NCBI GenBank assembly: GCA_031253625.1
Contig: JAIRVZ010000132.1
Span: forward strand, 1 to 64,000
Source: Dysgonamonadaceae bacterium
Lineage (GTDB): Bacteria > Bacteroidota > Bacteroidia > Bacteroidales > Azobacteroidaceae
DNA: 64,000 nt
Direction of reading: 5' to 3'
Of this stretch, positions 1 through 64,000 are shown one piece after another; position 1 is the first letter of the stretch, and the number at the start of each line of letters is the position of its first letter. Both the position numbers and the translations under genes were made by a program. A model generated the notes under the pieces. It was given only the letters and a program-made list of their open reading frames with translations. It did no database searches and was not told the origin of the DNA.

Positions 1-157
1 AGCCGGATGTGAAACGTCCGGAAATAAATCGAACAAACTACACCTAAGTGGCGAAGCCTCGAAATTTTTATGTCATATTAATCAAATAATATTTCAGGAC
101 TTCGCCACTTGGTTACACAATTCACTTATCTCTTTTCCGGACGTTTCACATCCGGCT
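1..157. repeat. Long palindromic element with 24-bp perfect terminal inverted repeats
   Basis: Bases 1-24 (beginning agccggatgtgaaacg) are the exact reverse complement of 134-157. A second, inner pair is also complementary: aagtggcgaag at 46-56 and cttcgccactt at 100-110. The unit could fold into a hairpin-like structure of about 157 bases. There is no reading frame inside it. It resembles a small non-autonomous palindromic repeat (MITE-like or REP-like). The window begins at the left arm, so flanking direct repeats or a longer arm cannot be assessed. Confidence 0.75.
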
Positions 158-354
158 ACCCATATTGAATCCGTTCCGGATTTATTCAATGTCACAACTC
201 TTGAAAGCAACCTTTTCCTTCTTTTAAGTAAAATTGCAATTGTTGATAAAATTTTTAATTAAAAAAGATGGATTATTCAAAAAATAAACTATCTTTGCAT
301 AATAAATGATGCAATTAATAGAAATTAAAAGCAAAAGGAGTGTGAAAGAATAAC
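158..354. other. Non-coding stretch with one plus-strand -7-like box
   Basis: No convincing gene is present here. A box TATCTTTG at 290-297 matches the Bacteroidota -7 consensus TAnnTTTG on the plus strand, but no TTTG lies at the usual distance upstream. It would read into a 15-codon frame (306-353) and then run antisense to the hypothetical gene at 355-747. Function is unknown; a remnant promoter is possible. Confidence 0.3.
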
Positions 355-747
355 TTAGATATATTGAAATATAAAATAGAAGTCAGTGCCTTCTTGTTGT
401 AATTCAATACCACAATTTTTATATTTCCAAGAATCTTGCGCTACGGTTTTGAAGTATTTATTACAGATGTTCAAATATCTTTTCAAGTCCGATATATCGT
501 CCAAGAACAAATATCCAGTACTACAAATATCCTGGTTATTTATTACATAAGTTACAGTTGCATCTTTGAGCCTTATTTCCATTAGTTCCTTATCTGAATT
601 TAGAGGATCGGGAATAATGTTGATGTTGTGATGGGGAAAGTTTTTTTTGACAATTGCTTTGTCACAACCCAAAATTGAAGATGCCTGCATCATAATAATT
701 TTACATTTAGGCTTGAAAGAAGAATTAAAGTTAATTTGGTATTGCAT
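355..747 (-). CDS. Hypothetical protein, 130 aa
   Basis: I do not recognise this family. The protein has no signal peptide and no membrane segment. It is mixed in charge with several scattered cysteines (about residues 15, 28, 75, 95 and 112) and an aromatic C terminus (FYFIFQYI). The gene lies downstream of the minus-strand structured RNA candidate at 792-968, whose terminator-like hairpin separates the two, so it probably needs its own promoter in 750-790. Length and even codon use suggest a real gene, but nothing gives a role. Confidence 0.55.
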   Translation of the reverse strand: MQYQINFNSSFKPKCKIIMMQASSILGCDKAIVKKNFPHHNINIIPDPLNSDKELMEIRLKDATVTYVINNQDICSTGYLFLDDISDLKRYLNICNKYFKTVAQDSWKYKNCGIELQQEGTDFYFIFQYI

Positions 748-791
748 AATTAATGTTTCGGCTTGGCCCTACTTACAAGCCATTTTAAAGT

Positions 792-968
792 AAAAAAAGC
801 GGTAGGGCACTATCCTATCGCTACAAAGGGAGTCGAAGCCCTGGAACACGAACAGAAACAACACCCACCGCCATTTAGCGGAAGGCATTCACCTGTTTTC
901 ATCGTGTTCCTTTTTTTATTTTCGACTTTTATGTAGCACGAGAGCAGTTAAACGCTTTTTCTCAAAAT
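792..968 (-). ncRNA. Structured small RNA candidate, 6S RNA-like
   Basis: Read on the minus strand, a strong promoter (TTTG at 1001-1004, 19 bases, TACTTTTG at 974-981) predicts a start near 968. A GC-rich hairpin (arms 814-821 and 799-806, one mismatch) followed by seven U (798-792) predicts the end. Between them the transcript folds into one long interrupted hairpin: 820-825 pairs with 932-937, 831-837 with 921-927, then an asymmetric A-rich bubble (911-920 opposite 838-842), then a perfect 9-bp stem (843-851 with 902-910) and further apical pairing. Length of about 176 nt, a closing stem, a central bubble and a terminal stem are the 6S RNA layout (RNA polymerase-binding regulator). The identification is an inference from structure; an unrelated sRNA remains possible. 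Confidence 0.5.
799..821 (-). terminator. Rho-independent terminator of the small RNA
   Basis: On the minus strand the arms GCGATAGG (821-814) and CCTACCGC (806-799) form an 8-bp stem with one mismatch and a 7-base loop, followed directly by TTTTTTT (798-792). This is the classical intrinsic terminator layout and it separates the small RNA from the gene at 355-747. Confidence 0.6.
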
Positions 969-973
969 TTTTA

Positions 974-1004
974 CAAAAGTAAGCGTTTATTTGTTAAGAG
1001 CAAA
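974..1004 (-). promoter_or_regulatory. Promoter for the 792-968 small RNA
   Basis: On the minus strand the sequence is TTTG (1004-1001), 19 bases, TACTTTTG (981-974). Both boxes and the spacing match the Bacteroidota housekeeping consensus (TTTG, about 19-20 bases, TAnnTTTG). The boxes overlap the last codons and stop of the MscS-like gene (stop at 994-996). Confidence 0.65.
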
Positions 1005-1488
1005 GAGAAATCCCTTTTTGTAGAATCAGATTATTAGGATAGGCAATTTTTTCTCCGGAATCGGTTTCTAAATAAACATAAAATGCTTTTAAATCTTTTA
1101 TTGTAGCTTCTATCGGAAAGTCTTTATCGTGAATCTTTATCTTATCTCCTATTCTAAAATGCAAAGAAAAGAATATAACTATACTTGCCGTTACATTGCT
1201 GAGAATAGACCATTGCGCAAAAAAAGCGACTCCAATAACGGCAAATACGGAAGATAAAGCCAATAATAAATTTTTTGTATCAACACCCCATATACTAATC
1301 AAAATAGTGGCTATACAAAATACAATCAGTACATTGAGCGTTTTCTTTATCATTTTGGAATGACCTTTGTTATATAAATTGAGTTTGGCAACTTTATCTA
1401 TCAACTTATAGACAATATACCGGATAATGGGATATATTATAACAACAAGACCCGTACTGACAATTAATTTAATCGTTTCTTGATTCAT
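994..1488 (-). CDS. Small MscS-family mechanosensitive channel
   Basis: This 164-aa inner-membrane protein appears to be a minimal MscS-type channel that opens under membrane tension to release solutes during osmotic downshift. An N-terminal membrane helix (residues 5-30) is followed by a second hydrophobic helix (48-68) and a long Gly/Ala-rich pore-type helix (about 72-112), then the MscS beta domain with the typical motif FRIGDKIKI near residues 111-119. It lacks most of the C-terminal alpha/beta vestibule domain, so it is shorter than the roughly 280 residues of E. coli MscS. Such short forms are common in Bacteroidota. It stands alone between the small RNA and the divergently transcribed ileS. 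Confidence 0.8.
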   Translation of the reverse strand: MNQETIKLIVSTGLVVIIYPIIRYIVYKLIDKVAKLNLYNKGHSKMIKKTLNVLIVFCIATILISIWGVDTKNLLLALSSVFAVIGVAFFAQWSILSNVTASIVIFFSLHFRIGDKIKIHDKDFPIEATIKDLKAFYVYLETDSGEKIAYPNNLILQKGISLCS

Positions 1489-1559
1489 ATCTTCAAAATT
1501 TTCCGCAAAGATACAAGAGTTTATTCAAAAATCGATGTGTAATGATTTCAAAAAATTCG

Positions 1560-1567
1560 TACCTTTG
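1560..1567 (+). promoter_or_regulatory. -7 box for ileS
   Basis: TACCTTTG matches TAnnTTTG. It lies 47 bases before the ileS ATG, giving a short leader. No clear TTTG lies at the -33 position. Confidence 0.5.
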
Positions 1568-1614
1568 TGCCTGTTTTTTAAAACAATAGAATATCAGGCA
1601 CAATTTTTTTATAT

Positions 1615-4600
1615 ATGAGTAAAAGATTCACCGAATATAACAATCTTAATTTATCGCAAGTCAATAAAGAAGTGTTGCAGCGTTGGGACAAAGAAGATGT
1701 CTTCCGCAAAAGTTTGGAAATAAGAGAAGGCGCACCGTCGTTTGTATTTTATGAAGGCCCTCCTTCCGCCAACGGGATGCCTGGCATTCACCACGTCATT
1801 GCCCGCTCTATTAAAGATATTTTCTGTCGTTACAAAACGATGAAAGGTTATCAGGTAAAACGCAAAGCCGGCTGGGACACGCACGGACTTCCTGTTGAAT
1901 TGGGTGTTGAAAAAGCACTGGGAATCACCAAAGAGGATATTGGCAAAACAATTTCTGTAGCCGAATACAATGCCGCTTGTCGCAAGGATGTAATGAAATA
2001 TACCAAAGAGTGGGAAGACCTGACTCGCAAAATGGGATATTGGGTGGATATGGACGATCCGTATATCACTTACGACAACCGATTTATCGAAACGCTTTGG
2101 TACTTACTCAAAGAACTTTACAAAAAAGGTTTACTTTATAAAGGATATACCATTCAGCCTTATTCTCCGGCCGCCGGAACAGGATTGAGTACGCACGAAT
2201 TGAATCAACCTGGTTGCTATCGTGATGTGAAAGATTTGACTTGCGTGGCAATGTTTAAGTTAATTGACAATGGAAAATTGACAATTGACAATTGTGTATC
2301 TGCATATTTCCTCGCTTGGACAACTACGCCTTGGACTTTGCCTTCAAATACAGCATTGTGTGTCGGCCCGAATATAATCTATAATTGTGTACAGACCGTT
2401 AATCCGTCTACAAACGAGCCGTGTGTTGTTATTTTGGCAAAAGACAGGGTTTCTGCATATTTCGGAGAAAAAAAGATTGAAAATTACACAATTATCAAAG
2501 AAATTTCAGGAAAAGAATTAGCAGGTGCTGAATACGAGCAATTGATTCCATTTGTAAAACCCGAAGGAAACGCTTTTCGCGTAATTACAGGTGATTTTGT
2601 TACTACCGAAGACGGTACGGGAATTGTACACATCGCTCCGACTTTTGGTGCTGATGACGACCGAGTTGCCAAACAAAACGGCATCGTACCGATGTTACTT
2701 GTCGACAAAAGCGGGAAACAAGTGCCAATGGTCGATTTGACAGGGAAATTTTATAAAATTGAAGATTTAGACTCCGATTTTGCAAAAACAAATATTCAAG
2801 AATTGTATAAAAATTTCGCAGGAAAATTTGTGAAAGACGCTTACTATACACAAATCTCGGAAAATCATTTTTCCTTAGATTTGGAAATTTGTATATGGTT
2901 ACAAGAACAGGGATTATTATTCAAGAAAGAGAAGCATACGCACAATTATCCACATTGTTGGCGTACAGATAAGCCTGTACTTTATTATCCGTTGGATAGC
3001 TGGTTTATCCGTACAACCGCCTGTCGTGAGCGAATGATTGAACTGAACAATACAATCAACTGGAAACCTCAATCAACCGGAACCGGTCGTTTTGGTAAAT
3101 GGCTCGAAAACCTGCAAGACTGGAATCTCAGCCGCAGCCGTTATTGGGGAACTCCACTCCCGATTTGGAGAACTGAAGACGGAACAGAAGAAAAATGTAT
3201 CGGTTCGGTTGCCGAATTGATGGAAGAAATCAACAAGTCGATTGCTGCCGGTTTTATGGATAAAAATCCGTTTGTTAATTTTAAAGTTGGAGAGTATTCT
3301 GCTCAAAACTATGCGGTAGAAAATATTGATTTGCACCGTCCGTATGTCGATGATATTGTGTTGATGTCGGAAAGCGGAAAACCGATGAAACGCGAATTAG
3401 ACCTTATTGACGTTTGGTTCGATTCAGGAGCGATGCCCTACGCACAAATCCATTATCCATTCGAAAATAAAGAATCGTTCGATAAAGGCGAAATATTCCC
3501 TGCTGATTTCATCGCTGAAGGAGTTGACCAAACCCGTGGATGGTTCTTCACACTCCATGCGATTGCCACTATGGTTTTCGACAGCGTTTCATTCAAAACA
3601 GTTGTTTCCAATGGTTTGGTGTTGGATAAAAATGGAAACAAAATGTCGAAACGCTTGGGTAATGCTGTCGACCCATTTGAAACGATTGAAAAATACGGTT
3701 CCGACCCGTTGCGCTGGTATATGATTACTAATGCATCGCCTTGGGATAACCTCAAATTCGATGTGGAAGGCATCGAAGAAGCCCGTCGTAAATTCTTCGG
3801 AACGCTTTATAATACTTATTCATTCTTTGCATTGTATGCCAATGTCGACGGATTCGAATACAAAGAACAAGATATTCCATTCGAAGAACGTCCTGAAATC
3901 GACCGTTGGATATTGTCATTATTAAATACATTGGTCAAAGAAGTAGACGAATTTTACTCTACTTACGAACCGACTCGTGCCGGACGCGCTATCAACGATT
4001 TCGTAAACGACAACCTGAGCAATTGGTACGTTCGCCTCAACCGTAAACGTTTCTGGGGCGGCAAAATGGATGCGGATAAACTTTCTGCTTATCAAACATT
4101 ATATACCTGTTTGGAAACAGTCGCTAAATTAATGGCTCCGATAGCACCGTTTTATGCCGATAAATTATTTTTGGATTTGACGCAGAGCGTCATTGCGAGC
4201 GGTAGCGAAGCAATCCAGGAAAATATAGGGAAAATAGATTGCTTCGTTCCTCGCAATGACGAAGCACAACATTCTGTTCACTTGTCAGATTTCCCAGCAT
4301 GCAACGAAACATTAATCAATAAAGATTTAGAAGAAAGAATGCAGATTGCACAAACTATTTCTTCTATGGTGTTGGCATTGCGTCGCAAGGTAAGTATCAA
4401 GGTTCGTCAGCCATTGTCTTCAATCATGGTTCCAGTATTTGATGCGCATCAAAAAGAGGCAATCGAGGCTGTGCAGGGACTGATTTTAAACGAAGTCAAC
4501 ATCAAGGAAATCAAATTTGTAGATAATGCCGATGGCGTTTTGGTAAAGAAAATCAAGCCGGATTTCAAGAAATTAGGTCCGCGTTACGGTAAAATAATGA

Positions 4601-5061
4601 AAGACTTGGCTGCTCAAATAGCAGAAATGTCTCAAGCACAGATTTTGCAGTTAGAACAAAACGGCCAATTCAATTTGCAAGTCGGAAACGAATCTGCCGA
4701 AATTATTTTATCTGATGTAGAAATTGTTTCGGAAGATATTCCCGGCTGGTTGGTTGCTAACGAAGGTAAATTGACTGTCGCATTAGATATCACGATTACC
4801 GACGAATTGCGAAAAGAAGGAATTGCCCGCGAGTTGGTAAACCGCATTCAAAATATCCGTAAATCAAACGGTTTTGAAATTGTCGATAGAATCAACGTGA
4901 CGATTCAACCCGATGAAGCTGTTAATGAGGCTGTTGAAGAATTCAACGATTACATTAAAAACCAAGTGCTTGCCGACAACGTTATATCATCTGAAATTCA
5001 AGATGGAATTGAGTTAGATTTTGACGACTTCAAGCTGTTGATAAAGGTCGAAAAAGTCTGA
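1615..5061 (+). CDS. ileS: Isoleucyl-tRNA synthetase
   Basis: Cytoplasmic class Ia enzyme that charges tRNA-Ile with isoleucine. Visible signatures: the HIGH-type motif in GMPGIHH (about residue 60), DTHGLPVE (about 90), the editing-domain motif WTTTPWTLPSNTA (about 240) that hydrolyses Val-tRNA-Ile, the long catalytic core with WGTPLPIW, and KMSKRLGNA (about 675). The 1148-residue length fits Bacteroidota IleRS. ATG at 1615 is preceded by a short AT-rich leader. Two surface loops carry repeat-like DNA: residues about 217-227 (attgac repeats) and about 858-883, where a 74-bp palindrome is translated in frame between FLDLT and SVHLSDFP. The frame remains open, so the gene is expected to be functional. 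Confidence 0.97.
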   Translation: MSKRFTEYNNLNLSQVNKEVLQRWDKEDVFRKSLEIREGAPSFVFYEGPPSANGMPGIHHVIARSIKDIFCRYKTMKGYQVKRKAGWDTHGLPVELGVEKALGITKEDIGKTISVAEYNAACRKDVMKYTKEWEDLTRKMGYWVDMDDPYITYDNRFIETLWYLLKELYKKGLLYKGYTIQPYSPAAGTGLSTHELNQPGCYRDVKDLTCVAMFKLIDNGKLTIDNCVSAYFLAWTTTPWTLPSNTALCVGPNIIYNCVQTVNPSTNEPCVVILAKDRVSAYFGEKKIENYTIIKEISGKELAGAEYEQLIPFVKPEGNAFRVITGDFVTTEDGTGIVHIAPTFGADDDRVAKQNGIVPMLLVDKSGKQVPMVDLTGKFYKIEDLDSDFAKTNIQELYKNFAGKFVKDAYYTQISENHFSLDLEICIWLQEQGLLFKKEKHTHNYPHCWRTDKPVLYYPLDSWFIRTTACRERMIELNNTINWKPQSTGTGRFGKWLENLQDWNLSRSRYWGTPLPIWRTEDGTEEKCIGSVAELMEEINKSIAAGFMDKNPFVNFKVGEYSAQNYAVENIDLHRPYVDDIVLMSESGKPMKRELDLIDVWFDSGAMPYAQIHYPFENKESFDKGEIFPADFIAEGVDQTRGWFFTLHAIATMVFDSVSFKTVVSNGLVLDKNGNKMSKRLGNAVDPFETIEKYGSDPLRWYMITNASPWDNLKFDVEGIEEARRKFFGTLYNTYSFFALYANVDGFEYKEQDIPFEERPEIDRWILSLLNTLVKEVDEFYSTYEPTRAGRAINDFVNDNLSNWYVRLNRKRFWGGKMDADKLSAYQTLYTCLETVAKLMAPIAPFYADKLFLDLTQSVIASGSEAIQENIGKIDCFVPRNDEAQHSVHLSDFPACNETLINKDLEERMQIAQTISSMVLALRRKVSIKVRQPLSSIMVPVFDAHQKEAIEAVQGLILNEVNIKEIKFVDNADGVLVKKIKPDFKKLGPRYGKIMKDLAAQIAEMSQAQILQLEQNGQFNLQVGNESAEIILSDVEIVSEDIPGWLVANEGKLTVALDITITDELRKEGIARELVNRIQNIRKSNGFEIVDRINVTIQPDEAVNEAVEEFNDYIKNQVLADNVISSEIQDGIELDFDDFKLLIKVEKV
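4188..4261. repeat. Palindromic repeat inserted in frame in ileS
   Basis: Outer arms 4188-4199 (cgtcattgcgag) and 4250-4261 are exact reverse complements (12 bp). Inner arms 4206-4215 and 4237-4246 are also exact (10 bp, cgaagcaatc). The text cattgcgag...gaagcaatcc...gattgcttcg...ctcgcaatgac is a widely dispersed bacterial palindromic repeat type, known to me mainly from intergenic DNA. Here it contributes about 25 residues (SVIASGSEAI...DCFVPRNDE) to IleRS without a stop or frameshift. Confidence 0.85.
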
Positions 5062-5138
5062 GTTTGTTTGTAAAGTTGGAATATAAATACTAATTTTGGG
5101 CAATTGTATAAAATAGAAACCATTTAAATTGACTGGTT

Positions 5139-5516
5139 ATGAACGAAAAAACGAGATATTCGGATGTTGAATTGGAAGAATTCCGCGCCATTATTTTGGA
5201 GAAATTAGAGGCAGCTAAAAACGATTATGATTTATTGAAAGCAACGATAATGAATGCCGATGGCAATGATGTAACAGATACTTCCCCAACATTCAAGGTG
5301 TTAGAAGAAGGCGCTGCTACACTTTCCAAAGAAGAGGCCGGTCGTTTGGCTCAACGTCAGATGAAATTCATCCAAAGTCTACAAGCAGCTTTGGTTCGTA
5401 TCGAAAATAAAACTTACGGCATTTGCAGAGAAACAGGAAAGTTGATTCCTAAAGAAAGATTGCGTGCTGTTCCTCATGCTACATTGAGTATCGAAGCGAA
5501 AATGAGCCAGAAATAA
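5139..5516 (+). CDS. DksA/TraR-family regulator lacking zinc ligands
   Basis: A 125-aa cytoplasmic protein with the DksA/TraR layout: an N-terminal coiled-coil region (residues 5-90) that in the family enters the RNA polymerase secondary channel, then the C-terminal globular motif YGICRETGKLIPKERLRAVP. In classical DksA four cysteines bind zinc (CxxC...CxxC). Here only the first is kept (CRET), the second position is Thr, and the last pair is replaced within ATLSIEAK. This zinc-free version is usual in Bacteroidota. Role by family: tuning transcription of growth-related genes, possibly with ppGpp. It sits between ileS and lspA, 4 bases before lspA, so is probably co-transcribed with it. Confidence 0.88.
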   Translation: MNEKTRYSDVELEEFRAIILEKLEAAKNDYDLLKATIMNADGNDVTDTSPTFKVLEEGAATLSKEEAGRLAQRQMKFIQSLQAALVRIENKTYGICRETGKLIPKERLRAVPHATLSIEAKMSQK

Positions 5517-5520
5517 TTGC

Positions 5521-6144
5521 ATGAAACTTCCTAAAGGCTTTTGGGCAATTGCTGTTGTTTTGTTGGTGCTTATTGCCGACCAAGCGTTGAAGATATGGGT
5601 AAAAACCAACATGTATCTCGGCCAAAGTTTTGAAATTACAAGTTGGTTTAAAATCTACTTTACGGAAAATAACGGAATGGCCTTTGGCATTGAGGTGATT
5701 GGCAAACTGTTTTTATCTATTTTCAGGATTATAGCATCTTGTGTCCTTATCTATTATCTTTATCAGATAGTTAAACGAAAACTTTCTACCGGCTATATCG
5801 TTTGCATTGCATTGATATTTGCAGGAGCCGTAGGGAATATCATTGATTGTATTTTTTATGGTGTGATTTTCGATAGCAGTTATGGACAAGTAGCTACTTT
5901 GTTCCCTCCGGGAGGCGGCTATTCCACTTGGTTACACGGCAAAGTTGTAGATATGTTTTACTTTCCGATTATCGATACCACATGGCCGAAATGGGTACCG
6001 TTTTGGGGAGGAAACGATTTTGTTTTTTTTAGTCCGATTTTCAACTTGGCCGATTCGGCAATTAGTGTAGGAGTAGCTATCCTTTTCTTGTTTTACAGAA
6101 AAACATTGGCCAAAGAACTTGAATCTCCCAAAAAAGATGCTTAA
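5521..6144 (+). CDS. lspA: Lipoprotein signal peptidase (signal peptidase II)
   Basis: Inner-membrane aspartyl protease that removes the signal peptide of prolipoproteins after lipidation. The 207-aa protein has four predicted membrane helices. The conserved motif NNGMAFGIE (about residue 56), the catalytic-Asp regions VGNIIDCIFYG (about 101-111) and FNLADSAIS (about 177-185) are all present. It is longer than E. coli LspA because of an insertion (about 115-165) typical of Bacteroidota homologues. The downstream lipoprotein gene overlaps its stop, indicating translational coupling. Confidence 0.95.
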   Translation: MKLPKGFWAIAVVLLVLIADQALKIWVKTNMYLGQSFEITSWFKIYFTENNGMAFGIEVIGKLFLSIFRIIASCVLIYYLYQIVKRKLSTGYIVCIALIFAGAVGNIIDCIFYGVIFDSSYGQVATLFPPGGGYSTWLHGKVVDMFYFPIIDTTWPKWVPFWGGNDFVFFSPIFNLADSAISVGVAILFLFYRKTLAKELESPKKDA

Positions 6145-6898
6145 ACAGCGGATTTTTATATCGACTCTTTTGTTTGTACTTCTTTTAAGCGCTTGCGGTA
6201 AAAAAGTATTGTCAGAGAAGAAGATGGAAGATGTTCTTTTCGACATCCATCTTGCCGAAGCTACGATTAGCGATAATTACCGCGATTTTCGAAACGACGA
6301 AAAAAAGCAAGAATTATATGCCGGTATATTTAAAAAACACGGAATTACACAAGAGCAATTCGACACTTCTCTTGTATGGTATGGCCGGAATTTAGATAAA
6401 TATTTGATCGTATACGACAATTTGACTAAAAGATATGCCACTCTTGCGGAAAATATCAATACAGAAATAGAACTTCAACAAAAGCAAGCAGCCCTTTCCG
6501 ATTTGAATCAAGTTTATGTTTGGAACGGAACTACGCCTGTTATTCTGACTTCTTTACCCGGAAAGAACATGGTCGACTTCAATCTAAATTTAGATACAAT
6601 TCAATTATCACCGAAAGAATATTACGAGTTTGCATTTAATGTATTAGGTATTCCCGACTCAACCATAACACCTTTGGTTACTCTCGGAATCATATTTCCC
6701 GATACTGTTTTCATAGAGAGAAAAACAATAACAGACAATGGATTATTTACGATTTCTCTCCCTCCGTTAGATTCAATAACGAATAATCCTACACATCTTT
6801 TTGGCTCTATACATATCCCTCCTCAAAAAGAAAATGTCAAAATCGTTATCTACAACATCAATATACTTAGAAAGAAAGAGCAAGAAGAAACGAACTAA
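6137..6898 (+). CDS. DUF4296-type lipoprotein
   Basis: A 253-aa lipoprotein: N-terminal MLKQRIFISTLLF then a lipobox LLSAC at about residues 15-19. The region after it, with MEDVLFDIHLAEA, matches the DUF4296 domain that is often encoded next to lspA in Bacteroidota; its function is unknown. I chose ATG 6137, which overlaps the lspA stop by 8 bases, over a TTG six codons upstream, because it gives a compact signal peptide. Probably exported and anchored in the cell envelope. The C-terminal half is predicted beta-rich and unassigned. Confidence 0.8.
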   Translation: MLKQRIFISTLLFVLLLSACGKKVLSEKKMEDVLFDIHLAEATISDNYRDFRNDEKKQELYAGIFKKHGITQEQFDTSLVWYGRNLDKYLIVYDNLTKRYATLAENINTEIELQQKQAALSDLNQVYVWNGTTPVILTSLPGKNMVDFNLNLDTIQLSPKEYYEFAFNVLGIPDSTITPLVTLGIIFPDTVFIERKTITDNGLFTISLPPLDSITNNPTHLFGSIHIPPQKENVKIVIYNINILRKKEQEETN

Positions 6899-8688
6899 TT
6901 TGGAGGCGTAACATATTTATCATCAAATAGATATGAAACATCGTTTGTTTCAATAAGTTGCATTGAGTCATCGGACATCAGGTAGCACTTGCCTTTATAC
7001 TTACATACATTAGTATTTACAATTCCGGGGACAGACATGTCTACCATCGCATTGTTTAAAAATACAGGATAATACAGTTGGTCAACTTTTACAGTCATTA
7101 CGCTCCGCTTTTTTTCGAAGTCAAAAGCACGAACCGGTGTCCAAGCTGTCATATCCGGAGAATTTAAACATTGGGTATTAGAATTAGTATTGTTGTAATA
7201 CTGCGTGGCGCGGGCAACACAAATCTTGCCAGTTCCTCCGGCCAAACAAGCACCATAGTAATTGCCGTTTGCATAAACAACAGGTAAAAAAGCACGAAAC
7301 ACTTGTACATCATCCGTAAACAACACTTCTCCTGTAGCCATATTGCATCTATAAGATGAGCAGTAAGTATAGTTGCGTTCTCCTGCAAAATAGTAATTTC
7401 CGTTTACCTTTTCGCTAAATGGGTAAATCCTTAACCATCTTAGTTCGTAGTCTGTATTTTGCCATAGCTTTACAGCGGGTTGAGATAAATTCTCATTATT
7501 TATCTGAAAACCGTAAAGTCCTGTAGATTCGTCATTGTAACTACCGGTTATAGCAACTGTAACGTAATCTCCATTCCATATACACTGTACTTCTTTTCCA
7601 TTACCACCAACCTTAGGAATATTAAAAGATGTATTATACACCACTCCATTACGAATGATGGCAAATCCTCGCAAAGTTGAGGTTTGGTGATTGTGTGGCA
7701 TATACGATATTATTAAATCTTCATTTGCATATTCGTTAAATATGAAACCAAGACTAAAAAAATACTGATTTTCTTTGACAAATGTGTTCAACGCCTCAAT
7801 ATTACGAGATGCAACAGTATTTTCTCCAGTAGAACTATTGATCTTTAACCATTTCACAAACAACTCTTTCCACTCTTTATCGTATGCAAAATCTTTCCGC
7901 ATACCCCAACCATGTCCGCCTGTTGGGAAAATGTGCATAGACGAAGGAATGTTATTTTGCTTGAGTGCAGCATAAAAATCAGTACTATTGCGTACAGAAA
8001 CTACCTCGTCGTCGTCGCTATGAAAAATTAAAGTCGGAGGAGTTTGTGGCGTTACGCGCAACTCGTTGCTATATTGATTTACCATTTCGGGACTTGGTTT
8101 TTTGCCAAGTAGTCCTTGACGTGAGCCGCTGTGCGTAATGTTTTTATCCATGCTCACTACAGGATAAAATAGCACAGCAAAATCGGGACGGGTAGCGTTA
8201 TCCACAAAATGTGTCGCAGCAGTTGAAGCTAAATGTCCACCTGCCGAAAATCCCACAACACCAATCTTCTTGGAGTCAATATTCCACGTTGGAGATAACC
8301 AACGAACGGTGCGTAAAGTTTGCTGTACATCGCTTAGAGGCACATCATGGTGACCGTTAGGCATACGGTATTTAAGTACAATGGCGGCAATGCCTTGCTC
8401 ATTGAGCCAACGGGCAAATTCGTGTCCCTCTTGTTGCATGGCTAATCGTCCATAACCGCCTCCCGGGCAAATAATTACAGCCGGAGTTGGCTTAACACTT
8501 TTCGGCAAGTAAACAAACATTTGTGCCTCTGAAACATCGGCAACACGGCCACCTTCCATTTTCACTTCAGGCGTGGTAATACCATTGCTATTGGGGGCAC
8601 CGTTAGGCCAAACAGGAATTCCGGCCGGTTGAGAAAAACCGGAAAACGGGAAAGTCAAAATCAAAAGAACAATAAAAATACGACGCAT
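6895..8688 (-). CDS. Secreted alpha/beta-hydrolase (acetylxylan/feruloyl esterase-like) with extra C-terminal domain
   Basis: A 597-aa exported protein (signal peptide about 1-19, ending GFSQ). Residues about 25-290 are an alpha/beta hydrolase of the acetylxylan esterase / BD-FAE type: oxyanion loop CPGGGYG (about 74), nucleophile Ser148 in GFSAGG, Asp in HSDDDEV (about 226), His in GGHGWG (about 259). These enzymes remove acetyl or feruloyl groups from xylan, which fits the GH10 and GH5 genes nearby. Residues about 295-597 form a beta-rich domain I cannot assign; it may be a propeller-like or binding domain. ATG 8688 was chosen over GTG 8706 because a -7 box sits at 8714-8721 and would place the transcript start between them. 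It converges with the DUF4296 gene, overlapping it by 4 bases. Confidence 0.85.
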   Translation of the reverse strand: MRRIFIVLLILTFPFSGFSQPAGIPVWPNGAPNSNGITTPEVKMEGGRVADVSEAQMFVYLPKSVKPTPAVIICPGGGYGRLAMQQEGHEFARWLNEQGIAAIVLKYRMPNGHHDVPLSDVQQTLRTVRWLSPTWNIDSKKIGVVGFSAGGHLASTAATHFVDNATRPDFAVLFYPVVSMDKNITHSGSRQGLLGKKPSPEMVNQYSNELRVTPQTPPTLIFHSDDDEVVSVRNSTDFYAALKQNNIPSSMHIFPTGGHGWGMRKDFAYDKEWKELFVKWLKINSSTGENTVASRNIEALNTFVKENQYFFSLGFIFNEYANEDLIISYMPHNHQTSTLRGFAIIRNGVVYNTSFNIPKVGGNGKEVQCIWNGDYVTVAITGSYNDESTGLYGFQINNENLSQPAVKLWQNTDYELRWLRIYPFSEKVNGNYYFAGERNYTYCSSYRCNMATGEVLFTDDVQVFRAFLPVVYANGNYYGACLAGGTGKICVARATQYYNNTNSNTQCLNSPDMTAWTPVRAFDFEKKRSVMTVKVDQLYYPVFLNNAMVDMSVPGIVNTNVCKYKGKCYLMSDDSMQLIETNDVSYLFDDKYVTPPN

Positions 8689-8713
8689 ATTGAAAATTAT
8701 TTTCACCAGACTA

Positions 8714-8721
8714 CAAATATA
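8714..8721 (-). promoter_or_regulatory. -7 box for the esterase gene
   Basis: On the minus strand 8721-8714 reads TATATTTG, matching TAnnTTTG, about 26 bases before the ATG at 8688. No clear -33 box was seen. Confidence 0.45.
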
Positions 8722-8766
8722 TGATTTTTTATTAAATCTTTTTCAGCTAATTATATGAACAGGTTT

Positions 8767-10056
8767 TTATTCGCATTTCGGTCGAATGGGACGAATCAAT
8801 AACCTGAGAGATATATCATAAGTAACATAATTCCATGCCCAATTGAGCATAACTAAAATTTTATTTTTCACGCCTAGTATTGCAAAAATATGCACCCAAA
8901 GCCATAGCCACCAAGCAACTCTGCCGCTACATTCCAATTTGCCGATGTCGGCAACTGCCGCATTCCGGCCAATCGTTGCCAATGAGCCTTTATCTTTATA
9001 TTGAAATTTATCAGGTTGTTGGCCTTTTATTATTTTTTCAAGGTTCTTGCCCATTAAATTGGCCATTTGGATAGCCCCTTGAGCCATTTGCGGATGTCCG
9101 TTAGGATAATCAGGAGTTTGCATGATGGCGGCATCTCCTATCGCAAAAATATTTTCAGAGCCGTTTATTTGGCAATATTCGTTTACGATAATTCGATCCC
9201 CTTTCCCGTAGTTTTCAAGGTTCAACCCTTCTAATATAATACCTCTTATTCCGGCAACCCAAAGCACATTTTTAGAATGTAATGTCGTTCCGTCACTGAT
9301 TGTAATTATATCGTTTTCACACGAAGAAACCGAAACACCCTGATGGATAATTACCCCTCTTTTTTTCAGTATTTCTGCGGTGTGGAATGATGCATGTTCC
9401 GACATGCCGACAAGCAAACGTGGAGAGGCATCTATCAATCGAATCTCCATTTTCGAAAAATCAATTTCAGGATAATCTTTGGGTAATACAAAATTTTTCA
9501 AATCGGCCAAAGCTCCAGCCGACTCGACTCCGGTAGCTCCTCCACCGACAATGACAAATGTTAATAATTTTTTCAGTTCATCGACATCTTCTGTAACTGT
9601 TGCATCTTCAAAACTCTGTAAAATATGATTTCGTAAAAAAATGGCTTCGGAAACCGACTTCAATGTGAGTGTAGTATCTTTCAACTCATTATTTCCAAAA
9701 AAATTAGTATCACAGCCACAAGCAAGTACCAAGTAATCATACGTCAGGTTTCCGATTGTCGTTTCTATCATATTTTCTTCTGGGATAACCCGTGTTAACC
9801 CGCACATCCTGAAATGAATCTGTTTCTTCTGAAAATTCTTACGAAACGGATAGGCAATCGAACTTTCTTCGAGACCGGTTATTGCCACTTGATACAGCAA
9901 TGGTTGAAACTGGTAATAATTATTTTTGTCCAATAAAATGATTTGAAAGTATTTGGGATTCAACTTACCGGCAAGTTCAAGTCCCCCAAAACCTCCACCT
10001 ACGATAACAACTCGTTTTTTCTCCGGATCGAATGGGATATTACTAATCATATTCAT
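8767..10056 (-). CDS. ndh: Type II NADH dehydrogenase (NDH-2), FAD-dependent
   Basis: A 429-aa peripheral membrane flavoprotein oxidising NADH and reducing quinone without proton pumping. Two Rossmann motifs are visible: VVIVGGGFGGLELAG near residue 16 for FAD and VIVGGGATGVESAGALAD near 170 for NADH. The FAD-contacting motif ENIFAIGDAA lies near 310. The C terminus (about 375-405) has a hydrophobic segment rich in Trp, WWLWLWVHIFAILGV, expected to anchor the protein to the membrane. It is transcribed divergently from the GH2 gene. In an otherwise anaerobic gene set it may support redox balance or micro-oxic respiration. Confidence 0.9.
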   Translation of the reverse strand: MNMISNIPFDPEKKRVVIVGGGFGGLELAGKLNPKYFQIILLDKNNYYQFQPLLYQVAITGLEESSIAYPFRKNFQKKQIHFRMCGLTRVIPEENMIETTIGNLTYDYLVLACGCDTNFFGNNELKDTTLTLKSVSEAIFLRNHILQSFEDATVTEDVDELKKLLTFVIVGGGATGVESAGALADLKNFVLPKDYPEIDFSKMEIRLIDASPRLLVGMSEHASFHTAEILKKRGVIIHQGVSVSSCENDIITISDGTTLHSKNVLWVAGIRGIILEGLNLENYGKGDRIIVNEYCQINGSENIFAIGDAAIMQTPDYPNGHPQMAQGAIQMANLMGKNLEKIIKGQQPDKFQYKDKGSLATIGRNAAVADIGKLECSGRVAWWLWLWVHIFAILGVKNKILVMLNWAWNYVTYDISLRLLIRPIRPKCE

Positions 10057-10099
10057 ATCGTTTTATCGTTTTTTACGAAAATCCTCTTAAAATGTAATA

Positions 10100-10116
10100 C
10101 AAAAATAGTACTTTTG
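10100..10116. promoter_or_regulatory. Back-to-back -7 boxes of a divergent promoter
   Basis: 10109-10116 reads TACTTTTG on the plus strand (toward the GH2 gene). 10107-10100 reads TATTTTTG on the minus strand (toward ndh). The two TAnnTTTG boxes are separated by a single base, so polymerase binding for the two genes is likely mutually exclusive. Confidence 0.5.
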
Positions 10117-10187
10117 TTCAAAACAAGCTTTTCTTTTAAACACTTAAATGCCGAATAAGTTCAATTTATAAAAAATAATATCGTCAT

Positions 10188-13025
10188 ATGAGAACAAAAA
10201 TTGCAATTTTAATTTTGACCATTGTGATGTTTTCCGCATGTAATAAAACCATGCCTGAGCAGCAGCGAAGTCGTATTGACTTGAGTGGAAACTGGTCTTA
10301 TTCGTTCAATTCGGTTGCTCCGTCGGGAGATTCGTTGTATTTGCCCGGAACAACTTCTACCAATAGAAAAGGTATTCGAAACGAGAAAAAAGACGAAACA
10401 GGATTTTTATCTCAAGAGTATTATTTTGAGGGAAAAGCCCTTTATACCAAACAAATCGAAATTCCGGAAACATGGCAAGGAAAGCAAATCAGGCTTTGCA
10501 TGGAGCGGACAAAACCAACCACCGTGTGGATTAATGACGTAAAAGTCGGAGAATCTAACGACATTTCAACTCCTCAATGGTATGACCTTACCAACTATCT
10601 TACATCTGGAAAATATACCTTGAGAATCGAAGTGGATAACAGCAGTGGCGTTCCTGAACAAGTGACGCACAGTTCACACGCATACGTTCGAGATACTCAA
10701 ACCAACTGGAATGGCATTATCGGAGATTTTTTTCTCGAATGTTCGGAAAATTGTTACATCCAAGAGATACAAGTCTATCCTGATGTAAATAAAAAATCGG
10801 CGACAGTAAAAGTAATATGGAAAAACAGCGACCCTGAATTAAAATCCGGAAACCTTTCTTTTCAGGCAAAAACATGGAATACTTCTGAAAAACATCTTAC
10901 TAAAATAGAAAAGCAACCGGTTGATTTGTCAGCCGGAAGTGCTGTTTTTGAGTTACCATTGAGCGATAATATGAAATTGTGGAGCGAATTTTCACCAACC
11001 TTATACAAATTATCTGTCTCTTTGGAAACAGACAAAGGAACAGATTATCAATCGGTTAACTTCGGAATGCGTGATTTCAACGTTAAAGGAAAGTATTTTA
11101 CTATCAATGACCAAGTTACTTTTTTGCGAGGGAAACATGATGCTTGTGTATTTCCCCTGACCGCACACACGGCTATGGACGTGGAAACTTGGCAACATTA
11201 TTTTCAAGTTGCTAAATCGTATGGTATCAATCATTTCCGGTTTCACTCTTGGTGTCCGCCCAAAGCTTGTTTTGAAGCGGCTGATATAGAAGGAATTTAC
11301 TTACAACCCGAATTGCCTATTTGGGGACAATTGACAAGAGAAAATGAAGAATTGAATGTTTTTTTGCAAAAAGAAGGTTCTAATATTTTCCAAGCATACG
11401 GTAATCATGCCTCATTTGTTATGTTTGCTTTGGGCAACGAACTTTCGGGCGACCAGGAAGTAATTTCCGATTTTGTTCAATATCTCAGAGAAAAGGAAAA
11501 TCGCCTCTTGTTTGCCTGCGGCTCTAATAATTTTCTGGGATTTGCAGGTCCGCAACCGGAAGAGGATTATTATACAACTTGTCGTGTGCGACATGATGAT
11601 GCCAATCCTTTTGCCTCTCATGTGCGTGGTTCGTTTTCTTTTGCCGATGCTGAAGATGGAGGGTATATCAATCATACTTATCCCAACAGTCTGATGAATT
11701 TTTCTTCGGGCGTGGCGCAGTCCGACATACCGGTTATCAGTCACGAAACCGGACAATTTCAGGTTTATCCCGATTACAATCAAATTCCTAAATACACCGG
11801 TGTTCTAAAACCTTGGAATTTGGAGATTTTCAGGCAACGATTAAAAGACGCAGGTATGGAAGAACAAGCGTATGATTTTTTCCTCGCGTCGGGCAAGTGG
11901 GCTGCATTGCTTTATCGTGCAGATATTGAAATGGATTTGCGAACTCCCGATTTAGCAGGATTTCAATTGCTTGATTTGCAAGATTATCCCGGACAAGGTT
12001 CTGCTTATGTTGGTATGTTAGATGTTTTTATGGATTCCAAGGGCTTGATTTCTCCCGAAGAATGGCGACAATTTTGTTGCGAAGTGGTTCCATTGTTTGA
12101 AACGGAGAAATTTTGCTGGACAAACAATGAACAGCTTTCAGGAAAGGTGAAGTTAGCCAATTATGGCGCCACTCCCTTCACGAAAAAATCGTTGAATTGG
12201 TCTTTAAAAAATGGCGATAAAATAATAAACAGCGGCAAATTTAACTTGAATAGCCATCAAGGAGAATTAACCGAAGTGGGAACAATCACATCCGGTTTGG
12301 CATCTGTTGATAAAGCGACAAAGGCTACTTTAGAGTTATTCATTCCGGGAACTCCTTACCGGAATAATTACGACTTATGGATTTATCCCAAAAAAGTGGA
12401 GATACAACCGGTTAAACAATTTGAGATTGTGCATAAAATGGATGCTATAACCTTGTCTAAACTCGAAAATGGAACAAATATACTGTGGTTCCCGGCAGTA
12501 GAACAATATCCTGATGTGACGGTAGGCGGATTGTTCCAAACCGATTATTGGAACTACCGGATGTTTAAGTCGATTTGCGAATGGGTTAAAAAACCAATTT
12601 CTCCGGGAACATTGGGGTTATTAATGAATCCGCAACACCCTATTTTTGCAGATTTTCCAACTAATTTTCACACCAATTGGCAATGGTTTCTGATGGTGAA
12701 AGCCAGTCGGCCATTGATTCTCGACCGTTTGCCAGAAAATTACCGGCCGATTGTACAAGTGATTGACAACATTGAGCGTAATCACAAATTAGGTTTAATC
12801 ATGGAGTTTGCCGTTGGGAAAGGAAAGTTATTAATTTGCATGTCGGACTTAGAAAAACTGGAGGTATATCCGGAAGCCCGCCAATTGTATGCCGGTGTTA
12901 TTAATTACATGAACTCGGATTTATTCCAACCGGCAATGCAGCTAACTGCCAAAGAGGTAAACGAATTATTTTCTGCTGGAACGAAAGCATTATCTATTAA
13001 AAAGTTAGGAAATATTTCGTATTAA
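10188..13025 (+). CDS. Glycoside hydrolase family 2 lipoprotein
   Basis: A 945-aa lipoprotein (lipobox FSAC at about 15-18) with GH2 architecture: an N-terminal jelly-roll sugar-binding domain (about 30-190), an Ig-like domain (190-300), a TIM barrel (about 300-600) and a C-terminal beta-rich part. The predicted acid/base is Glu418 in ALGNELSG and the nucleophile is Glu520 in SHETGQF. GH2 covers beta-galactosidase, beta-mannosidase, beta-glucuronidase and others; the substrate cannot be fixed from sequence. It is probably displayed on the outer membrane or in the periplasm and acts on oligosaccharides from plant polymers. It stands alone on the plus strand between ndh and the ABC operon. Confidence 0.88.
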   Translation: MRTKIAILILTIVMFSACNKTMPEQQRSRIDLSGNWSYSFNSVAPSGDSLYLPGTTSTNRKGIRNEKKDETGFLSQEYYFEGKALYTKQIEIPETWQGKQIRLCMERTKPTTVWINDVKVGESNDISTPQWYDLTNYLTSGKYTLRIEVDNSSGVPEQVTHSSHAYVRDTQTNWNGIIGDFFLECSENCYIQEIQVYPDVNKKSATVKVIWKNSDPELKSGNLSFQAKTWNTSEKHLTKIEKQPVDLSAGSAVFELPLSDNMKLWSEFSPTLYKLSVSLETDKGTDYQSVNFGMRDFNVKGKYFTINDQVTFLRGKHDACVFPLTAHTAMDVETWQHYFQVAKSYGINHFRFHSWCPPKACFEAADIEGIYLQPELPIWGQLTRENEELNVFLQKEGSNIFQAYGNHASFVMFALGNELSGDQEVISDFVQYLREKENRLLFACGSNNFLGFAGPQPEEDYYTTCRVRHDDANPFASHVRGSFSFADAEDGGYINHTYPNSLMNFSSGVAQSDIPVISHETGQFQVYPDYNQIPKYTGVLKPWNLEIFRQRLKDAGMEEQAYDFFLASGKWAALLYRADIEMDLRTPDLAGFQLLDLQDYPGQGSAYVGMLDVFMDSKGLISPEEWRQFCCEVVPLFETEKFCWTNNEQLSGKVKLANYGATPFTKKSLNWSLKNGDKIINSGKFNLNSHQGELTEVGTITSGLASVDKATKATLELFIPGTPYRNNYDLWIYPKKVEIQPVKQFEIVHKMDAITLSKLENGTNILWFPAVEQYPDVTVGGLFQTDYWNYRMFKSICEWVKKPISPGTLGLLMNPQHPIFADFPTNFHTNWQWFLMVKASRPLILDRLPENYRPIVQVIDNIERNHKLGLIMEFAVGKGKLLICMSDLEKLEVYPEARQLYAGVINYMNSDLFQPAMQLTAKEVNELFSAGTKALSIKKLGNISY

Positions 13026-13037
13026 TACAGCAGAGAT

Positions 13038-13083
13038 ACCGCGTAGCGGTTAAATGTTTATAGCCGTGGGTGACAGCCCACGG
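13038..13083. repeat. Two adjacent palindromic repeats at the convergent GH2/ABC junction
   Basis: accgc-gta-gcggt at 13038-13050 and ccgtggg-tgacag-cccacgg (13064-13070 with 13077-13083) are perfect hairpins 13 bases apart. The second lies inside the last codons of the minus-strand ATPase gene. Neither is followed by a T tract, so they look like dispersed palindromic repeats more than classical terminators. Confidence 0.65.
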
Positions 13084-13877
13084 TCTACGGTCGGTTTGTA
13101 ACAGATTTGTAAAGCCCCGGTTTGTTTATCAAATTGAATTTTATCGAAAAATTGAGAAAGAACATCGTTGATAATTAAATCTTCGGGTGTTCCCGAAGTA
13201 AAGGGCAGATTTTTATCCATTAGCCAAAAACGGTCACCCAAGCGAATAGCTGTTTCAATATCGTGCGTTGAAAGCAATATGCTTTTTTGTTCTTTTGAGG
13301 CTAATTCTTTTAACAAATACATCATTTCGATGCGGCTATTTATATCTAAAAATGCCGTTGGTTCATCCAATAAAATAATCGGACATTCTTGTGCCAAGGC
13401 TTTGGCAATCATTGCTTTTTGTCGCTCTCCATCGCTCAATTCCGAAACGTAAGCATCTGCTTTATGTGAAATTCCGACTTTCTCCATTGAGTCGAAGATA
13501 ATCTCTTTGTCGTGTTTTTTCAATGAGCCGAAAAAACCTGTGTGCGGATGTCTTCCTAAAGAAACCAAATCAAAAACGCTGATACCTCCGGCGAAAATCT
13601 TATCGGTTAATACCAAGCCAATCAACAGAGAGCGTTCAGAATCGGAATAACTGTTGATAGGTTTCTCATTATATAAAATTTCTCCTCCGAGAGAAGGTTG
13701 GAACCCTGCCAATGTGCGTAATAAAGTCGATTTTCCGGAGCCGTTAGCACCGAGCAGACAAGTTACTTCTCCCTTATAAAGCTTTTGGTTGATATTGCTT
13801 TTAATCAACTTTTGCTTTCTGTGTTTCAGGAAATAACCTATGCTTAAGTTTTGTATGTCGATATTAGTGTCTTTCAT
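13050..13877 (-). CDS. ABC transporter ATP-binding protein, Fe-siderophore/B12 type
   Basis: A 275-aa cytoplasmic ATPase of the FecE/BtuD class that would power import by the permease encoded at 14364-15392. Visible: Walker A GANGSGKST (about 43), the ABC signature LSDGE (about 147), Walker B IILLDEPTAFLD (about 168) and the switch His in STHD (about 202). The gene overlaps the upstream GNAT gene by 14 bases. The last residues (VDRGLSPTA) are encoded by a palindromic repeat, so the natural C terminus may have been extended or replaced. Substrate (iron chelate, haem or cobalamin) is unknown. Confidence 0.9.
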   Translation of the reverse strand: MKDTNIDIQNLSIGYFLKHRKQKLIKSNINQKLYKGEVTCLLGANGSGKSTLLRTLAGFQPSLGGEILYNEKPINSYSDSERSLLIGLVLTDKIFAGGISVFDLVSLGRHPHTGFFGSLKKHDKEIIFDSMEKVGISHKADAYVSELSDGERQKAMIAKALAQECPIILLDEPTAFLDINSRIEMMYLLKELASKEQKSILLSTHDIETAIRLGDRFWLMDKNLPFTSGTPEDLIINDVLSQFFDKIQFDKQTGALQICYKPTVDRGLSPTAINI

Positions 13878-14349
13878 ATTTCCAAGTCAATAAATCATCT
13901 TCTTCACCAATATACTCAAACCCTAATTTTATTATTGTCTTTTTTGAAGCTATATTCGATTTACCACACTGTGCTATAATACTTATGACTTCATCATGAC
14001 TCAATCCCCATTCTATTAATGCTTTTACAGATTCATTACAGAAGCCACTTTTTCTTTTACTTGGTATAATTCCAAATCCTATTTCAATATTTCCTTCATT
14101 ATCCGGTCTTCCAATATATCCGGCACTTCCGATTATCTGGTTGTTTTTCTTGTCAACTATTAACCACAGATTAAATCCATCAATTCCATTTTCCTTTAAT
14201 AATTCTTTAAACACAGGAAAAGCTTCTTTTAAATCATTTTCAGGCCATTCTTCATTATGATAATATTCATTTAGAGTCCCATTTGAAACTGCATCAATTA
14301 TTTCTATGCTAATTGGGATTAAAATTGTTCTGTCAGTAATTAATTCCAT
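13864..14349 (-). CDS. GNAT-family N-acetyltransferase
   Basis: A 161-aa cytoplasmic protein with the GNAT fold: IIGSAGYIGRPD near residues 70-81, the beta4 segment NIEIGFGIIPSKRKSGF near 86-102 followed by the helix NESVKALIEWGL, and FEYIGEEDDLLTWKYE at the C terminus. It resembles RimJ/RimL-type acetyltransferases (acetyl-CoA dependent transfer to an amine, on protein or small molecule). The substrate is unknown. It lies between the permease and the ATPase of one importer, overlapping the ATPase start by 14 bases, so it was inserted into the operon without breaking it. Confidence 0.82.
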   Translation of the reverse strand: MELITDRTILIPISIEIIDAVSNGTLNEYYHNEEWPENDLKEAFPVFKELLKENGIDGFNLWLIVDKKNNQIIGSAGYIGRPDNEGNIEIGFGIIPSKRKSGFCNESVKALIEWGLSHDEVISIIAQCGKSNIASKKTIIKLGFEYIGEEDDLLTWKYERH

Positions 14350-14363
14350 TTATAGGCATCATG

Positions 14364-15392
14364 TTAATTGAAATACTGAATATTCTTCCGGTTAATAATC
14401 ACATATATAATCACAGGGGCACCTATTAAAGGAGTGATGGCATTAAGTGGCAATACTTTTTCCGAAAAGGGTAAAATAGTCATTATATTGCATAATAAAG
14501 CAACGACACTTCCTAACAATAGAGTTATAGGCACCAATTGTTTGTTATTGGAAGTTCCCAGCAGCAAACGGGCAATATGAGGAACTGCTAATCCGATAAA
14601 ACTAATGGGGCCACAAAAAGCGGTAACTGTTCCGGTAAGTAAACCTGTGCATAACAAAATCAGCAAACGGGAACGGGTGATATGTATTCCCAAATTGGCA
14701 GCATATCTTTCGCCTAATAGCAAAGCGTTTAAAGGTTTTATCAGTAAGATGGAAAGAATTAATCCGATAACAATTACACTTGCAAAAAACGGAATTTGTT
14801 TCAATGCTACTCCTGAAAAATTCCCCATTCCCCACATAACGAATGAACGGACTCCTTCGGCAGTGGCGGAAAAATTGAGGATAGCAATTCCGGAAGAGGC
14901 CAAATATCCCATCATCATACCGATAATCAGAATCATAACTGAGTTTTTGACTTTGGTAGAAAAATAAATGATCAATCCTAACATAATCAATGCACCAGCT
15001 AATGCAGAAAATACGATTGATAAATTATTGCCGAGGGATATATTTCCAAATCCGATATTTCCACCGAAACAAAGCATAGTTACAGCAACACCCAAATTAG
15101 CGCCATCGCTGATGCCGAGAATGGAAGGACCGGCTAAGGGATTTTGAAAAAGCGTTTGTAGCATTAATCCGCAGACAGCCAAAGAGGCACCTGCCAATAA
15201 TGCTACAAACGCCTGAGGTAAACGTGATTGCAGTATAATGTTTGTCCACGCTTGCCGTTCTACTTCTCGTCCGAAAAGAATATCTATTATTTTATTGGAC
15301 GGAATCGAAACCGCACCGTAAAACAAATTGGCAAAAAATAATACTACAATTAAAACTAATATACCTGCGTAAATTGCTTTTTCTTTTTTCAT
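14364..15392 (-). CDS. FecCD/BtuC-type ABC permease
   Basis: A 342-aa inner-membrane permease of the iron-siderophore/B12 family. About 9-10 hydrophobic helices are visible; family motifs include SRLPQAFVALLAGASLAV (about 57-74), NPLAGPSILGISDGANLG (about 87-104), and GPISFIGLAVPHIARLLLG (about 262-280). It would form a homodimeric channel with the ATPase at 13050-13877 and take substrate from the lipoprotein encoded at 17494-18615. The gap to the binding protein gene is filled by the GH5 gene. Confidence 0.92.
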   Translation of the reverse strand: MKKEKAIYAGILVLIVVLFFANLFYGAVSIPSNKIIDILFGREVERQAWTNIILQSRLPQAFVALLAGASLAVCGLMLQTLFQNPLAGPSILGISDGANLGVAVTMLCFGGNIGFGNISLGNNLSIVFSALAGALIMLGLIIYFSTKVKNSVMILIIGMMMGYLASSGIAILNFSATAEGVRSFVMWGMGNFSGVALKQIPFFASVIVIGLILSILLIKPLNALLLGERYAANLGIHITRSRLLILLCTGLLTGTVTAFCGPISFIGLAVPHIARLLLGTSNNKQLVPITLLLGSVVALLCNIMTILPFSEKVLPLNAITPLIGAPVIIYVIINRKNIQYFN

Positions 15393-15404
15393 TTGCTAAA
15401 CACA

Positions 15405-15444
15405 ATAGGACACATAGGTTTTATATATTTTCTATGTGTCCTAT
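15405..15444. terminator. Perfect 13-bp hairpin between GH5 and the permease gene
   Basis: Arms 15405-15417 (ataggacacatag) and 15432-15444 are exact reverse complements around a 14-base AT-rich loop. The hairpin lies 28 bases beyond the GH5 stop and 12 bases before the permease start on the minus strand. There is no clean T tract. It could be a weak terminator of GH5, an attenuator or RNase barrier, or a dispersed repeat. Confidence 0.5.
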
Positions 15445-15472
15445 AAGGTTAATATTTTTGAGTAAAATATTT

Positions 15473-17389
15473 TTATTTTCCTAAATTCTTTACAATCGAG
15501 AAAGTCGTAAAAGTTAGGGTCGGTCCACTTGTCGGAGTTGTATTTGTAGCGAATGCTAATCTGTTTGCAGCAGCTGATGTTCCGGATGACGACTTGGTGG
15601 CAGTTAAAACTGCAGTGCCGCTATACTCGGTATTTGCCACAATATTTTCCTCGATTTTCACAAACTCCGAAAGTTCCGACCACCAATTTACTGCCGGACT
15701 GGCATCAATAAGAGCAATTTCCAAATGATCCATTGCCACATTCGATTTGAATGAGTAAGTGAAAGTAATTACATCGCCCGCTTCTATTTTGTTTCCATAC
15801 CATGCGTTCAACGATTCGTAATACGACTGCCAGCCGTATGGAGCATTCGGATTAAGAGTAATAACTGTTGTTGATGGATCTGGACCAGCAACGGTTACAC
15901 CTGTCAATGCTTTAATAATTTCAGGGAAAGGAAAAGTATTCGTCTTTCTGTCGAGTAAGCCAAATGTTTCGCCACCTCCGTCGAAATTACAGTTATCCCA
16001 CCAAAAATAAGGTATGCTTTTGCTCTTGGCGTAGTCTACAGAGTATTTCGCCCATTCGGCCCTAGCTTCAGTATTGTTCTTATTCATTGCTCCAAATTCG
16101 CCGAGGATAACAGGAATCCCTTTCTTGACAAATGCGTCATAAGCACGGTCAATCGGAACTTTAACCTTGCTGACATCTGACGAATTATTCTTGTCCCACT
16201 TATTAAACGCCACATTGGTACTCAAAGCAAAATCATAAGGCTCATAAGCATGAATAGAAACAATAATTTTTTCTTTCATGACATCCTTAGGAATTTTCAA
16301 AGCGTTTATTGCAACCAATTCTTTAGAGGCAGCGTATGGATTTACCATCAACACACGTTTCCTATTATTTCCGCCACTTGCTCTTACTACATCAACAAAA
16401 GCCTGATAATGGGCATTAAGATTGTTACGTTCTTCGGGAGTTCCGCCAATCCATTCACTTGCACTATTGGGGGTTCTTGGTTCGTTTAATCCCTCAAAAA
16501 TCAATTTTTCGTCATAATCTTTGAATGTTTTGGCAATTTGTTCCCAAATCTTTTTGAATGTTTTCAGAGATTCTTCCTTTTCCTCAGGAGTAAGAGCTTG
16601 AGCAACAGGCTTAGGTGTAGTTTTATCTGTTGTTCCCGACGGAACTTTTCCAAAATGAAAAATATGTTCGTCGTGATGAGTATTCAAAATAATATACATA
16701 TCGTTAGCAACTGCATAATCGACAATTTCTTTAACTCTTGCCATCCAATCTGCACGAATGTTATAGTTTGCATCAGCGCATTTAGCCCACGAAACAGGGA
16801 TTCTGATTGCGTTAAAGCCTGCATCCTTTAGCGCATCAATATTCGCTTTTGTCGTCTGCGTCTTAACCCATGTTGTTTCTAATTGCAAAACGGTGGCACC
16901 GGCACCAAGGTTGGAGTTGGCATCTAATGTGTTCCCCAAATTCCAACCGACCTTGATATCATTCACTACTTGCGTGGCAGTTAAGCCTTCAGGTTCTTCC
17001 GGTTCCGGATCCGGTTCGGTAATAGTACCTGTAATAGTAATAATTGCAGTTCCACTCTTTGTATTGTCTACTGTAGATGTTGCCTTCACAGTAAGCGAAG
17101 GAAGACTCTCAACAGAAGATATAGTAAGTATTCCTCCGTCATTAATGAATGTTGCTTCTTTTTTATTTGTCTCAACAATCGACCATGTAACGGTTTGTGC
17201 CGGACTATTTGTTCCGCTAACCGTTGCGGTAAAGGCTTGCATTTTACCTCTTTCGACACTCGATGTTGCAGGACTTACCGTTACATCAACAACAGTAGAG
17301 ATAGTGTCGATTGGGTTTTCGCTACAGGAGGTTGCCAAAAATCCAATGGCAGCCACCATAATAAAAAATTTGAAAAAATACTTCTTCAT
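15473..17389 (-). CDS. GH5 endoglucanase (cellulase-type) lipoprotein
   Basis: A 638-aa lipoprotein (lipobox ATSC near residues 19-22). A bacterial Ig-like domain (about 33-120) leads through a Pro/Glu-rich linker (EPDPEPEEPEG) to a GH5 TIM barrel (about 138-490), beginning with GWNLGNTLDA. Acid/base Glu303 lies in GLNEP and nucleophile Glu431 in LGEFGA; the His pair typical of GH5 is in THHDEH. A C-terminal beta-sandwich (about 510-638), possibly carbohydrate-binding, follows. It would cut beta-1,4-glucan or mixed glucans at the cell surface. It has its own promoter and a hairpin after its stop, and interrupts an ABC importer operon, suggesting insertion as a self-contained unit. Confidence 0.92.
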   Translation of the reverse strand: MKKYFFKFFIMVAAIGFLATSCSENPIDTISTVVDVTVSPATSSVERGKMQAFTATVSGTNSPAQTVTWSIVETNKKEATFINDGGILTISSVESLPSLTVKATSTVDNTKSGTAIITITGTITEPDPEPEEPEGLTATQVVNDIKVGWNLGNTLDANSNLGAGATVLQLETTWVKTQTTKANIDALKDAGFNAIRIPVSWAKCADANYNIRADWMARVKEIVDYAVANDMYIILNTHHDEHIFHFGKVPSGTTDKTTPKPVAQALTPEEKEESLKTFKKIWEQIAKTFKDYDEKLIFEGLNEPRTPNSASEWIGGTPEERNNLNAHYQAFVDVVRASGGNNRKRVLMVNPYAASKELVAINALKIPKDVMKEKIIVSIHAYEPYDFALSTNVAFNKWDKNNSSDVSKVKVPIDRAYDAFVKKGIPVILGEFGAMNKNNTEARAEWAKYSVDYAKSKSIPYFWWDNCNFDGGGETFGLLDRKTNTFPFPEIIKALTGVTVAGPDPSTTVITLNPNAPYGWQSYYESLNAWYGNKIEAGDVITFTYSFKSNVAMDHLEIALIDASPAVNWWSELSEFVKIEENIVANTEYSGTAVLTATKSSSGTSAAANRLAFATNTTPTSGPTLTFTTFSIVKNLGK

Positions 17390-17436
17390 TTAAAAATCCT
17401 CCATCTTTAATTTATACTTATGTTCTTTCAATAGTG

Positions 17437-17468
17437 CAAATATATATTTTTTATTTTAGATTTACAAA
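17437..17468 (-). promoter_or_regulatory. Promoter of the GH5 gene
   Basis: On the minus strand the sequence is TTTG (17468-17465), 20 bases, TATATTTG (17444-17437), then about 48 bases to the ATG at 17389. Both boxes fit the Bacteroidota consensus, so GH5 can be transcribed independently of the ABC operon around it. Confidence 0.65.
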
Positions 17469-17493
17469 TACTTAACATTTACGCACTTAAAAG

Positions 17494-18615
17494 TCATTCT
17501 TGCATAATTTTGAAAAATGTTCCGTCTCTCTCTTGTATTCCCAATTCGGGATGAAAAATATAAATTAAATCGGCCAATACCCAATCAGGATTTATCATCC
17601 CGGTTTCGTAATAGTCATTTTTTATCGTGTTGGAAAGAATGATCTGTTTTTCTTTCCATGCTTTGAAATAGCTGTATGGCTCAAATTCCTTCTTTAAATC
17701 TTGATAGGTTATATCGTTTCCGGAACGAATGAGCCAGTAATCGGCATTTTCTGCTTTATCGTAAATGGTTTCAAAACTAAATTCCAAAGAGCCGGTTTCT
17801 GGAGTTTCTTTCCAAGTATAATCGGCTCCGGCATCTTTAAGGAAATGCGCCATATAGCTATTTCCTCCCGGAATCCACCAAACTTGGCCGTATTTCCTTT
17901 CACAAAAAACCGTCGGACGAAAATCCACAGTTTTTACTTTTTCTACTAATTGAGAATAGCGATCGGCAATGTCGTTCATAATCGTTTCTGCCTCTTCGTC
18001 TTTTTGCAGGAAGGCGGCTATAAAGCGAATCCATTCGGCACGACCTAAAGGTGTCTCCTCTTTATCTGCCATATTTTCGACAATGACGATTCCGGTTGTT
18101 TCGAGATTTCCGGACCCCAATGAGGAAACGATAATTATATCGGGAGAAATGTCCATTAAGCGTTCAATATTCAACGACTTAGAATTTCCAATATCAGCTA
18201 TTTTTCCTTCTTTCAAGCCGGCAACAAGAAATGGTAATTTTACATATTGTGTTTCAGCGATGGCTTTTATTTTGTGTTCATCTCCCAAAGATTGAATGAT
18301 AGATGCGTCTATGGAGTAGAAACAAGCAATATTTTCTACCGGAATTTTCACGACAGTACCTTCGGGAAGATTTTCCGGTTGAGGCTTTGTTTTATCAACC
18401 AAAATATATTTTTGTAAAATCTTGGTTGTATCCCATGGATTTTTCACGATTACTTCTGTGTAGTTATCGAAATAATTGATAGAAAAACCTTTAGAGTATT
18501 GAATTGATGCAGTTGAATTGACCTCTATTTGTTTGTTATCGTTTTTGTTAACACAGTTCGTTAATACAAATACGAACAAGATAGTCCAAAAATAATGTAA
18601 AATATTTCGTATCAT
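17494..18615 (-). CDS. ABC transporter substrate-binding lipoprotein (FecB/BtuF class)
   Basis: A 373-aa lipoprotein (lipobox LTNC near residues 18-21) with the helical-hinge periplasmic binding fold used for iron chelates and cobalamin. Features: YFDNYTEVIVKNPW (about 50), VPVENIACFYS-like strand (about 95-105), SLNIERLMDISPDIIIV (about 145-161), and a C-terminal lobe ending NPDWVLADLIYIFHPEL. It probably captures the substrate for the permease and ATPase encoded downstream (15392-13050), although GH5 now lies between. Its ATG follows the dgt stop by one base, so it is co-transcribed with dgt and cls. Confidence 0.88.
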   Translation of the reverse strand: MIRNILHYFWTILFVFVLTNCVNKNDNKQIEVNSTASIQYSKGFSINYFDNYTEVIVKNPWDTTKILQKYILVDKTKPQPENLPEGTVVKIPVENIACFYSIDASIIQSLGDEHKIKAIAETQYVKLPFLVAGLKEGKIADIGNSKSLNIERLMDISPDIIIVSSLGSGNLETTGIVIVENMADKEETPLGRAEWIRFIAAFLQKDEEAETIMNDIADRYSQLVEKVKTVDFRPTVFCERKYGQVWWIPGGNSYMAHFLKDAGADYTWKETPETGSLEFSFETIYDKAENADYWLIRSGNDITYQDLKKEFEPYSYFKAWKEKQIILSNTIKNDYYETGMINPDWVLADLIYIFHPELGIQERDGTFFKIMQE

Positions 18616-18616
18616 A

Positions 18617-19945
18617 TTACAATGCCGGCAAATTCATTCCGGTTATTTTTTGATATAAATCCAGCGCATAAATATCAGTCATCCCTGAAATGTAGTCAAT
18701 TACCGATTGTACTTTGGTATAAGTATCTTTAGAACCGGTTTCATATTGTTCAGGTATTCGGCCAATCAATAATTTGGAATAGGCATTTCCCGGAGTTTCG
18801 ACAGCCTCCAACAGGCAATCTAACAAGAAGTTGATGATTCTGTAACCCGCCAATTCGACATCCAATACATCTTGTGAGCGATAGATTTTTTTGAATGCCA
18901 ATTCCGAGCAGGTTTCATAAGCATTTAGCGCAGGATTTTGTATGTTTTTTATCAAAGGAGAAGAAAAATTTCCGGCCAGAATATAGGGTTCATTGGCAAG
19001 GAAAACTTCCGAACATTCGTCGATTAATTTACCGATGACTGAAGAACGCAAATAAGCGATTTGTTCGTTCTCATCGCTAACCATATCCATTATCTTTTTA
19101 GTTCTGTCTTGTTTTTCCGGTGTGAGGAAATTCATTAGCAGGTCTTTACAATCTTGAATGGATATGATTTTGAGTTTGTAAGCGTCTTCTATATCCATGA
19201 TTTGATAACAAATATCATCGGCAGCCTCGACTAAATAAACCAATGGATAACGGCAAAATTGAAGTGGTTCTTCTTGTTGCTTGATTATTCCTAATTCATC
19301 TGCAATTTTTTGATAGCCTTTTTCTTCCGAAACGAAAAAACCGAATTTTCCTTTTTTCCCGGCCAACGTTGAGGCGTATGGATATTTAACAATGGATGCC
19401 AAGGTGGAATAAGTCATTGCGAAACCTCCCAGTCTGCGCCCATTGAATTGATGGGTCAGCAACCGGAGCGAGTTGGCGTTTCCTTCAAAACTCAGAAAGT
19501 CTGAAAAGCGAGAACCTTCTGCTTTCATTTTTTCGATGAAATCGGAACCTTTCCCTGTTGAAAAATAATTCGAGATAGCTTTTTCTCCGGAATGGCCAAA
19601 GGGAGGATTGCCTAAGTCGTGCGCTAAGCAAGCAGCCGAAACGATTGAGCCAATTTGCAATAAAGCCGGATTTTCAGAGCCATATTTCACGTATAATTCA
19701 CGTCCGATTTTTTCTCCGAGCGAACGTCCTACACATGCGACTTCTAAGCTGTGCGTCAAACGATTATGCACAAAAACACTTCCGGGAAGAGGAAATACTT
19801 GCGTTTTGTTTTGTAATCTCCTGAATGGAGCCGAAAAAATCAGACGGTCGTAATCACGCTGAAAATCAGTTCGTTCGTGTTTACGTTTTTCGTGATATTG
19901 TTCCATGCCGAAACGTTTGTCCGACAAAAGTTTATTCCAATTCAT
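18617..19945 (-). CDS. dgt: dGTP triphosphohydrolase (HD domain)
   Basis: A 442-aa cytoplasmic enzyme hydrolysing dGTP to deoxyguanosine and triphosphate. The HD metal site is visible as RLTHSLEVA (about 61-69, His), then HDLGNPPFGHSGE (about 113-125) and the later Asp in LVEAADDICYQ (about 225). N-terminal FQRDYDRLIFSAPFRRL is the family signature. Length agrees with the type found in Bacteroidota. The gene lies one base after the cls stop and one base before the binding-protein gene, forming a tightly packed unit. Confidence 0.93.
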   Translation of the reverse strand: MNWNKLLSDKRFGMEQYHEKRKHERTDFQRDYDRLIFSAPFRRLQNKTQVFPLPGSVFVHNRLTHSLEVACVGRSLGEKIGRELYVKYGSENPALLQIGSIVSAACLAHDLGNPPFGHSGEKAISNYFSTGKGSDFIEKMKAEGSRFSDFLSFEGNANSLRLLTHQFNGRRLGGFAMTYSTLASIVKYPYASTLAGKKGKFGFFVSEEKGYQKIADELGIIKQQEEPLQFCRYPLVYLVEAADDICYQIMDIEDAYKLKIISIQDCKDLLMNFLTPEKQDRTKKIMDMVSDENEQIAYLRSSVIGKLIDECSEVFLANEPYILAGNFSSPLIKNIQNPALNAYETCSELAFKKIYRSQDVLDVELAGYRIINFLLDCLLEAVETPGNAYSKLLIGRIPEQYETGSKDTYTKVQSVIDYISGMTDIYALDLYQKITGMNLPAL

Positions 19946-19946
19946 T

Positions 19947-21359
19947 TTATAATAGCGGTGAAAACACCCTCGTTACCGATTCTTTGATTTTTTCGATACG
20001 AGATCGTTTCTTCCACTTTTTTAATGTTATTTGTTTACAATTTTGTTGATCTTCCAAAAATAAAAGTTTCATTTTCTCGGTAATTTCTTTATCATACAGA
20101 TATGCGTTTACTTCGAAATTGTGTTCAAAGCTGCGAAAATCCATATTGGCAGAACCGATAACAGTTAAAAAGTCATCAACAACCATCATTTTTGCATGTA
20201 AAAAAGCCGGGTTGTACAAGTATATTTTTACTCCGGCATACATGATGTCGGCAAAATAAGAACGCGCAGCAATACCTACAAAATGAACATCTGCTTTGTG
20301 AGGAACCATCAGGCGTACATCAACACCACTTAAAGCTGTCGACTGCAAAATCTGTAAAAGAGCATCGGTCGGAAGAAAATAAGGCGTTTGAATGTAGACA
20401 TATTTCTTTGCATTTGAAAGAATATGGAGCGTTGCCTGCAATAAAGTGCGCCACGGATTTATCGGGCCTCCGGTTACTATTTGAAGAATATTGTCTGTTA
20501 TCACCGGTGTTTCCGGGAAATATACTTTTTCGTTTAATAAAGGTTTTCCGGAAGATACCCAATCAATGAGAAATGCCGATTGCAGGGCAAGTACTCCCCT
20601 ACCGATGATGCGTAAGTGCATATCTTTCCAAGTATTTTTTAAATAGCGGTCGGCCACATTCATTCCGCCAATGTATCCGATTTTACCATCAATAACAACA
20701 ATTTTCCTGTGGTTACGGTAATTCACTTTACTGGTAAAAAACGGGAAACGTACTTGCAGATAAGCTGTGATTTCCACTCCGGCATTTTTCATTTCACCAT
20801 AGAAACGCCTCTTTTTTTTCCAGTTGGCCACATCATCATATATCACGCGCACTTCAACGCCTTCGGAAACTTTTCGCATCAGGATAGATTTGATTTTTCC
20901 ACCAATTTCGTCATTTTCGAAAATATAATATTGAAAGTGAATATGATGCTTCGCATTTTCCAAGTCTTCGATTAGGGTTTCAAACTTTTTTTCTCCGGAA
21001 GTGAAAAAATCTATTTTACTCCCTTGCATCAAGGAGGAATCATTATTGTTGTTGAGCAATTTTACGAGAGGTGCGTATTCCGGTCGCAATATATTTTCTT
21101 TGTTTTGAATTATCAATGGTTCGTACGACCGTTTTTTCAACAGACGATAACGTTTTCTTGAGATAACGCGGAGTTTGCGAGTATCTTGTCCGAAAAAATA
21201 GTAGACAATAATCCCGGCGATGGGGACAAACAGGAGCAATAAAACCCATGACATCGTTTTTATAGGGTTCCGGTTTCCCGAAATCACCACAAAAACGATG
21301 AACAATGCAGTTATAACGTATATAATTTCAGTGGTTAATATTACAGATGACGCATTCAC
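19947..21359 (-). CDS. cls: Cardiolipin synthase (phospholipase D family)
   Basis: A 470-aa inner-membrane enzyme that joins two phosphatidylglycerol molecules to make cardiolipin. Two N-terminal membrane helices (about 8-28 and 36-54, PLDc_N type) are followed by two HKD motifs: HRKIVVIDG (about 215) and HAKMMVVDD (about 395). The start codon is GTG at 21359. It lies 48 bases downstream of the porin gene and abuts dgt, so a porin-cls-dgt-binding protein transcript is possible. Confidence 0.93.
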   Translation of the reverse strand: MNASSVILTTEIIYVITALFIVFVVISGNRNPIKTMSWVLLLLFVPIAGIIVYYFFGQDTRKLRVISRKRYRLLKKRSYEPLIIQNKENILRPEYAPLVKLLNNNNDSSLMQGSKIDFFTSGEKKFETLIEDLENAKHHIHFQYYIFENDEIGGKIKSILMRKVSEGVEVRVIYDDVANWKKKRRFYGEMKNAGVEITAYLQVRFPFFTSKVNYRNHRKIVVIDGKIGYIGGMNVADRYLKNTWKDMHLRIIGRGVLALQSAFLIDWVSSGKPLLNEKVYFPETPVITDNILQIVTGGPINPWRTLLQATLHILSNAKKYVYIQTPYFLPTDALLQILQSTALSGVDVRLMVPHKADVHFVGIAARSYFADIMYAGVKIYLYNPAFLHAKMMVVDDFLTVIGSANMDFRSFEHNFEVNAYLYDKEITEKMKLLFLEDQQNCKQITLKKWKKRSRIEKIKESVTRVFSPLL

Positions 21360-21406
21360 AAATGTTTTCTTTTATAGAATGCCGCTAAGGTAAGAAATAA
21401 ATTTAA

Positions 21407-22681
21407 TTAAAACTTATATTGTAAACGCAAAGTGAATACATTGTCTTTGCGATCTTCTTTCCATCCGGTTACATTTTCAGAGGTTTCGTTTTTCACAATA
21501 TCGTAATAAGCTGTCAGTCTAAGTGCCGAATCAATATCCCAAAATAAACCCAAACCAATGTTTGACATCAAGATTTCACCTTTGTTGGTGATATTGTTTC
21601 CTGCAATATTGGTATTAGGATCATACCAATCATATTTTGCTACAAACGTGAGAGGCAATTTACCCAATTCTTGTGTTAAGATAACATAACCGCCAGAGAT
21701 GTTGCGCATATATGTGTCACCGGCAGGAAGAGCTGTTAATTTAAAATCATATGCACCATCTATATTTCCCGGATTTTTCCCAAAAATATATTCCCCACGA
21801 AGTTGTGTTAAACCGGCACATGTTGTAGTACTAAATTGAGCATCAACACCGAAATAATTACGTTGAGCAAATTTCCCATAACCATCTGTCACATCTAATT
21901 TCCAAATATTGTTTTCCATTACATAAACATTATCTGTGCCTTGGAACACCCCACCCAAATAAGCAGATACACCACCGCTGATTACCATGTCTTTTTTGAT
22001 TGTCTTTGTAACAGACAAATGTCCGATAAAGTCCATTCTGCTATCAATTTCCGGACGAATACCGTTTCCTGCAAACAATCCGGCCTCTAATTTCAAGATA
22101 TTCCACGGAGATGTTTTGGCAGGCTGCAATACCAACATCGCACCTAAATCGCGTTCATCGGGAAAGAGTGTTTGAATGATGCGAGCACGTTCCGGAGATT
22201 CGCGACGAGAAGAAGAATAAGCGACTTCGTGTCCGAAAGGACGATCGAAAATACCAGCTCTTAAAGCGTTTGTTCCGGTCCAAGGATCCCTTACATTCAA
22301 ATAAACGTCTTTAAAAGATACACCTCTTTCTGTAAAATCAGGCTGAAATACTCCTGAAAATAATCCGTCTTCGTAAGTAAATTTAATTCGTCCGCGACGA
22401 ACGCCAAAACGGCTAAAGCTTTCTTGTTCTGCCTGTTCGTAAGCATTTGCCCTGTTAGGTAGTTTAAAATTTATTCCATCTGCATCTACTTCCGCCCACT
22501 GATATTGTGTTTGGATATAGCCTGATACTTTGAACTTTTGCAGTTTTTTAACTGCGTTTTCGAGTGAAGTTGTTCTTTGTGCAAGTTTTTCTGTTTCTGT
22601 TAATTCTACTTCCTGTGCTTTTAATCCTGTGCTTACTAAGCAAATAAGGGATAAAGCGATAACTTGTAATTTGATTTTCAT
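21407..22681 (-). CDS. Outer-membrane porin, phosphate-selective O/P-like
   Basis: A 424-aa outer-membrane beta-barrel: signal peptide (about 1-22, ending LKAQ), a short coiled-coil (about 25-48) as in trimeric OprO/OprP porins, then alternating beta strands ending in the aromatic C terminus LQYKF expected for BAM insertion. Tell-tale segments: FKVSGYIQTQYQW (about 50), RFGVRRGRIKFTYEDGLFS (about 91-109), and FDRPFGHEVAYSSSRRE. The family takes up phosphate or polyphosphate in Pseudomonas; in Bacteroidota the substrate is usually undefined. A -7 box TACTTTTG lies 28 bases upstream. Confidence 0.86.
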   Translation of the reverse strand: MKIKLQVIALSLICLVSTGLKAQEVELTETEKLAQRTTSLENAVKKLQKFKVSGYIQTQYQWAEVDADGINFKLPNRANAYEQAEQESFSRFGVRRGRIKFTYEDGLFSGVFQPDFTERGVSFKDVYLNVRDPWTGTNALRAGIFDRPFGHEVAYSSSRRESPERARIIQTLFPDERDLGAMLVLQPAKTSPWNILKLEAGLFAGNGIRPEIDSRMDFIGHLSVTKTIKKDMVISGGVSAYLGGVFQGTDNVYVMENNIWKLDVTDGYGKFAQRNYFGVDAQFSTTTCAGLTQLRGEYIFGKNPGNIDGAYDFKLTALPAGDTYMRNISGGYVILTQELGKLPLTFVAKYDWYDPNTNIAGNNITNKGEILMSNIGLGLFWDIDSALRLTAYYDIVKNETSENVTGWKEDRKDNVFTLRLQYKF

Positions 22682-22708
22682 AAATGTTCCTTTTTAAGTT
22701 TTCACCGG

Positions 22709-22716
22709 CAAAAGTA
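22709..22716 (-). promoter_or_regulatory. -7 box for the porin gene
   Basis: On the minus strand 22716-22709 reads TACTTTTG (TAnnTTTG), giving a predicted short leader to the ATG at 22681. No clear -33 box was seen. Confidence 0.5.
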
Positions 22717-22775
22717 CAGGGGAAATATTGACTGTTTGTGAAGAATTTGTTACAAAAATGTTAAGGTTTTTCCGA

Positions 22776-23309
22776 TCAAGGTAAATTCAATTTGCAAAAA
22801 AAATCCCAAATAACGATGCCGGAAGTTACCGACACGTTTAAGGAGTGTTTTGTTCCGAATTGTGGAATTTCAATACAAGCATCGCAAAGGTCGATAGCTT
22901 CCTGCAAAACACCTTTCACTTCGTTGCCGAACACGACCGCATATTTTTCTTGTTTATTTGGAATAAAATCGTTTAATAAAATGCTGCCTTCCGCCTGTTC
23001 GATTGCCAAAAGCCGGTAACCTTCCGATTTTAATTTTCTTAATATTTCACAAGTATCTTCACAATAAGTCCATTCAACCGTATTTTCAGCGCCCAATGCC
23101 GTTTTGTGTATTTCTGCGTGAGGAGGACATGCTGTTATTCCGCAAAGGCAAATTTTTTCTATCAAAAAAGCATCGGCAGTTCTGAAAACAGAACCCACAT
23201 TATGAAGGCTTCTGACATTATCCAAGACCACTACCAAAGGCGTTTTTTCTACTTCTTTGAAATCCTCCTGTGTTAGTCTGTTCAGTTCAGTTATTTTTAG
23301 TTTTCTCAT
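22776..23309 (-). CDS. SpoU/TrmH-family RNA 2'-O-methyltransferase
   Basis: A 177-aa SPOUT methyltransferase with the three family motifs: DNVRSLHNVGSVFRTADAF (motif 1, about 29-47), VFGNEVKGV (motif 2, about 125-133) and LNVSVTSGIVIWDF (motif 3, about 158-171). It transfers a methyl group from SAM to a ribose in tRNA or rRNA, using a trefoil-knot fold. The exact target cannot be read from sequence. It starts 23 bases before the SufE stop, indicating coupled translation. Confidence 0.92.
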   Translation of the reverse strand: MRKLKITELNRLTQEDFKEVEKTPLVVVLDNVRSLHNVGSVFRTADAFLIEKICLCGITACPPHAEIHKTALGAENTVEWTYCEDTCEILRKLKSEGYRLLAIEQAEGSILLNDFIPNKQEKYAVVFGNEVKGVLQEAIDLCDACIEIPQFGTKHSLNVSVTSGIVIWDFFCKLNLP

Positions 23310-23718
23310 TGAAAGCCAGCGCGTATAATTTCATTTGTTTCAGCATGGAAAGCAGTCCGTTTGAACGAGTGGGAGAAAGATGTTCTTTCAATCCTATCGC
23401 GTCGATAAAATAAAGGTCGGCAGAAAGGATTTCTTCCGGAGTATGATTCGATAAAACTTTGATTAAAAGAGATACCAATCCTTTCACAATGACGGCATCG
23501 CTTTCGCCTTGAAAGATAACTTTTCCATCGATAAAATCGGCTTGTAGCCAAACCCTGCTTTGACAACCTTCAATCAGGTTGTTGTTTGTTTTATATTTAG
23601 GATCTAAGGGTTGAAGTTCATTGCCGAGTTCTATTAACAAGGCATATTTATCCATCCAATCGTCAAATCCGGAAAATTCCTCGATAATTTCGTCTTGTAC
23701 TTCGTTGATAGTTTTCAT
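23287..23718 (-). CDS. sufE: SufE-family sulfur acceptor
   Basis: A 143-aa cytoplasmic protein that accepts persulfide sulfur from a SufS-type cysteine desulfurase for Fe-S cluster assembly. The active Cys sits in the family motif EGCQSRVW (about 49-56). N-terminal helix INEVQDEIIEEFSGFDDW and the later GLVSLLIKVLS are typical. No sufS or sufBCD is in the window. It overlaps the M28 peptidase stop by 4 bases and the methyltransferase start by 23 bases. Confidence 0.93.
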   Translation of the reverse strand: MKTINEVQDEIIEEFSGFDDWMDKYALLIELGNELQPLDPKYKTNNNLIEGCQSRVWLQADFIDGKVIFQGESDAVIVKGLVSLLIKVLSNHTPEEILSADLYFIDAIGLKEHLSPTRSNGLLSMLKQMKLYALAFNEKTKNN

Positions 23719-24710
23719 TGTTCTTTATATATCACATACATGACAGTCTCCCCTACTGCTTGAAGTGTGTTTTTACAAACATTATCCATATTATCGTTCA
23801 ATGTATGCCAATAAGAACCAAATCCGATTTCGGAATGAGGATCATAATGGATAATATTGATACACGGGATTTGCCGGTGTTGAATAATTTGAAGGTGATC
23901 GTCTTCGATAGCGCCACCCATAGCATTGATAAAAAAACGGCCATGGCCTAAGGCAGCGGCAGATTCCCATACTTTTTTAACAATATGTGCTGCATGTTGC
24001 ATGGAATAATACTCTTTGTAAAAAACAGCATCGGGAGCACCAACCATATCCAAAAGGATGCCAAAACGGGCAGTGTAATTTTTTACATGCGGATTTTTTG
24101 CCCAATATTCGGAACCGAGACAATATCCTGATCTACCTCCGCGATCGCGGTCAAAAGCGGGCGCGCCCCAATCTTCGGCATCAAAAAAGATGATATCGAT
24201 TCCGGCTTGAGGTTGTTCGATTTGAATTTGCCGGGCAATTTCTAATAATACGGCACAAGCACTGGCTCCATCATTGGCTCCGTCGATAGGAGTTCTCCAA
24301 TTAGCGCTATTAGGATCTTGATCGGCAAAAGGCCGTGTGTCCCAATGGGCGCACAACAGTATTCTGTTTTTATTTTCAGATTGAAAAGAACCGATAATGT
24401 TTCTTGTGTGAATAATATTTCCGTTATACAACTTTAAATCCATTTCTTGTTCGATAACGTCCGCTCCGAATCTTTTCAGTTCGGCTGATAAAAAGTCGCC
24501 ACCTGCTTTGTGAGCAGCTGTACCGGGAACCCTTGGACCGAAATCTACTTGTGTTTTTGTAAAAATGAAAGCGCTGTCGGCACTGAAATTAGATGCCTTT
24601 CTGGCAATTTCCTGTGAATTAGAATCAGACTGTTTCGCTTTTGTTTGAGTCCCTCCCGAACAGGAGAAAGTCAAACAAAGCAAAAATAACAGAGGTATTT
24701 TGTACGACAT
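23715..24710 (-). CDS. M28-family Zn peptidase / glutaminyl cyclase-like lipoprotein
   Basis: A 331-aa envelope lipoprotein (lipobox TFSC, about residues 13-16). The M28 metal-binding motifs are present: CAHWDTRPF (His-x-Asp, about 105), DGANDGASACAVLLE (about 130-144), FFDAEDWG (about 162) and a late His in SYWHTLNDN (about 298). The segment GYCLGSEYWAKNPH resembles bacterial type II glutaminyl cyclases of Bacteroidota, which cyclise N-terminal Gln on exported proteins; an aminopeptidase remains possible. ATG 24710 is preferred over an upstream start that would overlap the xylanase end, because it directly precedes the signal peptide. Confidence 0.85.
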   Translation of the reverse strand: MSYKIPLLFLLCLTFSCSGGTQTKAKQSDSNSQEIARKASNFSADSAFIFTKTQVDFGPRVPGTAAHKAGGDFLSAELKRFGADVIEQEMDLKLYNGNIIHTRNIIGSFQSENKNRILLCAHWDTRPFADQDPNSANWRTPIDGANDGASACAVLLEIARQIQIEQPQAGIDIIFFDAEDWGAPAFDRDRGGRSGYCLGSEYWAKNPHVKNYTARFGILLDMVGAPDAVFYKEYYSMQHAAHIVKKVWESAAALGHGRFFINAMGGAIEDDHLQIIQHRQIPCINIIHYDPHSEIGFGSYWHTLNDNMDNVCKNTLQAVGETVMYVIYKEQ

Positions 24711-24715
24711 TTTTC

Positions 24716-26089
24716 TTAGAAAATTACCTTTGTCGTTCCGTTTTCTGTCCACACGATATATGCACCGGATTGTATTGTGGAGACGTTGTGCACAACATCT
24801 CTACCTAGGGAAATGCCTTGATGCACAAGTACACCTGTTGTGGTATACACTCGCCACATTTTGCCCACATCAACACCCGTAACTTGCAGTTGATTGCCGT
24901 TTGCCCATGCTTTCAGCGAGTTGTCGAATTGCAATTCGGGATTAGAGCTAGGAAGAGTGCCAAGAGCGAAGAGTTCGTCATAAGCAGGTTTTTTGTTGCC
25001 GTTTTTATCAAAAAGAACCGGAAATCTATTGCTGCGCCAAGACTGATTGTCTTGAATACCCCAAACAACGAAAGCAGTAACGCTATCTTTATACTTCAAG
25101 ACTTCCTTCATAATATCTCTGTATTTTCGTCCTTGAGCTTCATATTCACTAACAGTCGGCACTTGACCTGATGCTATATTTGGAATTGTAACGTCAATTT
25201 CGGTAACCTGAACCTCAAGCCCGGTAGCTGCGAATTTTTTTAATGCCGCTCCGAACGCACTGACAGTATGTGTCGTTTCCGGTAAATCTAAATGAGACTG
25301 CATTCCGATACCATCAATCGTACCGAGTCCCTTGAGTTTATTTGCTAAACTGACAATCGAATTACATTTGTCTGATCCATACTCATTGTAGTCATTATAG
25401 AAAAGTTTACAATTCTCCGGAGCGTACTGTCTTGCGTATGCGAATGCGTTTATAATATATTGGTTACTACCATAAATCTTCATCCATGGAGATTGACCAG
25501 CAGCTTGATCAATGCCACCGGGGCGCAGATTACCTCCCCAATTTTCAAACGCCTCATTGACAACATCATAAGCGTAAAGGTTCAGATTCGGGTAATTTTT
25601 TTTGATAAGGGCGAATATATTCTTTATATAACTTTCCATACGCTTGTTCATAGTTTCTGCATCAGCTAACACGTCGCTGGCAGTTAATTTGTCGTCCCAG
25701 GTATGGGGTTTGGATTGCATGTTCGCTCTGAAAAACCATGGAGGAGTTTGGCTGTGCCACACTAAAGTATGACCACGCACCGGAATATTATTATCTTGGC
25801 AGAATTTTAGAATCGCACTTGCGCTGCTCAAATTAACTTTAATATCAGTATCAGTAGAACCGGTTTGGGTCATAGTGGCGTTGGGTTTAAGTTCGTTTTC
25901 AGGGGTAATACTGTTAAACTCCCTAAGCACCAAATCTTTCATTTTTTGTTGAGTTACAGTGCTACTGTTCAGCACATTGCCGAATTTAAAATCCGGATAA
26001 ACATCCTTAAGTCCATACGTTTGTCCTTGGGCAAAAGTAGACGTAATCCCTATAATTGTGAAGATTAAAAAAGTTTTGAGTGTTCTCAT
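24716..26089 (-). CDS. GH10 endo-1,4-beta-xylanase with T9SS sorting domain
   Basis: A 457-aa secreted xylanase. A signal peptide (about 1-20) leads into a GH10 TIM barrel (about 25-365). Acid/base Glu179 sits in VVNEAFENW and nucleophile Glu297 in QVTEIDV; the substrate-binding motif GHTLVWHSQTP lies near 105. The last about 75 residues (LQFDNSLKAWANG... to GAYIVWTENGTTKVIF) have the look of a type A T9SS C-terminal sorting domain, so the enzyme is probably exported across the outer membrane and attached to the surface. ATG 26089 fits the signal peptide; a -7 box lies 31 bases upstream. Five bases separate its stop from the M28 gene. Confidence 0.93.
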   Translation of the reverse strand: MRTLKTFLIFTIIGITSTFAQGQTYGLKDVYPDFKFGNVLNSSTVTQQKMKDLVLREFNSITPENELKPNATMTQTGSTDTDIKVNLSSASAILKFCQDNNIPVRGHTLVWHSQTPPWFFRANMQSKPHTWDDKLTASDVLADAETMNKRMESYIKNIFALIKKNYPNLNLYAYDVVNEAFENWGGNLRPGGIDQAAGQSPWMKIYGSNQYIINAFAYARQYAPENCKLFYNDYNEYGSDKCNSIVSLANKLKGLGTIDGIGMQSHLDLPETTHTVSAFGAALKKFAATGLEVQVTEIDVTIPNIASGQVPTVSEYEAQGRKYRDIMKEVLKYKDSVTAFVVWGIQDNQSWRSNRFPVLFDKNGNKKPAYDELFALGTLPSSNPELQFDNSLKAWANGNQLQVTGVDVGKMWRVYTTTGVLVHQGISLGRDVVHNVSTIQSGAYIVWTENGTTKVIF

Positions 26090-26117
26090 GCTTTCAATTG
26101 TTTTTAATAAATATGAG

Positions 26118-26130
26118 TACAAAGGTACTT
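26118..26130 (-). promoter_or_regulatory. -7 box for the xylanase gene within a small dyad
   Basis: On the minus strand 26127-26120 reads TACCTTTG. The box lies within the small dyad agtac-aag-gtact (26118-26130), so a regulator could bind over the promoter. No clear -33 box was seen. Confidence 0.45.
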
Positions 26131-26191
26131 ATTATTTTTTCTAAAAAATGTTAAATATTTTCCAAAAAATTGCAAAATAAAAAATAACATC

Positions 26192-26224
26192 TACATTTGC
26201 TGCGTATTAGTATAATAGTACACT
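26192..26224 (+). promoter_or_regulatory. Promoter plus candidate GntR/YtrA operator
   Basis: The -7 box TACATTTG (26192-26199) is followed at once by an imperfect dyad, tgcgtatta (26201-26209) and tagtacact (26216-26224). This dyad covers the predicted transcription start. The TGTA/TACA-type half sites are in keeping with known YtrA-subfamily GntR operators, and a GntR gene lies in the same operon (27898-28260). Autoregulation is an inference. Confidence 0.5.
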
Positions 26225-26238
26225 AAAATAATGAAAAT

Positions 26239-27081
26239 ATGGTTGAAATTACAAATCTTTATTTCACTTACAGCAAGCGCAATAAGCTGTTTGAGAACTT
26301 AAATCTGACACTTTCGGAAGGTCATATTTATGGATTGCTGGGGAAAAACGGAACAGGGAAAACCACTTTGCTAAGTCTCGTTTCGGGTTTGCTTTTTCCG
26401 GCACAAGGAAAAATTGATGTATCGGGCAAAAATCCCGAAAAGCGACAAGTTGATTTCCTTCAGGAACTGTTTCTTGTTTCGGAAGAATTCTATGTTCCCA
26501 ATGTTAGCCCTAAAAAGTATGCGGCTCTTTATTCTTTTTTTTATCCTCGTTTTGATGAGGAGCAATATCATTTTTACTTGAAAGAATTTGATGTTGACCC
26601 CGATCACCCCATGCACAAAATGTCGATGGGACAAAGGAAAAAGGCTTATATCTCTTTTGCTTTAGCCTGCAACACACGGCTCTTGCTAATGGACGAACCC
26701 ACCAACGGGATGGATATTCCTTCCAAATCGCAATTCCGCAAATTAATCGCATCACTTGCTACTGAAAATCGTTGCATTGTGATTTCTACGCATCAGGTTC
26801 GCGATTTGGAAAATCTGATAGACACAATTGTTGTATTGGAAAATCATCAGATTATTTTTAATCAAAGTGTAGATGCTATTTCCGAAAAGCTGTCATTTGT
26901 TTCTTACAACGGCACAAATGCTACCGAACAATTCCTTTATGAAGAAATCGGAGCTTTGGGTGGCAAAGGAATTGCAGCAAATCAATCGAACAACCCTTCT
27001 CGCGTAGATATGGAATTACTATTCAATGGAATTATCTCGAAAAAAGATAAAATTTCCGGTTTATTCACTACTAACATCTGA
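26239..27081 (+). CDS. ABC transporter ATP-binding protein (YtrB/exporter type)
   Basis: A 280-aa cytoplasmic ATPase. Walker A GLLGKNGTGKTT (about 33-44), signature-type MSMGQRKKAY (about 129-138), Walker B LLLMDEPTNGMD (about 151-162) and the switch His in STHQ (about 182) are visible. The signature is degenerate (MSMGQ), as is common in this exporter group. It pairs with the membrane protein encoded next (27089-27895). The operon also encodes a GntR regulator, an arrangement known for cell-envelope stress or antibiotic-responsive exporters such as Ytr. Confidence 0.9.
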   Translation: MVEITNLYFTYSKRNKLFENLNLTLSEGHIYGLLGKNGTGKTTLLSLVSGLLFPAQGKIDVSGKNPEKRQVDFLQELFLVSEEFYVPNVSPKKYAALYSFFYPRFDEEQYHFYLKEFDVDPDHPMHKMSMGQRKKAYISFALACNTRLLLMDEPTNGMDIPSKSQFRKLIASLATENRCIVISTHQVRDLENLIDTIVVLENHQIIFNQSVDAISEKLSFVSYNGTNATEQFLYEEIGALGGKGIAANQSNNPSRVDMELLFNGIISKKDKISGLFTTNI

Positions 27082-27088
27082 TAAAATT

Positions 27089-27895
27089 ATGAATACAACT
27101 TTTAATTTCAGCCGTTTTCTTAAAGTATTGAGCAACGAATGGCAGTTAAATTTCAAAAAAATATTATTGTTTTGGAGCGGAATAATTATCATGACTGTTA
27201 TTTATTTTGCCATTGCCCGGTATATAGAAGAAATGACACCCAAGTATGAAACATTTTGTTCATTATTTTTCTTCACATGTGTATTGCAAGGTTTTTATCT
27301 TCAATTTTACTTTCGCGAATTTTCATCTAAAAACAAAACGCAAGCATTGCTTTTATTGCCGGCCTCCCGAAACGAAACTTTCTGGGCTAAATTTCTACTG
27401 GGAGTAGTTCTTTATGTCATTGTCTTTTCAGCATTCATATTTATTGCGATAAAATGGAACGGAATACAAAATGATTGGATAAAAGGACTAAAAAACATTT
27501 CCTTAAGTGAAGCGGAGTATAAAGACTATCAAACAATAGATCTAAATTCGACTACAAAATTCGCACTTTCTCTTGTTTGGCTGTTTTCAATTTCAATTTA
27601 TTTATTTGGAGTTACGTTATTTAAAAAGCAGCCGATACTCAAAACTTGGGGTCTTTGGTTTATTATCGCAATGGGGTTATTGCTGGTTACTCGTGTTGTG
27701 TTCCTGTTATTTACAGGCATTTGGACATCCCACGCAATGTTCGGAGGCGTAATTTCGGTTAAAAGTGGATTGCGTCTAAAATACGGATGTGATATATCTG
27801 AAATATACCCCGAATTCTTGTTTGGCTTTATCATATTTATTTGCTTGGCTTTGATACTCATTTCACGAGTAAAATATAACGAAAAAACAATTTAA
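27089..27895 (+). CDS. ABC exporter membrane protein
   Basis: A 268-aa integral membrane protein with about six hydrophobic helices (among them residues about 24-44, 55-75, 108-132, 160-180, 190-212, 240-262). It has no recognisable named domain beyond similarity to ABC-2-type permeases partnered with YtrB-like ATPases. ATG 27089 was chosen because an upstream start would overlap the ATPase stop and add a charged N-terminal stretch. Substrate unknown. Confidence 0.75.
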   Translation: MNTTFNFSRFLKVLSNEWQLNFKKILLFWSGIIIMTVIYFAIARYIEEMTPKYETFCSLFFFTCVLQGFYLQFYFREFSSKNKTQALLLLPASRNETFWAKFLLGVVLYVIVFSAFIFIAIKWNGIQNDWIKGLKNISLSEAEYKDYQTIDLNSTTKFALSLVWLFSISIYLFGVTLFKKQPILKTWGLWFIIAMGLLLVTRVVFLLFTGIWTSHAMFGGVISVKSGLRLKYGCDISEIYPEFLFGFIIFICLALILISRVKYNEKTI

Positions 27896-27897
27896 TT

Positions 27898-28260
27898 ATG
27901 CAGTTTACAGAATCTCAAGCCATTTATCTTCAAATAGTCAAAATAATTGAAGAGAAAATTCTCCGCAAGGAATGGACAGAAGAAGAACGCATACCGAGTG
28001 TCAGAGATTTGGCTGTAGCAATGGAAGTTAATCCCAACACAGTGGTCAGGACCTATGAAATACTTCAACAAAAAGAAGTTATCTACAATAAAAGAGGCAT
28101 CGGTTATTTTGTTTCGGAAAAAGCCTATTCGATTGTAAAAGACGAATGGAAGAAAAATTTCAAAGAGCAAAACTTACCCGAATTTTTCAAAAATATTTCT
28201 TTACTGGATTTTTCCATGGATGAAATCAGCCTTTTGTATAAACAATATAATAAACAATAA
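27898..28260 (+). CDS. GntR-family regulator, YtrA subfamily
   Basis: A 120-aa DNA-binding protein: an N-terminal winged-helix GntR domain (residues 5-75) with AIYLQIVKIIEEKIL, IPSVRDLAVAMEVNPNTVVR and the wing GIGYFVSE, then a short C-terminal helical dimerisation segment instead of a large effector domain. That compact layout defines the YtrA subfamily, whose members usually repress their own ABC-transporter operon. The start lies two bases after the permease stop. A candidate operator is at 26201-26224. Confidence 0.92.
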   Translation: MQFTESQAIYLQIVKIIEEKILRKEWTEEERIPSVRDLAVAMEVNPNTVVRTYEILQQKEVIYNKRGIGYFVSEKAYSIVKDEWKKNFKEQNLPEFFKNISLLDFSMDEISLLYKQYNKQ

Positions 28261-28262
28261 AT

Positions 28263-29204
28263 ATGAAACATATAAAAAAACTTTCTTCAAAATTACTTCT
28301 TGCGTTGGGAGTAATAATACTAAGCGCGATTGTTTGGCAAGTAATTGTTACCAAACAAATTATCAGCGACACCAAAAAGATAAAGCAGGTACAATCCATA
28401 GGGCAAATGCACGAATTATTCAAATCCGGGGAATTAAAAACATTTAGTGTAGTTTCTCATCAGCCTTTCTCAAAAATAAAGCTAAGCGGAATCAGTGCGG
28501 AAATATTAAAAGGCGACGAATATGCAGTATATGTGAGTGATTATTTTAAAAGACATATTGGAGTAACAGTAAAAGGAGACGAATTATTTATTGATTCTTT
28601 GAAAAAATTCCGTGGAGGCCCTTCGGTTTTTATTTTCACTCCGGAAGATCCCCAGTTAATTTCTTGTGCTTATTCAGGGTATGTTCCCCACGGAATATTT
28701 GGGTTCAAAGGAGACAATACGCTTTTATCTTACGAAGGCGATTTGGATATCAAGACCGACATGCCTTATATTAATGTAAACCAAAAAGGCGGCTATGTAT
28801 CTCTTTATACTTTCGGCTTGGATTCCTTGTTTAGAATTGACAATATTCAAATTAATGCTAACATAGAGAATGGTGTATTTAGTTTGAGAGATTATTTTTC
28901 GAAACTTGCAAATATAGATATACAATTACAGGAAAGTGCAATTGGTTTTCTGACAATTAATAACGAATCGACACTCGGGACATTAAAATTGACAGGCTCA
29001 TATTGGAAGAAAGATGATTATCATAATCACTTCTGTGACAACAAAAAAGATCCGCTGGGAATTAACTATTCCGGACAGGCTGATTCTCTTATTATTCGAC
29101 TGACAGGCAATCCCGAAAAACAAGAGGAATTATTTCTGAGAAACTTATCCGGCAAGTTTGAAGATATAAATGTTTCCGATAACATTAGAATTGTAAGAGA
29201 ATAA
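28263..29204 (+). CDS. Membrane-anchored beta-rich protein, DUF2807-like
   Basis: A 313-aa protein with an N-terminal membrane anchor (about 10-30) and a large exported beta-rich domain. The segment FSKIKLSGISAEILKGDEYAVYV resembles the start of the DUF2807 right-handed beta-helix domain found with GntR/ABC genes in Bacteroidota, but the match is partial. It starts two bases after the GntR stop and is the last gene of the operon. Function unknown; an envelope sensor or structural role is possible. Confidence 0.6.
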   Translation: MKHIKKLSSKLLLALGVIILSAIVWQVIVTKQIISDTKKIKQVQSIGQMHELFKSGELKTFSVVSHQPFSKIKLSGISAEILKGDEYAVYVSDYFKRHIGVTVKGDELFIDSLKKFRGGPSVFIFTPEDPQLISCAYSGYVPHGIFGFKGDNTLLSYEGDLDIKTDMPYINVNQKGGYVSLYTFGLDSLFRIDNIQINANIENGVFSLRDYFSKLANIDIQLQESAIGFLTINNESTLGTLKLTGSYWKKDDYHNHFCDNKKDPLGINYSGQADSLIIRLTGNPEKQEELFLRNLSGKFEDINVSDNIRIVRE

Positions 29205-29224
29205 TAAATAAATGCAATCAACAA

Positions 29225-29287
29225 ATGCTTATAATAACTATAATAATTATCATAGCCTGCCTGCTTAGCTCAATTGTGTGGGCATAA
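29225..29287 (+). CDS. Possible 20-aa hydrophobic peptide
   Basis: A tiny frame, ATG 29225 to TAA 29285-29287, encodes MLIITIIIIIACLLSSIVWA, which would be a single membrane-spanning peptide. It lies 20 bases after the preceding operon gene and just before a hairpin (29295-29324). No good ribosome binding site was seen, and AT-rich DNA can give such a frame by chance, so confidence is low. Confidence 0.25.
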   Translation: MLIITIIIIIACLLSSIVWA

Positions 29288-29294
29288 CTACGTT

Positions 29295-29324
29295 ACCACG
29301 GAGTCTTATAAAAAACTCCGTGGT
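29295..29324. terminator. Hairpin at the convergent junction
   Basis: Perfect 10-bp arms, accacggagt (29295-29304) and actccgtggt (29315-29324), enclose a loop of 10 bases. The hairpin lies between the convergent GntR operon and the DUF456 gene and could end transcription from either side. The repeated accacggag/ctccgtg wording also suggests a dispersed repeat. Confidence 0.5.
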
Positions 29325-29333
29325 ACTCCGTGT

Positions 29334-29816
29334 TTAAAAAATCAATTCTTTGATATAATAAAATGCGAAAGCTATACAAACTGTCAATTTCATTGCTGTT
29401 CCCAAAAGAAAACCGACAAAAGAACCTATTCCCGACCGTAAAGCGGCATTCGAATCGCGACCGGCAATAAGTTCGCACACAACTGCACCAACGAAAGGCC
29501 CCGCAATGATTCCTATCGGCGAGAAAAACAATCCGACTAATAATCCAAGCATTGCTCCGATAGTGCCGGCACGACTCCCGCCCCATTTTTTGGTTCCCCA
29601 CAACGGAAGAATATAATCGATGACCGTAACGACAACAGTAATACCGGCAGTTATCCACAGAAATTTACTTGAAAAATCGGCAAATCTTGTAGCTTGGAGC
29701 AATAACAAAGCAATATAACTCAACGGAGGTCCGGGTATAACCGGCAATATACATCCTGCCAATCCTCCAATAAGAAAGCAAAAACCTAAAATAACGAGCA
29801 AAACATCAAAAAACAT
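29334..29816 (-). CDS. DUF456-family membrane protein
   Basis: A 160-aa inner-membrane protein with about four hydrophobic segments. It shows the DUF456 motifs GCILPVIPGPPLSYIALLLL (about 21-40), a Gly-rich core GSRAGTIGAMLGLLVGLFF (about 80-98), and GPFVGAVVCELIAG (about 105-118). The molecular function of the family is unknown. It is a single gene facing away from tatA. Confidence 0.88.
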   Translation of the reverse strand: MFFDVLLVILGFCFLIGGLAGCILPVIPGPPLSYIALLLLQATRFADFSSKFLWITAGITVVVTVIDYILPLWGTKKWGGSRAGTIGAMLGLLVGLFFSPIGIIAGPFVGAVVCELIAGRDSNAALRSGIGSFVGFLLGTAMKLTVCIAFAFYYIKELIF

Positions 29817-29879
29817 AACTGTATCAATTTCAGTATTTCAAATAAAGTCCAAAAATAGAATTTTTTCGAAAACTTTTTG

Positions 29880-29887
29880 TACTTTTG
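29880..29887 (+). promoter_or_regulatory. -7 box for tatA-tatC
   Basis: TACTTTTG matches TAnnTTTG and lies 46 bases before the tatA ATG. No clear -33 box was seen. Confidence 0.5.
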
Positions 29888-29932
29888 CATCTTATAAAAT
29901 GAGTTTGAATTTCAATTTTTAATAAAAATACT

Positions 29933-30136
29933 ATGAGTAATTTATTGTTTTTGCAAAACTTGCGTGGCGGTGAGATTATTATTATTGCAATTGTTATCTT
30001 ATTGCTTTTTGGAGGCAAAAAAATTCCTGAACTGATGAAAGGCGTCGGCAAAGGGATTAGAAGCTTTAAAGATGGAATGAAAGGCATTGAAGATGAGATA
30101 AATAATGATGAGTCTTCGATCAAAAAAACTAATTAA
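29933..30136 (+). CDS. tatA: Twin-arginine translocase subunit TatA/E
   Basis: A 67-aa protein with one N-terminal membrane helix (about 12-28, [19 protein letters not shown]), the FGGKKIPEL hinge and an amphipathic helix with [14 protein letters not shown]. It would oligomerise with TatC to move folded proteins across the inner membrane. tatC follows after 16 bases. Confidence 0.93.
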
Positions 30137-30152
30137 ATAATTAGCTAAATCT

Positions 30153-30956
30153 GTGGAAAACCAAAATTTGTCATTTTGGGAGCACCTTGAAGATCTTCGA
30201 TGGACAATACTGAGGGCGGCTATTGCATTAGTTATTTTTACAATAGCCGGTCTTATTTTTATGCCATATTTTTTCGATAGTATAGTTTTAGCCCCTTGTT
30301 ATTCCGATTTTTTTCTGTATAGATGGTTATGTAAAATCAGTTCACACACATCTATCCTTCCTGATTTTTGCAATCAGGATTTTCAAGTACATATTATTAA
30401 CATAAGATTAGCTTCTCAGCTTTTAATACACTTGAGCGCTTCTTTTTGGTTAGCGCTTGTACTTACTTTCCCGTACTTAGTTTTTGAAATTTGGCGCTTT
30501 ATAAAACCTGCATTATATGAACATGAAAAAAAGAACGTAAGATGGGTATTTATGTTTGGCACTGTTATGTTTTTTATCGGATGTTTAGTGGGTTACTTTA
30601 CCGTTTTCCCTATAACACTCCGTTTTTTAGCAACTTATGAATTGAGTCCAACCATTGTTAATCAAATATCTTTGGATTCTTACATGGATACTTTCATCAT
30701 GCTTATATTTGTTATGGGATTAGTATTCGAACTTCCACTTTTGTCGTGGTTCCTTTCAAAATTAGGATTATTAAAGAGATCTTTCTTCAACAAATACAGA
30801 CGACATGCCATTGTCGCGAACCTTATAGTTGCAGCACTTATTACTCCTTCGGGAGACCCATTCACATTGATGGTTGTATTTCTTCCATTATATGTATTAT
30901 ATGAAATCAGCGCATTATTCGTAAAGCCTGACGATAAATTAGCTAAAGTAGGTTAA
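30153..30956 (+). CDS. tatC: Twin-arginine translocase subunit TatC
   Basis: A 267-aa protein with about six membrane helices and TatC signatures: FWEHLEDLRW at the N terminus, FEIWRFIKPALYEHEKK (about 111-127), the conserved Glu in VMGLVFELPL (about 188-197), and ITPSGDPFT (about 230). GTG 30153 is the start. The first periplasmic loop is enlarged by a Cys-containing insertion (about 48-85), which I believe is usual in Bacteroidota. It is the signal-peptide receptor of the Tat pathway. Confidence 0.94.
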   Translation: MENQNLSFWEHLEDLRWTILRAAIALVIFTIAGLIFMPYFFDSIVLAPCYSDFFLYRWLCKISSHTSILPDFCNQDFQVHIINIRLASQLLIHLSASFWLALVLTFPYLVFEIWRFIKPALYEHEKKNVRWVFMFGTVMFFIGCLVGYFTVFPITLRFLATYELSPTIVNQISLDSYMDTFIMLIFVMGLVFELPLLSWFLSKLGLLKRSFFNKYRRHAIVANLIVAALITPSGDPFTLMVVFLPLYVLYEISALFVKPDDKLAKVG

Positions 30957-31004
30957 ACGAGTATTTTTTGTAAATTTTACACTAAGTTTTTAAAACAAAT
31001 TGTG

Positions 31005-31012
31005 TAATTTTG
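31005..31012 (+). promoter_or_regulatory. -7 box for purH
   Basis: TAATTTTG matches TAnnTTTG, 32 bases before the purH ATG at 31045. No clear -33 box was seen. Confidence 0.5.
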
Positions 31013-31044
31013 CACTCGCAAAAATAACTATCAAATAATTGCTT

Positions 31045-32568
31045 ATGTCTGCATCTAAGAAGATTAAAAATGCCCTCATCTCGGTGTATCATAAAGATGG
31101 TTTAGATGAAATTCTAAATATCTTAAATCAAGAAGGTGTTTCTTTTTTCTCAACCGGAGGAACTCAAGAATTTATCGAAACTTTGGGTTTCCCTTGCAAC
31201 TCGGTTGAACAACTGACAGGTTATCCTTCCATTTTGGGAGGACGCGTAAAAACACTGCATCCGAAAGTATTCGGCGGAATTCTTTCTCGCAGGGATAATC
31301 CGAACGACAACCGGCAGATGGAAGAATATGAAATCCCTGAAATCGACTTGGTTATCGTAGATTTATATCCTTTTCAAGAAACAGTGGCAGCAGGAGCCGA
31401 CGAACAAGCAATTATCGAAAAAATAGACATAGGCGGAATTTCATTGATTCGTGCAGCAGCTAAAAACTTCAAAGATGTTGTGATTGTAGCCTCCAAAAAT
31501 CAATATGCTCCTTTATTCGAAATATTAAAAGAAAAAGGCCCGAATACAACCACAGAAGAACGCAAATGGTTTGCCAAAGAGGCGTTTGTCGTTTCTTCCG
31601 GTTACGACAGCGCTATTTTTAATTATTTTGACGGAGGAGAAGGTTCTTCATTCCGTTCTGCTTTCGACGATGCAAAAGTACTTCGCTACGGAGAAAATCC
31701 GCATCAAAGAGGCATGTTCTACGGCAAATTTGAAGGCGCTTTCGAGCAATTGCAAGGAAAAGAAATTTCATATAACAACTTGTTGGATATTGATGCAGCC
31801 GTCAATTTGATTGAGGAGTTTGACGAGATAACATTTGCAGTGCTGAAACACAACAATGCTTGTGGAATTGCATCTCGACCGACGGTTTGTCAAGCTTGGA
31901 TAGATGCTTTGGCAGGAGATCCTGTTTCTGCTTTCGGTGGAATATTAATCACCAACGGAATCATCGACAAAGCCTCAGCTGAAGAAATCAACAAAATATT
32001 CTTCGAAGTCATTATCGCTCCCGACTACGATACCGATGCTTTGGAAATCCTGATGCAGAAAAAGAACCGGATAATTTTAATTCAAAAACAGATAAAGCAA
32101 TCGCACCGTCAATTCCGTTCTCTTTTGAATGGAGTATTGGCTCAAGATAAAGATTTGAGTATACAAACAGAAGTCGATTTGAATACTGCAACTTTCAAAC
32201 AACCGACACAACCGGAAATCGAAGATATGTTATTTGCCAACAAAATCGTAAAAAATACTAAATCGAATGCGATTGTTTTGGCTAAAGACAAGCAACTTTG
32301 CGCCAGCGGAGTCGGTCAAACTTCCCGGGTAGATGCGTTGAAACAAGCCATTGAAAAAGCCAATTCATTTAATTTCGATTTGAATGGCGCAGTCATGGCA
32401 TCCGATGCGTTTTTCCCTTTCCCCGATTGCGTAGAAATTGCTCACAAGGCAGGAATTACCGCTGTAATTCAACCCGGAGGCTCAATAAATGACGAAAAAT
32501 CTGTAAGCTATTGCAACGAAAACGACATGTCAATGGTGATGACAGGAATCAGACATTTCAAGCATTAA
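31045..32568 (+). CDS. purH: Bifunctional AICAR transformylase / IMP cyclohydrolase
   Basis: A 507-aa cytoplasmic enzyme for the last two steps of purine synthesis: formylation of AICAR with 10-formyl-THF, then ring closure to IMP. N-terminal MGS-like cyclohydrolase domain (about 1-195): ALISVYHKDG, FFSTGGTQEFIE, GGRVKTLHPKVFGGIL. C-terminal transformylase (about 200-507): RYGENPHQRG, KHNNACG (catalytic Lys-His), DPVSAFGG and the C-terminal MTGIRHFKH. ATG 31045 is preferred to a TTG two codons upstream. It lies upstream of the mre cluster, with an AT-rich repeat between. Confidence 0.96.
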   Translation: MSASKKIKNALISVYHKDGLDEILNILNQEGVSFFSTGGTQEFIETLGFPCNSVEQLTGYPSILGGRVKTLHPKVFGGILSRRDNPNDNRQMEEYEIPEIDLVIVDLYPFQETVAAGADEQAIIEKIDIGGISLIRAAAKNFKDVVIVASKNQYAPLFEILKEKGPNTTTEERKWFAKEAFVVSSGYDSAIFNYFDGGEGSSFRSAFDDAKVLRYGENPHQRGMFYGKFEGAFEQLQGKEISYNNLLDIDAAVNLIEEFDEITFAVLKHNNACGIASRPTVCQAWIDALAGDPVSAFGGILITNGIIDKASAEEINKIFFEVIIAPDYDTDALEILMQKKNRIILIQKQIKQSHRQFRSLLNGVLAQDKDLSIQTEVDLNTATFKQPTQPEIEDMLFANKIVKNTKSNAIVLAKDKQLCASGVGQTSRVDALKQAIEKANSFNFDLNGAVMASDAFFPFPDCVEIAHKAGITAVIQPGGSINDEKSVSYCNENDMSMVMTGIRHFKH

Positions 32569-32605
32569 TTCATAATTCATAACTCATAATTCATAATTCA
32601 AATAA
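32567..32605. repeat. Short AT-rich tandem repeat before mreB
   Basis: The motif aattcata recurs about four times in 39 bases (taattcataattcataactc and onward). It fills the gap between purH and mreB and contains no -7 box. Similar aattcata and attgacaatt text appears at 40255-40275 and 40546-40590, so this is probably a simple-sequence class shared by intergenic regions. Confidence 0.55.
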
Positions 32606-33625
32606 ATGGGATTATTTTCATTCACTCAAGAAATAGCGATGGACCTTGGCACTGCCAACACCATCATCATTTGCAACGGTAAAATAGTAGTAGATGAACC
32701 TTCGGTTATTGCCTTAGACCGTCGTTCCGACAAAGTACTTGCAGTCGGAGAACAAGCTCGCCAGATGCACGGGAAAGCACACGAGAACATAAAAACAATT
32801 CGTCCGTTGAGAGACGGCGTAATTGCAGATTTTTATGCTGCAGAACAAATGATTAGAGGGATGATCAAAATGATCAATCCTAAAAGTCGTCTTTTCACTC
32901 CGTCTTTAAGAATGGTAGTTTGTATTCCTTCGGGAAGTACTGAAGTTGAAATTCGTGCGGTTCGCGACTCTGCCGAACACGCAGGAGGCCGCGATGTTTA
33001 TATGATTTACGAACCCATGTCGGCCGCTATCGGAATCGGAATCGATGTTGATGCTCCGGAAGGAAATATGGTGGTAGATATAGGTGGTGGAACAACCGAA
33101 ATTGCCGTTATCTCTTTAGGCGGAATCGTTTCCAACAAATCTATCCGTATCGCAGGAGATGATCTCACCGCTGATATTGTGGAATATATGGGACGCCAGC
33201 ACAATATGCGCGTGGGTGAACGCACAGCCGAATTAATCAAAATGAATGTTGGTTCTGCCGTCGTAAATCTTGAAAATCCACCTGAAGATTACGTTGTATA
33301 TGGTCCAAACCGTATGACGGCGCTTCCGATGGAAGTTCCGGTTTCTTATCAGGAAGTTGCACACTGTTTGGATAAATCCATCTCCAAAATAGAAATGGCT
33401 GTATTGAGTGCGTTGGAAGGAACACCTCCCGAACTTTACGCCGACATCGTTCGCAACGGTATCTATTTAGCCGGAGGAGGTGCTTTATTGAGAGGCTTGG
33501 ATAAACGCTTGCGTGATAAAATTAATATTCCGTTCCATATTGCAGAAGATCCGTTACATGCTGTAGCTAAAGGAACCGGAATTGCGTTGAAAAACATTGG
33601 TAAATTCAGCTTTTTACTTAGATAA
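32606..33625 (+). CDS. mreB: Rod shape-determining actin homologue MreB
   Basis: A 339-aa bacterial actin that assembles in filaments under the inner membrane and directs peptidoglycan insertion by the Rod complex. Seen: the phosphate-1 loop MDLGTANTIIIC (about 12-23), phosphate-2 VVDIGGGTTEIAV (about 155-167) and adenosine-binding GIYLAGGGALLRG (about 288-300). It heads the complete mreB-mreC-mreD-mrdA-rodA cluster. Confidence 0.97.
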   Translation: MGLFSFTQEIAMDLGTANTIIICNGKIVVDEPSVIALDRRSDKVLAVGEQARQMHGKAHENIKTIRPLRDGVIADFYAAEQMIRGMIKMINPKSRLFTPSLRMVVCIPSGSTEVEIRAVRDSAEHAGGRDVYMIYEPMSAAIGIGIDVDAPEGNMVVDIGGGTTEIAVISLGGIVSNKSIRIAGDDLTADIVEYMGRQHNMRVGERTAELIKMNVGSAVVNLENPPEDYVVYGPNRMTALPMEVPVSYQEVAHCLDKSISKIEMAVLSALEGTPPELYADIVRNGIYLAGGGALLRGLDKRLRDKINIPFHIAEDPLHAVAKGTGIALKNIGKFSFLLR

Positions 33626-33645
33626 AATATAGTTGAAAGTTCTTT

Positions 33646-34518
33646 ATGCGTACTTTATTTGCTTTTCTTGCTAAAAATGTTCACTGGCTATTGTTTTTTT
33701 CGCTGGTGACCATTTCTATAGGCTTGATAATCCATAACAACGATTTCCAAAAGAGCAAATATGCCGCAGTAGAAAATGAAGTAGCCGGAAAGGTTTATTC
33801 TGTGTCGAATTCAATCACATCTTATTTTGGATTGAAAATAACCAATGAGCACCTGTCGGAAAAAGTTGCCAATTTAGAAAATTATATCCAATATTTGGAA
33901 GGCCAGATTTTTCAGATGAAAGATTCTGCCATTGCTCAACAAATTATTCACAGGATAGATTTTGATTCTGTTTCGCATTACCGGTATATAATGGCACGGG
34001 TTGTGAACAACAGCCTTTCGGGCAATAACTACATTACTCTCGACAAAGGATCAGATGCCGGTATTATTCCGGATATGGGTGTTTTTTCAGCCACCGGAGT
34101 TGTAGGAATGGTGATGAATGTATCAGCCAATTATTCGGTGGTTTTGCCCATTCTTAATCCGAATTTTCATTTGAGTTGCAAGATAAAAGGCACTAATTAT
34201 TTCGGTTCATTATCGTGGGACGGAAAAGATATCACCCGTGCTAACCTCCATGAATTACCGAGTCACACGCAATTTAACAATGGAGATACGGTAGTAACAA
34301 GCGGACATTCTTTTAGCTTTCCTGAAGGAATTCCGGTCGGCATCGTAGAAGGATTGAAAAAACAGAAAAACAGTAATTTTAATTCATTAAAAATAAGACT
34401 ACTGACTGATTTTGGAGCACTGAATGAAGTTATGTTGGTAGATAAAAAAAATAGGGTAGAGCAACAAGAATTAGAAAAGGCAGCTAAAGGCGTGGAAAGG
34501 AGGAGCAGATTCAAATGA
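33646..34518 (+). CDS. mreC: Rod shape-determining protein MreC
   Basis: A 290-aa bitopic protein: a single membrane helix (about 12-30), a coiled coil (about 65-100, with LSEKVANLENYIQYLEGQ), then a periplasmic beta domain with NSLSGNNYITLDKGSDAGI and GVVGMVMNVS typical of MreC. It links MreB to PBP2 and RodA on the periplasmic side. The mreD start overlaps its stop by 4 bases. Confidence 0.95.
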   Translation: MRTLFAFLAKNVHWLLFFSLVTISIGLIIHNNDFQKSKYAAVENEVAGKVYSVSNSITSYFGLKITNEHLSEKVANLENYIQYLEGQIFQMKDSAIAQQIIHRIDFDSVSHYRYIMARVVNNSLSGNNYITLDKGSDAGIIPDMGVFSATGVVGMVMNVSANYSVVLPILNPNFHLSCKIKGTNYFGSLSWDGKDITRANLHELPSHTQFNNGDTVVTSGHSFSFPEGIPVGIVEGLKKQKNSNFNSLKIRLLTDFGALNEVMLVDKKNRVEQQELEKAAKGVERRSRFK

Positions 34519-35015
34519 GTGCTAATTGGTTAAAATATGCTTTATTTTTCTTTTTAGTCGTGCTGTTGCAAATCTGGATTTTGAACAGAGTTCATTTATT
34601 CGGTTTTGCTACCCCCTTGTTTTATGTCTATTTCATTTTGAAACTACCGGGCGAAATGAAGAGAACTTCCTTGCTTTTTACGGCATGTCTTTTAGGATTG
34701 GTTGTCGATTTTTTCAGTTACTCATTAGGTCTTAATATGCTTGCTTGCACAATAATGGCTTTTTCGAGGCATTATGTATTTAACACAGACATAGCCGATT
34801 CTTTTGTGCCCTCTATCGAAACTTTCGGGTTTCCATCATTCATGCGTTATGCCATAATTTTAGTCGTCATTCATCATATTGTCTTTTTTGTTGCTGAAAG
34901 TTTTACTTTTCTCGATCCTTTAACCCTCTCATTGAAAATTGCAGGAAGTTCTATTTTAACCGTACTTCTTATCTTGGGAACCGAACAATTAAAATTGAAT
35001 TTTTTGAAGAAGTGA
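34515..35015 (+). CDS. mreD: Rod shape-determining protein MreD
   Basis: A 166-aa polytopic membrane protein with about five hydrophobic helices. Sequence conservation is low in this family, so the call depends on position between mreC and mrdA plus the profile (N-terminal LQIWILNRVHLFGFATP). It overlaps mreC by 4 bases and the GTG start of mrdA by 4 bases, indicating coupled translation. Confidence 0.88.
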   Translation: MSANWLKYALFFFLVVLLQIWILNRVHLFGFATPLFYVYFILKLPGEMKRTSLLFTACLLGLVVDFFSYSLGLNMLACTIMAFSRHYVFNTDIADSFVPSIETFGFPSFMRYAIILVVIHHIVFFVAESFTFLDPLTLSLKIAGSSILTVLLILGTEQLKLNFLKK

Positions 35016-36850
35016 GCGTAAACAGAATCAACTCAGATATACGAAAACTCATGATAATTGCTTTTATCGTTGTAGTAGCAATTATTTACATCATGCAACT
35101 GTTCTCTTTACAGGTCATTAAGCAAGATTATAAAGCCTCTGCCGATAACAACGCTTTTCTGTATCAAACCATACATCCTGCACGTGGAACAATATACGAT
35201 AGAAATGGTGAACTATTGGTATTTAACCAACCGGCATACGATTTGATGGTAGTTTTCAAAGAAACACAACCATTCGACACAACTGAATTTTGTCGTATTT
35301 TAAAAATAGATCCGGATTATTTTAAAAAACGCCAACAAGACATAAAAAACAGAGGCCTGAATCCCGGATATTCCTCTTATACTCCTCAAGTTTTCTTGAC
35401 GCAACTCGGCTTTGAAGAATACGGCTTATTTCAAGAAAATTCGTATAAATTTCCCGGCTTTTACACGCAACGCCGGACAATCAGAGAATATAAACGCCCT
35501 AATGCCGCACATATATTGGGATATATTGCTGAGGTTGATAAAAAAGACATCGCAGAAGATGATTATTATGTAAGAGGCGATTACATTGGAAAATCAGGCA
35601 TCGAAAATTTTCATGAAAAATATCTCCGGGGAGAAAAAGGCATCGAAATTCTTTTAAGAGACTCAAAGGGACGCATCAAAGGAAAATACAATAACGGAGA
35701 TAATGATCGTGAATCTGTTCCGGGAAAAAACCTAAAACTATCAATTGACATAGAATTGCAGGCCTATGGCGAAGAGTTGATGCAAAATAAGTTAGGAAGT
35801 ATCATCATGATTGAGCCTTCTACAGGTGAAATTCTGTGTATGGTTTCGAGTCCGACTTACGACCCGGCAATCCTTGTCGGACGCGAATTCGGGAATGGAT
35901 ATATATCATTGGCAAATAATCCTTACAAACCACTTTTTAATAGAGCATTAACCGGAACATATCCTCCGGGCTCTACATTTAAGACGACACAAGGATTGAT
36001 ATTTTTGGAAGAAGGTATCATACAACCGAGTACAATCTATTCCTGTTGGGGAAAAAGCGCGAAACCTAACTGCCACGACGCAGCAGGCAGAACATTTACT
36101 TTAGTGCCTGCGGTGGCTACTTCCTGTAATGCTTTTTTCTCCAAAGGATTGATATCAATGTTGGAAAACCGAAAAAAATACAAGAGTTTTCAAGAGGCGA
36201 TGAATAAATGGAGAGACCACATGGTTGGACAAGGTTTCGGATATAAACTGGGCATAGATTTGCCGGGAGAAAGCAGAGGAATGATTCCCAACAGTGAATA
36301 TTACGATAAAAATTATAACAGCAGATGGAATGCTTACACCGTTATCTCCATTGCTATCGGACAGGGGGAAGTAACGGCAACCCCTCTGCAAATCGGCAAT
36401 CTGGCTGCATCAATCGCGAATAGAGGTTTTTTCTACACACCACACGTTGTAAAAGAAATTGCTGATACGCCCTTAGATACGCTTTATACCGAAAAACGAG
36501 GAACAAGTATTGCTCCCGAACATTATATACCTATCGTCGAAGGAATGCGTGCCGCTGTTCTCGGAGGAACTTGTCGCGGAGCAAATATACCCGATGTTGT
36601 CGTGTGCGGAAAAACCGGAACAGCACAAAATAAAGGTAAAGACCACTCCATTTTTATGGGTTTTGCTCCGATGGAAGAGCCTAAAGTATCCATATATGTT
36701 TATGTAGAAAATGGCGGATTCGGAGCGACGTATGCGGTGCCTATCAGTCGCTTGATGATTCAAAAATACCTGAAACGAGAAATCCCCGCGGCTGACAAAG
36801 ATTTGGAAAACAGAATGAAAAATGCCGTAATTTTGCGCAATGTTCCATAG
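35012..36850 (+). CDS. mrdA: Penicillin-binding protein 2 (elongation transpeptidase)
   Basis: A 612-aa class B PBP cross-linking peptidoglycan during elongation. N-terminal membrane anchor (about 13-32), dimerisation domain with HPARGTIYDRNGELL (about 51-65), then the transpeptidase domain: Ser321 in STFK (nucleophile), SCN near residue 372, and KTG at 534-536. The GTG start at 35012 overlaps the mreD stop; its own stop overlaps the rodA ATG by 11 bases. Confidence 0.96.
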   Translation: MSVNRINSDIRKLMIIAFIVVVAIIYIMQLFSLQVIKQDYKASADNNAFLYQTIHPARGTIYDRNGELLVFNQPAYDLMVVFKETQPFDTTEFCRILKIDPDYFKKRQQDIKNRGLNPGYSSYTPQVFLTQLGFEEYGLFQENSYKFPGFYTQRRTIREYKRPNAAHILGYIAEVDKKDIAEDDYYVRGDYIGKSGIENFHEKYLRGEKGIEILLRDSKGRIKGKYNNGDNDRESVPGKNLKLSIDIELQAYGEELMQNKLGSIIMIEPSTGEILCMVSSPTYDPAILVGREFGNGYISLANNPYKPLFNRALTGTYPPGSTFKTTQGLIFLEEGIIQPSTIYSCWGKSAKPNCHDAAGRTFTLVPAVATSCNAFFSKGLISMLENRKKYKSFQEAMNKWRDHMVGQGFGYKLGIDLPGESRGMIPNSEYYDKNYNSRWNAYTVISIAIGQGEVTATPLQIGNLAASIANRGFFYTPHVVKEIADTPLDTLYTEKRGTSIAPEHYIPIVEGMRAAVLGGTCRGANIPDVVVCGKTGTAQNKGKDHSIFMGFAPMEEPKVSIYVYVENGGFGATYAVPISRLMIQKYLKREIPAADKDLENRMKNAVILRNVP

Positions 36851-38303
36851 AAAAATTAATATATGGCAAAAGGTCGACTGGATTACCATTCTCATTTACA
36901 TGATTATGGTTATCAGTGGTTGGTTCAGTATTTACGGAGCCAGCTACGATTATGACCAATCAAGCATATTCGATTTTTCCGGACGCGCGGGGCAACAAAT
37001 GGTTTGGATTATTACTGCCCTTGCTTTGGCATTTATTATCCTATTGGTAGAAGCCGAATGGTACGAAATATTTGCCAATTGGATATACATATTAATGATT
37101 CTTCTGTTGATTGTAACAATATTTGTAGCCCCTGATATTAAAGGCTCGCGTTCTTGGTTAGTGATGGGACCGGTTCGGTTACAACCTGCCGAATTTACCA
37201 AATTCGCCACGGCATTAGCCATCGCTAAAATCATGAACGGATATAAGTTCCAATTATTTACTTTTGAAAATTTTGCAAAAGTATTGGGATTAATATTTCT
37301 TCCCTTCTTATTAATTTTGATGCAAAAAGAAACAGGCTCCGCATTGGTTTATTTGGCCTTTTTCATACTGTTATACAGAGAAGGGATGACAGGTTCTATT
37401 CTTATGGTTGGATTTTCAATGGTCGTGTATTTTGTTCTGTCAATCAAATTTAACGATATAATGTGGGGAGGCACCTCCGCAGGGATATTTCTTCCCTCAT
37501 TTTTTGCAGCTTTACTCACAGTATTTACGACCAATTATTACCGTAAAGAGCGGAAAGACACTTATTATATGAACATCGCCTTTTCTGTAATAATGACATT
37601 GACTGTTATTGTTTTGATATTTTTCCTTCCTCCCAAAGGTTCATTCGATTTAGCATGGGTAAACATCATTTCCATCGTTCTGATTTTTGGATATTTGGTT
37701 TTTCTTTCCATAAAAAATCGATATAAAAAATACTTGTTGATCGGATTATTCGGATTGTTTTCTTTGGGATTTATATATTCGGTCGATTACGTTTTCGACA
37801 ATATACTGGAACCGCATCATCAAGTGCGTATTGAAGTATCTTTAGGAATGGTCGACGATCCGGCAGGAGCAGGCTATAACGTAAATCAATCCAAAATTGC
37901 AATCGGCTCGGGCGGTTTTGCAGGAAAAGGTTTTCTTCAAGGAACTCAAACCAAGTTGAAATATGTTCCCGAACAAGATACCGACTTCATTTTCTGTACA
38001 ATCGGAGAAGAACAAGGTTTTTTAGGATCGCTTGGCGTTACTGTCTTATTTGTGGTTCTGATTCTGCGCATTATACATCTCGCAGAACGGCAAAAGACAA
38101 CCTTTAGTCGTGTATACGGCTATGCGGTTGCAAGTATCTTGTTTTTCCACTTTGCAATCAACATAGGTATGGTTATCGGTATAACTCCTGTCATTGGCAT
38201 TCCTTTACCTTTCTTTAGCTATGGTGGTTCTTCGCTTTGGAGTTTCACTATCCTCTTATTTATCTTTTTGCGTTTAGATGTTTCACGAGCTGAAAAGTTT
38301 TAG
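36840..38303 (+). CDS. rodA: Rod-complex glycosyltransferase RodA (SEDS family)
   Basis: A 487-aa polytopic SEDS protein polymerising lipid II into glycan strands with PBP2. Typical motifs: KGSRSWLVMGPVRLQPAEF (about 100-118), GGFAGKGFLQGTQTKLKYVPE (split here as GGFAGKGF and TKLKYVPE, about 358-380), the EEQGFLG motif, and the C-terminal PFFSYGGSSLW. It has an extra middle section (about 200-300) with three more hydrophobic stretches than E. coli RodA, seen often in Bacteroidota. Last gene of the cluster. Confidence 0.95.
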   Translation: MFHRKINIWQKVDWITILIYMIMVISGWFSIYGASYDYDQSSIFDFSGRAGQQMVWIITALALAFIILLVEAEWYEIFANWIYILMILLLIVTIFVAPDIKGSRSWLVMGPVRLQPAEFTKFATALAIAKIMNGYKFQLFTFENFAKVLGLIFLPFLLILMQKETGSALVYLAFFILLYREGMTGSILMVGFSMVVYFVLSIKFNDIMWGGTSAGIFLPSFFAALLTVFTTNYYRKERKDTYYMNIAFSVIMTLTVIVLIFFLPPKGSFDLAWVNIISIVLIFGYLVFLSIKNRYKKYLLIGLFGLFSLGFIYSVDYVFDNILEPHHQVRIEVSLGMVDDPAGAGYNVNQSKIAIGSGGFAGKGFLQGTQTKLKYVPEQDTDFIFCTIGEEQGFLGSLGVTVLFVVLILRIIHLAERQKTTFSRVYGYAVASILFFHFAINIGMVIGITPVIGIPLPFFSYGGSSLWSFTILLFIFLRLDVSRAEKF

Positions 38304-38308
38304 TAAGG

Positions 38309-38339
38309 TTTGTTTTCCCAAACTTTTCCCCTATCTTTG
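38309..38339 (+). promoter_or_regulatory. Promoter of the TPR/AraC regulator
   Basis: TTTG (38309-38312), 19 bases, TATCTTTG (38332-38339) is a full match to the Bacteroidota promoter pattern. It lies just after rodA and 41 bases before the ATG at 38380, and it supports the downstream start over ATG 38278. Confidence 0.7.
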
Positions 38340-38379
38340 TATTGATTTCTTACACACAAAAATAAAATACGATAACAGA

Positions 38380-40248
38380 ATGAAATTTACAACCCGGTTT
38401 TTCACTCAAGGGCTACTTTGTCTATTTATTTGTTTCCTTTCTACAACTGCTATTCACGGACAAAACAATGATTTTCAACACAAAAAAGATTCATTGCTAA
38501 AAGTAATCGAATCAACCAAAGGCGAGAAAAAATTAAAAGCATACAGTCAGTTAATCTGCACACCATTTTCTGATGAAACAATAAAGTTACAATATATCAA
38601 TGATTTTATCCGCGAAGCACGCAAACAGGAAAACAAAAAATATGAAAGCGTAGCCTACAGATGTGAACTCGTTTATTTGTGGAATAATTTAAGAAATGAT
38701 GAGTATGAGCAGAAAGCAAACGAATATCTCCCATTTTTTAAGAAAAATGATTCTTCTGAGTACTACTACGATATTTATGAGAGTTTGGCAACTCTACTCG
38801 TAACGAATGGAAATTATGACCACGCGATGGAAGTGGCCAAACAAATATATGCTGAAGCCAAACAAGAAGAATGTTTATATGGAATAAGTAAAGCTACTTC
38901 ACTAATGGCAAAGTTTTATTTAGTTGAAAAACGTTATGAAGACGCTGAAAAATACTATAAAGAAACATTAGAAAATGCATTAAAACTGATTAAGAAAAAA
39001 TCCGGCCAAGCTAAAGATTATCACTTAGCTGAAAATTATCACTTGGTGTCGCGTGCATACAAAGATTTGGAAATTACATTGGCTTATCAAAATAAGCTGA
39101 ATGAGCGACTTGCTCTAATGCCTGTTTGGAAAAAACATTCGAGAAACTTTGAAGAAACTTTTGGTGATCCTGACTTTAATTTAATGCATTATTATAGAGC
39201 TTATTCCCGTATTTACATTGAAAAAGAAGAATACGACAAAGCTGAGTTGTATTGCGATTCTATGGTGCCAATAACTCCTCATTTAGCATTAAATTATATA
39301 TATGGTCTTAAAGTTTCTATTTGTGAGGGGCGTAAAGAGTACAATAGTGCCATTGACTGGATTAATAAAGGAATAGAACATCTCACTAATCGCGGGGAAT
39401 TATCTGCCACAGTTGAATTATTAAAAGATAAAGGACGCATATTAGGCAAAATGGGACAACTGGAAGAATCATATTCGGTTTTTAGTTTAGCTTTTCAACG
39501 CAATGACTCACTTCGCTTAGCGGAAAACAATGCCCAATTAGATGAAATCCGCACCCAATACGAAGTAGACAAACACATTGCCGAAAAAAAACTCGAACAC
39601 AGCTATTTTCTCTTTGCCCTCAGTGGCTGCATGTTGTTGACAATCGCCCTCGGAATATGGATACACTACAGCCGGAAAGTCACCAAAAAGAACCGTCAAT
39701 TAGCACAACAAATCAAAGAAATGGCTGCCCAACAGGAAAACCTAATCAAGGAAACACTCGAAAAAACCTCATTTATACCTTATTTCCCTAACGAAACAAC
39801 CTCAATAGCGGCAGAAACAACAATCGATCCCGACCTGTGTGTCGAAAGCCGTATGGATAAATTATGTGTCGCTATCCGCGATCTCTTGCTCAAAGACAAA
39901 ATTTATCGCAATCCGACAATTACCCAAGAGGCTATGATTAAAAAGCTCGGTACGAACAGAAAAACATTCGACAAAGCTATGGACTACTGTTTCAATATGT
40001 CGTTCAGCGATTACGTCAACATTCTTCGTTTGAAAGATGCCGTGCAACTGCTCGAACAATCCGACCTGCTGATAGAAGAAATTTCCGAAAAGGTAGGTTT
40101 CGGGACAGCGCAAACTTTCCGAAATCAATTCAGTGCCAAATACAACATGAACCCCAAAGATTACCGGAATTTAATAAAAACAGCCGAAGTCATTTGGCCA
40201 ATGCCGAACGTTGTTTCGAACACAGAGAGAAACCTCCTCCCAAAATAA
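38380..40248 (+). CDS. TPR-containing membrane regulator with AraC-type DNA-binding domain
   Basis: A 622-aa one-protein sensor-regulator. N-terminal signal/anchor (about 5-25, ending AIHGQ), a periplasmic TPR-like helical array (about 40-390, e.g. YEDAEKYYKETLENALKL), one membrane helix (about 410-430, SGCMLLTIALGIWI), a short coiled linker, and a cytoplasmic AraC-type HTH domain (about 505-610; GTNRKTFDKAMDYCFNM and EEISEKVGFGTAQTFRNQF). Such proteins in Bacteroidota are thought to sense an envelope signal and control neighbouring genes. The next gene downstream is the S74 fibre gene with a structured leader, a plausible target. ATG 38380 is supported by the promoter at 38309-38339. Confidence 0.85.
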   Translation: MKFTTRFFTQGLLCLFICFLSTTAIHGQNNDFQHKKDSLLKVIESTKGEKKLKAYSQLICTPFSDETIKLQYINDFIREARKQENKKYESVAYRCELVYLWNNLRNDEYEQKANEYLPFFKKNDSSEYYYDIYESLATLLVTNGNYDHAMEVAKQIYAEAKQEECLYGISKATSLMAKFYLVEKRYEDAEKYYKETLENALKLIKKKSGQAKDYHLAENYHLVSRAYKDLEITLAYQNKLNERLALMPVWKKHSRNFEETFGDPDFNLMHYYRAYSRIYIEKEEYDKAELYCDSMVPITPHLALNYIYGLKVSICEGRKEYNSAIDWINKGIEHLTNRGELSATVELLKDKGRILGKMGQLEESYSVFSLAFQRNDSLRLAENNAQLDEIRTQYEVDKHIAEKKLEHSYFLFALSGCMLLTIALGIWIHYSRKVTKKNRQLAQQIKEMAAQQENLIKETLEKTSFIPYFPNETTSIAAETTIDPDLCVESRMDKLCVAIRDLLLKDKIYRNPTITQEAMIKKLGTNRKTFDKAMDYCFNMSFSDYVNILRLKDAVQLLEQSDLLIEEISEKVGFGTAQTFRNQFSAKYNMNPKDYRNLIKTAEVIWPMPNVVSNTERNLLPK

Positions 40249-40285
40249 GAAATATTCAATTCATAACTCATTGACAATCAACACC

Positions 40286-40312
40286 TGTACAAAAAATCAC
40301 TTTTTTTGTACA
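40286..40312 (+). terminator. A/T-rich hairpin after the TPR/AraC gene
   Basis: tgtacaaaaaa (40286-40296) and ttttttgtaca (40302-40312) are exact reverse complements around a 5-base loop, 38 bases after the stop. The stem is weak in GC but has a T-rich right arm, as seen in some intrinsic terminators; an operator role cannot be excluded. Confidence 0.45.
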
Positions 40313-40344
40313 AATTTTTGGCGTCGTTTCCTAAACCTCCGTTC

Positions 40345-40352
40345 TACTTTTG
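40345..40352 (+). promoter_or_regulatory. -7 box for the fibre-gene leader
   Basis: TACTTTTG matches TAnnTTTG. It would start a transcript near 40358, giving a leader of about 250 bases before the fibre gene. TTTG at 40317-40320 is 24 bases upstream, wider than the usual spacing. Confidence 0.45.
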
Positions 40353-40403
40353 CGTCGTAAACTATTTTATTCATAACACATTGCTAATAAGTAATTCAAT
40401 TAT

Positions 40404-40538
40404 CTCCGGTGTTTCCTTTATTACTAATAGGAAATTTGGCAGTCCATATTTGTGAAAATACGGCAACAAACTTTTGTGAAAAAGTTTCTTTTTTATCTTT
40501 TTTATTTATGTGTATGATAAAGGACACCGGAGTTTTTT
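40404..40538 (+). ncRNA. Structured leader RNA candidate with two GUGA-loop hairpins and terminator-like end
   Basis: A long-range stem is visible: ctccggtgt (40404-40412) with acaccggag (40524-40532), extended by cctttat (40415-40421) with ataaagg (40517-40523) across a 2-base bulge. It is followed by six T (40533-40538). Inside it sit two hairpins with the same GUGA loop: tattt-gtga-aaata (about 40448-40461) and aaactttt-gtga-aaaagttt (40468-40487), the second followed by cttttttat. An alternative hairpin tttcct/aggaaa (within 40412-40434) would compete with the outer stem. The layout suggests a regulated attenuator or a stand-alone small RNA. No known riboswitch class was recognised. Confidence 0.45.
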
Positions 40539-40612
40539 ACAATTGATAATTGATAGTTGACAATTAATAATTAACAACAATACATATTTAAAATAAAAGA
40601 AAAAAAATGATT

Positions 40613-43600
40613 ATGAAAACTATTCAAAAAACAAAGTCTTTAGCTTTAATGGTCTTAATGACACTAATGATGATGTCGGCACCTCTGCAAGCACAGGTGA
40701 AAATCGGCCAAGATTCCGTACCTAAAAAAGGTACAGTGCTGGAATTAAACAGCAGTTCAGAAGGTTATATCGGCGGTTTGCGTCTGCCCAATGTATGGAT
40801 AACAGATATAAATGTTATTCCGGCAGCATTTAGCGAAAATGATTTAGACACTGTAGAAAAAGACTCCTTGGCCGGAGCAATCATTTACAACACAAACGAC
40901 AAATTGAAAAATGATAAAGGCGAAGAAACCGGAATCGGCGTTTATTACTGGACAGGTTCAAAATGGATAAAAGAAACTTCCGGTGCAATCGAACCTTGGT
41001 ATAAGGTAGGTACCTCCGGCCCCTCAACCCAAAATACCGACGATTCTTATTTGATGGCAAAAGTGGCTATCGGAGCAAAGACTCCCGCCAATCTCATCTA
41101 TGGAGATGCTCAATTAACCGTGGCAGGAGATGCCTCTATCAATGGCATCACTGCCGGAAGAGGAAAAGGAAATAAAGATAATTTTGTTTTCGGACGATAC
41201 GCACTTTACAATAATACAACCGGCACACAGAATGTGGCCATAGGAGAATATTCACTTCAGTATAATACTACCGGTGAAGAGAATGTGGCCATAGGACATA
41301 ATTCTCTTATGATGAATACTACGGGAAGTATAAACACAGCGATAGGATTTCAATCACTTTATGAGAATAAAACCGGCAGCGGTAATGTCGCAATAGGGAA
41401 TAGAGCCAGTCAATACGGTTCTTCAGGAAATAATAATATAGCTATAGGCGAGCAAACCCTCGTAATGAATAGCGGTGGTAGCCGTGGCGATAACAATATA
41501 GCAATGGGTTATAAAGCGATAGGTTACAATTACCTTTCAGGAAGTGGCAACATAGGAATAGGCTTTGAAGCATTATACCAAGGTGGTTATAGCAATGTAG
41601 GGATAGGTTTTCAAGCTCTTAAAACAAGCTTAAGTAATACCTCCTCCGGTAATGTCGCAATAGGTTTTCAAACGATGGGTTCAGGTAATCCGGAAGGATA
41701 CAATACTGCAATAGGTTATCAAGCCTTATATGGCGGAGGAGGAACAGGTAATACAGCCATTGGCAATGGTGCATTATGGACAGCTTATTCAACTGCAACT
41801 TACAATACAGCTATTGGTTATAACGCAGGAAGAGGAATTACAAACGGAAGTAATAATATCGCGATAGGAACCAACTCACAGGTACGTGATAATTATGGCG
41901 GCCACCAACTTGCTATCGGTCAGTTTATCTATGGACAAAATGGCGATGGCATTGCCACAGCCAAAGTAGGTATAGGAACAAACAATCCCACTACCAAACT
42001 ACATCTTCAAGCAGGAGCTCCATATGAAGGTTTCAGACTTGTAGACGGAAACCAAGGAGAAGGCAAAGTGTTAACATCCGATAACGAAGGTAATGCAACA
42101 TGGGAAGACCCACAAACTGGTGGTGGCACTGCAATCGAACCATGGTATCAAATAGCAAATCCCGGCAGCCAATCAATCGAAAATACCGACGATTCTTATT
42201 TGATGGCTAAAGTTGCTATCGGAACCAATAAATCACAAAAACTCTATGATTATATGGGTTCCAGTGGTGGTGGCGTGCCAAATGAAGATTTTTATAAAGA
42301 TATGATAGCCCAGCTAACCGTTGTAGGTGGAGATATATCTGTCAATGAAATTACAGTCGGAACAGGAAGAGGCCGTCATAATTCAAATACAATTGTAGGT
42401 TATCAAGCCCTTAGGAATAATTTTCCAGTGACATGGGAAGACTCAGATCCCTCTATGTGGTTTGGTGCTAATAATACAGCAATAGGAAGTATGGCTCTCA
42501 ACAAGAATGAAAAAGGAAATTGCAATGTCGCTGTTGGTTCTGATGCAATTTCTAATAACAGTGAAGGAAAATTTAATACATCTGTGGGGGTCATGTCCGG
42601 ACAAACAATGGAGAGTGGATCAAAAAATACAATATTAGGCTATAAAGCCGGAGATAAATTAAAAGTTGGGGACAATAATATAATTATAGGTGCTAATGCT
42701 AATGTGGATCCTAATGAGCCTGATGTAGAAAACGAAGGCGATTGGCTCCCTGTAAACAATCAGCTTGTTATCGGAAAATTCATTTTCGGTGTAGACGGCA
42801 ATAGTCAAACCAATGCAAAAGTAGGTATCGGAACAAACAACCCGCAAACAAAATTAGATATTTTGGCAGGCGATTCGTATACAGGATTCAAACTCATGGA
42901 TAGCAGCGTAGCCGCAGCACAAGACGGCTGGGTATTAACCACCGACGGCACAGGTGCTGCTACATGGAGAGAATCGCAAGGCGGTCGTACAACAGTAGTA
43001 AACGAAGATGTACCGATAAAGGTAGCAAAGAGTACATCGGAAACCACAGACACATATACCGTAGGTATTTCCGCTGGAGAAAATGTAGGAGATGTATTGA
43101 CAACTACAATCATAGAAGGAAATAAAACAACCGTATGGCAGGCTCCTGCTGCAACAGGGCCTTGGTATAGAGCTGATGTTAATGACGATGGTCACATTGA
43201 TCCCACTGATTTTTCTGAAATTCGAAGTGGAATTGGGTACCCTGCAACCGACAATACAAAAGCTGCTTATTTGTCGGCAAAAGTTATTATCGGAGAAAAT
43301 ATTAAAGAAATATACGAATGTACAGAAGATGAAGAAGAAGGTAATTGTTATAAATTTGCTCGTGGTGCTGCGTGTGAATTATTGATTGACTATGCCGATA
43401 TACAAAACCCTGAAAGCTTTACTCAACTTTATGTTGGTGGTGATGCCAAGATTGCCGGTCATACTTTTGGCAGGGGTGGAGGATACATTAAGAATAATTT
43501 AGCTATAGGTTACGAAACTCTTTTTCGTAATATTTCCGGAAAAAATAACACCGCCATTGGATATGGAGCACTTAGTAGAAACACTGGTGATAGTAATACA

Positions 43601-44248
43601 GCATTGGGTTCTAGTGCCGGAAATGCTTTAACGGATGGCTCCTACAATACAACATTAGGTAGTGGTGCAGGTGATAACATAACAACCGGCTCCTATAATA
43701 TAGCTATAGGATACCAATCTCGTGTAGGTAATCCAACTGACGACGGTCAAATTAATATAGGCAATTTGATATATGCAACGGGTGCAACCGGCACCTATAC
43801 TCAAGGTCTTGGAAGTGTCGGTATAGGAATCCTTGCTCCTGAAGCAAAATTACATGTAGCCGGAAGTTTCAAAGTAGATGGAGATGCCCATTGTGCAGCC
43901 GGAATTTGGGCTTCTTCCGATGAACGTTGGAAAAAAGATATTGTAACGATTTCCGACCCTATATCTATCATTGAGCAACTACGAGGAACAAGTTACAAAT
44001 TCAGAACAGACGAATTCCCAAACAAAGGTTTCAACGAAGGCACGCAATTAGGCGTTATCGCACAAGAAGTTGAAAAAGTCTTACCTGAATTGGTAAAAGA
44101 AGATTCTGAAGGGTTCAAATCAGTCAACTACGATGGTTTAATTCCGGTATTGATTGAAGGTTTGAAAGCGCAACAAACACAAATCGAATTATTGCTAAAA
44201 ATCAACGAACAATTAGAGGCTCGCTTGACAGCCCTCGAAACAAAATAA
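40613..44248 (+). CDS. Long fibre/adhesin-like protein with C-terminal S74 self-cleaving chaperone
   Basis: A 1211-aa secreted protein (signal peptide about 1-27, ending LQAQ). Most of it is made of short YadA/Hia-head-like repeats of the form N-AIG-L, e.g. NVAIGEYSLQYNTTG, expected to build a trimeric beta-roll. Three larger modules begin with PWY (EPWYKVGTS, EPWYQIANP, GPWYRADVN). The third carries an EF-hand-like calcium loop DVNDDGHIDPTDF (855-867). The C terminus (from about 1098) is an intramolecular chaperone of the endosialidase (peptidase S74) type with SSDERWKKDI; cleavage at the Ser-Asp step (Asp1103) releases it after trimer folding. A final coiled coil ends the protein. ATG 40607 is an equally possible start. 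Role: surface fibre or phage-tail-like fibre; target unknown. Confidence 0.82.
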   Translation: MKTIQKTKSLALMVLMTLMMMSAPLQAQVKIGQDSVPKKGTVLELNSSSEGYIGGLRLPNVWITDINVIPAAFSENDLDTVEKDSLAGAIIYNTNDKLKNDKGEETGIGVYYWTGSKWIKETSGAIEPWYKVGTSGPSTQNTDDSYLMAKVAIGAKTPANLIYGDAQLTVAGDASINGITAGRGKGNKDNFVFGRYALYNNTTGTQNVAIGEYSLQYNTTGEENVAIGHNSLMMNTTGSINTAIGFQSLYENKTGSGNVAIGNRASQYGSSGNNNIAIGEQTLVMNSGGSRGDNNIAMGYKAIGYNYLSGSGNIGIGFEALYQGGYSNVGIGFQALKTSLSNTSSGNVAIGFQTMGSGNPEGYNTAIGYQALYGGGGTGNTAIGNGALWTAYSTATYNTAIGYNAGRGITNGSNNIAIGTNSQVRDNYGGHQLAIGQFIYGQNGDGIATAKVGIGTNNPTTKLHLQAGAPYEGFRLVDGNQGEGKVLTSDNEGNATWEDPQTGGGTAIEPWYQIANPGSQSIENTDDSYLMAKVAIGTNKSQKLYDYMGSSGGGVPNEDFYKDMIAQLTVVGGDISVNEITVGTGRGRHNSNTIVGYQALRNNFPVTWEDSDPSMWFGANNTAIGSMALNKNEKGNCNVAVGSDAISNNSEGKFNTSVGVMSGQTMESGSKNTILGYKAGDKLKVGDNNIIIGANANVDPNEPDVENEGDWLPVNNQLVIGKFIFGVDGNSQTNAKVGIGTNNPQTKLDILAGDSYTGFKLMDSSVAAAQDGWVLTTDGTGAATWRESQGGRTTVVNEDVPIKVAKSTSETTDTYTVGISAGENVGDVLTTTIIEGNKTTVWQAPAATGPWYRADVNDDGHIDPTDFSEIRSGIGYPATDNTKAAYLSAKVIIGENIKEIYECTEDEEEGNCYKFARGAACELLIDYADIQNPESFTQLYVGGDAKIAGHTFGRGGGYIKNNLAIGYETLFRNISGKNNTAIGYGALSRNTGDSNTALGSSAGNALTDGSYNTTLGSGAGDNITTGSYNIAIGYQSRVGNPTDDGQINIGNLIYATGATGTYTQGLGSVGIGILAPEAKLHVAGSFKVDGDAHCAAGIWASSDERWKKDIVTISDPISIIEQLRGTSYKFRTDEFPNKGFNEGTQLGVIAQEVEKVLPELVKEDSEGFKSVNYDGLIPVLIEGLKAQQTQIELLLKINEQLEARLTALETK

Positions 44249-44268
44249 CTCAGCAACTTGAGGATTAG

Positions 44269-44311
44269 ATTCCTCACCGCGTTCAGAATGACGATGAGTG
44301 CAGTGAGGAAT
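44269..44311. repeat. Palindromic repeat after the fibre gene
   Basis: attcctcac (44269-44277) and gtgaggaat (44303-44311) are exact reverse complements, and pairing extends inward with one mismatch. The wording gattcctcac...cagaatgac resembles dispersed palindromic repeats, like the one inside ileS. It lies 21 bases after the stop codon and could also end transcription. Confidence 0.5.
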
Positions 44312-44363
44312 TTTGTTTTGCTCTAATTAGAGAACATTATTGAGCATTATTACCTCTAAAATA

Positions 44364-44395
44364 TTTGGAGTTTTCCGGGTTGTTCGTTATTTTTG
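44364..44395 (+). promoter_or_regulatory. Promoter of the ORF6N gene
   Basis: TTTG (44364-44367), 20 bases, TATTTTTG (44388-44395), then about 29 bases to ATG 44425. It supports that start over an earlier in-frame ATG at 44365, which lies inside the promoter. Confidence 0.65.
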
Positions 44396-44424
44396 CCTCA
44401 ATTTTTAATCAAAATAAAATTTTT

Positions 44425-45054
44425 ATGAGTATAACAAAACTTTCCGAGATTCAAATTATCCCCAAAGAATTACAGCTTATTCAAAATAAAATTTATGAAA
44501 TACGCGGCTACAGAGTGATGTTAGACTTCGATTTAGCGAAGTTGTATGAAACAGAAACTAAACGCTTGAAAGAACAAGTAAGGCGTAATATTGAAAGATT
44601 TCCAGATGATTTTATGTTTCAACTCTCCAAAGATGAATGGAGTGAACTGGTCGCAAATTGCGACCAGTTACCCAAAAACCTAAAACACAACTACATTCTG
44701 CCATCTGCATTTACAAGAGAAGGAATCGCAATGCTGTCAGGTATATTGCATTCTCCGGCTGCAATTCAAGTGAATATTAACATTATGAGAGCATTTGTTG
44801 CTGTTGTCCAACTTATATTGAATCCACCTATCAACGAAACAAAAGAGTTGCAAAACGAAGTTCGAGAACTAAAACAATATATAGAAGATATATTTACAGA
44901 CTACAACGACATTAACGAAGATACCCGTATGCAATTAGAACTAATCAATGAAACGCTAGCCGAATTGCAAACAAAAAATAAAGAACTCAACAAACCAAGG
45001 AGGCCAATCGGTTACCAACACTGCCATGCAGCACAAGAGCAAAAACAGCAGTAA
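44425..45054 (+). CDS. ORF6N-domain protein
   Basis: A 209-aa protein. The N-terminal ORF6N domain (about 12-105) shows KIYEIRGYRVMLDFDLAKLY, TKRLKEQVRRNIERFPDDF and SAFTREGIAMLSGILHS. Similar domains occur in phage anti-repressors and in many chromosomal genes of Bacteroidota; they are thought to bind DNA, but a precise role is not known. The C-terminal part is a coiled coil (about 130-190), suggesting oligomerisation. A perfect 25-base palindrome lies within the coding sequence (44645-44669). The gene has its own promoter. Confidence 0.85.
   Translation: MSITKLSEIQIIPKELQLIQNKIYEIRGYRVMLDFDLAKLYETETKRLKEQVRRNIERFPDDFMFQLSKDEWSELVANCDQLPKNLKHNYILPSAFTREGIAMLSGILHSPAAIQVNINIMRAFVAVVQLILNPPINETKELQNEVRELKQYIEDIFTDYNDINEDTRMQLELINETLAELQTKNKELNKPRRPIGYQHCHAAQEQKQQ
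44645..44669. repeat. 25-base perfect palindrome inside the ORF6N gene
   Basis: aactggtcgcaa (44645-44656) and ttgcgaccagtt (44658-44669) are exact reverse complements around one base. It encodes part of the segment ELVANCDQL. It may be a protein-binding or recombination site, or a constraint of the peptide. Confidence 0.7.
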
Positions 45055-45118
45055 AGAATATTTTAAAAATAATTGGAATCTTAAAACAAACAAAAAATAA
45101 AGAAATTGCTATCTCGAC

Positions 45119-45149
45119 TTTGCAATTTTGGAAAATTGTGTTACCTTTG
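45119..45149 (+). promoter_or_regulatory. Promoter of the AAA ATPase gene
   Basis: TTTG (45119-45122), 19 bases, TACCTTTG (45142-45149). A transcript would start near 45156, after the upstream in-frame ATG at 45128, so translation most likely begins at ATG 45173. Confidence 0.7.
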
Positions 45150-45172
45150 CAGGCCACAATATAAAACTCTCT

Positions 45173-46360
45173 ATGGAGTCTTTTTTCAGAACGCATAAAT
45201 ATCTTGTCGAACATCTTTGCTGTCCAATACGCAGGCAATTGATGGATGAGATTAACTGGGATGACCAACTGATTGGAATCAAAGGTTCGAGAGGTGTCGG
45301 GAAAACCACCATTTTACTTCAATATGCAAAGGAAAATTTTCCTGCCGACACAAAGGAATGTCTCTATATCAACTTAAATAACTTCTTCTTTACGGTTAAA
45401 ACGTTGCAGGATTTCGCTAATGAATTTCGGATGAAAGGCGGGAAAGTACTGCTGATTGATCAGGTTTTTAAATATCCCGAATGGTCGAAAGAACTTCGTT
45501 ACTGTTATGACAACTATCCCGATTTGAAAATAATTTTCACGGGTTCTTCGGTTATGCGACTGAAAGAAGAAAATCCGGATTTATCAGGCAAAGTAGTATC
45601 ATATAACCTGAGAGGATTTTCGTTTCGGGAATACCTGAATTTGTTGACAAAAGAAGATTTTAGACATTACTCTTTAGACGAGATAATCAGCAATCATCAG
45701 CAAATCGCAACTGATATTTGCAAGAAAATTAAGCCTTTGGCCTATCTCGAAGGCTACGAACATCATGGTTTTTATCCGTTTTTCTTAGAAAAAAGAAATT
45801 TTTCGGAAAACCTGTTGAAAACCATCAATATGATGCTCGAAGTCGATGTTTTGTCGATTAAACAAATAGAGCAAAGTTATTTACCCAAATTACGGAAACT
45901 GCTTTATCTCTTATCTACAACAACACCGGGAACTCCCAATGTAAGCCAGTTGAGCCATGAGATTGAAACATCCCGCGCTACCGTAATGAATTACATTAAG
46001 TATTTAAATGATGCCCGTTTGATCAATATGCTATATCCGATCAACGAAGAATTTCCGAAAAAACCGGCTATGCTATATATGCAAGACACGAATTTGATGT
46101 ATGCTTTCAGACCGGTTCATGTTGATATGCAAGCTTTGCGTGAAACTTTCTTTTGTAATCAGATACACAAAGATTATAAAGTGAATGTAGGGCAAAACAA
46201 CGAAGCACAGTTTCTCATTGACAATAAATATAATTTCAGAATAGAAGATAACGACAGTCCTAACGGCAAACATTTTAAAGAAAACTATTATGCCATAGAT
46301 GGAATTGAAATCGGAGAAGGCAAACGGATTCCGCTGTGGTTGTTCGGATTTTTATATTAA
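45173..46360 (+). CDS. AAA-family ATPase of the DUF4143/archaeal-type group
   Basis: A 395-aa cytoplasmic protein. Walker A KGSRGVGKTT (Lys44), Walker B-like VLLIDQVFKYPEW (about 98-110) and sensor motif IIFTGSSVMRL (about 121-131) mark an AAA domain. A winged-helix region follows (about 255-305, with TPNVSQLSHEIETSRATVMNY split as NVSQLSHEIE and SRATVMNYIK), then a C-terminal part with a DUF4143-like core. Such ATPases are abundant in Bacteroidota and of unknown role, perhaps acting on DNA or in stress. The Asp-Gln in place of the usual Asp-Glu in Walker B suggests altered hydrolysis. The start is set by the promoter at 45119-45149. Confidence 0.82.
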   Translation: MESFFRTHKYLVEHLCCPIRRQLMDEINWDDQLIGIKGSRGVGKTTILLQYAKENFPADTKECLYINLNNFFFTVKTLQDFANEFRMKGGKVLLIDQVFKYPEWSKELRYCYDNYPDLKIIFTGSSVMRLKEENPDLSGKVVSYNLRGFSFREYLNLLTKEDFRHYSLDEIISNHQQIATDICKKIKPLAYLEGYEHHGFYPFFLEKRNFSENLLKTINMMLEVDVLSIKQIEQSYLPKLRKLLYLLSTTTPGTPNVSQLSHEIETSRATVMNYIKYLNDARLINMLYPINEEFPKKPAMLYMQDTNLMYAFRPVHVDMQALRETFFCNQIHKDYKVNVGQNNEAQFLIDNKYNFRIEDNDSPNGKHFKENYYAIDGIEIGEGKRIPLWLFGFLY

Positions 46361-46402
46361 AGACAAATAATTAATATTCAACATAATAAACAATTGAAAA
46401 TT

Positions 46403-49400
46403 ATGGCTAAGCAAAAAAAGTTTTTAACCTGTGATGGTAACCAAGCTGCTGCACATATCGCTTATATGTTCAGTGAAACAGCTTCGATTTACCCAATCAC
46501 TCCGTCATCTACGATGGCAGAGTATGTTGACGAATGGGCGGCTGCCGGAAGAAAAAATATCTTCGGCGAAAAAGTCCGCGTAGATGAAATGCAATCCGAA
46601 GCAGGTGCTGCAGGCGCTATGCACGGAGCATTACAAGCCGGAACGCTGTCTACAACATTTACCGCTTCTCAAGGATTGTTGTTGATGATTCCTAACATGT
46701 ATAAAGTGGCCGGGGAATTACTTCCGGGCGTTTATCATGTATCTGCTCGCGCATTGGCTTCTCATGCACTTTCAATCTTTGGTGATCATCAAGACGTGAT
46801 GGCGGTTCGTCAGACAGGTTGTGCCATGTTTGCCACCGGTTCTGTACAGGAAGTGATGGATTTGGCTGCTGTTGCTCACCTATCGGCAATTAAATCCCGC
46901 ATTCCTTTTGTTCATTTCTTCGACGGATTCCGTACATCTCACGAAATCCAAAAAATCGAAGCATTGGATAACGAAGACTTGGCACCACTTATGGATCAAA
47001 AAGCATTGGCAGAATTCCGTCAACGTGCATTGAATCCTGAAAATCCGGTTGCTCGCGGTATGGCTGAAAATCCTGACATTTACTTCCAAGCTCGCGAAGC
47101 TTCTAATGTATATTACAATAAAGTAGTTGATATTGTTGAAGATTATGTAAATCAATTAAGTGCATTGGTAGGACGCAAATATGGCTTGTTCGATTATTAT
47201 GGCGTACCCGATGCCGACCGCGTAATCATCGCCATGGGTTCTGTTACCGAAGCTATTCGCGAAACAATCGACTATTTAAATGCAAAAGGCGAAAAAGTAG
47301 GATTGGTTGCAGTTCACCTCTATCGTCCTTTCTCTGCAAAACATTTCTTGGCTGCAGTTCCTAAAACTGCTAAACGTATTGCCGTATTAGACCGCACGAA
47401 AGAACCCGGAGCAACCGGCGAACCGCTTTACTTGGATGTAAAAGATTGTTTCTACGGTTCGAAAGATGAGCCTGTTATCGTAGGCGGTCGTTACGGTTTG
47501 TCTTCTAAAGATACAACTCCTGCTCAAATTTGTGCAGTTTACGAAAACTTGTCATTACCCGAACCTAAAAATGCTTTTACTATCGGTATCGTTGATGATG
47601 TTACTTTCACTTCTCTTCCTCAAAAAGAAGAATTAGACCTTGAAAGCGGTATCTACGAAGCTAAATTTTATGGTTTAGGTGCTGACGGTACGGTAGGAGC
47701 TAACAAAAACTCTATCAAAATTATCGGTGATAACACAGATAAATATTGTCAGGCATATTTTGCTTACGACTCCAAAAAGTCGGGTGGTTTCACTTGTTCG
47801 CATTTGCGTTTTGGAAATCATCCTATTCGTTCAACATATTTGGTAAATACTCCTAACTTCGTAGCATGCCACGTACAAGCATATCTTCGTTTGTATGATG
47901 TAACCAAAGGTTTGAAAAAAGGCGGAACTTTCCTTTTGAATACCATTTGGAATGCCGAAGAAGTGAAGAAAAATCTTCCCGATAATGTAAAAAAATACTT
48001 GGCAGCCAACAACATCAATTTCTATATCATCAATGCTACCGGTATTGCTGAAGAAATTGGCTTGGGCAACAGAACAAATACGATTCTTCAATCTGCATTC
48101 TTCAAAATCACAGGTGTTATTCCTTACGAATTAGCGGTTGGACAAATGAAGAAATTCATCGTTAAATCGTATGGTAATAAAGGTGAAGATATCGTAAATA
48201 TGAACTATGCAGCTGTCGACCGTGGCGGTGATGTAGTGAAAATCGAAGTTCCTGCCGAGTGGGCTAACATTCAGATTGAAGCCGGAAATGCTGATGCTAA
48301 TGTTCCTGAATTTATCGCAAAAGTGGTTCGTCCGGTAAATGCACAAAAAGGAGATGATTTGCCTGTTTCCGCTTTCACAGGTCGTGAAGATGGAACTTGG
48401 AATCAAGGAACTGCGGCTTACGAAAAACGTGGCGTTGCCAGTCATGTGCCTGTATGGATTCCTGACAACTGTATTCAATGTAACCAATGTGCTTATGTTT
48501 GTCCTCACGCTGCTATCCGTCCGTTTGTGTTGGATGCTGCCGAACAAGCCAAAGCTCCTGCCGGTATGGCAACATTGAAAACGCAAGGAAAACAATTCGA
48601 AGGAACAACATTCCGTATACAAGTCGATGTATTAGATTGTATGGGTTGCGGTAACTGTCCTGATATTTGTCCGGGTAACAAAAACGGAAAAGCATTGCAA
48701 ATGATGCCGATCGAAACGCAATATGACAATCAAGCTAATTGGGATTTCTGCGCTAAAGAAGTAAAAACAAAACAACATTTGGTAGATGTTTCATTGAATG
48801 TGAAAAACTCACAGTTCGCTACTCCGTTGTTTGAGTTTTCCGGCGCATGTTCAGGTTGCGGTGAAACACCTTACATCAAATTGATTTCACAATTGTTCGG
48901 TGACCATCAAATGGTAGCTAATGCAACCGGCTGTACTTCAATCTATTCAGGTTCTGCACCTTCTACTCCTTATACTAAAAACGATAAAGGACGTGGCGTA
49001 GCATGGGCTAACTCATTGTTCGAAGATAATGCCGAATATGGTATGGGTATGAATATCGGAACAGAAGTAATGCGCAACCGCATAGAACGTTTGATGAAAG
49101 AAGGTTTAACCTGCGATTGTTGTTCTGCCGAAATGAAAGCTCTTTTCCAACAATGGATTGATAACCGCGGAAGCTATGAAGTTACCCGTGAAGTAACTGA
49201 TAAATTAGTTCCGATGGTTGATGCTTGTACTTGTGATATTTGCAAACAATTGGCCGAATTGAAACATTATTTCGTGAAACGTTCACAATGGATTATCGGT
49301 GGCGACGGTTGGGCTTATGATATCGGTTTCGGTGGATTAGACCACGTGATTGCTTCCGGTCAAAACGTAAATATCTTGGTAGTCGATACAGAGGTTTACT

Positions 49401-49942
49401 CCAACACAGGAGGTCAATCTTCCAAATCTACTCCGGTAGGTGCCGTGGCTAAATTTGCTGCTGCCGGAAAACGCATTCGTAAAAAAGACTTGGGTATGAT
49501 TGCAACTACTTATGGTTATGTTTATGTAGCTCAAATAGCTATGGGAGCAAACCAAGCGCAAACATTGAAAGCCATTCGTGAGGCTGAAGCTTATAACGGA
49601 CCATCTATCGTTATCGCTTATTCTCCATGTATCAATCACGGTTTGAGAGCTGGTATGGGTAAAGCCCAAGCCGAACAAAAAAATGCCGTTGATTGCGGAT
49701 ACTGGCACTTGTGGCGTTACGACCCACGTTTGGAAAACGAAGGAAAAAATCCTTTCCAATTGGATAGCAAAGAACCAGATTGGACTAAATTCCAAGATTT
49801 CATTAAAAACGAGGTTCGTTTTTCTTCTCTGATGAAACAATATCCGGAAGAAGCCAAAGAACTGTTCGCAATAACTCAACAAAATGCCGAACGCCGTTAC
49901 AATGGTTACAAGAGATTGGCAGCACAAGAATTTGGCGCATAA
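46403..49942 (+). CDS. nifJ: Pyruvate:ferredoxin (flavodoxin) oxidoreductase
   Basis: An 1179-aa homodimeric enzyme turning pyruvate and CoA into acetyl-CoA, CO2 and reduced ferredoxin, central to anaerobic metabolism. All PFOR parts are in one chain: N-terminal domain with IYPITPSSTMAEYVDEW (about 28-44), the gamma-type domain, a ferredoxin domain with CIQCNQCAYVCP (Cys690 onward) and CMGCGNCPDICPG, and a C-terminal TPP-binding domain with GDGWAYDIGFGGLDHV. Extra Cys (CSGCGE, CDCC) ligate the proximal cluster. ATG 46403 is preferred over the TTG at 46394. A strong terminator follows. Confidence 0.97.
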   Translation: MAKQKKFLTCDGNQAAAHIAYMFSETASIYPITPSSTMAEYVDEWAAAGRKNIFGEKVRVDEMQSEAGAAGAMHGALQAGTLSTTFTASQGLLLMIPNMYKVAGELLPGVYHVSARALASHALSIFGDHQDVMAVRQTGCAMFATGSVQEVMDLAAVAHLSAIKSRIPFVHFFDGFRTSHEIQKIEALDNEDLAPLMDQKALAEFRQRALNPENPVARGMAENPDIYFQAREASNVYYNKVVDIVEDYVNQLSALVGRKYGLFDYYGVPDADRVIIAMGSVTEAIRETIDYLNAKGEKVGLVAVHLYRPFSAKHFLAAVPKTAKRIAVLDRTKEPGATGEPLYLDVKDCFYGSKDEPVIVGGRYGLSSKDTTPAQICAVYENLSLPEPKNAFTIGIVDDVTFTSLPQKEELDLESGIYEAKFYGLGADGTVGANKNSIKIIGDNTDKYCQAYFAYDSKKSGGFTCSHLRFGNHPIRSTYLVNTPNFVACHVQAYLRLYDVTKGLKKGGTFLLNTIWNAEEVKKNLPDNVKKYLAANNINFYIINATGIAEEIGLGNRTNTILQSAFFKITGVIPYELAVGQMKKFIVKSYGNKGEDIVNMNYAAVDRGGDVVKIEVPAEWANIQIEAGNADANVPEFIAKVVRPVNAQKGDDLPVSAFTGREDGTWNQGTAAYEKRGVASHVPVWIPDNCIQCNQCAYVCPHAAIRPFVLDAAEQAKAPAGMATLKTQGKQFEGTTFRIQVDVLDCMGCGNCPDICPGNKNGKALQMMPIETQYDNQANWDFCAKEVKTKQHLVDVSLNVKNSQFATPLFEFSGACSGCGETPYIKLISQLFGDHQMVANATGCTSIYSGSAPSTPYTKNDKGRGVAWANSLFEDNAEYGMGMNIGTEVMRNRIERLMKEGLTCDCCSAEMKALFQQWIDNRGSYEVTREVTDKLVPMVDACTCDICKQLAELKHYFVKRSQWIIGGDGWAYDIGFGGLDHVIASGQNVNILVVDTEVYSNTGGQSSKSTPVGAVAKFAAAGKRIRKKDLGMIATTYGYVYVAQIAMGANQAQTLKAIREAEAYNGPSIVIAYSPCINHGLRAGMGKAQAEQKNAVDCGYWHLWRYDPRLENEGKNPFQLDSKEPDWTKFQDFIKNEVRFSSLMKQYPEEAKELFAITQQNAERRYNGYKRLAAQEFGA

Positions 49943-49964
49943 TCAAATAACTTAATAATCGGAA

Positions 49965-49999
49965 AAGGCGAAACTCGTTAAATGAGTTTCGCCTTTTTT
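49965..49999 (+). terminator. Rho-independent terminator after PFOR
   Basis: aaggcgaaactc (49965-49976) and gagtttcgcctt (49984-49995) form a perfect 12-bp stem with a 7-base loop and a following T tract. The opposite side also has A/T-rich flanks, so it may serve the convergent protease gene too. Confidence 0.88.
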
Positions 50000-50016
50000 C
50001 TATAGCAATGAGGAAC

Positions 50017-52275
50017 CTACAATCGAACTTTAAATGTTTCTGTTCCGACTTTAACGAAATAGATTCCGGAAGGCAAATTTCGTCGAGAAATGGCCATATT
50101 CTCCGGCATCAAACGAGAAAAAATCACTTGTCCGAGTGTATTTACTAATAAAACGGGTTGATCTGTTTCATTCGAGTGAATATAAATATATGCTTCATCA
50201 ACGGAAACCCAACTTTTTCGATCAACAGTTACAGAAGGAATCGCCGTTCTACTTCCTGTAACAACCGCTATTTCGTTCGACACTTTAGAGTGACTTTCTC
50301 CATTGAATGCCCTCACGGAGTAATAATATTCCGATTCTGCCTCCAAATCATTTACCGAATAAAACAACTCCTCTCCTACTTCGTAGAGCTCAAAATCTTG
50401 CACATATTCAATAGAAGGATAAGTTCCATATTGCAACACAATATCATCGATTGCAGTATAACCTGAAGTGCGGGTGTGAAGAATTTTAATCGCCGTACAA
50501 GATTCCGGAATATCAGATGTCGTGAAGGTTGTTCCTCCCACTGAATTGCTTATCGGTTTAATTCGTTGCAATTCCACCCATTTTTGATCTATATACCCAA
50601 AGATTGTCAAAGCATTATTGGCGCTTGCAGAAATTCCACGATACCAAAAACTCAACGACTTCACAGCTTTTTCGTAATCGGGCGATTGAACATATTCATC
50701 ATTTCCAAGTCGCAAAGAAGGTGCAGCTTTTCCGTATTGATCCGGCTGTGTATAAAAAATAATACTGTTTTTCGTCCAACCGGTCGACATTTTGCGGTCG
50801 GTAAAATCAACAGCGTCTTCAAAATCTGTGGCTTCCAATTTCTGATAAACATTCAGTTCATACGATAATGCCTCAGGCAATGCCTCCCAATTGGCGACAA
50901 ACGAATCTCCGGAGATGTCTGTTGCCTCAGTCGCTACAGGGTAAAGACATTCAAAAGTCGGTGGCAAAGTAGTTACGCTTATTTCATTCGAGGCCTCGGT
51001 AATCTGATTGCAATCTCTACCTTTTACAGAGTAAAAATATTTGGTATTGTGCGACAAATCGGTAATGGAATACAACAATTTATTGCCTACCTCTCTATCT
51101 TTAAATCCTTCCAAATAAACAGGATTTTCATCAATATCTTTTTGATAAACCGACAAGAAATACTTATCGGCATTTTCTAATGCTTTCCAATTTGCGGTAA
51201 AACCAACCGGAGTTAAATCGCTGGCGTCAATAGCTACCGGAGCCTCAGACAATGTACAATCAGTTGTCAAGTATTCTGCCATCTCCAACATTTGTCTTCT
51301 AACTCCTGTTCCTGTGTCAAATAATGCCCGCATTCGCATTACTTGTCCCACTGTAAACAGATTCATACAATCATCGGATGAATAATCCATGTAGTTCATA
51401 AACATGATGCCCGGATATGAAGGAGAGCAATTGTCTACTTGTGGGAAAGACGGACAATCCGAAGTGTTTGTATATTGATTAGGCGTGTCATCTACGAAAT
51501 CGGTTGCCGAGCAATTGTTTGCATCCCCCCAAATATGCCTTAAATTCAACCAGTGCCCAATTTCGTGAGTAGTTGTTCGCCCTTTGTCGTAAGGAGAAAT
51601 CAGAGCTCCTTCTCTACCCATAAATTTGTAACTTATCACTACCCCATCTGTATTAGGTCTTGTTGACAGATCAGATGGAAATTGCGCATAACCCATCAAA
51701 CCTGAATCAGAAAAATTACACACCCAAATATTTAGGTATCTTTGTGCATTCCAAGCGTCATGGCCACCTTTAGATGTAAATTTTACGTCATCTGTTATAT
51801 ATGAAAAGCCTGTTTTAGTTGTTGATGTCCGGGTAATTCCGGTTGTTACATTTCCATTCGGGTCAATTTTTGCCAACTTAAATTCAAGATTAACATCTCC
51901 GGCAACACCGGCAAAAGCAGCCGGAGTATTTACTCTATCTTCATTTAACCTTTGATAGTCTTCGTTCAGTACCTGAATTTGAGAATATATTTGCGCATCA
52001 CTAATATTTTGTGTGCTACTATTATTAGTATTATACACAATATGTACAACCACAGGAATAATAATTGTAGATTGTTCTATACTACGAAGTGCTGTTCTTT
52101 CTATGTAAGATTGTGTTAGATCTTCCAACTCCATAATTCTTTGATACCTTGCAGGGTCATTTTGTTGGATTTCGGCAATATTCATCACAGAACCACAGTA
52201 CCTTTGTCCATATACATGGGCAACAAAAGTCAACATTAATGCCGACAAAAATATACTTTTAAATTTCGTTTTCAT
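50017..52275 (-). CDS. M43 (pappalysin-type) zinc metalloprotease, T9SS cargo
   Basis: A 752-aa secreted protease. Signal peptide (about 1-23), propeptide-like helical stretch, then a catalytic domain with the zinc site HEIGHWLNLRH (His237, Glu238, His241, His247) and Met-turn MNYMDYSSDDC (about 287-297), as in pappalysins. Two fibronectin type III domains follow (about 345-440 and 442-480 onward), interrupted by a MAM/cleaved-adhesin-like jelly roll (about 480-600). The last about 70 residues (ending GIYFVKVGTETFKVRL) are a T9SS sorting domain. It would degrade proteins outside the cell. It is divergent from the giant cargo gene at 52572. Confidence 0.9.
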   Translation of the reverse strand: MKTKFKSIFLSALMLTFVAHVYGQRYCGSVMNIAEIQQNDPARYQRIMELEDLTQSYIERTALRSIEQSTIIIPVVVHIVYNTNNSSTQNISDAQIYSQIQVLNEDYQRLNEDRVNTPAAFAGVAGDVNLEFKLAKIDPNGNVTTGITRTSTTKTGFSYITDDVKFTSKGGHDAWNAQRYLNIWVCNFSDSGLMGYAQFPSDLSTRPNTDGVVISYKFMGREGALISPYDKGRTTTHEIGHWLNLRHIWGDANNCSATDFVDDTPNQYTNTSDCPSFPQVDNCSPSYPGIMFMNYMDYSSDDCMNLFTVGQVMRMRALFDTGTGVRRQMLEMAEYLTTDCTLSEAPVAIDASDLTPVGFTANWKALENADKYFLSVYQKDIDENPVYLEGFKDREVGNKLLYSITDLSHNTKYFYSVKGRDCNQITEASNEISVTTLPPTFECLYPVATEATDISGDSFVANWEALPEALSYELNVYQKLEATDFEDAVDFTDRKMSTGWTKNSIIFYTQPDQYGKAAPSLRLGNDEYVQSPDYEKAVKSLSFWYRGISASANNALTIFGYIDQKWVELQRIKPISNSVGGTTFTTSDIPESCTAIKILHTRTSGYTAIDDIVLQYGTYPSIEYVQDFELYEVGEELFYSVNDLEAESEYYYSVRAFNGESHSKVSNEIAVVTGSRTAIPSVTVDRKSWVSVDEAYIYIHSNETDQPVLLVNTLGQVIFSRLMPENMAISRRNLPSGIYFVKVGTETFKVRL

Positions 52276-52571
52276 TTGTCATTAATTAAAATAATACAAT
52301 AAGTGGACAAAAAAAAATTGATGCGTATACAATTTATAAATCAATAAATCTATTAAATAACAGACAAAAATAAACATTCTACCCGAACTTTCGGTTAAAA
52401 AGAAATAAAAACAGCAAAAGTATGTTTGTTTTTAAAAAATTACAATATATTTGCAAATTATCTTTAAATGTCGTCTTATTAGAAAATTTACAAGTACCTA
52501 AGTATTAAAAAGTAAAAAACAAGAAAATTTGTAAGAAGAATCTATATTTTATTTTATTTTAAAATTGTTTT
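52276..52571. promoter_or_regulatory. Divergent AT-rich promoter region between two T9SS cargo genes
   Basis: Plus strand: TATATTTG at 52446-52453, with TTTG at 52425-52428 (17-base spacing), about 118 bases before the ATG at 52572. Minus strand: TACTTTTG at 52422-52415 and TATTTTTG at 52382-52375 are candidate -7 boxes for the protease gene. No gene is encoded in the 296 bases. Both leaders would be long and AT-rich. Confidence 0.45.
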
Positions 52572-55500
52572 ATGAAAAAGTGGTTTACATTTCTGTTAGT
52601 GGCAGTCCTTGTTGCCGGTAGTTTTACCGGGCAAGCGCAAGCGCCGAAGGTGAAACAACAGTTGTTTCAAAAAGAATCTGTGAAGTCTGCCAATTCTGAA
52701 AAGAAAGAATCGAAAGACGTAAGTCCTGCGTTACAAACGCGAGTAAATGAGTTGCAAGATAAAGCGACTAAAGAACAGGTAAAAGCTGCTATTAAAGCGA
52801 AAGAAAGTGCAACAGCTCAACAAGTGCAGAAAAATGCTCCGGCCGGTAAGACGGTAGAGGCTGTGCCTTCCCAAATTAAAGTTTTAGAAAGCGGAGTTAA
52901 ACAAAACGAAAATGCTATTTTTGAAGAAGCTCCTCTAAAGACTGCAAATGCGATTTCTGCATCTTCTTGGAAGGAACAGAGAGATCAGTTAAGGGCTGAA
53001 CACAAGACAAGCTTGAAGAACGCCTCTACCGAAGGTCCTTTGAGAGCTCCTATCACAGATCAAATTCTTTTTCAAGGATTTGAAGGAACAACAGGTGTTG
53101 CTCTTCCTGCCAATTGGACTAGTACCGGTACTGTTACCACCGGTATAACTGCTACCACTAACGGTGCCTGGATGACGACAGGAACAACTGTTCGTACAGG
53201 AACCAGAGCTGCCTTGATTAACCTGAATGCTGCAAGTCCTGCTCAGAATTTTGGAGTCCTTTGGTCGCCTGATTTCATACTTGAAGCCGGTAAAACCTAT
53301 GAAGTGGAAATTTGGATTTATTGGGGTCAAGGTACAAGTACTAATATAACTGATGCTCTTGAGGTAGATGTCTATAAAGGTCCCGGTGCAAATGATGATG
53401 AGCACATAGTAAGCGTAGTTAATGCCGGACCATTTACGAATAATGCAACATCTATGCCCCAAGGAAATTGGACACGTTTTTCTGCAACTTTTACGGCTGC
53501 GGGCGGAAATGATTATTACATTGAGATTGTTGCCGGTAACGTTTCTTTTTGGATGGGAGGTGCATCAGGCTATAGAGGTGGTAACCTTAGACTTGATGAC
53601 ATTAAAGTTCAAGAACTCACAAAAAGATCAAACGACTTGAAGCTTAGCTACACGTTTCCTATGACTCAAGTTCCGAAATCTCAAACCATTATGCCACTTG
53701 CGACGACAGTTAGTAACATTGGTGTTAATCCACAATCCAATGTGATCGTTTCGGCTACAAACAATAGTACTGCAATTGGAGAATCTGCAACGGTTACTTC
53801 TTTGGCTGCAGGTGCAACTCAAACTTTTACGATTACGCCAACGGCTAAGTTTGCGGTAGGTGCAAATACCATGGTACTTACTGCATCGCAAACCGAAACG
53901 GACGACGATCCTTCTGACAACGTAGTAACTAATGCCGTTACGGGAACTAACGAGACGTTTGCTGCAGATATTAACGCTGCGGCATGGATTGTTGGTAGTG
54001 CCTCGGCGGTAACTCAAAGAGGTAATATCTTCACGATAACCGAAAACGTTACGCTTAATCAAGTTTCAATGAGATTTAATAATGCTGCGGCTGTGAATTT
54101 CAATATCAACTTGTATAATGTAACCCCGGGAACGCTTACAGTTGGTGCATCGGCTGTATTTTCCAGTCCACAAAGCAGAACAGCATCACAGGCAACAGGA
54201 ACTTGGCATCGCTTTACGGTTCCGGCTACTCCTTTGGCACCGGGAACTTATTACTTGGAAGCACAAGAAGTTAGTACAGCGTCTAACATGAACGCGTTGG
54301 CTCAGGACGCGGGAGCCGGACTTGGTTTTAGTTATTCGAGAAGCGGAACAGCTTTGACTCAATATCCATCGCAGGGTGCTATGCTTATGCGTATGATTGT
54401 CGATTTGCAACCTAATGATTTGCAAATTGTAGCTAATAATCCATTCCTTTATACACAAGTTCCTGCATCGCAATTGGCGGCCGCAACAGTTCCAGCGTCG
54501 TTGGTTGCAACAGCACGAAACGAAGGATTAACACCACAAACCGTAGTTAATTTTTCAGCAACGTTCAATGGTGCTAATTTTGGGCCATCAAATAACATTG
54601 CTTCGATAGCTTCAGGTGCAACATCGGCTAATATGACGATTGCGGTAGCATCAGGTGCTATGACTCTTCCAACTACATCGGGAGTTTATCCTTTGGTTTA
54701 TACGTTATCACAAAACGAAACCCCTCAAGCAGACCCGGCAAAAGGTACGGTTACATTCCCATTTATAGTTGGTGATGTGTTTGCGAAAGATGCTGTTACA
54801 ACAGATTTTAGTGCAGGAGTTGGTTTTACTGACGGAACTGGTTCTGCCGGAAATATCTTCACCATCTCGGAATCAACGTGGATCAAACAAGTCCAAGTTG
54901 CATTTGCAAACGGTTCGCCTATGAATTTTACTGTATCTCTTTACAGAGCAACCAGTGCTACAGCCATTAATGCTGCATATCTTTTCCAAGTTCCTGTTAC
55001 TCGTACTACAATTGGTTGGAATACCTTTAATGTACCGGAAACAGAATTACTTCCGGGCAACTATTATTTGTGTATAGACCAAATTGAAACTAATAATATG
55101 TCGCTTTGTTATGACCCAACAGCGAGAAACAGCACCAGACTGCTAACCAAAAGTTTAACAGGTACTTCTTTGTCATCGCAAACCAGCTTTGGTGCAGGTG
55201 CTGTTCGTATGGTTCTTGGCGATCAGACAATCGACGAATGCGCTGTTACGGAATTCCCTTATACCGAAGGATTTGAAGATGACGATACTGTGCTTTGCTG
55301 GAATGTTTTCGATGTTGATGGCGATGACGAAAGTTGGGAACTTACAACTGCTCGCTCTCATAGTGGTGATCGTTCAATGTTCCATCCCGATACTTACGGT
55401 GAACAAGATGGTTGGTTGGTTTCTCCGAAAATCTCCATTCCTGCTACCGACACGTATCTCCTAACATTCTGGTCTTATAATGTTTATCCCGCTTATTATG

Positions 55501-58316
55501 GGAAAAACAGTGTATTGATTTCTACAGGAAGCAATGATCCTGCAAGTGGTGATTTTATAGAAGTATGGTCACCGACATCAGTTTCCGATTCATGGGTAGA
55601 ATCTGAAGTCGATTTGACTTCTTACGCAGGTGAAGATATTTATATCGCTTTCCGTTACGAAGGAGATTGGTCACATGCTTGGTATATGGATGATGTAAAA
55701 ATCAAATCTTTTGTAGCTGCTGTCGATTTGTCGATTTCAGAAGTTATTTTGCCTACTGCCAGTTGTAGCTTATCCGACAGTGAAACAATCGGTTTTGTTG
55801 TTACCAACAACGGATTCCTTGCATCTTCGGGCTATACTATTAATTATACAATAGCAGGTGTAAGCGGTTCTGAAACGTTTGGAGGAGTTGGTGTTAAATC
55901 AAGTGTTACGGTTTACCTTGCGCAAACTTTTGATTTCTCTGCTTTCGACACTTATCCGGTTTCAGCTTTCGTAGTAGATGCGGCAGATAATAGTCTTAAA
56001 GCCGATATTATTGGAAGCGTTGACGATCTTCCTCGCGCCGACAACAATGCTACCCAACAAGGATGGCAAGTTAATAGCATAATGGGTGATATCGCTAATG
56101 CTAAATATTTAATAATCGAAACTGATGGCCCGGGCGATAACGTCAATGGCTTTGGTGGAATTCAATTTATTTTCCAAGGCAGCAATGCTGATCCTGCTGT
56201 TAGTGTAGGTTGGACTCAAAAAGCACTTAATGGTGGTTGGACAAGCATCGCTCGTGCTAACGGAAAAACAATAAGCATTGCTATTGATCTTAAGAATGTA
56301 ATGGGTGCTGATTATGATAATTTCATCCAATGTAAAGATTGGGCAAGAATCATACTGGGCTATTATGGTGGAGCTTCAGCATTCGACGGTCTTACAGTAC
56401 AGAAAGCATATCTTACTGATGACTTTGCTATGCCTACAGGTGCAATTAATTTATCAGGCGGGACCAATTGGGGATCCATATTTGTAGGCGCAGTCACTGA
56501 TGCCGGATCTGTTAAAACTTCTGTAACTAACCGTCCTCCGCTACCTATTCCTTTCATCAATCATTTGGAAAGCGAAGCCGACGTTGCTGATTTCTACTTC
56601 AATGGAAATGACTGGGCGTATTTCAATTATCCCGGATTATTTAAGGATTTGACTGCTACTGTAGAAGATTCTCCGTTATTTACTCGTTGTATTGACATGG
56701 CTCCGGGTATTTATAACCTGAATTTTGGATATATGGCAGGTGTAAACTTCTTCGGTTGGTTATTCGTTGATGACTTTGAAGTTCGTTTCGGAAAATCAGG
56801 TACGGATATTTCAACTTGGGAAGTAGTTGCTGAATTCATTGATGAATATACAAACGATGAATATGCTCAATACGAAACTTCTCTTACTGTAAGCGAAGCC
56901 GGTTTATATCAAGTTGCTTTTGTTCCGACTTATTTGTCGCAATTAGCTATCGAAAGCATCGAAATTACCCTTGCTTTAGATCATGATGTAGCTGTAAAAT
57001 CTGTTACTTCTTCATTAGCAGCTTACACTCCGGTTGCTCATGTATCTAATACTGATTTGACAGTTACTGTTAAAAACTTAGGTCAAAACAGCGAAACTTT
57101 CGATGTACAAGTATTGAATGGAACAGAAGTGGTTGGAGAAACTACGGTTACATCATTGAATGTAGGTGCAACTGAAACTATAGTTATTCCTATTACATTG
57201 AGTGGTTTGACTGCAAATCAAGCTGTTGAACTTATAGCTAAGGCAGTTTTGGCAGCAGATGAAAATTTGGCAAACAATGAAGCAACTTACACTATCAACG
57301 TAACTGAATTCACTTTTGCCACAGAAAATTTGGCAATAGCTGAAGACGGTATCGGAGCCGACGGTCCTATCTCTTTCGGAAATGTTTATACATTGAACAA
57401 AGCAGACGTTCTGACTTCAATCTCCGCATTGTTCTATGAAGATACATCAATAGCCGGCGTAACAATCGGACTTGCAGTTTATCCGGTTACTAATACTACT
57501 ACTTATGAAATTGGCAGTGCTGTGTATGAAAGTACAGCTAAAAGAACTAAAGGTGGTTTAGTAACGTTTGAATTGACTACACCGTTGGCATTAGAGGCAG
57601 GTACATATTATTTTGAAATTCAACAATTAGGTGCAACTAATATTGCTTTAGCTTTCGATGGAGACAAAGACGGTATGTTCTTCCTCAACGACGAAGATGG
57701 TACTATTTTTCCTTTCTTGTATTCATATGGCGGATTTGGAAATATTTCTCTCCGTGCTAACGTACAAGGAGATGTTGCTATCGAAGTAGTAGACATCAAT
57801 ATCAATGACGGTGATACAGATGTTGATCCTGAGTTGTCGATTGTAGTTACATTCAATCAAAATATTACCAGCTCTAATTTGAGTAATATTCAATTGACTT
57901 CCGGTGCAACTGTAGTAGCATTGACTCCAAGCATTGCAGATAATGTATTGACAATTGCACACGACAAATTAGAGGCTTTGACAACTTACGATTTGTTAAT
58001 TCCTGCCGGAACTATCGACGGTTTCGATGCTGAAATTGGATTATCTTTCACTACCGGATTAGGAGAAGGACTTGATGCCAACGCATTAAAAGCTGTTTCG
58101 GTTTATCCGAATCCGGCTAAAGGTGTTGCCTATATTTCTTACGTTCCAGCTAACTCTGTTGTGAGAATTCAAGATTTCACAGGAAAAACAATTCAAACTC
58201 TTACTCAATTGAGTGGCAATGACGTGAAAATAGACATACCTTTCGCATCAGGTGTTTATTTCATTCAAGTTGAAAGTAAAGACGCAGTCGATACTTATAG
58301 ACTAATTGTTAAATAA
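52572..58316 (+). CDS. Giant multidomain secreted protein, T9SS cargo
   Basis: A 1914-aa exported protein (signal peptide about 1-24). Approximate order: Lys/Ala/Gln-rich helical region (25-155); MAM/cleaved-adhesin-like jelly roll (158-352); CARDB-like Ig domain (355-460); beta module starting AADINAAAW (461-615); CARDB-like (620-735); a second copy of the beta module starting AKDAVTTDF (735-885); cleaved-adhesin domain starting TEGFEDDDTVLCW (894-1040); CARDB-like (1060-1150); unassigned beta-sandwich (1156-1330) and a further one; CARDB-like; a third copy of the module starting FATENLAI (1579-1715); Big_5 Ig domain with VVTFNQNI (1736-1835); and a T9SS sorting domain from VSVYPNPAKG (about 1844-1914). 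No enzymatic site was seen. It is likely a surface adhesin or binding scaffold. Confidence 0.85.
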   Translation: MKKWFTFLLVAVLVAGSFTGQAQAPKVKQQLFQKESVKSANSEKKESKDVSPALQTRVNELQDKATKEQVKAAIKAKESATAQQVQKNAPAGKTVEAVPSQIKVLESGVKQNENAIFEEAPLKTANAISASSWKEQRDQLRAEHKTSLKNASTEGPLRAPITDQILFQGFEGTTGVALPANWTSTGTVTTGITATTNGAWMTTGTTVRTGTRAALINLNAASPAQNFGVLWSPDFILEAGKTYEVEIWIYWGQGTSTNITDALEVDVYKGPGANDDEHIVSVVNAGPFTNNATSMPQGNWTRFSATFTAAGGNDYYIEIVAGNVSFWMGGASGYRGGNLRLDDIKVQELTKRSNDLKLSYTFPMTQVPKSQTIMPLATTVSNIGVNPQSNVIVSATNNSTAIGESATVTSLAAGATQTFTITPTAKFAVGANTMVLTASQTETDDDPSDNVVTNAVTGTNETFAADINAAAWIVGSASAVTQRGNIFTITENVTLNQVSMRFNNAAAVNFNINLYNVTPGTLTVGASAVFSSPQSRTASQATGTWHRFTVPATPLAPGTYYLEAQEVSTASNMNALAQDAGAGLGFSYSRSGTALTQYPSQGAMLMRMIVDLQPNDLQIVANNPFLYTQVPASQLAAATVPASLVATARNEGLTPQTVVNFSATFNGANFGPSNNIASIASGATSANMTIAVASGAMTLPTTSGVYPLVYTLSQNETPQADPAKGTVTFPFIVGDVFAKDAVTTDFSAGVGFTDGTGSAGNIFTISESTWIKQVQVAFANGSPMNFTVSLYRATSATAINAAYLFQVPVTRTTIGWNTFNVPETELLPGNYYLCIDQIETNNMSLCYDPTARNSTRLLTKSLTGTSLSSQTSFGAGAVRMVLGDQTIDECAVTEFPYTEGFEDDDTVLCWNVFDVDGDDESWELTTARSHSGDRSMFHPDTYGEQDGWLVSPKISIPATDTYLLTFWSYNVYPAYYGKNSVLISTGSNDPASGDFIEVWSPTSVSDSWVESEVDLTSYAGEDIYIAFRYEGDWSHAWYMDDVKIKSFVAAVDLSISEVILPTASCSLSDSETIGFVVTNNGFLASSGYTINYTIAGVSGSETFGGVGVKSSVTVYLAQTFDFSAFDTYPVSAFVVDAADNSLKADIIGSVDDLPRADNNATQQGWQVNSIMGDIANAKYLIIETDGPGDNVNGFGGIQFIFQGSNADPAVSVGWTQKALNGGWTSIARANGKTISIAIDLKNVMGADYDNFIQCKDWARIILGYYGGASAFDGLTVQKAYLTDDFAMPTGAINLSGGTNWGSIFVGAVTDAGSVKTSVTNRPPLPIPFINHLESEADVADFYFNGNDWAYFNYPGLFKDLTATVEDSPLFTRCIDMAPGIYNLNFGYMAGVNFFGWLFVDDFEVRFGKSGTDISTWEVVAEFIDEYTNDEYAQYETSLTVSEAGLYQVAFVPTYLSQLAIESIEITLALDHDVAVKSVTSSLAAYTPVAHVSNTDLTVTVKNLGQNSETFDVQVLNGTEVVGETTVTSLNVGATETIVIPITLSGLTANQAVELIAKAVLAADENLANNEATYTINVTEFTFATENLAIAEDGIGADGPISFGNVYTLNKADVLTSISALFYEDTSIAGVTIGLAVYPVTNTTTYEIGSAVYESTAKRTKGGLVTFELTTPLALEAGTYYFEIQQLGATNIALAFDGDKDGMFFLNDEDGTIFPFLYSYGGFGNISLRANVQGDVAIEVVDININDGDTDVDPELSIVVTFNQNITSSNLSNIQLTSGATVVALTPSIADNVLTIAHDKLEALTTYDLLIPAGTIDGFDAEIGLSFTTGLGEGLDANALKAVSVYPNPAKGVAYISYVPANSVVRIQDFTGKTIQTLTQLSGNDVKIDIPFASGVYFIQVESKDAVDTYRLIVK

Positions 58317-58340
58317 GAGAAGACTTGATCTAAAACGAAG

Positions 58341-58373
58341 AAGAGGTTGCCCAAAAGGCAGCCTCTTTTTTTG
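58341..58373 (+). terminator. Rho-independent terminator after the giant cargo gene
   Basis: aagaggttgcc (58341-58351) and ggcagcctctt (58357-58367) pair over 11 positions with one G-U, around a 5-base loop, and are followed by a run of T. It lies about 25 bases after the stop codon. Confidence 0.85.
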
Positions 58374-58404
58374 TCTTTGCTCTTTTATCTTTTATCCTCT
58401 ATCT

Positions 58405-58436
58405 TTTGTCTTTGTTCTTTGTTCTTCGTAAATTTG
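58405..58436 (+). promoter_or_regulatory. Promoter of proC
   Basis: TTTG (58405-58408), 20 bases, TAAATTTG (58429-58436), then 33 bases to ATG 58470. It excludes the longer in-frame start at 58347, which would begin inside the preceding terminator. Confidence 0.68.
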
Positions 58437-58469
58437 CAGCCACAATATTCAACTAACACGATAAATAAC

Positions 58470-59267
58470 ATGAAAATAGCGATTATTGGTTGTGGAAATA
58501 TGGGCAACGCCATTGTGCAAGGTTTAGTGCGGGGAACCGTTTTTACGCCAAGTGATATAACGGCAATAGATGTGCGCCAAGAACCTTTAGATGCTCTCAA
58601 AGCATTTGCCCCTGAAATTAATACAGCATTAGAAAACTACGATTCACTCCCTAATGCCGACATCGTTATTTTGGCGCTTAAACCATGGTTGATAAAAGAC
58701 ACAATTTGGGATATCAAATTCAAATTGGATTATAGTCGCCAAATATTGGTTTCTATTGCAGCCGGAGTGACCATCGACGAAATGAATGAGTCGTTGAAAA
58801 AAGTGAGCGATCCTTTTGAACATCCTACCCTTTTCCGTGTCATTCCAAACACAGCCATCGCTGTTGGTGAAAGCGTGTCGCTGATTGCATCTAAAAATGC
58901 AACTCCTGAGCAACAAGATTTATTAGTAAAGATTTTTAACGAAATGGGCAAAGCTGTTATTCTCGACGAAAATAAGTTGGCGGATGGCATTGCACTTACT
59001 TCGTGCGGCATCGCTTACTTCTTCCGTCATGTACGTGCAGCCATGCAAGCCGGTGTTGAAATGGGATTCTATCCCAAAGAGGCACAAGATTTAATCGCGC
59101 ATACGATGAAAGGTGCGGCAGAATTGCTACTTCAAACAGGCGCTAATCCCGAAGAAGAGATCGACAAAGTAACGACTCCCGGCGGATTAACTATCAAAGG
59201 ATTAAATGAAATGGAGGCCAACGGTTTTTCCAATGCTGTCATTAAAGGGTTGAAAGCAAGTAAGTAG
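58470..59267 (+). CDS. proC: Pyrroline-5-carboxylate reductase
   Basis: A 265-aa cytoplasmic enzyme reducing pyrroline-5-carboxylate to proline with NAD(P)H. The N-terminal Rossmann motif IGCGNMGNAIVQG (about 6-18) and the C-terminal family signature KVTTPGGLTIKGL (about 232-244) are clear; the latter matches the P5CR consensus. The length is typical. The start at 58470 is set by the promoter at 58405-58436. Confidence 0.94.
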   Translation: MKIAIIGCGNMGNAIVQGLVRGTVFTPSDITAIDVRQEPLDALKAFAPEINTALENYDSLPNADIVILALKPWLIKDTIWDIKFKLDYSRQILVSIAAGVTIDEMNESLKKVSDPFEHPTLFRVIPNTAIAVGESVSLIASKNATPEQQDLLVKIFNEMGKAVILDENKLADGIALTSCGIAYFFRHVRAAMQAGVEMGFYPKEAQDLIAHTMKGAAELLLQTGANPEEEIDKVTTPGGLTIKGLNEMEANGFSNAVIKGLKASK

Positions 59268-59289
59268 GCTTTCTTTTTTCAAATAATAC

Positions 59290-59305
59290 ACTTACCTTTG
59301 TAAGT
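59290..59305 (+). promoter_or_regulatory. Toxin-antitoxin promoter with overlapping operator dyad
   Basis: The -7 box TACCTTTG (59293-59300) lies inside the perfect dyad acttac-cttt-gtaagt (59290-59305). Autoregulation by the antitoxin or the complex would be expected to act through such a site. No -33 box was seen. Confidence 0.5.
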
Positions 59306-59319
59306 ATAAATTTAATCTT

Positions 59320-59517
59320 ATGGATTTACAAAACTTATCAAGATTGGAAAAGATGGAACTTGCACAGACACTTTGGGATGATGTTGCCAAAGAACAAACC
59401 TATTATGGAATAACTAACGAACACAAACTGTTATTAGATAATCGTTTGGAAAAATTAAAAAGCGATAACTGTAAATTAAAAACATGGGAAGAAATTAAAC
59501 AAAAATATAGTTCTTAA
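59320..59517 (+). CDS. Addiction-module antitoxin component
   Basis: A 65-aa protein resembling the putative addiction module component family (TIGR02574 type): an N-terminal helical start SRLEKMELAQTLWDDVAKEQ and a C-terminal helix with LDNRLEKLKSD and TWEEIKQKY. It is expected to bind and neutralise the toxin encoded 3 bases downstream and perhaps to bind the dyad at its promoter. Confidence 0.85.
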   Translation: MDLQNLSRLEKMELAQTLWDDVAKEQTYYGITNEHKLLLDNRLEKLKSDNCKLKTWEEIKQKYSS

Positions 59518-59520
59518 CTT

Positions 59521-59820
59521 ATGAAACATGAGATTTCATTTTTAGAAGACGCAGACCTTGACATCGAAGAAACCTATATTTGGTACGAAACCTTATCTTT
59601 GGGATTAGGGAAACGTTTTTTTGATAATATTCAAAATACTATTGAATATATCATTACTAATCCATATATGTTTCAAGTTGTTTACAAAAGGATTAGAAGA
59701 GCATTAATAAATAAATTCCCTTACGGGGTTTATTATATTGTCGAGAATGAAAAAGTAATAATAATTGGGATATTACATTTCCATCGACATTCAAGTAGTT
59801 GGAAAAAACGAATTTTATAA
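59521..59820 (+). CDS. RelE/ParE-family toxin
   Basis: A 99-aa protein of the RelE/ParE fold: ISFLEDADLDIEETYIWYE at the N terminus, two helices with GLGKRFFDNIQNTIEYI, and a C-terminal strand set with FPYGVYYIVENEKVIIIGILH and HRHSSSWKKR. RelE members cut mRNA at the ribosome and ParE members poison gyrase; the sequence does not decide which. It directly follows the antitoxin gene. Confidence 0.9.
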   Translation: MKHEISFLEDADLDIEETYIWYETLSLGLGKRFFDNIQNTIEYIITNPYMFQVVYKRIRRALINKFPYGVYYIVENEKVIIIGILHFHRHSSSWKKRIL

Positions 59821-59847
59821 TAAAAACACTCGTCATCTTTAACAATT

Positions 59848-60396
59848 ATGAATGAGCAAATTAAACAAATTGCAGAAAGATTGAAAGGTTTACGCGATTC
59901 GCTCGACCTCTCTCTCGAAGAAATGGCAGTAAAAAGCAATAAATCGCCAGAATACATTGAGTTGTATGAATCAGGAAACGTCGACATACCTATGAGTTAT
60001 CTCTTTGATATAGCTCAAGCTTTCGGGATCGAAACCTCTACCCTTATTTCGGGAGATGAACCCAAAATGAAAGCTTATTTCCTCACCCGAAAAGGCAAAG
60101 GTGTTTCAATAGAAAGAACAAAAGCCTACAAATATCAATCTTTGGTAAGCGGGTTCAAAAATCCAAAAGCCGAACCGCTCGAAGTAACAGTTGAACCGAA
60201 TTCCAATCCGATTTATCTGAATTCTCACACCGGACAAGAATTCAATTATGTTCTCGAAGGTCGCTTGCAACTCCGCATCAACAACAAGGATTTAATCCTT
60301 GAAGAAGGAGATAGTATTTATTTCGACTCTTCCAATCCTCATGGAATGAAAGCGTTGGATGGTAAATCCGTGAAATTTTTGGCAATAATTATGTAA
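59848..60396 (+). CDS. XRE-family regulator with cupin sensor domain
   Basis: A 182-aa one-component regulator. The N-terminal helix-turn-helix of the XRE/Cro type (about 8-65) shows LSLEEMAVKSNKSPEYIELYESG. A C-terminal cupin domain (about 105-180) with HTGQEFNYVLEGRLQLRI and DSIYFDSSNPHGMKAL contains the usual metal-ligand His/Glu pattern. Such regulators sense a small molecule and usually control an adjacent metabolic gene, here the acyl-CoA ligase at 60501. A 10-bp repeat array lies in the gap. Confidence 0.92.
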   Translation: MNEQIKQIAERLKGLRDSLDLSLEEMAVKSNKSPEYIELYESGNVDIPMSYLFDIAQAFGIETSTLISGDEPKMKAYFLTRKGKGVSIERTKAYKYQSLVSGFKNPKAEPLEVTVEPNSNPIYLNSHTGQEFNYVLEGRLQLRINNKDLILEEGDSIYFDSSNPHGMKALDGKSVKFLAIIM

Positions 60397-60496
60397 AAGA
60401 AGTTACAAGAAGTTATATGAAGTTACAGGGAGTTAAAGGAATAAGCCCTTCGTGTAATTTCGTGTAACTTCTTGTAACTTCGTATAACTTCGTATA
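60397..60496. repeat. 10-bp repeat array in head-to-head arrangement
   Basis: Left half (60398-60437): four 10-bp units of the form AGAAGTTACA. Right half (about 60448-60496): five units of the inverted form TTCGTGTAAC. The two halves are reverse complements of each other apart from base changes and could form a long hairpin with a small loop. The array fills the whole gap between the XRE-cupin gene and the acyl-CoA ligase gene. No -7 box is visible inside it. Confidence 0.75.
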
Positions 60497-60500
60497 AAAA

Positions 60501-62159
60501 ATGATTGAGAAATATCTAAAACAAACAGTCTTTACAAATCAGGAAGATTTTAAAGAAAATTTTGAAATAAACGTTCCAGAAAATTTCAATTTTGGTTACG
60601 ATGTTGTTGACGAATGGGCTCACATAGCATCCGATAAAAGAGCGTTATGCTGGACAAACGACAAAGGCGAACACATTGATTTCACTTTTGCAGAACTAAA
60701 AAAGCAAACCGACCGGACTGCCTCTTATTTCCGTACACTCGGAATTGGGAAAGGCGATATGGTGATGTTGATATTAAAACGTCGATACGAATACTGGTTT
60801 GCAGTAATCGCCTTGCATAAAATCGGAGCGGTTGCCATTCCTGCAACTCACTTGCTTACAAAAAAAGACATTATCTACAGAAGTAATGCGGCCGATATTA
60901 AAGCCATCGTTGCTGTAGGCGAAGAAATGGTTGCTCAAAGTGTAAACGATGCAATGCCCGAATGTCCGACCATAAAAAATTTGATTTCCGTCGGGCCATA
61001 CATTCCTGAAGGTTGGGAAAATTTTCACAAAGGAATTGAGAGTGCACCACCATTCTTGCGCCCACAGCATGCGAATACAAACGACGACATCATGCTGCTT
61101 TATTTCACATCGGGAACGACAGGAAATCCCAAAATGGTTATACATAATTATGTCTACCCTCTTGGTCATATCGTTACCGCTAAATACTGGCAAAATATCA
61201 ATGATGACAGTCTCCACCTCACATTGGCAGATACCGGTTGGGCTAAAGCCGCTTGGGGAAAAATCTACGGTCAATGGCTCGCAGGAGCATGCGTATTTGT
61301 ATACGACCACGATAAATTCACTCCGGCCGATTTGTTAGCAATTATGCAAAAATACAAAGTTACTTCGTTTTGCGCTCCTCCCACGGTTTTCCGTTTTATG
61401 ATACGAGAAGATTTGAGTAAATACGATTTATCTTCTTTGAAATATTGCACCATTGCAGGAGAGCCGTTAAATCCTTCTGTTTTTGAAGCATTTTATGAAG
61501 CAACGGGAATCAAGTTGAGGGAAGGATTCGGACAAACAGAAACGACAGTCACCATAGCCACATTCCCTTGGATGGAACCCAAACCCGGCTCAATGGGAAT
61601 GCCTAACCCTGCGTATGATATGGATTTGCTTACCCCTGACGGTCGAAGTGCTGAAGACGGAGAGCAAGGAGAAATTATCTTCCGCACCAATCGCAAAAAA
61701 CCAATCGGACTGTTTCTCGGTTATTATCGCGACAAAGAACTGACCGAAAACGTTTACTGCGACGACGTTTACCATACCGGAGACATTGCTTGGCGCGATG
61801 AAGACGGATACTATTGGTTTATAGGTCGTAACGATGATGTGATCAAAAGTTCGGGTTATCGCATCGGACCATTCGAAGTGGAAAGCGCCTTGATGACGCA
61901 TCCGGCTGTAGTGGAATGTGCTATCACCGGAGTTCCCGATGAAGTGCGTGGTCAAGTAGTAAAAGCTACAATCATCCTTGCTGCCGATTATAAATCAAAA
62001 GCAGGCGAAGCGTTGGTCAAGGAAATTCAGGATCATGTTAAGAATGTAACAGCACCTTATAAATATCCGCGTATTATCGAGTTTGTAGAGGAATTACCGA
62101 AAACTATCAGTGGTAAAATCCGTCGGGTTCAAATTCGCAACGAAGCAAAGAAATCTTGA
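60501..62159 (+). CDS. Acyl-CoA ligase / acetyl-CoA synthetase-like AMP-binding enzyme
   Basis: A 552-aa cytoplasmic ANL-family enzyme that activates a carboxylic acid with ATP to an acyl-AMP and transfers it to CoA. Motifs: YFTSGTTGNPKMV (P-loop, about 199-211), EGFGQTETT (about 338-346), YHTGDIAWRDEDGYYWFIGR (about 424-443) with the hinge Asp, and PKTISGKIRR with catalytic Lys (about 531-540). The N terminus resembles medium-chain acyl-CoA or acetyl-CoA synthetases of Bacteroidota often placed next to an XRE-cupin regulator. Substrate not certain. Confidence 0.92.
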   Translation: MIEKYLKQTVFTNQEDFKENFEINVPENFNFGYDVVDEWAHIASDKRALCWTNDKGEHIDFTFAELKKQTDRTASYFRTLGIGKGDMVMLILKRRYEYWFAVIALHKIGAVAIPATHLLTKKDIIYRSNAADIKAIVAVGEEMVAQSVNDAMPECPTIKNLISVGPYIPEGWENFHKGIESAPPFLRPQHANTNDDIMLLYFTSGTTGNPKMVIHNYVYPLGHIVTAKYWQNINDDSLHLTLADTGWAKAAWGKIYGQWLAGACVFVYDHDKFTPADLLAIMQKYKVTSFCAPPTVFRFMIREDLSKYDLSSLKYCTIAGEPLNPSVFEAFYEATGIKLREGFGQTETTVTIATFPWMEPKPGSMGMPNPAYDMDLLTPDGRSAEDGEQGEIIFRTNRKKPIGLFLGYYRDKELTENVYCDDVYHTGDIAWRDEDGYYWFIGRNDDVIKSSGYRIGPFEVESALMTHPAVVECAITGVPDEVRGQVVKATIILAADYKSKAGEALVKEIQDHVKNVTAPYKYPRIIEFVEELPKTISGKIRRVQIRNEAKKS

Positions 62160-62166
62160 TAAATTC

Positions 62167-62196
62167 GTGCGTCAGCTATGAGGATAGCTGACGCAC
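62167..62196. terminator. Perfect 13-bp hairpin after the ligase gene
   Basis: gtgcgtcagctat (62167-62179) and atagctgacgcac (62184-62196) are exact reverse complements around the 4-base loop gagg. It starts 7 bases after the ligase stop and lies just before the next gene. There is no T tract on the plus side, so it may be a terminator of low strength or a translation-coupled barrier. Confidence 0.6.
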
Positions 62197-62210
62197 AAAA
62201 TCATTAAAAA

Positions 62211-63728
62211 ATGAGATTAAAGTTATTTCTTTTATTTTCCGTAATTCTTGTCAATTCCCTCTATTCTCAAACAACACAAAAAAGGGAATTTCGGGGAGTT
62301 TGGATACATGCTGTTGGGGAAACCCAATACAAAAATATGTCCACCTACGAATTGCAACGGTATTTTATTAATTTGCTCGACGAATTGCAGGCAATGAATT
62401 TCAATGCCGTGATTTTTCAAGTACGTCCGGCAGCCGACGCACTCTATCCTTCCAAATTAGAACCTTGGAGTCGTTATCTGACCGGAAAACAAGGGGTTGC
62501 TCCTAATCCATATTTTGATCCGATGTATTTCATGATTGAAGAATGTCACAAGCGCAACATGGAATTTCATGCGTGGATTAATCCCTACAGAGTTGCCCTT
62601 AGCGACAAGGATATTTTAGATAAATCACATATTTATTACAAATACCCCGACCGCTTTATTAAATACGATTCCAAAATACTTTTCGACCCCGGAATACCTC
62701 AAAACAGGGATTTTATTTGTAAAGTGGTTAAAGATATCGTGAAACGATACGACATTGATGCCATCCATATCGACGATTATTTCTATCCTTATCCGGTTGC
62801 AGGACAAAAATTCCCCGACGATAAAAGTTTTAAAAAGTATGCTAAAAAACAAGGTTTTTCGCCCGATCAGCTATACGATTGGCGACGAAACAATGTCAAT
62901 CTCTTGATAGAGAAAATGAACAAAACCATCAAAAAGGAAAAATCGTGGGTGCGTTTCGGTGTCAGTCCTTTTGGCATATACCGGAACAAAAGAAACACGC
63001 CCGACGGCTCAGGTAGCGACACTAAAGGATTAGAAGGCTATTCCGAACTGTACGCCGATGTGAATCTTTGGGTAAAAAAGGGCTGGGTTGATTATAATAT
63101 TCCTCAAGTTTATTGGAAAATCGGACACGAGTCTGCCGATTACGAAACCTTAGTCAAATGGTGGAGCCGCAACAACTACGGAGCGCATTTATACATCGGA
63201 CAAGACACCAAGCGTACCATGGAGGCTCCTGATTTGTATTATTATTCAAGCGACAATCAATTAACCCGAAAAATGGAATTGGCCCACCAAACACCTGCCA
63301 TTTACGGCAATTGTTTTTTTCATGCGTATGATTTGACAAAGAATTTAAGCGGTATTGCCGATAGTTTGAAAACCAATTTTCATCGCTATCCCGCATTAAT
63401 TCCCGCTTATCTGCATCTACACGACAAATCACCCAAAGAAGTGAAATCTTTGAAAGCCGAGTGGACTCAATCCGGTTATCTGTTAAAATGGCAAAGAGAC
63501 GGAAACATCAGCAATCCGAAAACTGCGCAATCTTTTATCATCTATCGTTTTGAAGGAAACGAATATCCAAATTTGGAAGATGCCTCCAAAATTGTTAAGA
63601 TTACACGCGGAACCGAATACCTCATGCCTTTTAATGACGGAACGCATACTTATAAATATGTCGTTACTTCTGTCGACCGTTTTCACAACGAATCCCGCAA
63701 AGGAGAAATGCAAATAGTAAAATTATAA
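62211..63728 (+). CDS. GHL10-family glycosyl hydrolase-like lipoprotein or secreted protein
   Basis: A 505-aa secreted protein (signal peptide about 1-20, ending LYSQ). The bulk is a TIM barrel of the GHL10 group (DUF187, family 10-like): REFRGVWIHAVGE (about 25-37), VIFQVRPAADALYPSKLEPW (about 66-85), MEFHAWINPYR (about 117-127), DIDAIHIDDYFYPYP (about 180-195) and VRFGVSPFGIYRN (about 242-254). A C-terminal fibronectin-like domain (about 410-500) follows. Relatives such as DigH cleave denuded peptidoglycan glycan strands, so a cell-wall role is possible; the substrate is not proven. Confidence 0.9.
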   Translation: MRLKLFLLFSVILVNSLYSQTTQKREFRGVWIHAVGETQYKNMSTYELQRYFINLLDELQAMNFNAVIFQVRPAADALYPSKLEPWSRYLTGKQGVAPNPYFDPMYFMIEECHKRNMEFHAWINPYRVALSDKDILDKSHIYYKYPDRFIKYDSKILFDPGIPQNRDFICKVVKDIVKRYDIDAIHIDDYFYPYPVAGQKFPDDKSFKKYAKKQGFSPDQLYDWRRNNVNLLIEKMNKTIKKEKSWVRFGVSPFGIYRNKRNTPDGSGSDTKGLEGYSELYADVNLWVKKGWVDYNIPQVYWKIGHESADYETLVKWWSRNNYGAHLYIGQDTKRTMEAPDLYYYSSDNQLTRKMELAHQTPAIYGNCFFHAYDLTKNLSGIADSLKTNFHRYPALIPAYLHLHDKSPKEVKSLKAEWTQSGYLLKWQRDGNISNPKTAQSFIIYRFEGNEYPNLEDASKIVKITRGTEYLMPFNDGTHTYKYVVTSVDRFHNESRKGEMQIVKL

Positions 63729-63811
63729 TTTTTCAACTTATGACATAAAAAACAAAAAATAGCATTAACAAGCAAAAAATAAATTAATCAGAACTCTAAA
63801 AACCAAAAAAT

Positions 63812-64000
63812 ATGGAACAAAAAAACGAAATTATTTTGTTCCAACTCGATAGTTCTATTCAGTTGGAAGTTAGAATTGAAAATGAAACCGTATGGTTAAC
63901 TCAAAACCAAATGGTTAAACTGTTTCAGCGTGATGTATCTGTAATTTCACGACATATCAATAATATTTTTAAAGAAGGAGAATTAGATAAGAAAAGCAAT
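63812..64000 (+). CDS. RhuM-like protein, 5' part (cut by the window end)
   Basis: From ATG 63812 the frame stays open for 63 codons to the window end. The encoded start, with IENETVWLTQNQMVKLFQ and SVISRHINNIFKEGEL, matches the N terminus of the RhuM family, DNA-binding-like proteins of unknown role often found near mobile or restriction genes. The 3' part is outside the window. Confidence 0.8.
   Translation, partial: MEQKNEIILFQLDSSIQLEVRIENETVWLTQNQMVKLFQRDVSVISRHINNIFKEGELDKKSN

Follow-up and report, generated by a model that had tools for sequence, protein, structure and literature searches.

What is encoded on the minus strand between the end of an MscS-like gene (994-1488, minus strand) and a 130-aa ORF (355-747, minus strand) in the window, the stretch of 64,000 nucleotides analyzed here? 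A sequence-only reading had seen a promoter, a strongly folding RNA and a terminator in a row on that strand and had taken them for a 6S RNA. All of these elements were recovered, in that arrangement. The promoter, of the Bacteroidota type, occupies 1004-974 (-33 box TTTG at 1004-1001, 19-nt spacer, -7 box TACTTTTG at 981-974) and is similar to the sigma-ABfr promoter reported from B. thetaiotaomicron (PMC7366714). Transcription would start near 967, almost at the closing stem P1 of the RNA described below. The minus strand from 968 to 792 folds at -60.6 kcal/mol (z -4.7), a stability that none of 200 shuffled sequences reached. Its 3' end holds a terminator-like hairpin, GCGAUAGG-loop-CCCUACCGC (799-821, minus strand; GCG-AUAGG / CCUA-CCGC, -8.9 kcal/mol), and then seven U at 798-792. 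A simple promoter/terminator scanner listed neither this promoter nor this terminator; a likely reason is that the stem contains a mismatch and that the scanner models sigma-70 promoters.

The 6S label itself was not borne out. A genome-wide search with RF00013, the model that this reading had proposed for the check, stayed empty even with the cutoff relaxed to E 10. No Rfam family reached its threshold in the whole window, and the low-threshold matches at the locus look like chance. The 6S-type RNA of this genome is Bacteroidales-1 (RF01693), which we take to be the Bacteroidota 6S and which lies on a different contig (C25:13501-13679, E 1.3e-29); neither its model nor RF00013 matches at the window locus. 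The sequence-only reading is supported in its claim of a structured, non-coding RNA that has a promoter of its own, and not supported in the 6S identity.

Two repeats were also seen in the window. At the contig end, positions 1-160 hold nested inverted repeats (AGCCGGATGTGAAACGTCCGG ... CCGGACGTTTCACATCCGGCT, and within them AAGTGGCGAAG ... CTTCGCCACTT), which look like a MITE or a repeat element that broke the assembly. The ileS gene is lengthened by about 30 residues (SVIASGSEAIQ...RNDEAQHSV) through an in-frame palindromic repeat (CGTCATTGCGAG ... CTCGCAATGACG) at 4186-4278. This repeat resembles palindromic elements that occur within genes of Rickettsia.

The structured core of the RNA spans 791-961 (minus strand) as a match to the whole covariance model (R1, 157 bits, with its own sequence in the model; R2, E 1.5e-19). 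Overall, the RNA combines a closing stem and a long rod with interruptions, and a pseudoknot links it to the loop of a hairpin located downstream. In stem P1, the 5' strand AAAAAGCG (953-960, minus strand) pairs with CGCUUUUU (801-794). Within P1 the rod starts with P2 (GCUACA, 932-937, minus strand, paired with 825-820) and P3 (GUCGAA, 921-926, minus strand, paired with 837-832), in which both sides changed at 8/8 and 7/7 pairs, respectively. The upper rod (843-910, minus strand) comprises P4a (910-903/850-843), P4b (897-893/855-851) and the apical hairpin P5 (889-878/871-860). Just 5' of the 3' half of P1, the pseudoknot strand GCCCUAC (802-808, minus strand) faces its partner GUAGGGC (772-766), which lies in the loop of hairpin P6 (GGCUUG/CAAGCC, 760-781, minus strand) and ends 18 nt before the ATG. 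The functional RNA goes beyond the U tract and reaches the hairpin and pseudoknot at 781-760. The terminator-like hairpin is in competition with both P1 and the pseudoknot. The arrangement of P6 and pseudoknot is identical in two plasmid copies (L038 and L039).

The sequence-only reading had made the structure depend on covariation in homologues, and hundreds of compensatory changes were found in the closing stem, the rod and the pseudoknot. Among 68 sequences, 88.4% of the cells were paired and 44 of the 47 pairs had changes on both sides, with a covariation score of 0.619, against 0.209 for shuffled and 0.06-0.10 for slid alignments. A MAFFT alignment of 20 closer members with their flanks, which is independent of the model structure, gave 93% pairing and a score of 0.394 versus 0.165, and a third alignment gave 0.533 versus 0.201. 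Stems that differ in a compensatory manner between the window and the plasmids include GCUACA/UGUAGC, GCAGAAC/GUUCUGC and GCAAGCG/CGCUUGC. The pseudoknot strands change together as well, from GCCCUAC/GUAGGGC in the window to CAGUUCC/GGGACUG, AAGCCCA/UGGGCUU, UUGUCC/GGACAA and others elsewhere; over 141 copies their mean pairing score was 13.5, compared with 11.6 +/- 0.2 when partners were swapped. Among the mismatches at well-supported pairs, G-U combinations far outnumbered A-C combinations (115 versus 26 in alignment A5, 38 versus 10 in A7, 45 versus 6 in A11; A5 and A11 are fitted to the model structure, and A11 includes a few weak antisense matches). This bias indicates selection on the RNA of the minus strand rather than on a DNA palindrome. 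A covarying secondary structure is therefore present on the coding strand.

We examined how widely this RNA is distributed. A raw DNA search of 60 relatives returned the window locus itself as the only full-length match, and PLSDB yielded five matches, 71-74% identical over 77-78%, on plasmids of Bacteroides and Parabacteroides. With a covariance model built from three sequences, 69 of 393 Bacteroidales genomes gave matches. A second model, built from 68 sequences, found them in 64 of 396 genomes across the phylum, in several classes of Bacteroidota, with seven candidates scored per genome. As the raw search missed relatives that the covariance models found, the sequence diverges faster than the structure. 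The source genome has at least 18 copies, and counts elsewhere, which are lower bounds with uncertainty at the low-scoring end, were 14 in B. xylanisolvens XB1A, 23 in B. congonensis, 15 in B. oleiciplenus, 6 in B. cutis and at least 75 in a 2.8-Mb relative of the same family (G013), where 75 of 76 scored candidates matched. No exact pattern match was obtained in viral contigs, nor was the RNA found in phage records. Screening of the window and of 52 loci against Rfam 15 gave nothing convincing over the RNA itself, with the cutoff relaxed to E 0.1 in 40 of the loci; low-threshold matches to SNORA81 and the HAV pseudoknot were set aside as chance in AT-rich sequence. Searches of the open literature returned no description of it. 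Judged from these searches, in which the covariance models were run on Bacteroidota genomes, the RNA is a large family outside Rfam 15, widespread in Bacteroidota and often present in at least 10 copies per genome. Tandem copies were seen at L149 (three pattern matches 658 nt apart), L112, L103, L259, L276 and G000:C33:26669-27076; in several cases each copy is followed by a related gene of its own, as would result from a duplication of the gene.

The copies hold a regular position relative to genes. With start codons called mechanically as ATG ORFs and not taken from annotated genes, for 118 of 131 copies the next 400 nt downstream contained the start of an ORF on the same strand, in 60 cases at +40 to +69, and the typical distance was 40-70 nt. 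Divergent ORFs lay upstream of only 43 of 128 copies. From the end of the 3' pseudoknot strand to the ATG the median distance was 25 nt (10-29 nt in 39 of 61 copies; 18 nt in the window), which places the pseudoknot near the start codon without covering it. The location just upstream of same-strand genes is consistent, with exceptions in Bacteroides.

The downstream genes share no common function or pathway, which offers no pointer to a ligand, and many encode secreted proteins. They include genes for DUF2582 winged-helix proteins, SusC/TonB receptors, RibD_C, WG repeats, DUF1266, response regulators, SUKH-3, VWA, C10 peptidases, BACON and many lipoproteins. In the source genome, three copies precede large secreted proteins that are probably RHS-like, as judged from their sequences. 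In G013, a single expanded family of secreted proteins, whose members start with MKK...AQVAIGGDG...AVLDLS...GLMVYN, is encoded downstream of most of the copies sampled. The small DUF2582 winged-helix proteins, on plasmids and in Bacteroides, are often paired behind the RNA (L038, L041, L168, L140, L115, L124). The 130-aa protein of the window (747-355), the product of the putatively regulated gene, belongs to no Pfam or NCBIfam family, and its distant relatives in Bacteroidales are of similar length (about 130 aa). Its AlphaFold model has a pLDDT of 85, and a PDB fold search gave no significant match. A tie between the RNA and this protein family was rejected, since the protein relatives tested have no RNA nearby, and a toxin-antitoxin pair was dropped because the downstream genes differ everywhere.

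Not all members are built alike. One branch, made up of the window copy, the plasmid copies and several chromosomal copies of Bacteroides, conserves the terminator hairpin (GCGGAUAGG-loop-CCCUUCCGC-U7). Its leader-type members (window, plasmids and L082) keep P6 and the pseudoknot. Four Bacteroides copies (L142, L159, L173, L227) have no near ORF downstream and have lost the P6/pseudoknot partner, suggesting that some members act alone; at L142 the RNA is directed at a convergent gene. Over the whole family, a strong U-tract hairpin was found in only 24 of 143 copies, being rare outside this branch, and the idea that all copies terminate at a U tract was given up since most of them have no such hairpin.

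Many copies of the main branches are preceded, about 20-50 nt upstream of the rod, by a mini-ORF that is one to five codons long, starts with ATG or GTG, varies in its codons and ends in an in-frame stop. Such a stop lay within five codons of 112 of 154 upstream ATGs; the other two frames gave 33 and 54, and shuffled sequences 38.5%. Replacement of ATG by GTG and in-frame extensions were also seen. The mini-ORF is missing ahead of the window copy and its plasmid relatives. Examples such as ATGACATAA, ATGATATAA, GTGATATAA and ATGATAGAAAAATAA lie upstream of the RNA in L104, L116, L121, L257-L276 and others, and the mini-ORF overlaps a GACATA-like motif.

We favor, with a probability of roughly 70%, the view that the window RNA belongs to a large family of cis-acting, pseudoknotted 5' leaders that gate translation initiation. 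The structure covaries and is strand specific, it occurs in many copies, and it is placed before start codons. The transcript would start at the 1004-974 promoter and fold into P1 enclosing the rod P2-P5, and the strand 5' of the P1 3' half would pair with the P6 loop, so that the pseudoknot ends shortly before the ATG of the 747-355 ORF. By forming or melting near the site of ribosome entry, P1, the pseudoknot and P6 would set the rate of translation start downstream. The signal may be a metabolite, an ion or a protein that binds to conserved internal loops within the rod. In the window branch, the terminator hairpin and its U tract would compete with P1 and the pseudoknot and so add attenuation: part of the transcripts should stop as a stable species of about 175 nt, and the others should read through.

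It may instead be that the RNA is a trans-acting small RNA that ends at 792, with the ORF as a bystander and gene proximity reflecting shared promoters. The terminator hairpin and U7 retained in the window branch would fit this proposal, as would the four Bacteroides copies without an ORF just downstream and the precedent of multicopy small RNAs in that genus (FopS, PMC11697453). We nevertheless consider it unlikely, given the scarcity of strong U-tract hairpins in the family, a pseudoknot partner downstream of the U tract that changes in concert with the core, the tight spacing to the ATG and the lack of a conserved single-stranded seed.

The mini-ORFs point to a further possibility, which we regard as quite improbable, namely that the RNA could be a bacterial device for ribosome shunting or for termination and reinitiation, or a structure for ribosome entry of the IRES type. 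With the mini-ORF before the rod and the true start codon just past the pseudoknot, the layout is that of the ribosome shunts of plant pararetroviruses, and Bacteroidota make little use of Shine-Dalgarno pairing.

An element acting at the DNA level, such as an attC-like cassette site, a rAID-type intergenic motif or a MITE, whose palindrome would matter as DNA, might account for the many copies per genome, the plasmid copies, the several copies near contig ends and the unrelated neighbor genes, some of which are immunity-like. rAID systems with conserved intergenic motifs have been described (PMC12247911). We rate this as very improbable: G-U pairs in the helices far exceed A-C, the pseudoknot covaries, a promoter lies upstream, and the copies keep a constant orientation and spacing relative to the following start codon. 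Copies within a genome differ in their stems yet keep the pairing, which does not fit recent transposition. The copies are mostly dispersed; an integron attC or rAID cassette site would call for a cassette array and a recombinase. Finally, a second, diverged 6S RNA working on RNA polymerase would share the long interrupted hairpin of similar length and the promoter of its own, but it is barely credible on the searches reported above, being already refuted as far as models go by the absence of an RF00013 match at E 10, with Bacteroidales-1 encoded at another locus, 18 copies in the genome, a pseudoknot and a leader position.

If the cis-acting leader reading is correct, dozens of secreted, surface, sensory and defense-like genes would be under one RNA-level signal, and the RNA preceding the secreted family of G013 may coordinate surface variation. 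At about 220 nt, with strong covariation, a presence in gut Bacteroides, in other classes and on plasmids, and copy numbers from 10 to over 75 in certain genomes, this RNA would count among the uncatalogued RNA families of highest abundance in Bacteroidota. It would also allow a direct test of how translation starts in this phylum.

We compared the putative leader RNA with known systems. Like 6S RNA (RF00013) and Bacteroidales-1 (RF01693), it has a long interrupted hairpin of about 175 nt and its own promoter; unlike them, it is multicopy, pseudoknotted and located before ORFs. In preQ1 and SAM-II leaders, a pseudoknot closes shortly before the start codon. The H-type pseudoknot of the window RNA is similarly placed, whereas the RNA is several times larger than these riboswitches (preQ1 classes are reviewed in PMC11625349), contains a covarying rod, is unrelated in sequence and precedes genes without a common pathway. 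Owing to its much larger size and the absence of a shared gene pathway, we did not file it as a riboswitch. The DUF805 RNA (RF03081) is likewise a cis-regulatory motif, of Rfam, but it is a separate 68-nt motif without a match to the leader RNA. Two DUF805 motifs occur at L107 (6204-6269 and 7168-7236), the first of them between a leader RNA copy and the ORF, i.e., as two leader RNAs in tandem. Flavo-1 (RF01705), an RNA of no known function with many copies in Flavobacteriaceae (PMC9723704), is likewise multicopy; its model had no match in 20 leader RNA loci at E 0.1. The FopS/GibS family of small RNAs (PMC11697453) is also multicopy, occurs in the same genera and uses sigma-ABfr promoters. 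FopS has a single-stranded 5' stretch followed by a terminator hairpin and acts in trans on susC mRNAs. The leader RNA does not show this succession of a conserved single-stranded 5' seed and a terminator hairpin, and it is instead a covarying rod with a pseudoknot that would act mostly in cis.
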